Positions 1 to 64,000 of a stretch of DNA of 64,000 nt are shown here, piece after piece (the stretch's first letter is position 1; every line of letters starts with the position of its first letter). The notes below the pieces were generated by a model that worked only from the letters and a program-made list of their open reading frames with translations, made no database searches and had not been told where the DNA came from. The stretch is from contig JAHLKH010000007.1 in the NCBI GenBank assembly GCA_025526915.1, positions 217,335 to 281,334 of the forward strand, in the 5' to 3' direction. Source of the DNA: Entophlyctis helioformis. Its lineage: Eukaryota; Chytridiomycota; Chytridiomycetes; Chytridiales; Chytriomycetaceae. The position numbers and the translations under genes were made by a program.

Positions 1-33
<33 letters not shown>
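1..33. repeat. CAG trinucleotide repeat, in frame
   Basis: Eleven uninterrupted CAG units start at the window edge and probably continue beyond it. They are read in frame as polyglutamine by the adjoining coding region. Confidence 0.9.
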
Positions 34-34
<1 letters not shown>

Positions 35-555
35 CAAACCAAGAGCAGTCGCAGCAACATCAGGAACAGCAACAACAGGCACCAGTACCCCCGCTAAGAC
101 CGCCCCGACCACCAACCGTCAAACGAGCAGCAGTTCAAAGCCCGCCAGTCGATGAGCCTCCAATTGCTCCACTGGAGCGGAGAGGCAGTGCACCACCGCA
201 AAAGCCACCAAAACCCGAGTCGCTCAGTCCACGATCGCCAACATCGGCAGAAGCCAGCATCCCAGACCCCGCCACAGCCGACGCGACTCGCGAAGAAGCT
301 GTTCTGTTGGGTCCTGTCCCGCCACTGCCGCCCAAACCCAGGCCGTCGTTGAAGCATGGGGCAGGGCAGCCGCCGACACCTCCAGTTCACATGCAGCAGC
401 AGCAGCAGCAGCAGTCGCTGAACTCGCCACTGAATGCTACCACTGGGAAGCCTTTGGCGCTGCGCAAGACGTCTGGACCACCGCCGCCTATCCCGCAGTA
501 TGCACTTGCATCGCATCCACCACCAGCCACCGGGCCATCCAACACGGTCAAATAA
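1..555 (+). CDS. C-terminal part of a proline-rich, polyglutamine protein (5' end outside window)
   Basis: The frame is open from base 1 to a TAA at 553-555, giving about 184 residues with no start in the window. It opens with about eleven glutamines, followed by a Gln-rich stretch. It then becomes strongly proline-rich, with class I/II SH3-ligand patterns such as PPLRPPRPP, PPLPPKPRP and PPPPIPQ. No globular domain is visible. Such tails are typical of actin, endocytic or signalling adaptors that recruit SH3 proteins, but the family cannot be named from this tail. The stop codon overlaps an AATAAA hexamer (bases 551-556), a candidate polyadenylation signal. Coding is seen directly; the SH3-binding role is inferred from motif shape. 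Confidence 0.7.
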
Positions 556-654
556 ACTACATTCAGGTGTGACGAGGATGTTCAATGAACGTGAATGAGA
601 ATGTGGCCGAGCCAGCATTGGAGCTGGAAGGAGCAATAAGACGACGACTCGACG

Positions 655-1712
655 TCAGAGTCGGCTGTTTAGTGCACCGGGCAGCAGGTGCGTGGGGGTC
701 TTGAAATCCAGCGATCCAGACATTGAAACGACCGAGAGCAGGTTGAGATGGCCCAGGTGCGGGAAGAGTTTGGTGTTGATTGCGGACTCGGGTGCCAGGC
801 TGGAGATCCAGGCGGGCCTGGCCCAGGAGACGCCGCCCAGACGCGTGAGCATCCACTCGTCAGTGCCGATCGGCTCGCCTTCTTCGTTAATGCGACGCTC
901 GACAAGAGGCGGGACTGTCACGAGATGCGGCCAAACGTCAGCACACGGTATGCAGCACACGGCCATACAGTACACTACAGCGTTGTGCACGCCACAACTT
1001 ACTCAGGCTGGACACCCACGAGAGGTGAACGGTATCGTCAGCGTGTTGGCAGTCGAGAACGTCGCATCGAGCATGACGTTGCCCGAGAGCCTGTCGCGGA
1101 CGACGACGTGCGTCTTGGACGACAGGTAGCCGGGGGTCTCTGTCCACTCAAAGTCGGCGAGCTCCTTGCGGATGCCCCAGTTGGCGCGGCCGTTGCGGAC
1201 CGACTCTTCGGTCGACACGTAGATGCGCGACACGCGGCGATCGGCGAGCATGTCGCCCTTGCGCACCGCTGACGGCGTGGGACCCGTCTGCGACCCGCTC
1301 TTGGCCGACATGGACGCACGGCCGGGGGCGGCGTTGGACGGCCATCGTCGCCGGGCGGTGACGGCCGTTGGCGGAAGGCGCCGGGGATGAGCAGCAGCTC
1401 GTCGTAGGGTCCGGCCGGCGAGTCTTCGTAGCGCACCAGGAGCACAGCGCCGGCACCAGTGTTGAGAAAGTCCGACACGTCATAGTTGGACGTCAGGTGC
1501 TGGTGCAGCGCCTGCGGTTTGGCGAGGTCCGCAGAGAAGAGCATCGCAAACGACTGCTTGACCTTGAGCGTCCAAGGGGCGGGGGCGGCCGCCACCTTGC
1601 GCAGGCCGTCGGCGCCGCGGTCTGCCTTGCGCGTCAGGCTGCACGTCCACGGCGCGGGGGCGGCCAGAGTCTGCTTCGTTGTCTGCATCTGTGTCTGCGG
1701 CTGTGAGGTCAT
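655..1712 (-). CDS. Acetoacetate decarboxylase-superfamily protein
   Basis: Three exons fit: 1712-1320, 1287-1020 and 914-655. They total 921 nt, or 306 residues, and the total divides by three. The family is recognised from YDELLLIPGAF, then RRVSRIYVSTEESVRNGR and NWGIRKELADFEW, the conserved core of fungal and bacterial ADC-like enzymes. The lysine of GIRKELA sits where the Schiff-base lysine of acetoacetate decarboxylase lies. ADC proper decarboxylates acetoacetate to acetone; many fungal members have unknown substrates, so the exact reaction is open. The first intron would be only 32 nt (1288-1319, GTGCGT...CGCAG). Without it the reading frame is lost, so the alternative is a frameshift. 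No signal peptide is evident. Confidence 0.75.
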
Positions 1713-1813
1713 GTTGTGTTGCTTGAGGGCAAGTGTGAATCATACTGGCTCAGCTGCGGCAGCTCTTGTCGGCCAATGGTAATCAGATCCGCCGTAGTGC
1801 ACATACACGCACA

Positions 1814-1833
1814 AACACACACACACACACACA
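1814..1833. repeat. CA dinucleotide repeat
   Basis: A short (CA)n tract lies between the ADC-like gene and the 3' end of the methyltransferase gene. It has no coding role. Confidence 0.8.
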
Positions 1834-1862
1834 ACGGCACGGCACGGCGTGCGTGCGTGCAT

Positions 1863-4800
1863 TCATTGCTTGATAAAGATCAAGTACTGCGCATGCACGA
1901 TCGGCATCACGCGCCGGCACCCTACACGTCCAGCGCGCTCCGACCGCCCCTCGGCCGCCCACTCGTCCGCATCTTCGCGCAGCCGCTCGCGCAGCTCGTC
2001 CACGGCCATCAGCTTGCGGCACGCATAGCCCTCGGGCACCACGGCCGTAAACTCCTTGAGCCGGAACTGCCCTGCCGTTTGCGCCACAAGGTCCTCGTGC
2101 ACGAGCACAGACAGCGGCACAAGACGGTTGGGCATCCTGAACTTGGCGACTTCACAGCTGGCCGAGGTAGTCGCACTTGTGTCGCTGGCGCTGTTCGCGG
2201 GTGCTGGGTTCAGCTGCATACTCTTGCCAACGTCGTCCTGGATCGACATCTCGTTGATCCCAAAACACAGCTCGTGCACGGGATCGCTGGCCGGGTCCAT
2301 GCCGTCGGGATACGCGTCGCGAGACTCGAGCACGACACGCACATCCTTCACGCCAACAATCAGAAACGCGCCGCGGTTCATGCGGCTGGCCGCTTCGAGC
2401 GCAGTCTGCACCAGAAAGGCGCGGTACTGCGAGATCCACGTGCCGTTTGGAAGGAGCGCCGTTGACGGGATGCTGAGGTGCGGCACAAACACGACGGATG
2501 GCGACGGAAGCCGTCGGTCGCCATCAGCCGTTGCGCTGTCGACATCGAGTGGCGGTGCCGACAGCAGCGATCTCAGGTATGCAGCATCGTCCTGCCCCTC
2601 TGGCGTCAATTGTGCCAGCAGACCCTGCACAACACGGGCATGATTAGTCACTATGCTGTGCATGCCTTGCATACTCGGGCACTCACCAGTTCAAGGAGTC
2701 GCCGGTTGTTCTCGCGGATACTGCGCGCGCGTTCACGCTCGTACTCGGGCAGGTTCGCTGCACCTCGGACGTCAGCAGCTATTCCAAAAGTCATGGCCAC
2801 ACACTGCAAACAGTGCCACGCACCATCAATCTCTTCGTCGCTGTCATCGTCTCCATCCTGTTGCCCGCCTCCATGATGACTATAATCATCGTCAGGCGGG
2901 TCGCGTTCAGCACAAATGTCGTCGTACACAGCGCTTGCCAGTAACTGCGTCCAACAAAGCCAAGTCAGTCGGTATGCACACAGCCCCTCACGCCAGTCTC
3001 GCTGCTTGGACGCATGTACCTGGTCTCGGAACTCGGGAAACGAGATCTGCTCCCAGTACGTATCGTCCTTGCCAAACCGTTGGATCTGCGTGTGTATGCA
3101 TCCATGCGTCCACCAGTCCACCGACCGCCTCCATGTCAGCGTCTGATCCCCATGCGCGGTACCATCAGCCAGTCTGAGCCTTACAATCTTGGACATGGCA
3201 AGCTTGGGCAGCGAGTACCGGGCCGTGACCTTGAACATCCAGACCGTACCAAGAACAGACCGTTTGCGGTCAATAGGACACCGCGGCACGCTGCGGAATG
3301 TGCTACGCTTGGAAACAGCCGGAAGATCCATGTCGAGACACTCTTGGATGCTCGGATACACGGCCGGCTTGTGTGCCTTGCGGAACACGGCGATGTACTC
3401 GTGCGTGAACATGAGAAAGTCGTACAGCATCGACAGATACGATCCGAGCGGCGCCATTTGACAATGCCGTTGCCGCTTCAGGAACTGTGCAGCGTGCAGT
3501 CAGCCTCCAGTCGTCCAGCCCGCATCCAGCACCAATCGGTCTCACCAGCTCCTCAATCTCAAACCCGCCGTCCATGTATGTGCGGATCGTTTGGTACGAT
3601 ATCGGCTGGTAGTAGCAGTCGCGTCGGTTGTCGCCAATCCCAAGCGTCACTCGGCCGTTCCACTTGAGCAGCCGCCACGACTCGGCAACCACGCGCGCCA
3701 TCTCGCTCTGGAACTCGGCAGGGTCCGGGAACCGCGACAGATCGCCATCGATATGCGAGCTGTACGCGACACAGTCCTTATAAGGCGGATGCGAGAGGAC
3801 GTGGGCATAGCTTTCAGACTCGAAGAGCGGCCCAGTCAGGTTGCGCGAGTCGCCGTGGACGATCATGGGTCGGTAGACGGCCGAGATGCGCATCGAGGGC
3901 GGCATGAAGAAGGATGCGTTGCGTTGGGCGAGAGCGACGGCAACAGGGTTGATGTCCACGGCACAGCAGCGCCGTTCGAGGAGAAACGATTCGATAGCGT
4001 CCGTGCCGCGGCCAATGAAGTTGGACAGGACTCGGTCGCCACGCTGGGTGTATCGCAGCAGCGACCATCTCACCAGCTGTGGAAGCCACGTACCTGTCAG
4101 AGAGAGCATCATCAATGTGCATCGCGTCAGCAACCACCGTGTCAACCACTGCCCAGTACGGCATCCATGATCAGCCGCACCGTGATAGTCAGATCCAGAA
4201 TGCGTGGCCCAGCGCGGTGCACGGCCGGGCACATCATAGTACGTGCTGTCCATGAACAGCGAGAACAGCTGATCGTCCTGTGGCGCATAGGTCGACAGGA
4301 ACGTTGGCGTCATGGCCGCCGTGCCCATGGCTTCTTCCTCGGCAGGACGACGGGCCGCCTTGCGTGTCATGTACACGTCGTACGCCTCGTAGTCTGCCAG
4401 GCCAATCAGCTCACGAGCAATAGGGTCTTGCAGGATGATCGGGTCGAGGAATGCATTGGCGCCGAGACCACCAATGCCGTAAGCGCTGCTTTCCGAGCCT
4501 TGGTCGTGGTAAGGCGCCAGGGCATCTGTCACCGCAGGCGTCCACCTTGATCCGAGATGCGTGCTCGGACGTTCATCTGGATCGGATGAAGGCTCGTGCT
4601 GTGGCGCAGATGAGCCCCAAAGCACCATCTCCCCTCTTGGATTCGGGAACAGTGTCTGGCTGTCGGGGCTGTTCGCACAGCGACTGCCGACGTCGAATAT
4701 GGATGCCGGCTTCGGCGCAGCGAGACGATGCGGATTGCCAGAAGAGAAGGCAGCGGTGACAGCCTCGTGAGCAGTTTTAAGGCGGTGCTTGAGCGCACTG

Positions 4801-7800
4801 CCAAGCTGGTCCGTGTTGATCTCGAGGCGGATGGACGCAGGAGCGAGCAGGAAACACGCCTCGCACAGAATCATGCCATTGAATCCTGCCATCGGTGGCG
4901 TGAGTTCTTTGAATGCCTGCAAGGCGGTGCGACGGCACCATGCACGTACCACGGCGCCACGACGAGCCGCAGTTGCTCCAGCAGAAAGCGCAAACTGGAT
5001 CGCGTGGCTGCTGCTTGAGTGGCTGCGGTTTTCTCTTGCTCCTGTTCTTGGGCATCATAATCGCCTGAGACTGATCGGCCCGTTCTGCCATGCGAAAGGA
5101 TGTGAGCCGTCCATCCATCGATCCGGGACACAAGTGCAGTAAAACTCACGAGCCTCCTCGTCAATCATGTCCTGAATACGCTGCCGTTCCTGCGCATTGG
5201 CTTCCTTTCGGCCCTCGCGTGCTAGCACCCACAAGTCAGCATCGTACTGGGAAAAAAGACTCGCACAGACCACCACTTACTGGTTTGCGAAAAGTCTGCC
5301 TTGCCATGCGCATGATCGCTCGGAAACGCATTCTCAAAGCATCCAAGACACAGATCAAATGTGGTGTAGTAGTCGTGCTGCATGCACACTTGGCACGTAT
5401 GCCACGGCTTGCTGTCGTTTTCGTCTTGGCCAAGCTTGGCCGCACACACGTCACAGCTGTACACGTCCTCGTAAACGTCTGTCGCGCCACACAACAAAAG
5501 TAAGCAACTCTCCACGTCGTAGACTGCAGCCGTGGCAGGCTGGCTCACCGATTCGGTTCAAGAACGCCTCGTGCGTGGGACACCAGTACAGGATCCCTTG
5601 CTCGAAATGCGACAGCGGTTTGCCCGTGCACGCCAGATGATAGCTCTTCATGCACTTGACATCAAAGCATCCAATCTGCCCATACTTTGGTCAGCCACCA
5701 ACAGTCAGCAACAGCCAGCCGCCCCAAACCTTACCGTGGCCCCCTTTCCCTTGCATGCCGTGCAGCGCATGTTGCGTCCACGCCGCACAGCTCGCAACAC
5801 ATTGTACCACTTGGCGTCGCGGCCCTCGCCAGAGACGTGCACTTCGGGCGAGAACCGTGCGCACGCAACATGCACCCAAAACACCTTTTTGCGTCTCTTG
5901 CCTAGGTTGGTCCCCGCCGCACTTGCCAACACCAGCGCCGTCTCGGTCACCGCCTCTCCGCCCACACGCGCAGTCGACGTGGACGATGTTTTGGATGTTG
6001 ACGACGCCAAGAACGGCATCTCAACAAACGGCCCAACGACATTCTCGGCATCGTCATTGCAAAACGCGCAAACGCGGCGTCCGATGTATGGCACGCGGCC
6101 CTCGCTCAGAGCGGCAAAAAAGTCGGCGTCGAAACGGTCGGCCTCGAATGTGGTGACAAACTTGCCGCCGGTCTGGTTGGGCAGCATCTGGCGGCCCGTG
6201 GGCAGGACCTCGAGGATTGGCTGCATGGCAAACGACGACCGCGGATGCTCGTGGAACGGAAAGTTGCACTGGAAGCAGAGAAGACAGAGATTGAACGACG
6301 CTGGATGGTCCCATGCAGCATGCGTCGACGGATGTTGCTGCTGCTGCTGATGGGCAGGCAGTGACGCCTCGCAGTAGGTGCAGTAGTACCGGTACTGGCG
6401 GATACGGTCGCCGCACTGGTTGCACCGGATCTTGGACTGCGCGGGATCGTCGTCCATCTCATCGTCATCAATGTCGTCATGGTAGTTGGGGACATGTGCA
6501 TGATCGTGGCCGCGAGCTGGGACAACAGCGTTATGAGGGCTGGAGACTGATGTCGCGTGCGCGGCGACTTGCAGCGGCTTCCTCGACCGAGCAACAGAGG
6601 CAACAGCGTCTCGAGCAAAGCGCACAATACCCATGCCAGGCGTCTCGATATCGTCATCGGCATCCTGAGTGCGGTCACAATCTGCCACAGCCGAAGAAGC
6701 AGGCTCGCCACGCTCGACGGCGTCTCGACTCGGATCCCTGAACACGACCCTGATATGGACCGGCTTGGTCGGGAGTGTTGGCTGTGCAGACGCCTCCAGT
6801 GTTGGAGCGCTTGGTTCCAGCTCCTCGGGCGGGACGATTGCAGGCGACAGGTACTTGCGTCGCACGGCTGGTTTCCGAGGCTGCCCCTGAATAGCCGGTT
6901 GGCTTCCTGCAGCTGGCTGCGAGTCTGCAACTGCGGGCAGAGATCCGCTGGTAACAGGATCGTCTGGCGACAGCTCAACAATGCGGCTCGAGTCCAGCAT
7001 CTCGGGCTCGGTTTGCATTGCAGCCTGTGCAGCCCTCGGCAGCCTCCCAGCAAGGCTAGAATCAGCCCTCGTGCCAGATCGAGCATGGCCATGCTGACGC
7101 CGCACTTGTGAAGGCTTGACAACATCAACGCGACTGGTCTCGTCCGCGTTGCTGTCGCCACTCGCGGCGGTCGTTGCTGGCGCGACAGTAGCCGACGTTG
7201 GTGCATGTCGCAGTCGCAGCCTTGCGCTGGCAGCAACAATCCATTCGTCAAACTCGGGCCCCCAACCCTCGTACCGCACGAGGATACGGCCGTGGCGGAA
7301 CTCGAGCATGTACCCTGGCCACCACGTGCCCTGTCCATCCGAAACCTCGACGAGCCGCCGTGGCGCAAAGATGCTGCTGCTTGCAGGCCGAGAAATTGTG
7401 CCAGCACGAGGCAGTTGGACAGTATGCGCGGATCTGCGAGACACCGAACTGGAAGATCGGGGCTTGGACGCTGACGCCTTGGCGTGGCGCGACTGAACTG
7501 CTGCCGTGGCTGTCGTAGCTGACGCGGCAGAGGTCGATGTGCACTTGGGATCAGAGCAGAACCATAACTGCTCAACGTCGAGTGCTCTGGATGGCTGGAT
7601 GTTGGGCGTATGGCATTTCTGGTGGTATCGTGTCCCGCAGCCGTCGCAAATGGCAATCTGGTTGTGCAGGTCAGCCGGGTCCTCATGGCCAGAGCAGATC
7701 GAGCATGTCGGTGGAGAAGCAGCCATCTGGGTATCGTCATCGCCTGCCGCGGATGCAGCTGGAGCCTGCGCAGCATGATCATCAGGCTGGCCTGAACGAG

Positions 7801-10175
7801 GAGCCAAATCAGCCGCCGTTGCAGCAGACTCTGCCAATGGGTCGAGCGGCGAGACTTTGGCCTGCAGTTCGCGCCGTTTCTGATTGTGCTGCTGCTGCTG
7901 GCGACGACGCCGATCGCGCACAGAGAAGCCAAACACCTCGATGCTGCTGGGCACGAGCTCATCGTCAACTTCGTCGTCAACCACGATCTCTTGGAACACG
8001 TCGTCATCGTCGTCGTCGCCATCGTCAACAGCATCATTTCCACCAGCACCTTGCCCATCATTCCCGGCAGTAGCAGTTGTATGGCTCTTGATGCCAGACG
8101 TTCGCGGCCGCAGTCCAGCAGGAGCACCAGGAAGACTGATGACACGCACACGCACCGACTCCCAGTCGATCCACTCGTCGTACTTGGACCCCCAGCCGTC
8201 AAACGTGATGCGGCGCTTGCTGCCGCGTGCCTCGACGACTTGGCCTGGCCAGTACGTGTATGCCGCGTCGGCGACCTCAACGCGAGATCCGACTGGCAAG
8301 CCCCCAATGATCTGAGTGGACTGGATTTGACTCATGGCTGCCAGGGTGCGGCGCGTTGGGAACAGACGCGTATCCATGAGGTCGACAACGTGCTGCAGCT
8401 GTGGTTTGTTGAGGGATCCCTTGGGACGACCACGGCCGCGCTTTGGCTGTGTTTGCTGCTGCTGCTGCTGCTCTGGCGGTTGGTGCGCTTGCCTTTCATC
8501 CACGCCATGACTGGCGGCAGGCTGCATTCGCGGCTGTTGTTCAGGCACGCTGGGCTGGGCACTTGACTCGCGTGACTCGTCCATGTCTGAGCGAGTGCTT
8601 GGTTCAGGCGATGGGTCAAGTATGTCAGGCGACGATTCATGCGACTGCGACTGATCGGCTGCTTGTGCCATATGGAACTGCTGGAACTGGAACTCGTCGA
8701 GACGGCGCTGCCGCCGCTCGTCCTCTTGCTGCTTGTACCGCTGGTTCATGAGATCGCGGATGCTGACGTTGGCGTGCCAGGATCCAGACGCTGTCGGAAT
8801 GAACTTGCGTTTGAGCGAGCCCTTGGGACGGCCGCGGGGACGCCGCGGGGCTGAATCTTGCGATCTCTTGTCGCCATCAAGGCCGTGCTCCTGGTCGTCG
8901 CTGCCATCTGGTGCCTCCTCTGCGTCCGCCTTGGCGTCAGCAGCAGCATCAACGACAGGCTCTTGTGTCTGCGCAATGGGAACAGGATCGAACGTGGCTT
9001 GAGACGTCTGGTCTGGCACATGTGACTCGGGAAAAGCGCGATCGGCAGGGCGGACTTGTGTTGGTATGATGCCCGCATGAGACTGCCCAGACGAACTCGA
9101 CTGCATCTGCTGTTGCGGCGCCTGTTGCGCCTGTTGTGCAGCCATGTCTTGAAAGCGGGCCATCTCAAGCTCCATCTGGCGCGCCAGCATGGCCGACTTT
9201 GTGGATCCTTTGGGGCGGCCACGGCGACGTTTGGGTTGGGGTTCATCGACAGCTGCATCTGCAGATGTTGTGGCGGATGTTGTGGTGGATGTGGTTGCAG
9301 ATGCAGATGCCGAAAAGGGAGTTGCAGGGCCGATCGTCTGATTATCATTAGGTGGTAGTGTGGTGGTCGTGGTGGCGATGGGCGTTGTCGTTGAGGTGCA
9401 TGAAGCAGCTGTTGGTGTCAATGCGGTTGTCAATGCGGCTGTTGCTGTTGATGCAGGCGGCAAGGACGGCAGATCATGGCCGAGATTGCTGGTCACGGGG
9501 GCTTCGTGGGGCTGCTCGCTGAGACGGGCAGCGACGGGCGACGGGCGATGCTCGAGCTGCACGAGCTGGTCCAGACGGCGCTTGAGCATGGCCTGCTTGG
9601 TCGAGCCCTTGGGGCGTCCACGGCCTCGCTTGGCTGGATGCGGCTGCTGCTGCTCTCCCGCAACGTCCTGCGGATCAACAGCATCGATGGAGTTGGATGG
9701 GGCAGCGTCGGTTGCTGGGGCAACAGCAGCAGCGAGGACAGCGAGGACAGCGACGCAGCGACGGTGGCAGCGACGGTGGGCGACGTGGCAGCAACGGACA
9801 AGAGTGCAAGGAGAAGGAGGCGGGTTAGTTGCGCACGATCCGCAGACGCCGTTGCGCACGGCAGCCGAGCCACGCACCAGACAGAGCCGCCGCACTCGAG
9901 GCGCACGGCACGGTGGCGGCGGCGCGTGTGCCTTGGTCTTTCTCGCCGAAGAACCGAAAATCGATTGGGATCGACTCGGTATCAGCAGGGCTGGGGAAGC
10001 GGCGGACGGCCAGTCTGCCGGCCAGTTTGTCAGCCGGTCTGCTGGCCAGTCTGCCAGTCTGCCAGCCAGGAATGTCTGTAAACAGACACGCAGGCCAGCC
10101 AGCCAGCCGTGCACACGCACGCGCCGGCTGTCCACAGGATCTCGCCTGTCGCGGTGGCCACGGTGATGGCGCTGC
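1863..10175 (-). CDS. Multidomain chromatin-reader / DNA amino-methyltransferase
   Basis: One gene of about 2,500 codons. Domains in protein order, by window position: four AT-hooks with core RGRPKGS (about 9,630, 9,220, 8,840 and 8,430); Tudor-knot/chromo-barrel 1 (8,300-8,130); PHD finger (7,720-7,535); Tudor-knot 2 (7,375-7,220); ZZ-like finger (6,440-6,230); extended PHD (6,080-5,570); second ZZ-like finger (5,470-5,285); GATA-like Cys4 finger (5,000-4,855); catalytic domain (about 4,200-3,330); and a C-terminal methylase-like module (2,624-1,863). The catalytic domain has a YHGTW start, an FxGxGT SAM motif (NFIGRGTDAIE) and a motif IV SHPPY, then GIGDNRR and KRQRHC, as in bacterial N6-adenine/N4-cytosine methylases. 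Supported introns include 5676-5734, 5479-5548, 5222-5280, 4094-4180, 3485-3545 and 2625-2686. Others, near 5,100 and 4,950, are approximate. The start is uncertain: an ATG lies at 10,175, but an upstream intron may exist. A role in DNA methylation guided by histone marks is inferred. Confidence 0.85.
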
Positions 10176-10251
10176 ATTGTCGCGCTGGCCCGGGTTGCCC
10201 ACCAGCCCAACAGGTAACAGCCCAGCGGCCCGCATCGAGCCCCGACACGCC

Positions 10252-11385
10252 ATGGATCCCACGCAGCCCGCCAGCTTCCGCCACTGCTTTGCGACGCTCA
10301 ACGGCCGCAAGCACCACTACGTCGAGGAGGGCCGCCCCGAGAGCGGCGGCGCTGCCCGCCCGCTGGCCGTCCTTGTCCACGGCTTCCCGGACCTGTGGTA
10401 CGGCTGGCGCTACCAGATCCGCCCGCTCGTCGACGCTGGCTTCCACGTTCTCGTGCCGACCATGATTGGCTACGGCCAGACCGAGTCGCCTGCCGTGACC
10501 GAGGCCGACCAGGCCGCCCTTGTGCGCTACTCGTACAAGAGCGTCGCCAACGACCTCGCTGCGCTGCTGGACCATGCCAGCGGCGTGGCGGGCACCAGCG
10601 CCGTGTTCCTCGGCCACGACTGGGGCGGCATGGTCGTCTGGCGGGTCGCAATGCACCTGCCCGAGCGGGTGCGCGGCCTGGCCGTCTTCTGCACGCCGTT
10701 CCAGCCGCCGCACGGCCAGTACGTGCCCATCGAGCACATTGTCAAGGTGATGCCGCACCTCGGGTACCAGCAGACGCTCGCGGCGTTTGAGACGGGTCCG
10801 ATGGTCGCGGCCAACATCGACGTGTTTGTCGATGCCATGTTCCACTCGGGCGCGAGCGACGAGGCCACCAAGGCCGGCCTGAAGGAGCGGCTGGCCAAGG
10901 CCGAGCCGGCGGCGATTGCCGGCCTGCTCAGGATGTTTGCGTCGGGCCCCGGCATGGCGCGCCCGCTCAGCGAGCAGGAGCTGGCGTACTACCGCGAGCA
11001 GCACCGCGCGGGCGGGTCGCTGGTCCACGCGCTCAACTGGTACCGCACGCGCCGCATCAACTACGACGACGAGCTGCCGTTTGCGGGCGAGGCCGACACG
11101 GCCGTGTCGACGTCGGTGGCGGCCGAGGACGGCAAGAGCCGCAAGGTGTGGTTCAAGGACCTGCCGATCCGCTTTGTCGGCGCGACGGGCGACCCGTTCC
11201 TGCCCATGTCGATGGCCAAGTCGATGGAGGCCAACGTGCCGTCGGCAGTCATCTCGGCGGTCGAGGCCACGCACTGGCTGCTCGCGGAGAACCCGGCGGC
11301 GGTCAATGCCGCGCTGCTGCCGTTCATGGCCGGGCTCAAGGCGGCGTGGGAGAGCGAGCAGGCGAGCGCCGCGGCCCGGCTGTGA
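10252..11385 (+). CDS. Epoxide hydrolase-type alpha/beta hydrolase
   Basis: A single-exon gene of 377 residues. It has the oxyanion-hole motif HGFPDLWYGW, the nucleophile elbow GHDWGGMVVW with catalytic Asp, a variable cap domain with LNWYR, and a C-terminal GDPFLP and ATHWLL carrying the likely Asp and His of the triad. This layout matches soluble epoxide hydrolases, which open epoxides to diols through an aspartyl ester. Fluoroacetate dehalogenase-like relatives share the fold, so the substrate is not certain. There is no signal peptide, so it is probably cytosolic or peroxisomal. It is divergent from the methyltransferase gene, with less than 100 bp between the proposed starts. Third positions are almost all G or C. 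Confidence 0.9.
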   Translation: MDPTQPASFRHCFATLNGRKHHYVEEGRPESGGAARPLAVLVHGFPDLWYGWRYQIRPLVDAGFHVLVPTMIGYGQTESPAVTEADQAALVRYSYKSVANDLAALLDHASGVAGTSAVFLGHDWGGMVVWRVAMHLPERVRGLAVFCTPFQPPHGQYVPIEHIVKVMPHLGYQQTLAAFETGPMVAANIDVFVDAMFHSGASDEATKAGLKERLAKAEPAAIAGLLRMFASGPGMARPLSEQELAYYREQHRAGGSLVHALNWYRTRRINYDDELPFAGEADTAVSTSVAAEDGKSRKVWFKDLPIRFVGATGDPFLPMSMAKSMEANVPSAVISAVEATHWLLAENPAAVNAALLPFMAGLKAAWESEQASAAARL

Positions 11386-11558
11386 TCGGAACAATGAATT
11401 GAGTCGCGCGACGGCGTGACGGCGTGTCTGCGTCTGAGCATCAGAGTGACTGCGTCTGTGGCCCTCATGTGACCCGCGCGGGCCCAATAAAGCCACGTGC
11501 GCGCACCGCTGCCTTTGCCTTTACCCACACGCACACGCTCCTGTGAACCGCCGTCGCC

Positions 11559-13861
11559 ATGTCGGGCATCTACACCGTCGAAGAAGTCGCCAAGCACAAC
11601 ACGGACAAGGACGTCTGGGTGCGTCGTCGTTGTTGTGTCTGCGTCGTCGTGCCTTTGCAGTTGTGCCTTCATAGTCGTGCTCTCGTTGTTGTCGTTGTTG
11701 CTGCTCCGCGTCTGCTGCTGCGTGCTGCGTGCTGCGTGCTGCGTGCTGCGTGCTGCGTGCTGCGTGCTGCGTGCTGCGTGCTGCTACCCCACACGCACGG
11801 CTTGTTCCGTCGTGCTGTTGCTGACCCACCTGCCTGCCTGCCACCTGCTGCCACTCACCTACAACTCGGCCCGCTCTCTGCACGGCTTCGGATGCACTCC
11901 ACCAGATCATCGTCCATGGCAACGTACGTCACACTGGCTGCCACACTGGCTGTCGTGCTTGCTTGCTTGCCAGCTTAACCGTCCGGCTGACCATCCGGCT
12001 GCCCATCTGCCCATCTGCCCTCGTCCAGGTCTACGACGTCACGGGCTTCCTCAACGACCACCCGGGCGGCAAGAAGGTGCTCGTCAAGGTCGCCGGCAAG
12101 GACGCATCGAAGCAGTTTGACCAGTTCCACAACGCCGCCGTCCTCAACCAGTACGGCCCCGGCCTGCTCAAGGGCAAGATCGGATCGGCCTCGGCCGCCC
12201 CCGCCGCTCCAAAGGCCGCCGCTGCTCCCGCTGCCGTCTCGTACGACACTCCCGCTGTCGGCCTCGAGGAGGGCGACGCCTTTGGCGAGATCATCCCCTA
12301 CGGCGACCCTGCCTGGTACACTGGCTTCTCGCCCTACTACAACGACAGCCACAGAAAGGTGCGTTGCCTGCCGGCCGTTGACACGCTGTGCTGCTGCTGC
12401 TGCTGCTGACTCGCAGGCGTCTTTCACGTGCATGATGATCCGTGAACGCGTTGCGCTGGTCAGCTGCGCTCGTTCATGCGCAACTTTGTCGAAAAGGAGA
12501 TCATGCCGCACGCCCACGTCTGGGACGAGGCCAAGGAGCTGCCGCGCGAGCTGTTCCTCAAGGCCGGCAAGGCCGGCATCCTGCAGTCCGTCATTGGCCA
12601 CCCGTACCCCGCAAAGTACTCGGACGTGCCTCCTCCCTGCGGCATCAAGGCCGAGGACTTTGACGCATTCCACGAGGTGCGGAGCCACACGCTTGCTGCC
12701 CAATGGCGCGTGCCTTGTCTAGATCTGCACATGGACTCACCGCTCCTTCTCCTGATAGTTTGTGGTCTGCGACGAGCTGTCGCGCTGTGGATCGGGCGGT
12801 GTGCTCTGGGGTCTCATTGGCGGTCTCGGCATTGGTCTCCCGCCCATCATGAACTTTGGCTCCGACTACCTCAAGGAGAAGGTGGCTCCTTCCTGCCTCT
12901 CGGGCCAGAAGAACATCTGTCTTGCCATCACTGAGCCGAGCGCCGGCAGTGACGTGGCCAACCTCGTCACCGAGGCCAAGAAGACTGCCGACGGCAAGCA
13001 CTTTATCGTCAACGGCGAGAAGAAGGTGCGTCTGGTGTTGTGCACACGCCTCGCATCCATGACGGCATCATCTGGGCTATCCATGCTGACCTTGCTTTGG
13101 CCGCCAATGCGTTGCACATTTTGCTGGGTCGGTTGCAGTGGATCACTAACGGCACCTATGCCGACTACTTTACGGTTGCCGTCCGCACCGGCGGCCCCGG
13201 CATGAACGGCGTGTCGCTCCTGCTCATTGAGCGCTCGATGCCCGGTGTCAAGACACGCCACATGCCCTGCTCGGGCGTGTGGGCCTCTGGCACGTCGTTT
13301 GTGTCGTTTGAGGACGTCAAGGTGCCGGTCGAGAACCTCATTGGCCAGCTCAACAAGGGCTTCAAGTGCATCATGTACAACTTCAACCACGAGCGCATGG
13401 GCATTGCCATCCAGGCCACGCGGTTTGCGCGCGTGTGCGTGGAAGAGTCGCTCAAGTACGCGCACAAGCGCAAGACGTTTGGCAAGAAGCTCATTGACCA
13501 CCCGGTGATCCGCAACAAGCTCGGCCACATGATCCGCAAGGTCGAGGCGACGCACGCGTGGATGGAGTCGCTTATTTTCCAGACGACTCGCATGCCCGGC
13601 GAGATGCAGATGCTCAAGCTTGGCGGCCCGATTGCGCTGCTCAAGGCGCAGTCGACGCAGACGATGGAGTTTTGCGCGCGCGAGGCGGCCCAGATCTTTG
13701 GCGGCCTCAGCTTCTCGCGCGGAGGACAGGGCGAGAAGATCGAGCGGCTGTACCGCGAGGTGCGTGCCTACGCCATCCCCGGTGGATCCGAGGAGATTAT
13801 GCTGGACCTCGGTGTGCGCCAGAGCATCAAGGTGTCGCAGTTCCTTGGAGCCAAGCTTTAG
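11559..13861 (+). CDS. Cytochrome b5-acyl-CoA dehydrogenase fusion
   Basis: Five exons (11559-11618, 12029-12358, 12464-12676, 12759-13025, 13139-13861) total 1,593 nt, or 530 residues, with phases that agree. Residues 1 to about 75 form a cytochrome b5 domain with the heme motif HPGG, followed by an Ala/Pro linker. The rest is a full acyl-CoA dehydrogenase: [11 protein letters not shown] in the flavin/substrate region, the WITNGTYAD strand, RKTFGKKL and IERLYRE, with [10 protein letters not shown] near the end. Enzymes of this fused type are known in fungi; the b5 domain is thought to feed or accept electrons during acyl-CoA oxidation or desaturation. The protein ends GAKL, which is not a canonical SKL. 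The first intron (410 nt) is unusually long here and holds a heptamer repeat. Confidence 0.93.
11717..11784 (+). repeat. Tandem 7-bp repeat (GTGCTGC) in intron 1 of the b5-acyl-CoA dehydrogenase gene
   Basis: About nine perfect copies of a CGTGCTG-type heptamer lie inside the first intron. Because seven is not a multiple of three, copy-number change here would be harmless only in non-coding sequence, which supports the intron call. Confidence 0.85.
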
Positions 13862-13943
13862 AGAGGCTGGCGTCTTGCCCTGACGCACCGCCTCTTCCTG
13901 CTGGCATCTGTCGGTCAATCCATCGTATGCCGCTGCACCCTCT

Positions 13944-14011
<68 letters not shown>

Positions 14012-14291
14012 CAACAAGGGTTGGTTCGCAATACACGTGTGCTCAACGAAGCAAGAGTTGGTTCTTTTCAATGTCACAGGACAGGTTTCTGAGATGGGTG
14101 GAGTTGGAGGGATGAAGGCGGGCGGGCGGGGGGTCTGGGCCAGGCACGGCAGCAATAAGGAAATGGGCGAGCGGGTCAGGGAGTGAGAAGACGGATGAAA
14201 GGGAAAAACACGGTGTAAGAGAAGAAGGATGGACGCGATACGTGTCCGTCCGTCTGTCTGTCCGACTGACTGACTGACTGAGTGACTGGAT
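13862..14291. other. Intergenic region between convergent genes
   Basis: These 430 bp separate the stop codons of the acyl-CoA dehydrogenase gene (plus) and the Rab11 gene (minus), so they hold two 3' UTRs. Apart from a long CT tract no element is seen, and no ORF here has coding character. Confidence 0.6.
13947..14004. repeat. CT dinucleotide microsatellite
   Basis: About 29 uninterrupted CT units lie in the 3' flank of the acyl-CoA dehydrogenase gene. This is a likely length-polymorphic site. Confidence 0.95.
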
Positions 14292-15817
<1,526 letters not shown>

Positions 15818-15860
15818 TGTGCTGAAGTGTTGGCGAGATTCGGCTTTGAGGCAAAGTCGT

Positions 15861-19152
<3,292 letters not shown>

Positions 19153-19405
19153 TCCGCTCTCGAGCCTGTCTGTATGCCTGTATGCCTGTCTGCCTGTCTG
19201 CCGGTCTGCCTGTCGTGCAAGTCGCCGTCGTTGGCGTTGCGAATCTTGTGATCTGGCAGCAGCGAGTGTGGGTCGCCGGACGCGATTGGAAGCGAGCCGC
19301 AGATGGACTGGATTGGATTGGCGAGAGAAAGAGAGGAGACGTTTATTGTCTTGAGCAGCTGTAGACGCAGACGCACGGGTCGCGGTCTAGGAGAGGTGTG
19401 GTGGT

Positions 19406-20707
19406 CTAGAATGTAAAGACGTTGCGGCCGAGACCTGTGGACGGGCCGCCGATCTGTTCCGCATTGGTGCACGCAGGTCAGCAGGCTGGAAATGAGAACG
19501 CTCCAGCAGAGCGAGTGTGTGAGGTGCTTACGCGGCGGGGAGACGCGCCAGTGGGAGAGTTGGCGACGAGGATTTCCTTAATGTCCCAGTAGCTGAAGCA
19601 AAGGAGAGTGCTGATGGTGATGGCGTAGACCGATCTGCGAGTGGCATAAAGGGTTGGTCAGCAGGCAGGCACACACTAGTATGGCAACTCATTGAACCAT
19701 GCTGCGACTTACGGCAGAATCTCAATAAATGCCTGAGCAGCATTCTGTGGGCATGGCAGCCAAGTCAGTCAAGACTGAAGCTGGTTAGAGGGCGGAGTCC
19801 GCTTACCGTCGAACCCATGCCGCCGTTGGCGTTGGACGCCATGATGCCGCCAAGCAGCAGGCTAAGAGCGGCAATGGCACCCAGAGCGAGCGAGTTGGAG
19901 TAGAGCACAAAGTTGGAGATGGCGGGCAGGAGCTCCTTTCGCTTGCGTTCAACAACGCGCATGTAGATCTGGTGTTGGATGGGTGTTAGGCAGCTGGTGC
20001 AGCAACACGAGTGAACCGGCTCGTCAATGGCCCACTCACGGCAATGCCGAGAACACCGTAAAGGATGGCATCGCCAAAGAGCACGGCGGCAGCAAATGCA
20101 CCAAAGAGCGATGGAGCGACTGGTTGCATATCAAGTGTGTCAGCCATGCGACAGACGATCAAGCCTGCCAACCGCAGACGCCACGGCTTACTTTTGCCCG
20201 ACATGAGAATGGGCCAGGCGATATGGATGCCGTTGACAGCGTACACCCACATGACGCGGCGGCTGCGCGTTGCAGGCGGGTCCTGCGGCCGCATCAGAAA
20301 CTGCGCCGTGCGCATTGCGACCGCCGAGAACAGCAGAATGCGGGCAATCTCAACGAGCCACAGCGAGCCTACAAAAAACAGAGCCATCGGACTGCGCGCA
20401 CTACGCGTCAGCGAGCATGCACTTGCATGGCCATGCGATGCATCGGTGGCCAGACTGACATGAACCCCAAAAACTTGTCGCGCTGGTAAAACTGGAGGCC
20501 AAAGGCGACGCTCTTGAAGGCCTCGCTGACGTGCATGAGCGAGACGCCGACGAGAATGAGCGTCGTGACACGGCGCTCGGACGTTCCCATTGACTCGTAC
20601 GACTTGTTCTTGTGGATGTAGTACGACTTGATGGGCGGAAACAGGCCGATGGAGGCGGCTGCAATCGTGGTCGCGAACAGCTGGACATGGAAGTCGTCTG
20701 AGGACAT
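19406..20707 (-). CDS. Seven-transmembrane protein of unknown function
   Basis: About six exons encode a hydrophobic protein that starts MSSDDFHVQLF and ends GRNVFTF. Hydrophobic segments can be read as: VQLFATTIAAASIGLF, VTTLILVGVSLMHV, LVEIARILLFSAVA, VMWVYAVNGIHIAW, FGAFAAAVLFGDAILYG, FVLYSNSLALGAIAALSL and a last one spanning VYAITISTLLCF, making seven. There is no N-terminal signal peptide. Short loops and a cytosolic-looking Ser/Pro tail suggest a Golgi or plasma-membrane receptor-like or scaffold protein, but no family signature is recognised. The last three introns, near 19,470, 19,660 and 19,780, have clean GT-AG borders. The junction near 20,370-20,460 is approximate. Confidence 0.75.
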
Positions 20708-21252
20708 TGCTGTGCTGGTGTGCTGGCTTGGGCTGGCTTGTGATGGTTAGAGTGTGCGAGGCGGTGGCTGTCTGGCTGTCTGTTGGTCTGTCGATGTCGA
20801 TGTCCATGGCAATGGCAATGGCAATGGCAATGGCCGCAGCAGTGTGTCAGCAATGCATGTGCACGATTTGTTTATACAGCCCCGGTGGGTATGTGTCGCA
20901 AAGCCGGGTACCGGAACAGCCACATCTGAACTCGATCGTGCATTGCAAGCGTGCCCAGCCAGCCAGCCATCCGCCCCCTGGAGCGACACAGACACCCAGC
21001 ACGATGCGCGGCCGTGCTCGTCAAACTCACAGTCGCACAGTAACACAAGAGCGCAAGAAGAGTTGGCCGACTCTGAAGAGAACAGCAGGTTTGTGCAGAT
21101 GGATCGATAAGGCAGACAGGCGGGCAAGGTTGGCGAGAAACTATGCGTCTAAATCTGGCGCAAAGAACAATCCACGGCCATTTCAGGCACCAGATCCACG
21201 GCTTGCACAGCGGCCATTAGACGAATATCCACGCCACTCCATCTCGATCCGT
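20708..21252. other. Intergenic region with GGCAAT hexamer repeats
   Basis: These 545 bp lie upstream of the seven-helix gene and downstream of AFG2, both on the minus strand. About five tandem copies of GGCAAT occur at about 20,804-20,836. No coding signal is seen. Confidence 0.55.
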
Positions 21253-24593
<3,341 letters not shown>

Positions 24594-25143
24594 CTGGCTG
24601 GCATCGCCCAGCGATCAGCAGACGGCCGTGCAGGCAGCATCTGCCATGCAAGCAGGCGGCGTCGAACACGCAGCAGCTTCGTGCATGCGGATGGCTGGGC
24701 ATCGCGAGCACGACAGGCAGGCGTCCAGGCAGCCATCAGCCAAACCAGGGCAGCCCATACCAGGGCAGCCCAGGAGGCGCAATGCAAATTTGCACTTGGC
24801 GGCCGGCCCTCCGCCGGCCCTCTCTCGGCCAGTGGTGCACAACGCCGGGCAGTTTTTCTCAACGCCCGACAACGACAGTAGAGCCGGACCTGCTCGACTG
24901 GCACCGCTGGCATCGCTCGCATCGCTGGTATAGAAGGCATCTCGGGCATCTCAGACACCGCAGACACCGCAGGCATCGCAGGCATCTCGGCTGCTCTCGT
25001 CGTCTGTCATCGCAGTCACCGCCTTGCACCACCGTCCAACCCCTCGCTGCTTCGCATTCCGCAAAGCGCACTTGGCCAGCCAGCCAACAACTCATCAAGC
25101 CAACAAGCCAGCACAGCAGCACAGCAGCGTCTCATAGATTCAG
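24594..25143. promoter_or_regulatory. Divergent promoter region between AFG2 and the RhoGEF gene
   Basis: The 550 bp between two outward-facing start codons must hold both promoters. It contains short direct repeats of CAGGGCAGCCCA and of GCATCGCAGGCATCTCGG type, but no TATA box or named site that can be supported. Confidence 0.5.
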
Positions 25144-28100
25144 ATGCCAGCACCACCGCCCACCAACATTGTCCCCGCTGCCCAGGCCGTGGCGCTCACG
25201 GCATCCCAGCCGGCTGCGTCGCTGCCGCCTGCTGCGTCGCAGAGTGTTGCTGGCGCACCAGCTGCAGCATCGCCAGCTGGCGCCTCTCCATTCGGCAGCA
25301 CCAACAGCGCAAACTTTCACTCGGCAGATACGCAGGTTCCGCAGCAGCAGCAGCAGCAGCAGCAGCAGGACAGGCAGCAAGACAGGCAGCAGCAAGTCCA
25401 GCAGCAGGACAGGCAGCACAGGCAGACGATAGTGTCGCACATGCTGTTCAAGTCCCGATACCCATTCTCCGCAACCCACGACGACGAGCTCTCCTTTTCG
25501 CAGAACCAGCTGATCCGCGTGCTGCAGCAGATCGATGCCGGCGGCTGGTGGGAGGGCACCACCGGCTCGCAGGTCGGCTGGTTCCCGGCAAACTACGTCG
25601 AGCGGGTCGATGTTGCGGCCCTCGATCCCGACTCGATCCCGCTGTGGGCCCTGGTGCGTTGTGCTGGTCTGTCTTGCGTTGTCTTGCGTTGGTCTGGCGT
25701 GCGTTGTCTTGCGCTGGTCTGCCTTGCCATATCAATCCTCCGTTCTTCCGCCGTTTGTGCCCGTCATCTGCACCGTCGTCTGACATGTGCTCCCGCATCT
25801 CATCGTGACAAACGGCTGCTGATCGTGCACTTTCCCATCCCTCGGCGGCATTGCCATCTGGGCCCCACCAACGGCAGGACTCGGACCAGGAGCACCTGCA
25901 GCACGTCAGACGCATGACCATCCTCAACAACTCTCGCAAGCGCCACTCGCACATCTCTGCGCCTGCCTCTGCGGCCGCCGGCGGCCCCGGCTCAAGAACA
26001 TCGGCCTCCATCGCCTCGTGGCACAATCCCTCGGCCCCCTCGTCGCCCACTCTGTCGACCCAGCAACTGCCGCTGATGCTGAACACGGCCGTCCAACAGC
26101 CCCAGCAGCATCGTCGCGTTGCCACTGTCGACGACACCCAGGTGCTCATCAGCGATCGTCGTCAGTCCGAGGTGTTCATCGACGACGACGACGACGACGA
26201 CGATGATGATGACCAGGATGACGACGATGACAGCAACACGATCGCGCCTCGTGTCAAGATGCAAGTGTCGCTGGCAGATCTGAGCAAGGCCATCGTCGAA
26301 GAGTTCCGCAATGGCAAACGGCTCGCTGCGGCTGCACAGGCTGCACAGGCTTCATCCGCACAGTCATCACCAGTGACTTCGCCTGCGTTTGCATCCTCCT
26401 CTGCGCGGCCGACCTCGGCTCCGTCTGCATCTGTCCCTGCCCCGAGCGCTGGCGCTCTGGGCCGCAGCGGCGCTCCCAACAGCAGCCACGTTCTGGGTCT
26501 CTGGCCGACCACCTCGTCGCCGGCCATGTCAGAAACGATGCTGGATACAGTCCCTCGATCGCGTCCCGTCTCGTCGGCGTTTGACCCCATGGTTGGCGCC
26601 GGCGCTGGCACGGGCTCTCTCATTGGCTCGCCGGCAGCTTCGATCGTCAGCCCAAACACAGACACGGAGACGGACACGGACGACGAGGAAGAGATGGAGA
26701 AGAAGAGCAACATGCGCCAGCGCCATCTGCACGCATTCTTTGCGTCGGAAAAGCGGTACCTGCTTGATCTGCAGCGGTTCTGTTCGGTACGCCTTGGACC
26801 GTCTGGACAGCGTCTTTCCTGCCACTGCCACTAACACGCGTCTTCATGTGCAGTCTGTCGTGTTGCCGCTCTTCTTGGACACGTGCCCGTGGCTGCTCAT
26901 GGAGCAGCACAAGTCCATGTTTGGCAACATTGAGGAGATTGTCGACTTTCAAGAGTCGTTTATGGAGCTGCTCAAGCGCGAGGAGCGCTCGTCAGATCCT
27001 TGTGTTGGCCGTGCCTTTATGCAGATTGTAAGCTCCATGGGACTGCCATGTTGTACGTGGCTGTGTCGCTGACAGCCATGGATCTGGCAATGACCGACCG
27101 ACACAGGCATCCGAGTTCAACCTGCTCTATGTCGACTACATTCGCCATCTGCCCGAAAGCATCGAGACGGTGAACAAGTTGGCATCACACACGATGCTGA
27201 CTCGCTTCCTTCAGGTACGTTACTTGCTGCGTCTGCTCGCTGGGCGGATCTACTCATTCGCTTTGCTAATCTTCATGGCGATTATCAACCGCGCTGCAAT
27301 GGTCCGTTGCACACCACAGCCGCTGACAGAGCTTCGGCCCGTGACGCTCTTCCTCATTGCAACGCTCAACAACCCCGCGCAGCGATACCAGCGCTACGTG
27401 ATTGCGTTCTCGGACCTGCTGCAAGACACGCCCAAGCACCATCCTGACTATCCCTTCCTCGTCTCGGCCCTGGACTCGCTCAATCTCATCATCCAAGACA
27501 TTGACTTGATCAAGCACGACCAGGAGGAAACGCACATCCTCGACGAGATGCGTGCCAAGGTCGGCGAGTGGAACGCCCCTCCGCCCGAAGACTTTGGCTC
27601 GTGGCTGCTCCACGGCACGTTCAAGGTCACCAACTGGCGCACCATGTTCCCGATACCCACAACACGCGACTGCTACCTGTTTGAGAACATGATCGTCATT
27701 GTCAAGAAGCGAAACCGCCATCACAAGCGCATCGTCGACCTGCTTCGCAAGCCCCTTGTCGCTCTTGCCAAGCGGTCCAGATCACGATCGTCCCGCCAAC
27801 GCAAGTCCCAGTCGTGGCTGCCAACAGCCATCCCATTCACCAAGGAGACGCCCGAGTGGACCATCACCGAGTGCATCGCAGTCTCGCCGCGCACCATCCA
27901 GGACGTCATTGCCTCGACCCGCGACCAGGATGCCTTCCATATCTCGTTCATCAACAGCGAGAGCAAGATTGTGCGGCTGACGTTCTCCACCTCGAACGAC
28001 TACCAGCGCCAGGACTGGTTCAGCCGTCTCAACAAGCGGCTGCAGGATCTCACGCAACAGATCAAGGAGGAGCAGTCGCAGACCCAGAGCCGCATGTCGC

Positions 28101-29437
28101 GTCTAATGGTCCCGCTCGCTATGCGCGACAAGGACGGCAAGTTTGTTGTTCCGCAGCCGGGCTCGTCGGTCAGTGTGCGGCCAGCGTCGGAGATCATCAC
28201 CAACTCGGCTACAGACAGCATTTTCAATGCTGGCTCGGTCAGACGCTCCGTTGCCAGCTCTAGCAGAATCTATACTGGCCGTCCCATCTCGTCTGCTTCG
28301 TCGATTGGATACCGTGAGATCCAGCAGCATCAGCAGCAGCAGCACCACCACCACCACCACCACCATTCGTCTCTGGCAGTATCGGTCGAATCTGGCGCGA
28401 GTCTTGCACGGAACACCGTTGTGAACAATGCGCAGCGCTCTGAACAGGCGCTGGCTGCACGCCAGCAGGCGCGTCCGCCGTCCATGGTGTCCGCCTCGAA
28501 CAGATCGACTTTCCGCCGCTCCGCATTGAGAGAGCTCTCTGTCGAGATCCCTGGCCCGTCATCGACGGTGATGGCATCCAAGCGTGTGTCGTCGGCATCG
28601 TCGACATCGCCATACGCCATCGACACCAACTCGAACCCATCGCCGTATGCGCAGCAGTACCACAACAGCCAGTTGATGTATCAGCACATTGCAGCCAACT
28701 TCCACGCATCTGCTGGCGGACCGGCTGGCAGTGATGCATCAGTCGGCCACAGTGCCGGCGACCATGGTGACGAATCGCCGCAATCGAGCACGGACGAGAT
28801 GCTGTCTTCGCTCGTGCTCTCGTCTGACGTGGTAGATGCCGAGCTTGCCAGAGCCGAAGCCGAGCAGGCAGCAGCAGAAGCCGCGGCACTCGCAGCAGCA
28901 GACGTGGCTCTTTCGGCGATCGCTGCAGCCAATGCAGCCACAACACACGCTGCCCAGGCAGCAGCAGCGGCCAACCAGGCACGCAAGCTGCGTCGTCTGC
29001 ACACGGTCAAGAGCCTGCCGCCACTCGATCCCACCATCATGTCGCTGTCCAAGGCTGCAACGCAGTCGCCTCCTCTCACGCCTGAACTCGCGCGGCTGTC
29101 GCTGTACTCGCACTCGTCGCAGACGTCGGGCGGATCGTCGTCCACGCACCACCGTCGCAGCCACTCGGCATCCACCGCGTATCTGACGCACCACACGGCT
29201 GCCTCTGCCTCTGCGACATCTCTTGGTGGCGGCAATCTGCTTCTGCAGCCGCCATCGTCGCTGTATGCTTCTGCATCCGTGACTGCTGGATCCCATTCTC
29301 GCTCACTCAGTGGATCCACAGTCTCGCTGCCTGTGACACCCAACTCAGCCAACATGGCGCCTCTGCCGCTCCCTGCGCCAGCAACTCGATCCTCTGCACT
29401 GCTGTCTGATCCGCAGTCGGTCACCATCACGGAATGA
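25144..29437 (+). CDS. SH3-RhoGEF (DH)-PH domain protein
   Basis: Five exons (25144-25653, 25878-26786, 26854-27027, 27107-27214, 27320-29437) sum to 3,819 nt, or 1,272 residues, in frame. An Ala/Gln-rich start precedes an SH3 domain at about residues 100-160 (RYPFSATHDDELSF, GGWWEGTTGSQVGWFPANYVE). A disordered region with an Asp run follows. The DH domain spans about residues 450-645 (HAFFASEKRYLLDLQRF, LNNPAQRYQRYVIAFSDLL) and a PH domain about 655-810. The tail is Ser/Ala/Gln-rich, with a nine-histidine run and a coiled Ala/Glu segment. DH-PH proteins load GTP on Rho, Rac or Cdc42. With the SH3 domain, it probably acts at actin patches or in zoospore or rhizoid polarity, which is inference. 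Confidence 0.92.
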
Positions 29438-29488
29438 ACCTGTCATTGCCTGCCGTGCGGAACTCTTTGCGACTCTGATCCAGGTGCT

Positions 29489-30451
29489 TCATTGGAAGCG
29501 AACTTGCTTCCGAGGTCCACTCGCTGCCTTGGCTGCAATGGCAGCAGCAGCTGTTGCCTTGACCTCCTTGCGCTCCTTGCGCTTGTTCTTGCTCTGATCT
29601 GCCAGCTTCTTCTTGACCTCCGTCTGTCACAGTCGCAGTCATCGCTGTCAGTGCACTTGCTGGCCAGAGAGATCTTGCAAGACACCTGCAATCCCACTCA
29701 CCAACTCGGCGCGTTTCTCCTGCTGGCGAGCCTCGGCCTTGTCCTCGCGCTTCTGCAATGCTTGGTGCACAACGGCCTGTAGTCCAGCATGCATGCATGC
29801 TGCCTGTCAGCACAACCGTGACCCACACGACTGGCAGCGGGATGTCTACACAGTCCCAGTCAGACGTTGATAAACATACCCGCTTTGCAAGCTTGCGCTC
29901 AATCGTCTGCTCCTCCTTGGAGTTCAGGCTGTCGACCAGCGCCAACATCGCCGACTGGCCATCCACGCATTCATCAAGGCAGTCAGCATGCCATGCCATG
30001 CCATGCATATCATGGCCAGAGTCCAGAGTCCAGCCGCAACACACACCTGGTCGGCAAACTTCTTGCCCTTCTTCCCCTTGGGCTTGATCACTCGCCGTGG
30101 TTTCCGCACGGGCGCCTGGGTATCTTCTCCTGCATCGTCGCTCTCGTCGCCATCATCGCTGGAATCCTGCTGCACTGCTCCCGCCATGGCTCCCGCATCC
30201 TCCTCGTCCTCGTCATCGTCCTCGTCCTCGTTGGCATCGCTGGGCTTGCTCGGCTTCTCCACGCTTGCCTGCTTGTGCATGAATGCCTTGCTGCTGGCGA
30301 CGCTGCTGGCAGACGGCGTCTTCTTGGCCACCCGTCCGCCCGCATGCGATTGCGGGAAGCCTGGCTGTGGTGCCGGTCCTTTGCGCTGCCGGCGAGTGTG
30401 GCCTGGTCTCGGCCCTTTGCGCACGGCTCCTCCACTTGCTCCCGGTGCCAT
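29489..30451 (-). CDS. LOC1: LOC1-like 60S ribosomal subunit assembly protein
   Basis: Four exons encode a highly charged protein of about 215 residues starting MAPGASGGAVRKG. The middle has a strongly acidic stretch (NEDEDDDEDEEDAG), then RRVIKPKGKKGKKFADQ joined to SAMLALVDSLNSKEEQ. A long basic helix, ERKLAKRAVVHQALQKRED with further EAR/KKK repeats, ends in PRKQVRFQ. The KPKGKK...F.D...M..LV order followed by the basic helix matches fungal LOC1, an RNA-annealing nucleolar protein required for 60S assembly and ASH1 mRNA localisation in yeast. It converges on the RhoGEF gene with only 51 bp between stop codons, so their 3' UTRs probably overlap. Confidence 0.75.
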
Positions 30452-30619
30452 GAATGCCGTTCGAGAACCTTGGCCAAGAAAGAAAATCTTCGATCGTTTG
30501 TGTTGAGACCTCAACAGCCACCTTCAAGTATGCGCCATGCTCGCAGATGTGCGGCGTCCACTTGTCGTCCATGCACGCTGCTGACTGCTGTGGCATGGCA
30601 TAACAGGCTGGCCAGCAAC

Positions 30620-32008
30620 ATGCGCTTGTTCGTCTGGAATGTCAACGGTATTCGTCCGTTTCTCCAACGAGGCAACTTCAAGGACGGACTCGCTGGCCTG
30701 TTTGCACAGTTCCATGCAGACGTTGTCTGTTTCCAGGTGGGTTCATGCATCCACTGCTCTTGGCCTGGTCGGCTGGCTGGCTCACCCATCGATGGCGCAG
30801 GAAACCAAGGTGACTGGGCTCGACAAGCTTTCGGACGACTTGGTGGATGTCCCGGGCTACGACAGCTTCTGGAACTTTTCGCAGACGAGGGCTGGATGGA
30901 GCGGAGTGGTCACATATGCACGCACGGGCAGCACGCAGACGGCTACTTCCGAGTTCCTTGGCGAGCCAGACTTTGACCTCGAAGGTGGGTCTTGCCTCCG
31001 CTGTCCACTCTCCATGCATAGATCTGGTGTTGTGATCCGTCGGGATTGACACGGCAGGGACGACAGGCCGGTGCATCATGACAGACCATGCCGACTTTGT
31101 GCTGCTCAACGTGTACTTTCCCAACGGCGGCATGGGCCCGCATCGCGTCGAGTTCAAGCTGCGTTTCTACGACGCCATGGTGCCAAGTGCAAGGCGCTGC
31201 TCGATTCAGGCCGCCAAGTCATTATCACTGGCGACTTCAACACGGCCTATACCGATGCAGATGTGCACGATCCAGAGGAAAGGCTCATGCCCATGGCCGA
31301 TCGGCAGCCATGCTCGACGACTGGCTGACACGGGGATGCACTCGTGCACAGAAGTTTCGAGGATCGACTGGATGTCTGCCTGACGAGCGCCAGAAACTCA
31401 CGGATCTGCTGGATATTGGCTTTGTGGATGCGTTCCGGCACTTTTCGCCAGACTCGCAACGGCAGTTTACCTTTTGGGACATGCGCACGAGTATGTCTGC
31501 CGTGCTGCTTGTGCAGGTTCTTGGTACTGACTGCCAGCCGGCATGCATGCATCTGCAGTGCAGCGGCCGTTCAACAACGGATGGAGGATAGACTACTTTT
31601 ACGTGTCCAGCGGGCTTGTGGATCGCGTGACTGCCTGCGACATTCTGGCATCTGTCCAGGGATCCGACCACTGCCCAATCACGCTCGACCTGGCAGATAT
31701 GGGCTTGCGCTCTGATCTGCCGGTGCCGCCAACAGCAGCGAGTCTGCGCAAGAAGCCGAAAAAGGTTCGTGTTCCGTGCAAGTCGGCCTACAGGCAAATG
31801 ATCATAATGTCTCACCAGCTTTGGCCCGCAACAGAACATGTCTATCCATCAGTTCTTCAAGCCTGTGCAGCGCCAACCAGCAGCCGTTCCAGCACAGCCT
31901 TTGGACGCGGCCGTGGCGTCTCAGGACACGCCGAGCAAGCTTAGCGCCAAGCGGGAATCGTCAACCCAAGACGACGGCGAAACGGCCAAACGGACTCGTG
32001 CGCAGTAG
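30620..32008 (+). CDS. APN2: APE2/Apn2-type AP endonuclease (ExoIII family), with one apparent frame break
   Basis: The start MRLFVWNVNGIRPF carries the metal-site Asn. Exon 2 supplies the catalytic Glu of ETKVTG after a 64-nt intron. NVYFPNGG, GDFNTAY and GSDHCPITLDL complete the active site. Spacing between FKLRFY and VIITGD matches animal APE2. At about 31,183 the frame changes within this conserved block, as though one G were missing. The last exon, after a clean intron near 31,770-31,834, begins NMSIHQFF, a PCNA-interacting-peptide-like motif, then a short basic tail; the GRF zinc finger of many APE2 proteins is absent. An intron at about 31,259-31,345 is likely. The enzyme cleaves at abasic sites and trims 3' blocks. 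Confidence 0.85.
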
Positions 32009-32247
32009 CGCCGCAGCCACGGCGGCAACCTTGTACAGCACACGCAACACGAACAAGAGAGAGAGAGGAGGGAGAGGGAAAACGCATCAAAATGTTGTTA
32101 TTGTGCAAACATTTGGATCATATCTGCCATTGGGTGCTGCCCCTCTCGCCACGCAACTCGGGTGCCGGAAACAGAAGCGGTCAAAGTCAGTGTGAAGGGT
32201 GGTGGTTGGGCCGAGTTTGGACGCCAGGGTGAACGGGGGGGGCTGTG

Positions 32248-34347
<2,100 letters not shown>

Positions 34348-34648
34348 GCCGCATGCAGCCGCCGACAGCAGATGCAGGTCCAGTCAGCGATGGATTCCAA
34401 GGGCATTGGCCCGCCGACACCAGCGGACAAGATGCAATGGGCTGGGATGCATCAATCTCACAGTCATGGAGGTTTGGTTTGCCCATGGCTCTGTTCTGTA
34501 TGAGAGCGGGATTGTAAAAATGTGCGCTGAGGGGTAAGAGCAATCTCGACGATTGGATTCATTCGATGCGGTCCAGACCATGCCTGGCCAGCAGCGCACA
34601 CAAAATAGATCGTGTTGTGGTGGAACGCGGTCAGCACGCCCTGCAGGC

Positions 34649-37207
34649 TCAGCTGATAAAGAGCTCCGTGTCTGGCGTTTCGGACAAGTGCCGTTGCTCG
34701 TGGCTCTGGGACGCATGCTGGGCAGCAGAAGAGCCAGATGCCATATTAGAGGGACCGCCAGGAGCTGCGGAGGAAGCAGAGGATTGCTGTCGGTTGTGTT
34801 GTTGATGCTGATCCTGTGATTGGTGCGAATAATGCCGCGCATGGGACTGGCTCTGCGGTTGCTGCTGTGACGATGACGCAGACGGCGGCAACAGCTGTGC
34901 CAGCTTTTGATTCATCTCGACCACGCGATCCTCATTCATGGACAGTCGGTTCTGTTCGTATAGCCATAAGCAAGCGAGCGAGATGAGCGTCGCGTGCCAA
35001 CATCCATGCGGCTTGCAGACTGTCATAAAGGACGCACCTCTAGTATGCTCATGGTTTGCGTGAGCACATCGATCTGGCGCACAATGTGCTGCAGTGTTGC
35101 TGATATCTGGTCCGACACAGTCCGGACCTCAAGCTGCGCGACGCGTTTGCTGCCCAAGCCCTGTGACTCGGCAGACGGGCCTGCCTGTGAAGGAGCAGGG
35201 CCAGACATGCCGCCATGCTGCGAGACTGGCCGAGGAGCAGCCTGTGGAACATCGCCAGGAAAGTCCTTGAATGCAACTCCAAGTTAGCTGACGACACGCG
35301 CTTTGGCAGTCGCAACAAGACTGACCATGTCTGCAAAGATGGGTGCGCCAACATCGACAATCTCTGGAGAATGCTTGAGAGTGTTGAATGTGCCGCTGGC
35401 AAGACCGCCAAAGCCTCCAAGACCTGCAGACGCCTTGCCTGCGTCAGACGGCTGATTCTGGAACGTCATGCCATTAGGGCCGGTCGTGATGGGGACTTGA
35501 GGCACGACGGGCGGGGTCTTGGGTCTAAACTTGGGGTTAACCTGCGAGTGGCCGACAGGGTCAGTGTGCAGCGAGTGGGGATGATGGGGGAATGCGCTCG
35601 ACGAATGTGGGATCTTGCGGACTGTCCATCAGACACAAGGATGAGTTAACTTGTCATCACGATGTACACGCCAGAAATGAGATGGCACGGACAACCAAGA
35701 AACGCACCAGGGAGCTCGTCTTGGCCTGCCATGACTGGCCCGTCCATCTTGTCGATCTCGTCAAAGTTGCTCTTCCAGACCATCACCTGCGAATCGCTGC
35801 CGCCTGTCGCAAAGTAGTTGCCCGTTGGCGAGAACACTGCGGTTGTTGTGGCGCCAAACTTGTGGCCATGCAGCGTGTAGAAGAGATGCCCTTCTTTGAC
35901 ATCCCAAACCTGCCAGCCGCCGCCAGACGCGTGAGTTCCGCAAAAGCCGTGTCTAGTAGTGCACCAACGGCAGCAACGGACCTTGATGACTCCGTCCATG
36001 CCAGTCTGATAAGCCACTCGCCATTCAGCCCTCCAAAAGCAATGCTGTTGACGCCTCCGCCAGCACCAATGGACGAGTTGTCGAGACCCGAGGCGGGCGA
36101 TGTGTGCGCATCGCCGTAGTGCTGGATGAGCTTGTGCGTGCGAATGTCAAACAGCTTGATTGATCTGTCTGTGGATGCACTGGCGACACCGTGCCAGACG
36201 GATGGAACGCAACTGAAGAGACCATTCTGTCGTCAGAGAATAGGGTCAGTGCCGGTTTGGGGCATGGCCAATGAAGTGATCCAGTACACAAACCCGACGT
36301 GGTCCCAGTAGGTCTTGATGCACGATTTGCTGGCCAGGTCCCAGAGTCGCACCGTCTTGTCGTCGCTTCCCGACGCAACCAGCCGCGAGTCTGGCGAGAA
36401 GCGTGCCGTGCGCACCCAGTTCAGATGGCCAGCCAGCGTGAACTGGAAGCGCGTGCGGTGTGTGGACCACAGCTGGCTCGTTGCAAGTGCATTCCAACGC
36501 AAGGCCACCATACCGCCAGTAAGCACAGATCGTTGCGGGCGTTGGCCAAGAGCAAGAGAGCGCGAGTGCATGCCGCTCACCTTGATGGTCTTGTCGTCCG
36601 ATGCAGTCAGAAGCTGCTCGCCGTCACGCGAGAACTGGACGGTGCGCACGGTCGACGTGTGGGCCTTGAAGACGGTCACATCGCCCTTTCTGCAGACGGA
36701 TGCGCAAGCACAATCAGCCAGATCTGCACATGCCAGAGGCGGCCGCGGCTGGCAGCAGAACAGGCGGCACGCACACGTTGGGTGTCCACAAGCGGACGGT
36801 CTTGTCGCGCGACGACGACGCCAGCAGATGGCCAGTTGGCGAAAAGTCGACGCTTGTGACTGGGGCCTGGACGTGCAAGAGCGTCAGACAGGCAGGCAGA
36901 TAGACAGACGGCCAGCGGGACAGCCAGTCGGCCTGGCCGAGGAGAGGCGCATGCGTACCTTGTGGCCCACAAAGCGAAAGGCACGCAGCTGCGGCTTGAA
37001 GTTCCATATCATGACTGAGTGGTCCATGGACGACGAGGCGAGCTGCGACATGGACGGCTTGAAGGCCAGGCCGGTGATGACGTCCTTGTGGCCGCGGAAC
37101 GACCGCTCGAGCGTCGGGTCCTGCAGCTGGAGGTACGACTGGCGCACGGCGGGCAGCAGCGCCTGTCAGCAGAGGCTCCGCAGTGCATGTTGCTGTGCTC
37201 GTACCAT
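34649..37207 (-). CDS. POC1: POC1 centriolar WD40 protein
   Basis: The ATG at 37,207 is followed at once by a 42-nt intron, then [25 protein letters not shown]. Seven WD40 repeats follow, with [73 protein letters not shown] and [16 protein letters not shown] low-complexity linker leads to the diagnostic C-terminal coiled coil: [20 protein letters not shown] and then [14 protein letters not shown], the POC1 motif. The Gln/Ser-rich tail ends ELFIS. POC1 stabilises centriole and basal-body triplets, so the organism should build flagellated cells. About ten introns interrupt the repeats. Confidence 0.93.
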
Positions 37208-37291
37208 CTGCTGCACGCTTTGTCGGACGTTGTAACGACACGTTCGGAAACGATGTTTATTCGACAGCACAAGAGCTGGTCAGAGAGGTAA

Positions 37292-38041
37292 TCAGAGCTC
37301 GTCGTGGCCAGACGAGGCCTGCTCGATGTCGCGGACCTTGCCTGCGATGTAGCGGTACATGTCGTTGACTCGCTGGATGCCAACGTACTCTTCGATACGG
37401 CTGCCGTTCTCGTAGAGGAAGAGGGTCGGGTAGCCGTCTGCGCCGTGGCTTGTGCAGAATGCTGTGTGGCGCAGGCAGGCAGGCAGGCAGGCAGGCAGGC
37501 ACAGCGTCAGTGCAGCCACTCGCTTCGATCCGCAGCCGGGCGGAGCGGCTTGCTTACCCTCCTCGTCTGAGCAGTCGAGCTTGGCAATGGCAACGTCTGC
37601 CTTTTGCATGACCGGGTCGGCCTTGATGCGCTTCTGCAGCTTCAGCCACTTTGGCGACAGGCTGGGCGAGTGTGAGAGTGTGGTGAGAAGGACGCAGCCA
37701 ACTCGACAGGCAGACAGCCAACTACACAGCCAGCCAACTAACAGCCAACTAGACAGCCAGGCAGACGGGCCAGACGGGACTCACCGCTTGCAGAACTTGC
37801 AGTAGCCGGCGCCGTAAAACACCATGCGGACGCCGCTCTTGACGAAGCCGTCGAACTGCTGTGGCGTGATAAAGTCGATCTCGCGGTCGGCCTCCTCGGC
37901 CTGGCGGTTGACCTCTGCGAGCGTCAGGAACTTCTTGGGCTCGGCCTTTTGCGCCAGCGCGCCCGTGGCCGTGCCTAGCAGCGACACGAGCAGGCCAAGC
38001 AGCAGCAGCAGCGCCGGCGGCAACGACGACGAAAGGCGCAT
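37292..38041 (-). CDS. ER-luminal thioredoxin-domain protein with HDEL
   Basis: Three exons encode about 170 residues. A signal peptide (MRLSSSLPPALLLLLGLLVS, cleaved near ALAQ) leads to a single thioredoxin domain. It has FYGAGYCKFCKR in place of the usual CGHC, the cis-proline strand GYPTLFLYENG, and the exact C-terminal ER retrieval signal HDEL. With one domain and a CxxC whose inner residues are Lys-Phe, it resembles small PDI-like oxidoreductases rather than full PDI. It should act on disulfides of secretory proteins. It is divergent from the region at 38.4 kb. Retrieval by HDEL is seen directly; redox direction is not predictable. Confidence 0.88.
37470..37500. repeat. GCAG tetranucleotide repeat in an intron
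   Basis: About seven GCAG units lie in the second intron of the HDEL thioredoxin gene. The same tetramer recurs in the Rab11 intron and around 53,300 and 56,220. Confidence 0.85.
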
Positions 38042-38356
38042 TTGTGGTTTGCGGTAAAACACAAATGCGACGCAAGCCACGCCACGGCCGCTCGGCGAGA
38101 CTGCACGGCAAGGCCTGCAGCGGCACCGGCCGTCCCAGCGCAGGCGGCACCGGCGGCACCGCAGCAGGGCCGCATCCCGCAGACGCTCGCACGCAAGGGC
38201 CGGGCCGCGCAGGGCAGCGCCGACACGCTCAACGAGCCCGACACGGCAGGTGCGTTGCTGCCGCGGGCAGATCCGTTGCGGGGCAATGCGTCGCTGGCGT
38301 GTCTCATCGTGTCTCACTCGTGTCTCTCTCGCCCGTACCGTCCGTCGGATCGTGCA

Positions 38357-41186
38357 TGGATGCAGTGCCAGTCTCTCTCCTCGACCCTCTGTCTGTGACG
38401 GCCACCGCATCTTCGCCCGAGAGCACGGTGCCGGCAGCACCCACACCAGAAGACCGCGACTCGCCTGGCAGGATGCTCGACTCGCCGTCCGCGTTTCTCC
38501 TTGCCGATGCAGACATCTATGCGGCTGCCGTGCAGACACCGCTGCCATGCTCGCCGCTCCACGCTGCCAGCTGCATCGCCAGCGTGCCGATCATGACTTT
38601 CGACAGCTGGCCGGACGACTCTTGCCATGCCGCTTCCCTTGGGATCGAGTCTGTCAACAATGCCAGCCAGCACTGCGTCGCTCGGCAACCATCCGGATCA
38701 CATATGGATGCGATCGCGACACATGCCATTGTTGTTGATCAAGATGCTCATGTGGGAGAGCAGAGCACTCCTTTGTGGTTGCCTCGGAGACAACCGGCAT
38801 CATCGTATCGGATACCGCGACTGCCTCGCACACGGACAACAGTGCGCGGCCAACCCAGTCCCATACGGCAGCAATACCGAATCGCCATCGCGTCCCTTTA
38901 CATGCCCCGACAGTCAGCGTCGAAAGATCCCGGCTTGCCTCGACGTCAGGCTGCACAACACCGTCCGCGAAACGTCGTTTCAGCAACTGTTTGATGGTCT
39001 TTACGACTCGACCACAGCATTGCCTTGTTTTCCGCCGGCTGTGCCAAAGACTGCTGCATCGAGCAAGCACGCAAACTGCATCCAAAATGCCATGACTATA
39101 CTGGAAACGCCGCCTGGCCTCACACTCGCCCAACTCGATATTGTGCTTGAGCACTACACTGCAAAGCACAACGAGCGGGCATTGACTCGGCAAGATCAGA
39201 CAGCACACCGCTTCTCGAAGACGTGGATGACGTTCGAGACGACTGCGCCATCGCGCTTTCTCCCAATTCGACTTTCAAGCCGCAGGTGCTGTGGCAGGCT
39301 ATTGAGCAGTACGAAGCCGATCAAACCACCTCGCCGCCGCCTGCCATGATCGACTCTCTTCCAGATCGCTGTCATCCACCAGCTGACAATGCAGCCAAGG
39401 CAGAGTCGGCACAGATGCCAGATACGGTTTCTGACGCGAAACAGACGAAAAAACGACGATACAAGTACATGAAGAAGAGCCTTCGCGCCAAAGCCAAGAA
39501 ACTGGAAGAAGAACAGAAGATGGCGGCCTCTATCCGATCGGAACTTGCAGCCCTGTTCCAGTCCCGGACGACACGCTGCCTCGGCTGATCCACCCAATGT
39601 TTGTACTGATCAAACGATGATGCCAGTTGGTCAAGATGGAGCTGTTCCGACCGATACCGAACAGGTTGGCGATCAACACAAGGCACTGAACGGATCGCGG
39701 CAACCATGCCATGGAGACAGCGAACCTTGAGACAACTGGGCCGAGCATGGAACAAACTGATTCTGACTCTGGCAACATGCCGGCCCAGCCAGATATGGTT
39801 CCTGAGCCTGGCATGTGCACCGAACACGCAGTTTTGGAGGCTGCTGCGAGATCCTGGACGCATGCGTCAATGCCGTCGCTGGATCGCCCATGCTCGCCAT
39901 GGACGAGCCTCGTGCGTACCATTTGGATGGATCTGACGACAATGTCCAGAACGGCACGCTCGTTGCATCTGATGGCAGCAACACGCCAGCCAGCATTGAC
40001 GTTCAGCATCAGCAGGTCCAGCCTGCCATCTCTGTAGCTGTCGAGCGCAGTATAGCGACGTCGCCTGGAGTCTCTGCTGACAGTGCATCGCCCCCGCCAC
40101 CAGCACACCCATCTTGGCGCCACCGAGTCGTGCATATCTTCGTTCTTTACCATCACGTCGACACTGGCTGAGCTGTCTCGGTTCCAGCGCATGGGACGCT
40201 TTCTTGACATGCTTATCAACGATATGGCGCTGGCATTTTCCGCGTGTCCTGGTGAGTTGCATTCCGTGAAGGTTGTTTCGTTGTGACACCAGCATGCTGA
40301 TCGTGAACCGTTTGGGGGATGTTGCGACACTCCAGCAACTATCGCAAGGCGGTCGTAACGGCTCGCGATCCAACCAGCCATTCAAGATTGTTGCCTATCC
40401 AGGCGGCGAGAACAGTGTCTGCAGATCGGAGTGCAAGGCAGTCATTCAAGAGGCGGATCTGCGTGCTTCCATTGAGGCGTTGCTGGACGAGTTTTCTTTG
40501 AAGACAAGCACACGCATCGTCCGTACCAGCCCAGCAGCATCTTGCTCCAGGTTCTGACAAGCCCGCCCCAGCAGCAGCCGTACGACTTGATGCCAACTTT
40601 CAACGACTGGGCCAAGGTGTGGTTTGACACGAGCAAGTCGAGCCAGCCGGCCAAACCTTTGGCACATTCGACGCATGTCGTGCTTGTGGATGCCGCTCTT
40701 GGTGGCCTCGTCATGCAGCACGCGTTTGATCGCCAGTCGCCCTTCCAGACCGACGCGACCCTCAGCCTGTCTGGTAGTCCGCATGCACAGCTCATTGTTG
40801 CCAAGTACGTGGCGCAGCTGGAGCGTCCCTTTGCAGAGTACATCAGTCGCTACGACATTGGGTCGCTGGACTGGCACAGCGAGGGATGCGGCTTTCCAAC
40901 AAACGGGGTTGGATTGCCATGAAAGTCAGAGTGTCCTCACCATGGCTGCGCGAGGCCTTTACGATCTAGTTGTGAGGATTGCCCAGTCGTCGCCCCTCTC
41001 GGTTGCGCAGCAGTGCGATGTTTTGTGTCCCACGACACGCGAGCGTCTGCGATATGGCAGGCTGCCCTGTTTGCACCGAAGCAGCCGCAGTCTGGCCAAT
41101 TGTCACCCACCAGCGTCGAGTTTGGCGATGACTACCGCGTCGGCTGCCCCGAGTCCACGCTCTTCCGCGAACCCCCTCCATTCTGA
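38357..41186 (+). pseudogene. Unidentified coding region broken by several frame changes
   Basis: From ATG 38,357 the plus strand has protein-like composition that jumps frame repeatedly: MDAVPVSLLDPLSV (to about 38,750), ASETTGIIVSDTATAS, VRETSFQQLFDGLYDSTTAL, VDDVRDDCAIALSPNSTF with KKRRYKYMKKSLRAK, then several short blocks. The 3' part is better kept: LAELSRFQRMGRFLDMLIND, an intron at about 40,252-40,290, QGGRNGSRSNQPFKIVAYPG, HVVLVDAALGGLVMQHAFD and FAEYISRYDIGSLDWHSE, ending FREPPPF at 41,186. No known domain is recognised. Breaks are about five times denser than in neighbours, so it is either a decaying gene or a poorly polished stretch. It could also be two genes, split near 40,080. 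Confidence 0.5.
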
Positions 41187-41469
41187 CTGGCTGTATCGCC
41201 GTCCCTTGTGCGTTGAATGAACTTCTTGTGTGACTCTTGTTTCCATTCTCAGCAATTGTGGCTGCCAGCAGCGGTCTGGCGGGCTTGTCATCGATTGCGT
41301 CAATAGCGCTTGCAGCGCTTGCACCCCTTGCACTCTTTCGATCCATCCTGTGCAGGCATCCATGTGTGCTCCAAATCACCAAAAGCCACCATAATGATGC
41401 CCAAACGCCAGTCTGTATTGGGCGAGTGCGACGATTGCCAAAAACAGCTGCTGATAAGCCAAGACCAGA
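41187..41469. other. Short intergenic gap between convergent genes
   Basis: About 280 bp lie between the end of the broken plus-strand gene and the Pin1 stop codon. Nothing identifiable is seen. Confidence 0.4.
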
Positions 41470-42562
41470 TCATCCTGTGCGCAGAATGAGATGCACGCCA
41501 GAGTCGCTCTCAACAGCCTCACTGAGCTGTCCGACCTCGAGCGCGTATCTGTTCACAGCAGACGTTAGAGCCGAAACAGACGTGCATGCTGCCAGTCATC
41601 CATGGCCTCCGACCGCAACACTTACGCGGCGTTTTCGAATGCGGCTGGCACACCCCAAACCCGACGACCCATCGCAAACGTCAGTCGCAAGCGTCAGTTT
41701 CAAAAGGCAACCAAGCAGGCAAACCAAAGGACAGAGGGGAGTGAGGGATGTGGCAGACAGACAAGCAGACAGACAAGTGACACAGGCCGCACCTTGCATC
41801 TGGCCGCGTCCAAACCATCCAAGATCGCCCTGCTTTTTGGCTGATCCGCAGTCGCTCTGCGTCTCGGCAAGCGTGCCCAGGTCCGTCTCGCCGCTCACAA
41901 TCTTGTCACGGTACGCTGCATTGCACATGCATGGTCAGCAACAACGTCACCGGCCTCCATGGCATCAGCACGCATTCCAGGCTGTGCCAGCCCGCCGCAA
42001 CGGCCACTCCTTACATGCAATGATGCGGTGAGCCTCGTCCTTGGACCGTGTGATGTGCTCTTCTCTCCACGACGACGGCCGGCGGGAGCCGCTGTGCTTG
42101 ACAAGCAGGTGCGAGGCACGGATCTGCGAGGGTTTGGCGCCCGCATCGTCGCCACCGCCACCGCTGGGGATGTTGCTTGGATCCATGGGCGTGACGGTCA
42201 CGCCGTCGCCGGTCGGACGCTCCCACTGGCTCTGGCGCGAGTCGGGCTGGTAGTAGTAGGGCCGGTTGCGTGAGCGTGACCAGCGTTCCTGATGGTTCGG
42301 CGCAGTTGGCAGCATGCGGGTGTCAGCATTGCCCTGCCAGAGTGCGTGCCGTTCAAGCCAGCGGTTGGTCGTCAGCGTGGCGGGTGAAAGACACAACGCA
42401 CCTCCCAGTGTTCCTACAAGCGAGCGAGCGAGTGGGCAGCGGCGTGCCGTTGGACAGGCAGGCCGAGGAGCGGCGGGTCAGTGGCAGGGCAGACAGCGGC
42501 AGGCAGCGTGGCCGCAGCCGCAACGGCCACTGCACAGGCACAGGCAGCCGACTCACGCCCAT
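41470..42562 (-). CDS. PIN1: Pin1/Ess1-type WW-parvulin prolyl isomerase
   Basis: Six exons (42562-42557, 42413-42402, 42288-42015, 41915-41793, 41644-41626, 41548-41470) sum to 513 nt, or 170 residues, in frame. The WW domain is [19 protein letters not shown]...SQWERP. The parvulin domain has [19 protein letters not shown] (with the phosphate-binding Arg pair), [20 protein letters not shown] and [10 protein letters not shown]. The enzyme isomerises pSer/pThr-Pro bonds and acts on the RNA polymerase II CTD and cell-cycle proteins. The gene uses coding exons of 6, 12 and 19 nt. It lies 130 bp downstream of the FKBP gene on the same strand. Confidence 0.93.
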
Positions 42563-42692
42563 CGTCCAGATTCCGGCAAGATCGTTGCAGTCACGCGAAC
42601 CTGCCAGCACGTTTATTCGTGGACAGAGCGTGAGGAGAGCGCGTTGGCAGAGCGCGTTGGCAGAGCGCGGGCAGGTGGGATATAGAGACGCA

Positions 42693-43808
42693 TCACTGGA
42701 ACATCTTGGAGTACATTTGCTTCTCGCGGGCATGCGCAGTCTGCTGGGCACGGCGGATCTTGGCCACCTCGGCGTCCACGTCCGCGTCCTTGATGAACTG
42801 CTTGTTGTTCTGGAGCACGCTGGCAGCCTCGTCAAACTTGGACAGGCCGAGGAGCGCCTGCGACATGCGGTACAGCGCCTTGGCGTGGTGCTCGTCGATC
42901 TCGAGCGCCTTGTTGCAGTTTTCGAGGGCGTATTCGCAGTTCTTGGTCTTGAGGGCCACGGCCGCGAGGTTGGCGTGGAGCGTCAGCTTGAGCTGCTTGA
43001 TGGCCACGGACTCGTCGGGATCGGCGCCCCACGTGTGGTCGAGGAGACTGAGAGCGTTCTGGTACGCGGCGGTCGCGTTGTCAAAGTCAGACTGCTTGAA
43101 CAGCGTGTTGCCCTCGTCCTTGAGGGGGCCGGCGGCGGCAATCTTTTCGGCCACGGTCTGCTGGGCGGTCGAGATGTCCATGGACACGAGCTCGACGGCA
43201 AAGACGAGCGTGGCACCGCCAGGGATCTTGGGGGGGCTGCCGCGGCTGCCGTAGCCGTACTCGGCGTCAATGAGCAGCTCGGCCTTTTCGCCCACGTGCA
43301 TGGACGCAATGCCGATGTCCCATCCCTTGATGACCTGGCCTGCATCGATCGCACAAAGCAGCGAGTCAGTGCCAGCTCCGACAGGCGTCCTTCATCCGTC
43401 ATCCAAGGCCAGCGCAAGAGCAGCGCAAGAGCAGCAACACCCGCCTACCTTCGCCGATGCGGAACGAAAGCGGGTCGCCGCGAGTCACACTCGAGTCAAA
43501 CACCTCGCCGGTCGTGTGGAGCGATCCGGTGTAGTGCACTGCAGACCGCCGCGGTAGAGTGTCAGTACTGGCCACGCCTTGCTAAGCGTGGCAGCAGCGC
43601 CAGTGCGATTACCTCTGACGGTGGTGCCCTGGCGAGAGGGCTGCGGGCCAGTGCCTGCTGCCAGGATGCGCTTCTTGACGAAGCCGGTGGCATCGAGCGG
43701 CACATAGGCTGCGTCGGCGGTCTCGCCAGCAACCGTCTTTTCAGGCGCAGCAGCAGCGGTGGCAGCGTCAGAAGGCTGGACAGTCTGCGGCTCGAGCGTG
43801 GTGGTCAT
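42693..43808 (-). CDS. FKBP-type prolyl isomerase with TPR domain
   Basis: Exons 43808-43613, 43538-43449 and 43339-42693 sum to 933 nt, or 310 residues. One FKBP domain (VHYTGSLHTTGEVFDSS, GQVIKGWDIGIASMHVGEKA, YGYGSRGSPPKIPGGATLVF) is followed by three TPR helix pairs (LKDEGNTLFKQSDFDNATAAY, LHANLAAVALKTKNCEYAL, AKALYRMSQALLGLSKFDEA). This is the layout of FKBP51/52-like Hsp90 co-chaperones, with a single FK domain as in FKBP38 or plant FKBP relatives. There is no CaM helix or membrane anchor. Binding of Hsp90 MEEVD tails through the TPR is known for the family. The start was chosen as the first ATG before the Thr/Ala-rich leader. Confidence 0.95.
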
Positions 43809-44097
43809 CTGCAGAGAGAGTGGGGGTCTGGTGTCAGTCGCTGGCAGGTGCGCTGGTCGGGACTTTATGTACGCGTGGTCACGGCTCACGTTGTGGAATC
43901 TCGCGGAACGATATGGAAGCGTGCAACACTGACTTTATGGCCCGATATTCATACAATTACCAAGAAGTATTGAATTAAATTCGACCAGAGAGGCGACGGA
44001 TGCAAGCCAGCACATCACACGATGGAAGGTTCGAGTCAGCAACGAGCATGCGACGACAGGCGGGCGAGGCACATCCACAAGGGTCTCACCTTTATCG
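43809..44097. other. Gap downstream of Fanzor; possible place for its guide RNA
   Basis: About 290 AT-richer bases lie between the FKBP start codon and the Fanzor stop. In known Fanzor and TnpB loci the guide (omega) RNA is produced from the 3' end of the ORF and just beyond it, so the sequence from about 44,150 down to 43,850 is the first place to look. No stem-loop can be asserted by eye. Confidence 0.3.
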
Positions 44098-47000
44098 TTA
44101 GAAAAAGTGACCCGTTAGGTCGATCGGGAGGTGCCCCGATTCAAAGAGTTGGTAGTCAAACAAGTCACTGTGTGGGATGCAGGTCAAGTGACTTGAGGGC
44201 AGGCTGTCTGCGTGCTGGTCGCAGCTGGACGACGGATGGTCCGTGTCTTGAACGCTGCTGTACAGCACGTCTTGAATACCACAGGACGGCAGGCTGATCT
44301 GGTCCCATGAGGCCACATGCGACTTGAAGTGTTTCCGCGTTTGAGGCTGTGGGACAACAGGCGGAGCATCTCGTGCACGCAGCTTGATGGCAGTATGCAT
44401 TCTTGCGATGCTTTTGAGGTGCTCTGGCGTGGCTGGATTGCTGTCGGCTTTGGTGTGTGTCAAGTAGAGCGGCCGGTGTCCAAAGAGCAGATGCCACAGC
44501 GCGACCATCCCAATGTTGGTGGCTCCAAGCACATCGCGGTGGTAGACAGTCTGCATGGTATGCACTCGTAGCGTCGCAGGTTGGTGCGGTTCTCGTATGG
44601 GATCCGCTGCTTGCACTGCGGGCACATCTGGCTGGTCAGGTTCTCGTTGCAGCGGTAGATCTGTGTGTGTGTGTGTGTGCATGATCGTGTGGTCAGTTGG
44701 TGCACAGATGGATGGATGGATGGACAGTGTGGCATCAGACGCACATAGGCATATCCAGACGACCGCAGATGCCTGATGAGAAACTTCTCAAACACAGCGT
44801 GCCGGCCACCTTGGCCTGTAAAGTCGATGCCAAATGCCCACACAACGGGAATGTTGTCCTCTGTCGACTTTGTTCGGTCGACAGGGAGGCCTTGAGATGC
44901 AGCAGATGCGCGCTTTCCAGTGGTCGATCCTGCCAGCTTCATGATGCCCTCAAGAGCGTTTCCGCGAATAGACGTGCTGTTGCTGCACATGGTGAACCGC
45001 TTGGCCTTGACCTTCTGTGGAATGCCATGTCATGCCATGCCATCCAGTGCAATCAGCAGGCGATCAAGCAGTATGGCGGTCATGGCAATGGACATCCAGA
45101 AACAGAGAAACCGTACCCGTGCATTCAGGAATGGTGTGCAGTAAGCATGGCAGCGCAGATCCCAAAAGGCTCTCTCGCCTGCTGAGACGCCTGGATTGGC
45201 ATGCTTTGCTGTCTTGAATGCAATGGCCGCCTGGATGTCAGCAGCCTTGGCAAGTCGGTCATCAAACCTGGCGCAAGAGACGGGCACTGTGAGTTGATCT
45301 GGTCAAGAGTGCGCGTGGCAGAGTCATTGCATGCATACCACCGCTGAAAGATGCCCTCAGCATGTGCCATGCCAGAGGAGAGCACGTAGTTGGACTCGAG
45401 CGTATACGAAAAGTCTCTGAGGTCGACCAAGATGCTGGACGCGCCATACAGGTACCGCTTGCCCCAATCAAAGCTGACAACACGAACAGACTGGTAGCCT
45501 TGGTCAGTGAACAGATTGTTGGCGTTGATGATGTCACGCAGTCGCTGCGAGGCGTAAAAGTTGCGCTGGGCCTGTCGTGCCATGACATGAGTGAGGAATG
45601 TGCAGTGCATGTGCACCAATGCGCGAGGTTGGCATGCAAGTGGCTTACAGGATTGGGTGCTTTTGGCTTGGTGGCTGATGGGTCGGCTGGATCGGTGGCT
45701 GTGGATGGCATGTCAGTCGGTGTGGACAACAAGTGCGCGTCTGGATTGGTACAGCAACTCACATGTGACGTCCATGTGATCATGAGCATCACCAGCAAGA
45801 CTGAGTTGCTGGGCTGAAGACGCCGCGTTGGGACCTGCAGATCAAGGCGGATGTCAGAACCAATGTGTGCACCATCGCATTCAAGTGCGCCACATACTGC
45901 GAGGCGACTCTGGACGGTCTGTGCGAAAGTCCAGAGTCAGCTGAGAGACGCTGTATCCATCGGTCTTGATGCTGCCTAGTCTGACAGCCTTGGTTGGTCG
46001 CGCTGGGGGCAGGGCTTTGATCGCAGCCTGGATGTAATCCTCGCGCACCTTGCCAACCAGAAGGAGTCTCTTGGCCTCAAGAGTCGCATCGGCAATGGCG
46101 TCTGCTCTGGCCTTGGCAGCCGCGTCCATCTGGACCTTAGCGTCTGCAGGCGTCTGGAAGCGTCGTGTATCCGAGGCGAGTCCGGGGAGGAGAATGTCGA
46201 GAACGCAATCCTCGCGGCTTGAGCTGAAAGCGGCTTGTATGTCCTTGTTGGATGACGCAAGAGTCAAGGCTTGCGAGCCAGGCTCTTTGAGAAGAGTGGT
46301 TTGTAAGTATCAAATCATGTAAGCATGGCATAACCAAGTGCGACCTACTGCTGATCGCAGCCAAGAGACGCTTTTGCAAAGCCTGCAATGCCGCGTTGTT
46401 CTTGGTTGGCTTGCGATCCTTTGGGTTCCCTATCACCGACCAAAACAGAATGGTCTCGGTGATATGAACAAACGGGTCCCGATTCGCCGCCTCAGGGCAT
46501 AACTTGATCACTGTTTCGCCGGCCAGCTTGCGCAGCCGGTAGAACTTGCCTATTTCCGACAGCGACTTGTTGAGCAAGATCGCCGCAAGCCTGACCAGCT
46601 GTTGGGGGATCCCAGCAATGGCTATGCCCTCTGTGTCTGAAGGTGTGCTGGATGCCGCGTCTGTGGTGGCCTCGTCCCTCTCGCCACATGGCTTCTTGGT
46701 CGCGGTGCAATCGGTGGGCGACGAAGAGCTAGACAGGGCCCTCTTGCGACCTGCCGCAGGAGGTGCAGCATCCAGAGTGGCTTGTGGTGCAGCGTCAAGA
46801 TCGGCCGGCGATGGGGCATCCTCAGCGACCAGTGGCATGGCGTCCTCAGCGACCTGTGGTGTGGCATCCTCGGCGGCCAGTGGCGTGGCATCCTCAATGG
46901 CTTTGGTCATGGCCGCGACTGATGCCACGACCTCCTCCTTTGATGCGCCGGGCATCAGCTGGTGGGCAGCAGCAAGCACGAGCATCGACTGGTTCGAGAT

Positions 47001-47372
47001 GACATGCACTGCCAGCATGGTGCAGATATCTCGGGCCAAGTAGCTGTAGATGTCATTGGCCGCTTTCCCACACAGACCAACAGCCAGCTTGCATGGCAGG
47101 ACTGCCTTGTCCAAATCTGTCTGGATCGCGCTCGTCTGGATCGTGTCCATCTTGTCAGCATCCATCATATCCATGCCCATCATGTCAGCATCAGCCATGT
47201 CTGCACGCACCTTGCCTGCATTGGCGTGCACCATGCGCCGCGTCCAGTTACGGTGAACAATCAGTTGCATGACGGTGACCAACCATGCGTTGGTGGTGTC
47301 CATGTTTGATCGCGGCTTTGCCATGCGACCATTGCCAACAATCGTGACAATGTGGCGTAGGAGACATGCCAC
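44098..47372 (-). CDS. Fanzor (eukaryotic TnpB-like RNA-guided nuclease)
   Basis: At least seven exons are seen. The N-terminal part (47,372-46,350) is helical, with an Asp/Ala/Pro repeat and a basic NLS-like GRKRALSSSS...TKKPCGERD. The RuvC core follows. RuvC-I is VVSFDWGKRYLYGASS (about 45,470). A central segment WAFGIDFTGQGG is followed by RCNENLTSQMCPQCKQRI, with Glu displaced next to the zinc finger, as described for Fanzor. A CxxC...YECIPC zinc finger lies at 44,635-44,550, and RuvC-III is HRDVLGATNIG (about 44,525). Chytrid Fanzors are active RNA-guided DNA endonucleases. One base seems to be missing between YECIPC and HRDVLG (about 44,550), so this copy may be broken or mis-assembled. 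The true start may lie further upstream. Confidence 0.82.
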
Positions 47373-47615
47373 AGACGTCTCGCCACCGGATCTGCTGCTG
47401 GTCAGTGCTGTGAGGAGTTGATTGGCAGTTGGAATGACTGCTGCTGCTTCTGCTCTGCTTCTGCTTGCTGCTCGTGCTGCTCATGCTGCTCGTCATCCTC
47501 GTGATTCTCATGCTGCTCGTCGTCCTCGTGATCCTCATGATCGTCATCGTCCTCGTGGTCATCATGATCATCATCATCCTCGTGGTCGCGATCGTCCTCA
47601 TGGCTGTCAGGACCG

Positions 47616-50600
47616 TCAGGGTTTGGGGCCATTGGGCTGCTTGGGCTTCTTGACGTGTCCGAGCGAGCAGAGCTCAAGCACTGTGTCCTTTGAGAGGATC
47701 ACAGAATCCCCATAGAAAGGGATTTTGCCCTTGCGACCATGTGGACCAACGCCGTACATAAACCGGACCATGGTGTCCTTTTCCAGCACACAGTATCCTG
47801 CCAAGAGCGCAGCCTCCGTCTTGCGGTCAAGTTTCTCGCGATCAAGAAAGCAGTAGTTGGTCTTTCCATCGCGGGTCCACTTGAAAACGCGATAATCGAG
47901 TGGCAGTGGCTCATCTGACTCGAGCTTGAGCAGTACTTCGAGAACAGCGCCAAGCATCACAATCCCGACATGCCGAGCGCCGACGATGAACGTGTAAACC
48001 TTGGAAATGCAGGCTAGGACAACCATGGCGATGGTTTGCTCTGCTGATGGTGGTTTGGCTGGAGGGCCCAACAACTTTGCGCTTGCTGGATTGTCTGAAA
48101 CCATCTCCTGCACACCTGTCAGCAAACACAAAGCCGAGCATGCAGAGCAGCATGGCGATCAACCCCCATACCTTCAGATCCACGATCATATTGGGGCGAT
48201 GTTGCTGCGTGTTTGTCTGAGCCTTTGGTGCTTTGGGATGCTGCTGTGCCTCCTGCTCGCGCTCGGCTCGTGCTCTCCTTCTCCTTGTCTTTCTCCGTGC
48301 CCTCCTTTGTTGGTGCTTTGAAATTGGCGGCTGCAGGAAGAGTCTGGCAGGCCCCTTGTTGGTAGTTGCCCATCTGGACAAGCTCATTGTGCAAGGTGCG
48401 TCTTGCATGAAATGCGTATCTGCCAGCAGAATGCATGTCAGCAAGCACAATCAAGGCACGCGACATGCCATATGCCACTTACGCCTGTGTCTCGTCCTCA
48501 GATTGAGCCTGGCGGGCTTGCTTGCTTGCATCCTTCTTGAGCTCCTTGATGATCTCATCTGCCTTGGCCTTCTCTGCACGCTCTTCTTGCTCCTTCTTGA
48601 ATACAGCCTGTCTGGCCAGTGTGACAAGGTATGGCTCCTGCCGTGTTTGGATGCAATCTTAGGCGTGCATTCTGAATGTGCACAAGATGCTCACAATCAC
48701 AAGCCTGCAGTTCAACTCACGGTTGTCTTTGTGTCTTGAAGCACATCAATGTAGAGGATCTTGTCGCGATCTGTGCCATCAGCTGCGGCTGGAGATGGCA
48801 GCAGCATCTTTGGCGCTTTCGGTGGCTTGCCGACCTGTCAAGTCAAAGCATGAGCAGGTGCATCAAGCCGCCACATGCAAACAGAGCATAGAAATGCAAA
48901 GACGCACTGGAGCCCTGTCAATGATCAGTTCAGCGCGTCCGTTGCTTGTTGATACTGCTCAGAAAGTGCCAGCGGCTTTGTGAGGTGTATCGGTGGACTG
49001 GCAGATAATACTGCAGTAGGCTCTTAGATTCATGGTTACATGGAGCAGAGGGTTCGGATCTACCTGCAGTAGGGCTCTTAGAGAGCAGCTGGGAAGATGG
49101 CATTGCGCGTAGCAGGCAAATGGCAATTGGCGGGTCGCGTGCCGGTGCCGCGGCTTACAGGCTTGAAGTCGTCCGGGCTGTGTTTCTTTTGCATTCCAAG
49201 AGATTCAGCGTATCTACGGCCTGTTTTTGCGAATGGCAGCGACAGCCTTTCGAGTCGCGATCCGTGTGCTCTTTCTGCGGTGCTGTTTAGCCTTGCGGTT
49301 GCCTGCCAGAAGAATGCCGTGATTGATTGTGAATACACAAGTCGCACTGTGCCAAACAAATGCAGAGCGAACCTGGCTTCCTTGAACGCCTGAATGGTGC
49401 ACATGCGATGCCTGGATACCTCTTGAGCCGTTCCTGCAGTCTCAGGATCACCATCTGCTCGCCCAGTGATGGATCAAGTCAGCCATGCTCAAAATCAGCA
49501 ACAGCATGCAGTGGACAGTCAAGACACGCATCCAAGCCACCCAAAACTCACAAAGGCGTGTAACAGGCTCTGCTCAGCTGGGCTGAGTATCTCATATCCT
49601 TTTGTAGCGAGATCCTTCTCGTGCACAGCCTGGAGCAGCTGCTTGCTTGCATTCTCGCAGATATCAGCAAGAATGTCGCGGCCGTTGATGCTGTCATTGG
49701 CAAGCTGATCTGCTGTGCACCGGAGGATGCAGCCAAGCACGACACGGCAGCCATTGAATTCGCCAAAAACGCCGTCCATCCGCCTTGTGCTGACAGTGTG
49801 GTTGGCGAGCTCTGTGACTGCGTCCCGTGTGATGTGCCAAACCGCACGACTGGCATTTCCCTTCAGCTGCTGTGCCGTGTGGCTCAAGCAGCAGTCGCTG
49901 TAGGCCGTGCATGCAGAGGCAGATCTGCCAGTGGCATCCATCAGAGTCAGTGCCACAAGAATCCTGCAGAGATCGCAGCCGTGCCTACCTGTTTTGGGGC
50001 AAGATGGTCCTGTTGGCAGTGATGCTGTTGCCATTGGATGGTGCATGCATTCATGTCAATGCCATGCTGTCCAAGTGCATCCAAACCAAGACTTACTGCC
50101 GCATCTGTCCTGCAAACACACTGGCATAATGGCCACATGCTGGGGCTGTGATCTCTCCAATATCGGCTCCTCTCTCGTCACGGTTGAGAAACACCGCGAA
50201 GGCATTGCTGAATGACTGAGCAAGAGGCTTGCCGCCAATCTTGTACATCTGCCACATGAACGCAATCTTGATGACATGCACAAACATTCTGGCAATGTCG
50301 GGGTCTTGGAGGCATTCACAGACATCCGCGACAGAGATACCCAGCTGCTCTGCCTCCAACCGAATGCATGCCATGATGCACTTTGCAGCCGTGACGATCC
50401 CTTTCAAGTCCACATCGCAGCATCACGAGTAAGTCAAGGTCGCAGTGCATGACATCCAAAAATGCAAAGCAGGCAAGCCAACCTACCAATCCCAACACAA
50501 TGGAAATAGTCGTTGCTCGCCATTGCGGCCACCAACTGGCAGACAAAGGGAATGTCTGGCAAGCCTAAGGCGGCTGCAATGGAGGCAATCCCATGGTGAT

Positions 50601-51444
50601 TGTAGGATCGCATTCTATTGATCTGCCCACTGCGCAGTTGCAGCAGCAGGACAGGGCAATAGCCGGCACAGTGGAACACCAGATCGGAGTCGCCACTGAT
50701 GACAATGACTGGCACATTGCTGTCAAGAAGGCGCGTGAGCCATGGATTCTAGAAGCATGCAGAAGGCCGACCAACCTTGCTTCGCGGGAATGGCGTGCAA
50801 TGCAAACATCCGCCTCGTTCTTGCAAAGGCACACAGATGACCCGCCTTTGAAGTATCCCAGAAGACTGCCCAAGGCCCTCGAGATGGCCGCCTTACGCTC
50901 GCGTGTGAGGGGGTATGCCTTCTGCAGGCGCTGCATCTCGTTTCTGGAATGGCATTGAGTCAGTACAGCATGCAGATCAACAGCAGCAAGTGGCACACCT
51001 CGAGAGCTTGCCGCTCTTCTGGCCGGCATTTCGCTTGGCTGCCTCAGCCATGAGAAAGGATGCCGCCTCCAATGCCGCCCAGGCCCGCCCGGCATAAGCA
51101 GCTTTGGTGGCGGTGTTGAGCTGCGAGCCGTCAACGTGCAGCTGGACTGTGTGCAGCTGTCCAATGGCTGCGGCGAGGCTGCTGATGAGCGGCTCGAGTA
51201 GCAGCCTCCAGTCGTTGTCAGACTGGGGCGGCTTTGCGGCTGCTGCTCTCATAATGTCAATGAAGAGCAGGCAAACGATGTCGACATGGATGATGCAGCT
51301 GATGGGCTCGGAGTCGGCTGCTGCTGCTGCATCTGGCTGCTGCTGGGCAATGGCCTGAATGGCAGTGGGCAGAGGGGTGTCTGCTTTGTATGTCTTGACA
51401 CCACCTCTCTTGTCGATGGTGGGGAGACTGCCGTCGACTCCCAT
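47616..51444 (-). CDS. FEN1/XPG-superfamily nuclease with long C-terminal extension
   Basis: The start is MGVDGSLPTIDKRGG. The acidic nuclease core is built from exons 51444-50999, 50943-50808 and 50748-50487 and the exon from 50400 onward. It has IIHVDIVCLLFIDI, LHVDGSQLN, CLCKNEAD, VPVIVISGDSDLVFH and SNDYFHCVGIGIVTAAKCI, the XPG-I acidic cluster plus helix-two-turn-helix. After about 49,080 the frame continues through SKSPTAVLSASPPIHL to a stop at 48,925. A one-base shift there would carry it on through RAELIIDRAPVGKPPKAPK and a Lys/Glu-rich helix to a stop at 47,616. FEN-type enzymes cut 5' flaps. The close relatives are not recognisable, and the extension is new to me. It shares strand and reduced GC with Fanzor just downstream. 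Confidence 0.7.
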
Positions 51445-51742
51445 GCTCGTTGGTTTGTTGTTGCGTGTTGTTTTGTGTCGGTCGTTTTATGGGCAAGCTG
51501 CTCTTGTAATTATATCAGACTGATGGTTGGCAGCAACACATGGAGCACTGGTCTGTGTGTGTGGAATGGCATGCTCCTCAGAGAGAGAGAGAGAGAGCGT
51601 TGCACATGACTATGCATTCGCCCCTCTTTATTCATGGAGGACACACACGCACGGCCCAGCGAGACAGCAGGCGCTGCTGCCTGCACCACTGTCGTTGCTG
51701 TGCTCGCATCACGCAGTGTCTGCACTTCTCAAGGGCTCTCTA
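51445..51742. promoter_or_regulatory. Upstream region of the FEN-like gene
   Basis: About 300 bp separate the start codon of the FEN-like gene from the CCAAT-type repeat array. It includes a GA tract at about 51,580-51,598. No TATA box can be supported. Confidence 0.4.
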
Positions 51743-51855
51743 GATCGACCAATCACACCGATTCCACCAGGATCGACCAATCACAGCGATTCCACCAAGA
51801 GTTGACCAATCACACCGATTCCACCAGGATCGACCAATCACAGCGATTCCACCAG
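51743..51855. repeat. Four tandem 28-bp units carrying CCAAT boxes
   Basis: Units at 51743-51770, 51771-51798, 51800-51827 and 51828-51855 share the core GACCAATCACA and the end GATTCCACCA. They alternate CACACC and CACAGC, so the higher-order period is about 57 bp. Each unit holds a CCAAT box (ATTGG on the minus strand). The array lies about 300 bp upstream of the FEN-like nuclease start and just beyond the Derlin stop codon. CCAAT boxes bind the HAP/NF-Y complex, so a promoter role for the FEN-like gene is plausible but not shown. Confidence 0.75.
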
Positions 51856-51883
51856 GGGTAATGGTATGAGAACCGGACTGACT

Positions 51884-53147
51884 TTATCTCCGCTGTCGCA
51901 GCCCATCTGGGCCACCTGCGCCAGGAGCAGGGCCGCCAAAGCGGTACCCGCCAGGCGCAACACCGTCCAGCCCATCGTCGCCGTCGCCGTCGCCGTCGTC
52001 TGCAGGCGGCGCATGATCTGCCGCGTGTCCATCGTGCAGGTCTGCGTCTGCCAGAAGCTCCATGTCCACGTCTGCTGCATCGTCCAGACGTGCGTCGCGT
52101 GCAAACGCGGCCCGGCCCTCGCCACAGAGCACCTTGACCACGTCGGGTGCACTCAGCGGGCGGTGTCCGTGCGACCCGGCCATCCGCGGGTACACGTCCT
52201 CAAAGTAGTAGTAGATGTGGCCAACCACCAGACCAAGGCCGTCTGCCCACGGCACGATGCCGTGCAGGAGCAGCGTAAAGGCCATGAGCACCCACGGGAG
52301 GTAAGGCGCGTTGAACGTAAACAGCCCGAGGAAGTTGATGGCCACGGTTGGGTTGCGGCGGCACCACAGATACGTGAGCATGAACGTGAGCGACGAGGAC
52401 AGGAACGGGACGTGTTTGTCCGTGTCAAAGAGCGAGGACAGCACCTGGCAGTCGGCCGAGACACGGCATGTCAGCCATGTTGGCCAAAGGAGGCTGCCAC
52501 TGTGCTGTGGATCTGGCAAACATGGCCGGCATGGACAGAATGGCTTACAAGCATGGACGACGAGCCCAGGATCATCATCCACAAAAAGTCGGATCGTCGT
52601 CCTCGGAACGATCCCTCTTCTAGCATGCGACAGTACCGGACTCTGCAGCCACACAGTCGATCAGTCAGCCAGTCCAGTCAGCCAGTCCAGCCAGTCCAGT
52701 CAGCCAGTCCAGGTAGAGCCAGGGTAGAACGCACAGGAAGAACATGTGGAACAAAAAGTCAACCGAGAGGCCGCCAAAGTACAGAAACGTGGTGACGAGG
52801 CGCCAGTACTGTCATGTGCCGGCCAGTGTCAGTCGAGCATGCCAGTGCGTGCGCAGGTGCAGGTGCAGGTGCAGGTGCAGCCGAACACAGTGCAAGGGCT
52901 TGCCTGTCCTGCCCTCCGAACCAGCGGCCACGAGTAGAACAGATGGTACGGAGACACAAGGCCCAGTTGCTGCGAGGTACACAAGGTTCAAGGGTTCGTC
53001 AGCCAGCAAGCAAGCCAGGGCCGGCCTTGTCGACGACAAAGAGCCACGGCTTACACAGGCGAGCGTTGTGGCCACCACGGCCGACACATATGTGCGGCTG
53101 ATGATGGGGATGTCGTAGAACCATTCTTCGACGGGGAGCTGCGCCAT
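51884..53147 (-). CDS. Derlin (ER-associated degradation factor)
   Basis: The start [20 protein letters not shown] is the conserved Derlin N-terminus. [48 protein letters not shown] and the helices to [25 protein letters not shown] complete the rhomboid-like fold, followed by an acidic Asp/Ala tail. Derlins are inactive rhomboid proteases that help retrotranslocate misfolded ER proteins with Cdc48. The tail lacks an obvious SHP box. One intron appears to use a GC-AG pair (donor GCAAGC after GGACAG, about 52,903). The exon junction near 52,640-52,745 is approximate. Confidence 0.92.
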
Positions 53148-53337
53148 CTTTGCAGGGTGGAGTGTTAAGGAAACCACACAAAGCCACAATCGTCGAAAAT
53201 AGGGGGTTCATTGAGATCGTGGTAACGAATGCTGCTGCGACACAGAATGCGGCGGTGGGTGGCGATCGTCAAGCAGAAGATAGAGAAAGCGACAACAGGG
53301 GCGGCAGGCAGGCAGGCAGGCATGCGCACACGCACGC

Positions 53338-56001
53338 TTACGCCTTCTGGGCCATCAGGTTGAGGGCACTGCCGGCCTTGAACCAGCCAATCTGGCCCTC
53401 GTTGAAGGTGTGGTTGAGCTTGATGTCCAGCGTGGAGCCGTCCTGCTTGTGGACCTTGAGGGTCAGGCCCTTGCCGGGAGCAAACGAGGTGAGGCCAACA
53501 ATCGACACCTTGTCCGAGGGCGAGATGCGGTCGTAGTCCTTGGGGTCGGCAAACGTCAGGGGGAGCATGCCCTGCTTCTTGAGGTTGGTCTCGTGGATGC
53601 GGGCAAACGAGCGGACAATGACGGCAACACCGCCAAGGTGGCGGACCTCGAGAGCGGCGTGCTCGCGCGACGAGCCCTCGCCGTAGTTCTCGTCACCAAT
53701 GACGACCCACTTGATGCCCTGGGCCTTGTAGTCGCGGGCAGTCTTGGGCACGGGCTCGTACTTGTTCGTCAGAACGTTGAGCACCGAGTTGGCCTCACCG
53801 TTGGCCTCGTTGATGGCGCCAATGAGCATGTTGTTGGAGATGTTGTCCAGGTGGCCGCGGTACTTGAGCCACGGGCCGGCCATCGAGATGTGGTCGGTGG
53901 TGCACTTGCCCTTGGCCTTGATGAGGATCTCGGCCTTCTCAATGTCCTTGCCGTTCCACGCGGAGAAGGGCGTCAGGAGCTGCAGACGGTTCGAGGTCGG
54001 GGAGACGACCACGGCGACGTTGGAGCGGTCGGCGGGGGGAGCCTGGTAGGTGTTCTCGCCGGCGTCGTAGCCACGGGGAGGGAGCTCGTCGCCGTTGGGG
54101 GCAGCAAACTTGAAGTCCTTGCCGTCGGCGGTCTTGAGCACGTCCGTGACGGGGTTGAAGGTGAGGTCGCCCGAGAAGACCATGGCAGTCACGAGCTCGG
54201 GCGAGGCGACAAAGGCGTGGGTGGCGGGGTTGGCGTCGTTGCGGCCGGTGAAGTTGCGGTTGTACGACGTGATGATCGAGTTCTTGACGCCCTTGGCAAC
54301 GTCCTTGCGGTCCCACTGGCCAATGCAGGGGCCGCAGGCGTTGGCGAGCACGACACCGTTGGCCTTGGCGAACACGTCGCTGAAGCCGTCGCGCTCGATG
54401 GTGGCGCGGATCTGCTCGGAGCCGGGGGTGATGGTGAACTTGGCCTTGGCGGCGACGCCAGCGTCAAGGGCCTGCTTGGCCAGCGAGGCGGCGCGGGCCA
54501 TGTCCTCGTACGACGAGTTGGTGCACGAGCCAATGAGGCCGACCTTGAGCTCGGCGGGCCAGTTGTTCTTGATGAGCGTCTCCTTGAACTTGCTCAGGGG
54601 CGTGGCGAGGTCGGGCGTGAAGGGGCCGTTGATGTGCGGCTCGAGCGTGTTGAGGTCGATCTCAATGACCTGGTCGTACTTGGCGCCGGCGTCGGCGGTC
54701 AGGTTGTGCTTGAAGGCCGTGGCGTAGTCGGCGATGCCGGCGCGGTTGGTGGCGCGCAGGTAGTCGGCCATGCGCGAGTTGAAGGGGAACAGCGACGTGG
54801 TCGCGCCAATCTCGGCGCCCATGTTGCAGATGGTGGCCATGCCCGTGCACGAGATCGAGTCGACGCCCGAGCCAAAGTACTCGACGATGGCGCCGGTGCC
54901 GCCCTTGACCGTGAGGATGCCGGCGACCTTGAGGATGATGTCTGCGCGGGGCGTCGTGAGACACGCGCGTGAGACAGGCGTGCGAGGTGTGTGTGAGACA
55001 CTATCCCATCCACCATCCATTCCCTCATCGACATCCATCGACATCCACTTCACATTCCATTCCATCATCGACAGCGACACGCTTCCTCCTTACCCTTGGG
55101 AGAGGTCCAGCCGTTGAGCTTGCCCGTCAGCTTGACACCAATCACCTTGGGGCACTTGAGCTCCCACGGGATGTTGGCCATCACGTCCACGGCATCGGCA
55201 CCGCCGACACCAACAGCAACCATGCCGAGACCGCCGGCGTTGGGCGTGTGCGAGTCCGTGCCGATCATGAGACCGCCGGGGAAGGCGTAGTTCTCGAGAA
55301 TGATCTGGTGGATAATGCCAGAGCCCGGGCGCCAGAAGCCGATGCCGTACTTGGCCGAGCACGTCGACAGAAAGTCGTACACCTCCTTGTTGAGGTCCTT
55401 GGCACGCGCAAGGTCCTTGACACCACCGATCTGGGCCTCGATCAGGTGGTCACAGTGCACCGTCGTGGGCACGGCAACGGTCGGGAGGCCGGCAGACATG
55501 AACTGGAGAAGAGCCATCTGGGCAGTGGCGTCCTGGCAAGCAACGCGGTCGGGGCGGAGCTTGAGGTATGAGGTGCCACGCTTGATGTCCTGGTTGACGG
55601 CATCGTCGAGGTGGCCGTACACAACCTTCTCGGCGAGCGTGAGGGGGTGCTGGAGTCTGTGCGGCAAGGCAAGCAAGGAGCAGGCGGCAGCCGTGAGCAA
55701 GGCGCAATCAATCAATCGGGCAGCGATGGGAGGCGGCATCATCAGACAGCAGGCACGCCAGAAGGCAGGCACGCCGGCACGCACGAGACGCATACCTGTC
55801 GCGGACGACCTTGAGGTTGTCCTCGATGCGCTTGTAGTTGATGTACTTGTCCTTCTCGAGAACCGAGAGGGCGACCTTCTTGTCGGCAATGCTGGCAAAC
55901 GAGCGGGTGGACGCAGCACGAGCCGCTGTGGCACGGGTAGCCTGCGGTTGCCGCAGGCGGGCAGCGTGGGATCGCAGCGAGTGGGCCGTCGTCGTAGTCA
56001 T
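53338..56001 (-). CDS. ACO1: Mitochondrial aconitase
   Basis: Exons 56001-55796, 55656-55094 and 54941-53338 sum to 2,373 nt, or 790 residues. The Arg/Ala-rich leader ([17 protein letters not shown]) is a mitochondrial targeting peptide. Catalytic and cluster motifs are present: [38 protein letters not shown], the cluster cysteines in [11 protein letters not shown] and [21 protein letters not shown] and [12 protein letters not shown]. It interconverts citrate and isocitrate in the TCA cycle using a 4Fe-4S cluster. Codons end almost only in C or G, a bias suggesting high expression. A long antisense ORF is a product of that bias. Confidence 0.97.
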
Positions 56002-57012
56002 CGTCGTCGTTGTTGTCGTCGTCGTCGAGTGGGATGATCGCAGGCAGTGTGCCGCCGGGCCAAAGTAAACAAACGTCAGTCAGTGGTCTGTTGGCCGCAG
56101 GCACATGCAGGCACATTCACATGCACGGCACAGGCACGGCACATGCAGTTGCGTCGGTGGGAGTGGGCGGCAGCGCACAGACAGGCAGACAGGCACAGCA
56201 AGCACAGCAGGCACGGCAGGCAGGCAGGCAATGCCAGGCAGCGGAATCCCGCACAGCACCGCACACGGACCCAGCAGGCAGCTACCCGGCCACACAGCCG
56301 GCCGCTCTCGGCACCCGGAATCCAGGCACAAGATGATCAGCGGCTGGCCGCCTGCACCAGCACAGAGGGCGTGTGGGGTAGCGAGCCTGCAGCGCATTGC
56401 ATGTGCAGGGACAGAAGACGGCGACCAGCAGCCGCAACCACGGCCGAGTACACACTGCGCCGTACACGCCTTGCGCGGTATGCCACGCCACGGCCCCTCC
56501 ACAACCAGCACAACCAGCACAACCACGACGGTCTCCACGGCGAGGCCTCACCTTGAGCACGGTCGAAATCATGATTTCGTTTCGGTGAGTAACAAAACAA
56601 GAGCACGGGTTGCGCAGAACGACGCCGGCGATGGAACAATGGAAAGTACGCCCGTGCGAGATGCACGCGCTGTAAGAGCGTCCACGTGATGGCGCCGTGC
56701 TTTCAGCGGCGACGAGGCCGTCTGTACTGCGTTTGCATGGTGCACGACCATTGGCATGGCTACGATCTGATGCCGTCGTGTGTGGCATGGCCATTCCAGC
56801 CACGCACAACCACAGACACAACAGCGGCGTGCTCAAGACGTAATGCCCGTTCCTTTCATGCCTAAAACCAACACCACAACCACGATCGTGCGTGTCCTTC
56901 GATGTGCTTCCATGTGTGCCAACTGCTCGGCAACTGCGTAACTGTGTGCCAACTTCCACTCGGCTGCATCTCTGGCATGGAAGTGAACCAACAGTAAGAG
57001 GGAAATGTCACT
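56002..57012. other. Intergenic region, no gene seen
   Basis: This 1,011-bp gap holds the aconitase promoter side and the 3' flank of the next gene. It contains GCAG-type and CACAACCAG repeats (about 56,210-56,232 and 56,500-56,530). ORFs here are short and lack coding character. Confidence 0.5.
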
Positions 57013-58764
57013 TTATTGCCGACGGAAAGTCTTGTTGTAGATCGCATCCACCTCCCATGGTGTGAGCCATGGACTCATGTGCTCGGTCAGCAACTTCTTG
57101 ACCACTGCACGCGGGAAACTCTTCGGATCCACCTCATCCCGCCCACCCGTCACCCACTCGACCACAAACACGTTCTTCTTCAGCTTGAGCTTCAGGATCT
57201 TGTGGACCTTGAGGTCGTCGCCAGTCCTGCCCGGGAACCTCCGTGCCACTGCAATGGTGCAGCGAGGAGCCTTGGTTCTTTGGGTGCGGTCCGCTCGAGG
57301 GCACCAGTCCTGATCTACGACACTCTTAGAGTGGGCGATCGAGGACCGTGCTCCATGAGCAGACACGTCCAAAGAAGCGGCGCTGCCCTTGGGAGGAACC
57401 GGCGACTTGGCGACGTCCGAGGTGGCGGGTGGCGGTGGCGAGGTGGCGGCGGCTTCGATCGGCATGGACGCGACCGCGTCCGTCCAGACGTCCTCGACCA
57501 AGCCAACGACCGAGTCGACTTGGGCCCGAAGCTCCTTGAGTTCGTGTTCGAACTTGGCCTTGTCCTCTGAGTGCGTGGCAACAGCCGAGGCGAGCGACTC
57601 GCGGTCGAGCAGCTGGACTTGAACCATCTTGGCGATGATGTTGTTGGTGTCCTTGAGGTCGCGAAGGAACTTTGTTGAATCGTCCAACATCGAGTCGCGC
57701 AACGAATCTAGCCCGGTCTCCTGGGCCTCGCGCAGGCTGACGATGCCGTCTGCCACGACGCCGAGACCCTTGATGAGGACGTCCCGGTCGTTGGCCCACT
57801 CCGTGCGGAGCTGGTTGAAGGCGTTCTTGAGTGAGAGGTGGCCTTTCGCGCACGAGTGGCGGGCGATGCCGAGCTCCTTCTCGTGCTCGTTCTGTCCGTC
57901 AGCCCATGATGTTCGGAGGGCGGCGAGTTGTTCGGTGTGCTCAGCAAGTTCGAGCTTGAGTAGGTCGACCTCGCGCTTGTGTTCAGCGGCGAGCTCTTCA
58001 CGTTGTCGGACGAGCGACTGCTTGATCAGATTGATTTCGGCCTTGTGTTCGGCGGCGACGGCAGCGGCGGCGATTCGGTCGGAGTTGGCCTGGCGCGCCA
58101 CGAGGCCGAAGCCGATGATCATCAATCCGATAATGATCAATGAATCGAGACGTGTGATCACAACGTGTGTGATGAGAAGGGCGGCGGCCGCGAGCGCGTC
58201 GATCAAATAATCCCACGCGTCCGTCGGTCCCCGCGCATGTGTCGACCCGTAGGTCCCGACGAAGACCTCGACGCCATCAACGGCAGGCAGGATGCATGGA
58301 TGCACAATCATCGGATGCATCTGATGATGCTGCGTCAGAACAACAGACAGCAGACGAGCGACAACAGCCAACAGCAGACAGAGCGACGAGCGAAAGCCTA
58401 ATGCACGAGGACCTACGGTTGCGAGGGACAGGCTGACGCTGAAGCCTTCTTGCTCTGCGCGTGTTGGCAGAGTGGCGACCGCGTCCTTGTCGTCGTTGTC
58501 GTTGTCGTTGTCGTTGCTGTCGTCGTTGTCGTTGTTGTTGCTGTCAAGAGCACTGGGCGGAAAGACGCTCACGGCCGTGCTGCTGTCGGCATCGTCGACG
58601 TCGTTGTTGCTGAAGTTGATGGCCGAAGTGCCAGGCGAGGGCTGCCACTCGCGCGAGACGACCGTGCCCGAGCTGATGGACGGCGGGCGACGAGTTGGCG
58701 GTGGCGCCGTTGTAGGCACGCACGCCAGGAGCACGGCGGCGAGCAAGACGAGAAACGAGAGCAT
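57013..58764 (-). CDS. Coiled-coil membrane protein with C-terminal chromo-like segment, unknown
   Basis: A single exon of 583 residues. The start MLSFLVLLAAVLLACVPTTA is a signal peptide. A disordered luminal part with an Asn/Asp run (SNNNDNDDSNDNDND) follows. There are one or two hydrophobic stretches (LCLLLAVVARLLSVVL and the pair ALAAAALLITHVV / LIIIGLMIIGFGLVA), then about 200 residues of coiled coil (AEHKAEINLIKQSL, EHKREVDLLKLELAEH). A Pro/Ser linker leads to a basic end: KVHKILKLKLKKNVFVVEWV, DPKSFPRAVVKKLL and a final IYNKTFRRQ. The FVVEWVTGG strand recalls a chromo-type beta barrel, but this is a weak resemblance. The TAA stop overlaps AATAAA. No family is recognised. Confidence 0.75.
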   Translation of the reverse strand: MLSFLVLLAAVLLACVPTTAPPPTRRPPSISSGTVVSREWQPSPGTSAINFSNNDVDDADSSTAVSVFPPSALDSNNNDNDDSNDNDNDNDDKDAVATLPTRAEQEGFSVSLSLATVGPRALGFRSSLCLLLAVVARLLSVVLTQHHQMHPMIVHPCILPAVDGVEVFVGTYGSTHARGPTDAWDYLIDALAAAALLITHVVITRLDSLIIIGLMIIGFGLVARQANSDRIAAAAVAAEHKAEINLIKQSLVRQREELAAEHKREVDLLKLELAEHTEQLAALRTSWADGQNEHEKELGIARHSCAKGHLSLKNAFNQLRTEWANDRDVLIKGLGVVADGIVSLREAQETGLDSLRDSMLDDSTKFLRDLKDTNNIIAKMVQVQLLDRESLASAVATHSEDKAKFEHELKELRAQVDSVVGLVEDVWTDAVASMPIEAAATSPPPPATSDVAKSPVPPKGSAASLDVSAHGARSSIAHSKSVVDQDWCPRADRTQRTKAPRCTIAVARRFPGRTGDDLKVHKILKLKLKKNVFVVEWVTGGRDEVDPKSFPRAVVKKLLTEHMSPWLTPWEVDAIYNKTFRRQ

Positions 58765-59318
58765 AGTAGTAGGTGTTGTTGGTGTTGGTGCTGCTGGTGT
58801 TCGTCTCGAAGATGGGTGAAGCCCAGACTGAATGCTCGAACACCTTTTGCTGCAATGCGAGTGCTGTGCCTGTTTGTTGTCTGAGCACGGGTCTCGCCAG
58901 ATGATCTGATCACACTTTGATGATGCACAGTCGTGCTGCCTTTGATAATGATGCTGACGCGTCTCGCAGATGAGAGAGCGCTGCCAATGTCTGGATGATC
59001 CCAGCCGCCGTGCATTGGCGCATCGGCGAGTGGCGGCATGCAGGCTGCTGCGATGCTTGGCTGATGCAAGTGCAGCAGTGGAGCAGCGCATGGCATGCGG
59101 CATGACTCATTGGTCGATGCTGAGTGTGGCTGGCTTTGTCGCCCAGCAGACACCGATGCGCATCAGCTGCGTCTCTGTCCACAGATGCTGCTGTCGCTCC
59201 GTTCAACAGCGAGTGTCTCGTGAGCAGAGCCACGTGGACAGAGTGTCGCCGGATGTCCGTCGTCGGATTCTCATTCTCATTGGGCTTCATGTATGCAAGA
59301 AAGAAACAACACACGTAT
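58765..59318. other. Intergenic region, no gene seen
   Basis: About 550 bp lie between two same-strand coiled-coil membrane protein genes. They contain a 5' flank with AACACCAACAAC-type repeats on the minus strand near 58,780 and no convincing ORF. Confidence 0.45.
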
Positions 59319-60122
59319 TCATTCGGTAGAGTCCAGATAGTCCGATCCAGCCATCAGAATCCCGGCGGCGGCAGTAATGGCGGCAACAGCACCAACAGCG
59401 GCAGATGCGATCGTGCCACGAATCGATAATCCAGCAACACGCGACTTGTCGGTTTTGACTCTCTTGACCTCTGCCTCCTGATCACTAGCGGCCACGGCAG
59501 CCTGTTTCCTGTGCAGAATCTCGAGCTCATCCAGTCGGGCAGTGAGTCGCAGCATATGGGCCTCGGTGCTCGACAGCCGCTCGTTGACTGCATCTGTTGC
59601 TGTCTGCAAGTCGTCAAGCTTGCGTTTGCCACGCTTGGCATCCACGTCCATCAGAACTGTCGAATCAGCCACAGCGGCGGCGAGCTTTTCCACACTCGCT
59701 TGCGTCGACTCCAAGCGGGCAGTCAGATCAGACTCTACACGAGACACCGAGGCAGTTGCCGACTCTCCCAGCCGCGACACGCGGTCTTGGAGCTTCTCAA
59801 CAGTGTCCTTGTGTTGATCCATGGCAGACTGCGTGAGAGTCTGGAGCTCGAGCAACGACGATGCAGTTGCTTGCGTGCGAACGGAAAGGCCGTCGATTGA
59901 CAGTGTATGTGCAGCTAGCTCCAAGTCGTGTGAATTCTGGATAGTCGATACGGTGTCTTTCAGACTGTCAATCTGGTGCTGCAGCAAAAGGTCGTGCTGC
60001 TGGTGTTGCTGTTGTTGAATGTGGACGGCGCCGATCTTGGCTGACGAGCATGGCGTGGCCGACGGTGACAGCATGCCTGCAGAGAATGGGTCCGGAGTCG
60101 GTGGCTGCATGTGCAAAGGCAT
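59319..60122 (-). CDS. Tail-anchored coiled-coil protein, unknown
   Basis: A single exon of 267 residues from ATG 60,122. A Pro-rich start is followed by a Gln/His run, then about 150 residues of heptad coiled coil (LLLQHQIDSLKDTVSTIQ, LQDRVSRLGESATASV, RLSSTEAHMLRLTARLDELE). A basic patch (AEVKRVKTDKSR) leads to one hydrophobic helix, GTIASAAVGAVAAITAAAGI, ten residues from the C-terminus. That is the layout of a tail-anchored membrane protein facing the cytosol. It lies next to, and on the same strand as, the 57-kb coiled-coil membrane protein, suggesting related or partnered functions. No family is recognised. Confidence 0.72.
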   Translation of the reverse strand: MPLHMQPPTPDPFSAGMLSPSATPCSSAKIGAVHIQQQQHQQHDLLLQHQIDSLKDTVSTIQNSHDLELAAHTLSIDGLSVRTQATASSLLELQTLTQSAMDQHKDTVEKLQDRVSRLGESATASVSRVESDLTARLESTQASVEKLAAAVADSTVLMDVDAKRGKRKLDDLQTATDAVNERLSSTEAHMLRLTARLDELEILHRKQAAVAASDQEAEVKRVKTDKSRVAGLSIRGTIASAAVGAVAAITAAAGILMAGSDYLDSTE

Positions 60123-60457
60123 GACCAATCGGCCTGCCTGGTCAGCCCGCGTTCAAGGACACACATCGCGACATGGACTGGGGAAAATGCGCACGAACCT
60201 GGCCGGCGCTGTATGCCAAAATGGCCATCGGTTTGCCGTTATGCGACCCGCCTCCACTGCCACGGCCAAGCCACTTGTTGGCATGCGCTGGTGGAGTGTG
60301 TGGAAATGGGTACTTTAGGTTGCGAAGAGGCGGCTGTTTCTGCAGATTCAGCCATGCAGCATGCGGCATGGTCAGCGACGACACTCTTGGATGCCCCATG
60401 CCATATGGGCCGATGTGCTGCAGATGCTGGCCAGTGGCTTGGCCTCAAGCAGAAAGC

Positions 60458-60667
60458 TTATCGCACCTCGACGACCGTCTTGCCATTGCTAGATCTGGGC
60501 GACGACGCCGTGGACGATGTTGTGCCGAGGGCTGCTGCAGATGCCTTGGGGGAGTGGTAGTTTGTGAGTCCAGTCCGCCTGGCTCTCTCTGCCAGTGCGT
60601 GTGCGTGTGCGTTGCTGTCCTTTGCCTTGGATGCCTTGGCGACCTGGAAGTGGTTGAGTCGCTCCAT
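60458..60667 (-). CDS. Possible small protein of 69 residues
   Basis: ATG 60,667 to stop 60,458 gives a soluble Ala/Ser/Lys-rich peptide (MERLNHFQVAKASKAKD, HALAERARRTGL). It is divergent from CRIPT with a 160-bp gap that could be a shared promoter. Composition looks more like protein than shadow, but no family or splice support exists. Confidence 0.3.
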   Translation of the reverse strand: MERLNHFQVAKASKAKDSNAHAHALAERARRTGLTNYHSPKASAAALGTTSSTASSPRSSNGKTVVEVR

Positions 60668-60829
60668 GACTCACTCGAGGCTGCGGTTTCAACGGAAACT
60701 CTGGTTCGCTCTTCAACGAGAAACTCGAGCTGGCCGTTTTGGTTTGTCCACACATGGCTGTCTGTCTGGCTGTGTTTCTGGCTGGCTGTCTGATGCTGAC
60801 TCTCACCGGCAGCACACATAGGGACACGA

Positions 60830-61129
60830 ATGGTGTGCTCCAAGTGCGAGAAGAAGCTGGCGACGCTCGCTACTCCGGACAAGTGGAAGGAAGGATCCAA
60901 GAACGCCGAGGTCGGGTCGAGCGGCCGCAAGCTCAACGAGAACAAGCTCCTGTCCTCCAAGAACAAGGCCAAGTTTGCGCCGTACGAGGCACGGTGCCGG
61001 GTCTGCAAGTCGAGGGTCACGCAGACCGGCGCACACTACTGCCAGGGCTGTGCATACAAGAACGGAATCTGCGCCATGTGCGGCGTCAAGATCCTAGATA
61101 CCAAGCTATATAAGCAGTCGTCAAAGTAG
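60830..61129 (+). CDS. CRIPT: CRIPT homologue
   Basis: A single exon of 99 residues. MVCSKCEKKLATLATPDKW, KLNENKLLSSKNKAKF, CRVCKSRVTQTGAHYCQGCA and CAMCGVKILDTKLYKQ match CRIPT along its whole length, with four CxxC pairs forming the zinc-binding fold. CRIPT was named for binding the PSD-95 PDZ domain in animals; its deep conservation reflects a role in the minor spliceosome in organisms that have one. Here the C-terminus is KQSSK, not the animal PDZ ligand, so PDZ binding is not expected. Confidence 0.95.
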   Translation: MVCSKCEKKLATLATPDKWKEGSKNAEVGSSGRKLNENKLLSSKNKAKFAPYEARCRVCKSRVTQTGAHYCQGCAYKNGICAMCGVKILDTKLYKQSSK

Positions 61130-61154
61130 CACATGCGGCCGTGTACACTCCACC

Positions 61155-61180
61155 AATGGCGATGGCGATGGCGATGGCGG
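61155..61180. repeat. GGCGAT hexamer repeat
   Basis: About four copies lie between the CRIPT stop and the CCCH gene stop, in overlapping 3' flanks only 57 bp apart. Confidence 0.8.
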
Positions 61181-61186
61181 CAATGT

Positions 61187-62066
61187 TTATTCAACGGACT
61201 GGCCGCCATACAAGGTCCATGGGTTGGGCAGACGTTCCAGAGATGCAGCGTATGAATGGGACCGTGGGTCTGCGCTCGGGTCGGAGCGTGGATCGGCATA
61301 CTCTGGAAGAATAAAGGCCGCAGACGAGGCACCAGAGTCCGGCTGCTGGCGCAGCTGCGAATACGACTGCGAATACGACTGCGAAAACGACTGCGAATAC
61401 GACTGTGAATGCACGCTTGGATGCAACGGAGCCGATCGAGGCCGCGGGTCTGGCAGGAACGGCTCTGCCGATCTGCCTCCAAAGGCAGGAGGGGCAGCAC
61501 CGACAGAAACACCAGACGCGCCTGCCAGTGGCAGTCTGACGCGTTGCTGGCTCTCCCACGTCTCTTGCTCTCGATCCAAGAACCGCTGCTGTTCCTCTGT
61601 GATCGGATCGTGCGAGTACGGACACGCATCGCCATGCCGACACCCGCCCTTTTCCTTCTTGAAGTGGTGGAACACGCACGGCGAGTCCTTGAGATTGTGC
61701 GAGAACGGACACTGCGATCCAGAAAGGCAGCTGCCAGACTTGAAGTAACGACAGACTTGCTTGGACCGCGGATCGCCGCCGGGACCGTCGTGAGAAAAGA
61801 GACACGAGGAGCCAGCGGTGCACTGAAACTTTGCCCAGAATGCACATGGCGGACGGGCCTTGGGCTCTGCCTTGGATTCTGCCTGGGGCGGCCGCGCAGG
61901 CTGCCGTTGTTTGGACCGATCGTTGGCGGGCTGCTTCTTGGATGCCTGTTTCCTTGCAAGCATTGTGGCATTGCCAGTCTGTCCAGTCTGCGTCTGGTGC
62001 TGCCGGTGATCGAGGCCAGGCGGTGATTGTCTGTGGCTAGAGATATCTGGCAGGTGACCTTGCTGT

Positions 62067-62097
<31 letters not shown>

Positions 62098-62509
62098 TCT
62101 TGTTACGCTTCCTCGCAGAGCCGCTCATATGGGAGTGAGGCGAGTGGACTGCCCCTGGCGTCGATGCGTCTCCAAAGGATCGCTTGAGGCTCGATGCTGC
62201 TAGCGCAGAGGGTATAGGGGCTGCAACAGGAACAGCGCCAGGCTCCTCCTCAAGCTCGCCTTCTTCCAGCTCGCCGTCCTCAAGGTCTGCAGCTGGTTCG
62301 GAGCGAGGCCTCGGCGCTGTTGTCGAGTCGGCTTGGCCGTCCACACCGGCACGCTTGCCATGTGCTGCTACACCGGCCACTGCTGCGGCCTCTGCTAGAA
62401 CATCCGCCGAGGCGACCTGCACTGGCATTGACGGCACCATCAGGTCTGGCAGCCCCATGTCTCCATCGTCAAGCTCGTCGTCATCGCTGCCAAACTCGAC
62501 AACATTCAT
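61187..62509 (-). CDS. Triple CCCH zinc-finger protein
   Basis: A single exon of 440 residues from MNVVEFGSDDDELDDGD. An acidic N-terminus with GELEEGELEE precedes a basic Lys/Arg patch, a run of 12 glutamines, and three CCCH fingers: CAFWAKFQCTAGSSCLFSH, CRYFKSGSCLSGSQCPFSH and CVFHHFKKEKGGCRHGDAC-PYSH. A Ser/Tyr/Gln repeat (SYSQSFSQSYSQSYSQ) lies near the end. Finger spacing resembles ZC3H4/ZC3H6/Suppressor-of-sable proteins, nuclear RNA-binding factors that restrain transcription of short RNAs. The family call is moderate; RNA binding through the fingers is well established for the type. Confidence 0.88.
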
Positions 62510-62611
62510 TGTGCAAGGGAAGCCCAAGTCACGGCTCGTCGACAAAGCCGTTGCAACCCAGACCAGCGACGAGTTCATCGGCCTGGCTCAGCTGACTCGC
62601 GGCACGCCGCA

Positions 62612-63019
62612 TCAGCTGCATCCCTCGCCGCCAAGGCTGCGGGCAGTTGACACAAGCGATCGCACGCGGCCAAGCGATCCCTGCATGGCAGCCATTCGTG
62701 CACTTTCGGTTGGGCCAAGAGCCATCAGCTGCCGCATCACGCCGATCCGCGACCGCAGGGTGCTGTTGTCGGCCATGACGGCGTCGAGCATGGCTTCGAG
62801 GCGGCGTGTCTTGGTCTGCTCGATGATCAGGGCAGACTCGCTGGCCTCGAGACGCATGAGGAGGGCCGGCACACAGCCAAAGATGGCGTCCATCTCGGAA
62901 GGCTCGCCTGGTCCTGTGGGGCCGCGATCAGCAGCATCGTGCGCGATGGTCTGGTGAAAGGGCGACGCGAGAGACGGATCGGGACGGAATGCGAGAGTCG
63001 ACGTAGTGCTGGTGTCCAT
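62612..63019 (-). CDS. Small coiled-coil protein, unknown
   Basis: From ATG 63,019 (MDTSTTSTLAFRPDPSLASP) the frame gives 135 residues. These include a heptad helix, MDAIFGCVPALLMRLEASES and LEAMLDAVMADNSTLRSRI, and a Ser/Gly tail. It lies 100 bp upstream of the CCCH gene on the same strand. Upstream exons are possible because protein-like sequence (MAETLGGMRECDSDDDTC) occurs near 63,400-63,350 in another frame. Confidence 0.45.
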   Translation of the reverse strand: MDTSTTSTLAFRPDPSLASPFHQTIAHDAADRGPTGPGEPSEMDAIFGCVPALLMRLEASESALIIEQTKTRRLEAMLDAVMADNSTLRSRIGVMRQLMALGPTESARMAAMQGSLGRVRSLVSTARSLGGEGCS

Positions 63020-63547
63020 AGGCAGCCATAGTCTGCTAGTGCTGCGGGCAGTGCTGCGACAGAGGGAGATGCCTCGCAGGCGGCGGTCTTCCATGGCGCG
63101 CACGCCATGTGGCCGGCCTCGTGTCTCTCGTCCTCAAAGTCATCGTCGGCTGCGCGCACCAGAGCGCTGTTGGGGCATGATCTGTAGTGAGCAGCAGACG
63201 GGCTACTCGTGCCGTCGGTAGGGGCGAGAGTGCGAGCTGGCTTTGGCCGTGGCCGTGGCTGTATGCGAGAGCATGTACGAGGCTGTGGGCGTGTGCATGG
63301 TCGCACTCGGTGAGATCGATGTAGCAGCGGCTTGATCCATGGCGCAGGCTCGTGCAAGTGTCGTCGTCGCTGTCGCACTCGCGCATGCCGCCAAGCGTCT
63401 CGGCCATGCGCGGCCCGCTTGTCTCAACAGCAGCTGGCCATGCGACGCTGCAGATCGTCTGCAGGCAAGGCAAGCGAGACACGCGAGACACTCGAGAAGC
63501 CGCCCTCCCTGGCCATCGCCAAACAGCCAGCGCGTTATGCAGTGCAT
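63020..63547. other. Unassigned region, possible 5' exons
   Basis: Minus-strand sequence near 63,405-63,230 reads as an acidic, His-rich peptide and may be an exon of the 62.6-kb gene or of another one. No splice pair can be fixed. Confidence 0.3.
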
Positions 63548-64000
63548 TCATTGGATGCATAGAGTGCCATCATCGATACATTGCATGCGATGCTCTGGCG
63601 TGATCCATATCGCCAGCATCAACGAGGCGCGATGGAGAACACCGCAAGAACACGGCAAGGAATGGACACACAGCGAGGCTGCATCAGTCGATGAAGCGCG
63701 ACATGCGGCGTGCTCGCGACGGGCGGCGCCGGGCAGGAACGGCATGTCTGCTGCCGTGATCTCTTGGCCTGGAGCCGGGCCGGACGTCGGATCGTCAGTA
63801 GGCGGCTGCGGGTCGCGTCGTTCGGTTGGCGGCGACAGCATGATGTCGGGCAAGTTGGCGGGATCGAGCGGCGCCGGGATGCTGTGCTCGGGCGAGCTCA
63901 TCGAGTACTCGCCGTCGCTGCCAACGCTGAACGGATCTTCTGGAGCCTCGCTGGTCTCGAACGTGCGTCCCACTGCGCTCATGAAGCGTGCAATCACGTT
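63548..64000 (-). CDS. Partial acidic Pro/Ser-rich protein at the window edge
   Basis: The frame is open from the window edge through MSAVGRTFETSEAPEDPFS, GSDGEYSMSSPEHSIPAP, NLPDIMLSPPTERRDPQP and ITAADMPFLPGAARRE. After about 63,700 composition worsens, so an intron probably starts there and the listed stop may not be used. The 5' end lies outside the window or at the Met of MSAVGR. The family is unknown. Confidence 0.4.
   Translation of the reverse strand, partial: NVIARFMSAVGRTFETSEAPEDPFSVGSDGEYSMSSPEHSIPAPLDPANLPDIMLSPPTERRDPQPPTDDPTSGPAPGQEITAADMPFLPGAARREHAACRASSTDAASLCVHSLPCSCGVLHRASLMLAIWITPEHRMQCIDDGTLCIQ

What the first reader, a model, noticed from the sequence alone, without database searches (positions are those of the whole stretch)
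1863..10175. A chromatin-reading DNA methyltransferase: AT-hooks, Tudor-knots, PHD, ePHD, ZZ-like and GATA-like fingers fused to a bacterial-type amino methylase
Seen in the sequence: four RGRPKGS hooks, two YWPG.../DEWI Tudor-knots, a PHD and an ePHD (C-terminal half CFDVKCMKSYHLACTGKP), two ZZ-like fingers and a catalytic domain with NFIGRGTD and SHPPYKD, all joined by clean introns on one strand. Known: early-diverging fungi carry abundant N6-methyladenine, usually ascribed to MT-A70 enzymes, and bdelloid rotifers captured a bacterial N4C methylase fused to a chromodomain. Inference: this is an independent capture of a bacterial methylase armed with histone and DNA readers, a candidate self-targeting epigenetic writer in a chytrid.
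Basis: partly seen in the sequence, partly recalled or inferred. Interest (0 to 1): 0.93.

Follow-up and report, generated by a model that had tools for sequence, protein, structure and literature searches.

The report
Chromatin-reading DNA methylase of early fungi
A chytrid gene joins DNA-binding and histone-reading parts to a DNA-methylating enzyme apparently taken long ago from a bacterial restriction-modification system; the same fused gene occurs in many early-branching fungi and in two single-celled relatives of animals, so it may be an overlooked, ancient way of marking DNA.

Summary
The reading as an independent chytrid capture does not hold: the same fusion occurs in many early-diverging fungi and in two proteins I assign to Holozoa, and eukaryotic-type catalytic domains form one clade (100/100). 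Nearest kin are prokaryotic Type II restriction-modification methylases with the same HPPY motif (6.8e-40). The best tree joins them to a two-domain form (alternatives not rejected) that shares the C-terminal domain, a degenerate methylase half: an active/inactive pair in one chain. HPPY is neither DPPY nor SPPY. In Mucor, published metB and mta1 deletions account for both reported 6mA classes although an ortholog exists, so bulk 6mA is unlikely and 4mC is a live option. Against: PDB fold matches are led by tRNA methylases. Activity, expression, reader targets and the base modified are untested. A 2016 review that may list this family could not be read.

The parts
1863..10177 (-). Whole coding model: 12 exons, 2522 aa, stop included; start codon unsure
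   Evidence: Spliced open frame, all introns GT-AG; fused order repeated in homologs
9602..9628 (-). AT-hook 1 (RGRPKGS)
9203..9229 (-). AT-hook 2
8816..8842 (-). AT-hook 3
8414..8440 (-). AT-hook 4
8138..8299 (-). Tudor/MBT-like domain 1 (residues 627-680)
   Evidence: Pfam MBT; profile hits 115 of 117 long homologs
7538..7714 (-). PHD finger (822-880)
   Evidence: Pfam PHD; profile hits only 2 of 117 long homologs
7202..7369 (-). Tudor/MBT-like domain 2 (937-992)
   Evidence: profile hits 114 of 117 long homologs
6227..6433 (-). ZZ-like zinc finger 1 (1249-1317)
   Evidence: profile hits 116 of 117 long homologs; Pfam ZZ just under cut-off in P0048
5562..6079 (-). Extended PHD (1367-1519), interrupted by the intron 5734-5676
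   Evidence: PF13832/PF13771; profile hits 117 of 117 long homologs
5291..5464 (-). ZZ-like zinc finger 2 (1529-1586)
   Evidence: profile hits 116 of 117 long homologs
4842..5004 (-). GATA-like finger (1641-1673), interrupted by the intron 4949-4886
   Evidence: profile hits 112 of 117 long homologs; splice choice set by homologs
3377..4256 (-). Catalytic amino-methyltransferase domain (1869-2112), interrupted by the introns 4180-4094 and 3545-3485; motif I NFIGRGTD at 3999-4022, motif IV SHPPY at 3780-3794
   Evidence: PF01555 just under cut-off; PADLOC Type II methyltransferase model 6.8e-40; coordinates
1866..3280 (-). C-terminal domain (2145-2522), interrupted by four introns: degenerate second methylase half without motif I or HPPY
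   Evidence: HHalign to the bacterial C-terminal domain 99.4%; bacterial N-half against bacterial C-half 98.8%

Best explanation
It is a chromatin-guided DNA amino-methyltransferase of early-diverging fungi and some unicellular Holozoa. An early opisthokont (inferred) acquired a prokaryotic Type II restriction-modification methylase of the HPPY group, in the two-domain form that holds an active half and a degenerate half. That unit became fused behind Tudor-like, ZZ-like, extended-PHD and GATA-like domains. Proposed working: AT-hooks and Tudor/PHD/ZZ domains dock the protein on nucleosomes with particular histone marks; the active half binds SAM through motif I and takes a flipped base into the HPPY pocket; the inactive half serves as a built-in partner that grips DNA, as the inactive subunit does in METTL3-METTL14 and AMT1 complexes; the product is a methylated exocyclic amino group, 4mC or a minor 6mA. 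Shown here: the gene, its fusion, its conservation, its relation to Type II methylase models and the degenerate second half. Inferred: activity, DNA as substrate in the cell, reader targets, the modified base, the number and date of transfers.
For: Fusion conserved: of 117 long homologs picked for methylase motifs, the extended PHD is found in 117, ZZ-like fingers and C-terminal domain in 116, Tudor-like in 114-115, GATA-like in 112. SHPPY is present in 49 of 49 proteins of the first, motif-blind search. The window catalytic domain matches PADLOC Type II methylase model PDLC03376 at 6.8e-40 over model positions 20-249 of 249; Spizellomyces 8.4e-43, Clim 2.1e-36, Nk52 6.8e-45, Geranomyces 9.5e-33 and bacterial kin 5.2e-92 and 1.7e-115. 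Pfam PF01555 is above its cut-off in 5 of 5 relatives tested. PHROGs phage DNA-methyltransferase families match (3.6e-9 and weaker; best hit of unknown function 3.1e-12); best PDB sequence match is a putative modification methylase (2.2e-4). One eukaryotic-type clade, 100/100, in two trees. A Type II restriction-enzyme match lies directly downstream in 4 of 21 two-domain prokaryotic loci (L004, L011, L018, L020). C-terminal homology and tandem duplication. Confident two-domain model, pLDDT 86.3, pTM 0.89. The viral fold library is led by phage proteins, three of the first five named as methylases or AdoMet-MTases, and includes giant-virus proteins annotated cytosine-N4-specific.
Confidence: 0.7

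Rival explanations
1. It is an RNA methylase (tRNA, rRNA or nascent transcript) held at chromatin, related to Trm11/TrmN.
Confidence: 0.13
2. It is catalytically dead in eukaryotes and acts only as a DNA- and histone-binding platform.
For: Motif I reads VLSNF where bacterial kin read VLD; the base-contact residue is His rather than Asp/Asn/Ser; long stem branch of 1.78 before the eukaryotic-type clade.
Against: SHPPY in 49 of 49 proteins of the motif-blind search, and the HPPY tetrad also in 80 of 80 GTDB loci kept, so His is the family's own residue. A dead domain would be expected to decay, as the C-terminal half did.
Confidence: 0.1
3. Independent, recent capture of a bacterial methylase in a chytrid.
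For: Bacterial-type catalytic domain in a fungal gene.
Against: Shared fusion across many early-diverging fungi and two Holozoa proteins, and one clade at 100/100.
Confidence: 0.02
4. The fusion is a gene-model artefact: neighbouring genes were joined by my splicing.
For: No transcript data; start codon unsure; two splice sites chosen with homologs in view.
Against: The extended PHD lies in the same protein as the methylase in 117 of 117 long homologs; introns fall inside the extended PHD, the GATA-like finger and the catalytic domain.
Confidence: 0.03

Closest known systems
Prokaryotic Type II restriction-modification methylase group of PADLOC model PDLC03376 (HPPY group)
   Same: Catalytic domain homologous nearly end to end and same HPPY motif; the two-domain form also shares the C-terminal degenerate half
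   Different: No chromatin readers seen in the prokaryotic proteins; motif I reads VLD rather than VLSN; the eukaryotic gene stands without a visible restriction enzyme
Bdelloid rotifer N4CMT (PMC8885841, passages read)
   Same: Bacterial amino-methylase captured by a eukaryote
   Different: SPPY motif and reported 4mC activity there, HPPY here; much wider host range here.
MetB of Mucoromycota (PMC11258239, passages read)
   Same: Bacterial-type DNA methylase in early-diverging fungi
   Different: PF02384 family with asymmetric 6mA; no PF02384 match in this protein or found in this genome (a search that also missed the window gene with PF01555, so a weak negative)
AMT1/MTA1 complex, MT-A70 (PMC12695648, passages read)
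   Same: Active/inactive methylase pair tied to chromatin
   Different: PF05063 family; here both halves lie in one polypeptide of another family
Trm11, TrmN, Trm14 tRNA methylases
   Same: Closest PDB folds
   Different: Far below the TIGR01177 sequence cut-off; no THUMP found

Membership tests
PF01555 N6_N4_Mtase | Score above the Pfam gathering cut-off | tested here: inconclusive
   Window 26.2 bits against 26.7; relatives P0003, P0048, P0185, P0069 and P0088 all above it
PF01555 N6_N4_Mtase | Motif IV [D/N/S]PP[Y/F/W] (partly recalled; DPPY, NPPY, SPPY) | tested here: not met
   HPPY in the window and in 49 of 49 first-search homologs
Type II R-M methylase PDLC03376 (HPPY group) | Match over the model length | tested here: met
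   6.8e-40, model positions 20-249 of 249
Type II R-M methylase PDLC03376 (HPPY group) | Restriction enzyme beside the gene | tested here: not met
   For the window gene: none seen; the gene upstream reads as a hydrolase by eye. For prokaryotic two-domain kin it is seen in 4 of 21 loci. So it derives from, but is not, an R-M system
MT-A70 / AMT1 | PF05063 domain | tested here: not met
   No PF05063 among Pfam matches
MetB | PF02384 domain | tested here: not met
   No PF02384 among Pfam matches
Bdelloid N4CMT | SPPY catalytic motif | tested here: not met
   SHPPY; SPPY for N4CMT from passages
Bdelloid N4CMT | 4mC activity | not testable with these tools
   Needs an enzyme assay
Trm11/TrmN tRNA m2G methylase | Fold of the catalytic domain | tested here: inconclusive
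Trm11/TrmN tRNA m2G methylase | Family sequence score (TIGR01177, identity recalled) | tested here: not met
   11.8 bits against cut-off 316.55
Trm11/TrmN tRNA m2G methylase | THUMP RNA-binding domain (recalled) | tested here: not met
   No THUMP among Pfam matches of either half

The most novel reading that the evidence does not exclude
Early opisthokonts carried a second, AMT1-independent read-write DNA amino-methylation system, possibly 4mC, built by fusing a tandem active/inactive restriction methylase to histone readers; it survives in early-diverging fungi and a few Holozoa and was lost in Dikarya and animals.
Probability: 0.3. Interest if true: 0.92.

Novelty: new variant of a known kind. 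Interest (0 to 1): 0.74.

Why it matters
The 2026 review of fungal DNA methylation that I read in passages names MTA1c, MetB and a METTL4-like enzyme as fungal 6mA writers; this family is not among them in those passages. A conserved reader-writer fusion of restriction-modification origin across early fungi would be an overlooked DNA-marking enzyme. It makes the question of 4mC in fungi directly testable in species that already have nanopore data, such as Spizellomyces punctatus and Corallochytrium (PMC12695648, passages).

Tried and rejected
Scans of GTDB genomes and IMG/VR with the eukaryotic alignment matched patterns but found no relatives; an alignment of bacterial proteins did.

A PF01555 search of the window's own genome found nothing, though the gene is there: the domain lies just under the cut-off and is split by introns. 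So the negative for PF02384 in the same genome is weak. A protein query found three pieces, all of this gene.

A ~160-190 aa open frame follows the methylase in several two-domain loci; five look alike (L005, L008, L010, L016, L017, 45-75% identity to L017), two are weaker (L006, L009, 25-27%). I suspected a restriction enzyme, but it has no Pfam or PADLOC match and its model no PDB match better than E 1.4. It is left unidentified and not counted among the 4 of 21.

Exact donor: the best 79-row tree nests the eukaryotic-type clade among two-domain prokaryotes, but holding it with the one-domain group is not rejected (p-AU 0.31), nor are two-domain prokaryotes as their own clade (p-AU 0.35). 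I rely on the shared C-terminal domain for the two-domain link.

Other profile comparisons: eukaryotic N-half against eukaryotic C-half 0.1%, eukaryotic N-half against bacterial C-half 2.7%, bacterial N-half against eukaryotic C-half 54.8%. The duplication is clear only within bacteria. P0041 dropped out of the eukaryotic set and L016 was left out of the bacterial set there.

None of the 50 PDB rows shown by Foldseek or by VIA-align is named a DNA amino-methylase; this excludes nothing.

My first count of catalytic motifs in 117 of 117 long homologs is circular, because those proteins were picked by these motifs; I use (49 of 49; 80 of 80 GTDB loci) instead.

Papers: only passages were read of PMC12695648, PMC8298701, PMC8885841, PMC11258239, PMC13297926 and PMC7862722; all others only in search listings. 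Iyer, Zhang and Aravind 2016 (PMC4738411) is not held; I recall that it counts at least 13 captures of adenine methylases by eukaryotes, so this family may be in it.
Full report
WHAT IS THERE. The region 10177-1863, minus strand, splices into one frame of 2522 aa through 11 GT-AG introns of 45-99 nt. Two splice choices of my first model were changed to fit homologs. Domain order: four AT-hooks, Tudor/MBT-like 1, PHD, Tudor/MBT-like 2, ZZ-like 1, extended PHD, ZZ-like 2, GATA-like finger, methyltransferase, C-terminal domain. In the sequence order along the protein the four hooks come first (residues 186-588). The start codon is unsure: the ATG at 10177 lies about 75 bp from the ATG of a divergent gene, and the first ~175 residues have no counterpart that I identified in homologs.

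HOW WIDE IS IT. A search with the catalytic region gave 49 proteins at E<=0.001. By their names they are early-diverging fungi (chytrids, Mucorales, Mortierella relatives, Glomeromycota, Kickxellomycotina, Zoopagomycotina, Entomophthoromycotina; grouping from memory), except one EukProt record with prefix Clim. A search from that protein gave 148 proteins, of which 120 were listed; the named ones are again such fungi, plus a EukProt record with prefix Nk52; several are unnamed metagenome proteins. I recall Clim as Corallochytrium limacisporum and Nk52 as Chromosphaera perkinsii, both unicellular Holozoa. I see no Dikarya or animal name among the listed rows; 28 rows were not listed and the search needs shared words, so absence is not shown. 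The closest named relative by overall match is Polyrhizophydium stewartii (P0047, 40-45% over the main segments), so I place the window in or near that chytrid order; the species is not known to me.

SAME ARCHITECTURE. Of 240 proteins held, 117 are at least 1300 aa and carry HPPY plus the motif I core, the two criteria by which I picked them. Profiles seeded from the window find the extended PHD in 117, ZZ-like fingers in 116, the C-terminal domain in 116, Tudor-like domains in 114-115, the GATA-like finger in 112 and the N-terminal PHD in 2. The two Tudor profiles and the two ZZ profiles each hit both copies, so their counts are not independent. An [RK]GRP hook is present in 50 of 117. Hooks and PHD are thus variable; the ZZ - extended PHD - ZZ - (GATA) - methylase - C-terminal core is the conserved unit. 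The Clim protein has no detected Tudor or GATA part, the Nk52 protein no GATA part. In this genome a protein query finds only this gene. The genome also has four MT-A70 matches (two of them look like copies) and four 5mC-type methylase matches, some being pieces of one gene; none for PF02384 (a weak negative since one search missed the window gene itself).

WHERE IT CAME FROM. A profile search scored 7999 candidates (the cap) and gave 103 proteins, among them ~245-aa and ~450-490-aa prokaryotic proteins, 30-40% identical to the window domain. The two-domain form occurs in Chloroflexota, Nitrospirota, Planctomycetota, Aminicenantes, Armatimonadota, a Thorarchaeota bin and others; the one-domain loci kept are mostly Bacillota. 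In a 79-row tree the 31 eukaryotic-type rows (some of unnamed metagenome origin, called eukaryotic by their sequence) are one clade (100/100) and join the two-domain prokaryotes (100/99). A 62-row tree repeats the clade (100/100), but AU tests do not reject that clade sitting with one-domain proteins (p 0.31) or two-domain prokaryotes as a separate clade (p 0.35). The eukaryotic C-terminal domain matches the bacterial one at 99.4% HHalign probability (23 eukaryotic and 19 prokaryotic rows), and the bacterial C-half matches the bacterial N-half at 98.8%: the unit is a tandem duplication whose second copy lost motif I and HPPY. One clade fits one transfer into eukaryotes; later transfers between eukaryotes are not excluded.

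WHICH BASE. HPPY is neither DPPY nor SPPY. Mucor lusitanicus CBS 277.49 has an ortholog (P0021), yet in the passages read, metB deletion removes asymmetric 6mA and mta1 or p1 deletion removes symmetric 6mA (PMC11258239); no metB/mta1 double deletion was in those passages. That leaves 4mC, a rare or conditional 6mA, or another product. Pointing the other way, DpnII-type neighbours suggest GATC, where adenine is the usual target (recalled), and names under weaker plasmid and phage matches include DNA adenine methylase. I put 4mC slightly ahead of 6mA; neither is shown.

HOW IT MAY WORK. The AlphaFold model of P0006 (Geranomyces variabilis, 614 aa, from the methylase through the C-terminal half) is confident as one unit (pLDDT 86.3, pTM 0.89). 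By analogy with METTL3-METTL14 and AMT1 complexes, the inactive half may be a built-in DNA-gripping partner. The readers would place the unit on marked nucleosomes. These steps are inference.

IS IT KNOWN. Ten literature searches were made. The passages of the 2026 fungal review list MTA1c, MetB and a METTL4-like enzyme but not this family; 'N6_N4' has no occurrence in the main text of PMC11258239, PMC12695648, PMC8298701 or PMC7862722. Most subscription papers and all preprints are not held, and Iyer et al. 2016 could not be read, so prior description is possible. I file it as a new variant of a known kind: a eukaryotic capture of a restriction-modification methylase, distinct in its readers, its tandem degenerate half and its HPPY motif.

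Noticed in passing
window 10252-11385, +: Divergent alpha/beta-hydrolase-like gene (epoxide hydrolase type, read by eye) starting about 75 bp from the methylase ATG: a shared two-way promoter or a wrong start codon.
   Followed up: partly
window 11560-13861, +: Cytochrome b5-like part followed by an acyl-CoA dehydrogenase-like part, read by eye; an intron holds a GTGCTGC repeat near 11720-11785.
   Followed up: no
window 53338-55080 and 61187-62578, -: Aconitase-like and CCCH zinc-finger-like open frames, read by eye.
   Followed up: no
G000, L104-L111 and further places: Twenty matches to the AlkB-type 2OG-Fe family, 16 over the cut-off, two with the same score and length (C200, C478); several hold one in-frame TGA. 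Introns or many damaged copies.
   Followed up: no
L015: A Thorarchaeota (Asgard) bin carries the two-domain HPPY methylase beside a D12-class adenine methylase.
   Followed up: no
L005, L008, L010, L016, L017 (weaker: L006, L009): A conserved ~160-190 aa open frame without a known fold or family follows the two-domain methylase.
   Followed up: yes
L081: An IMG/VR contig carries a two-domain HPPY methylase, 65% identical in its best segment to a Dehalococcoidia protein, matched in four frames and so perhaps broken.
   Followed up: no
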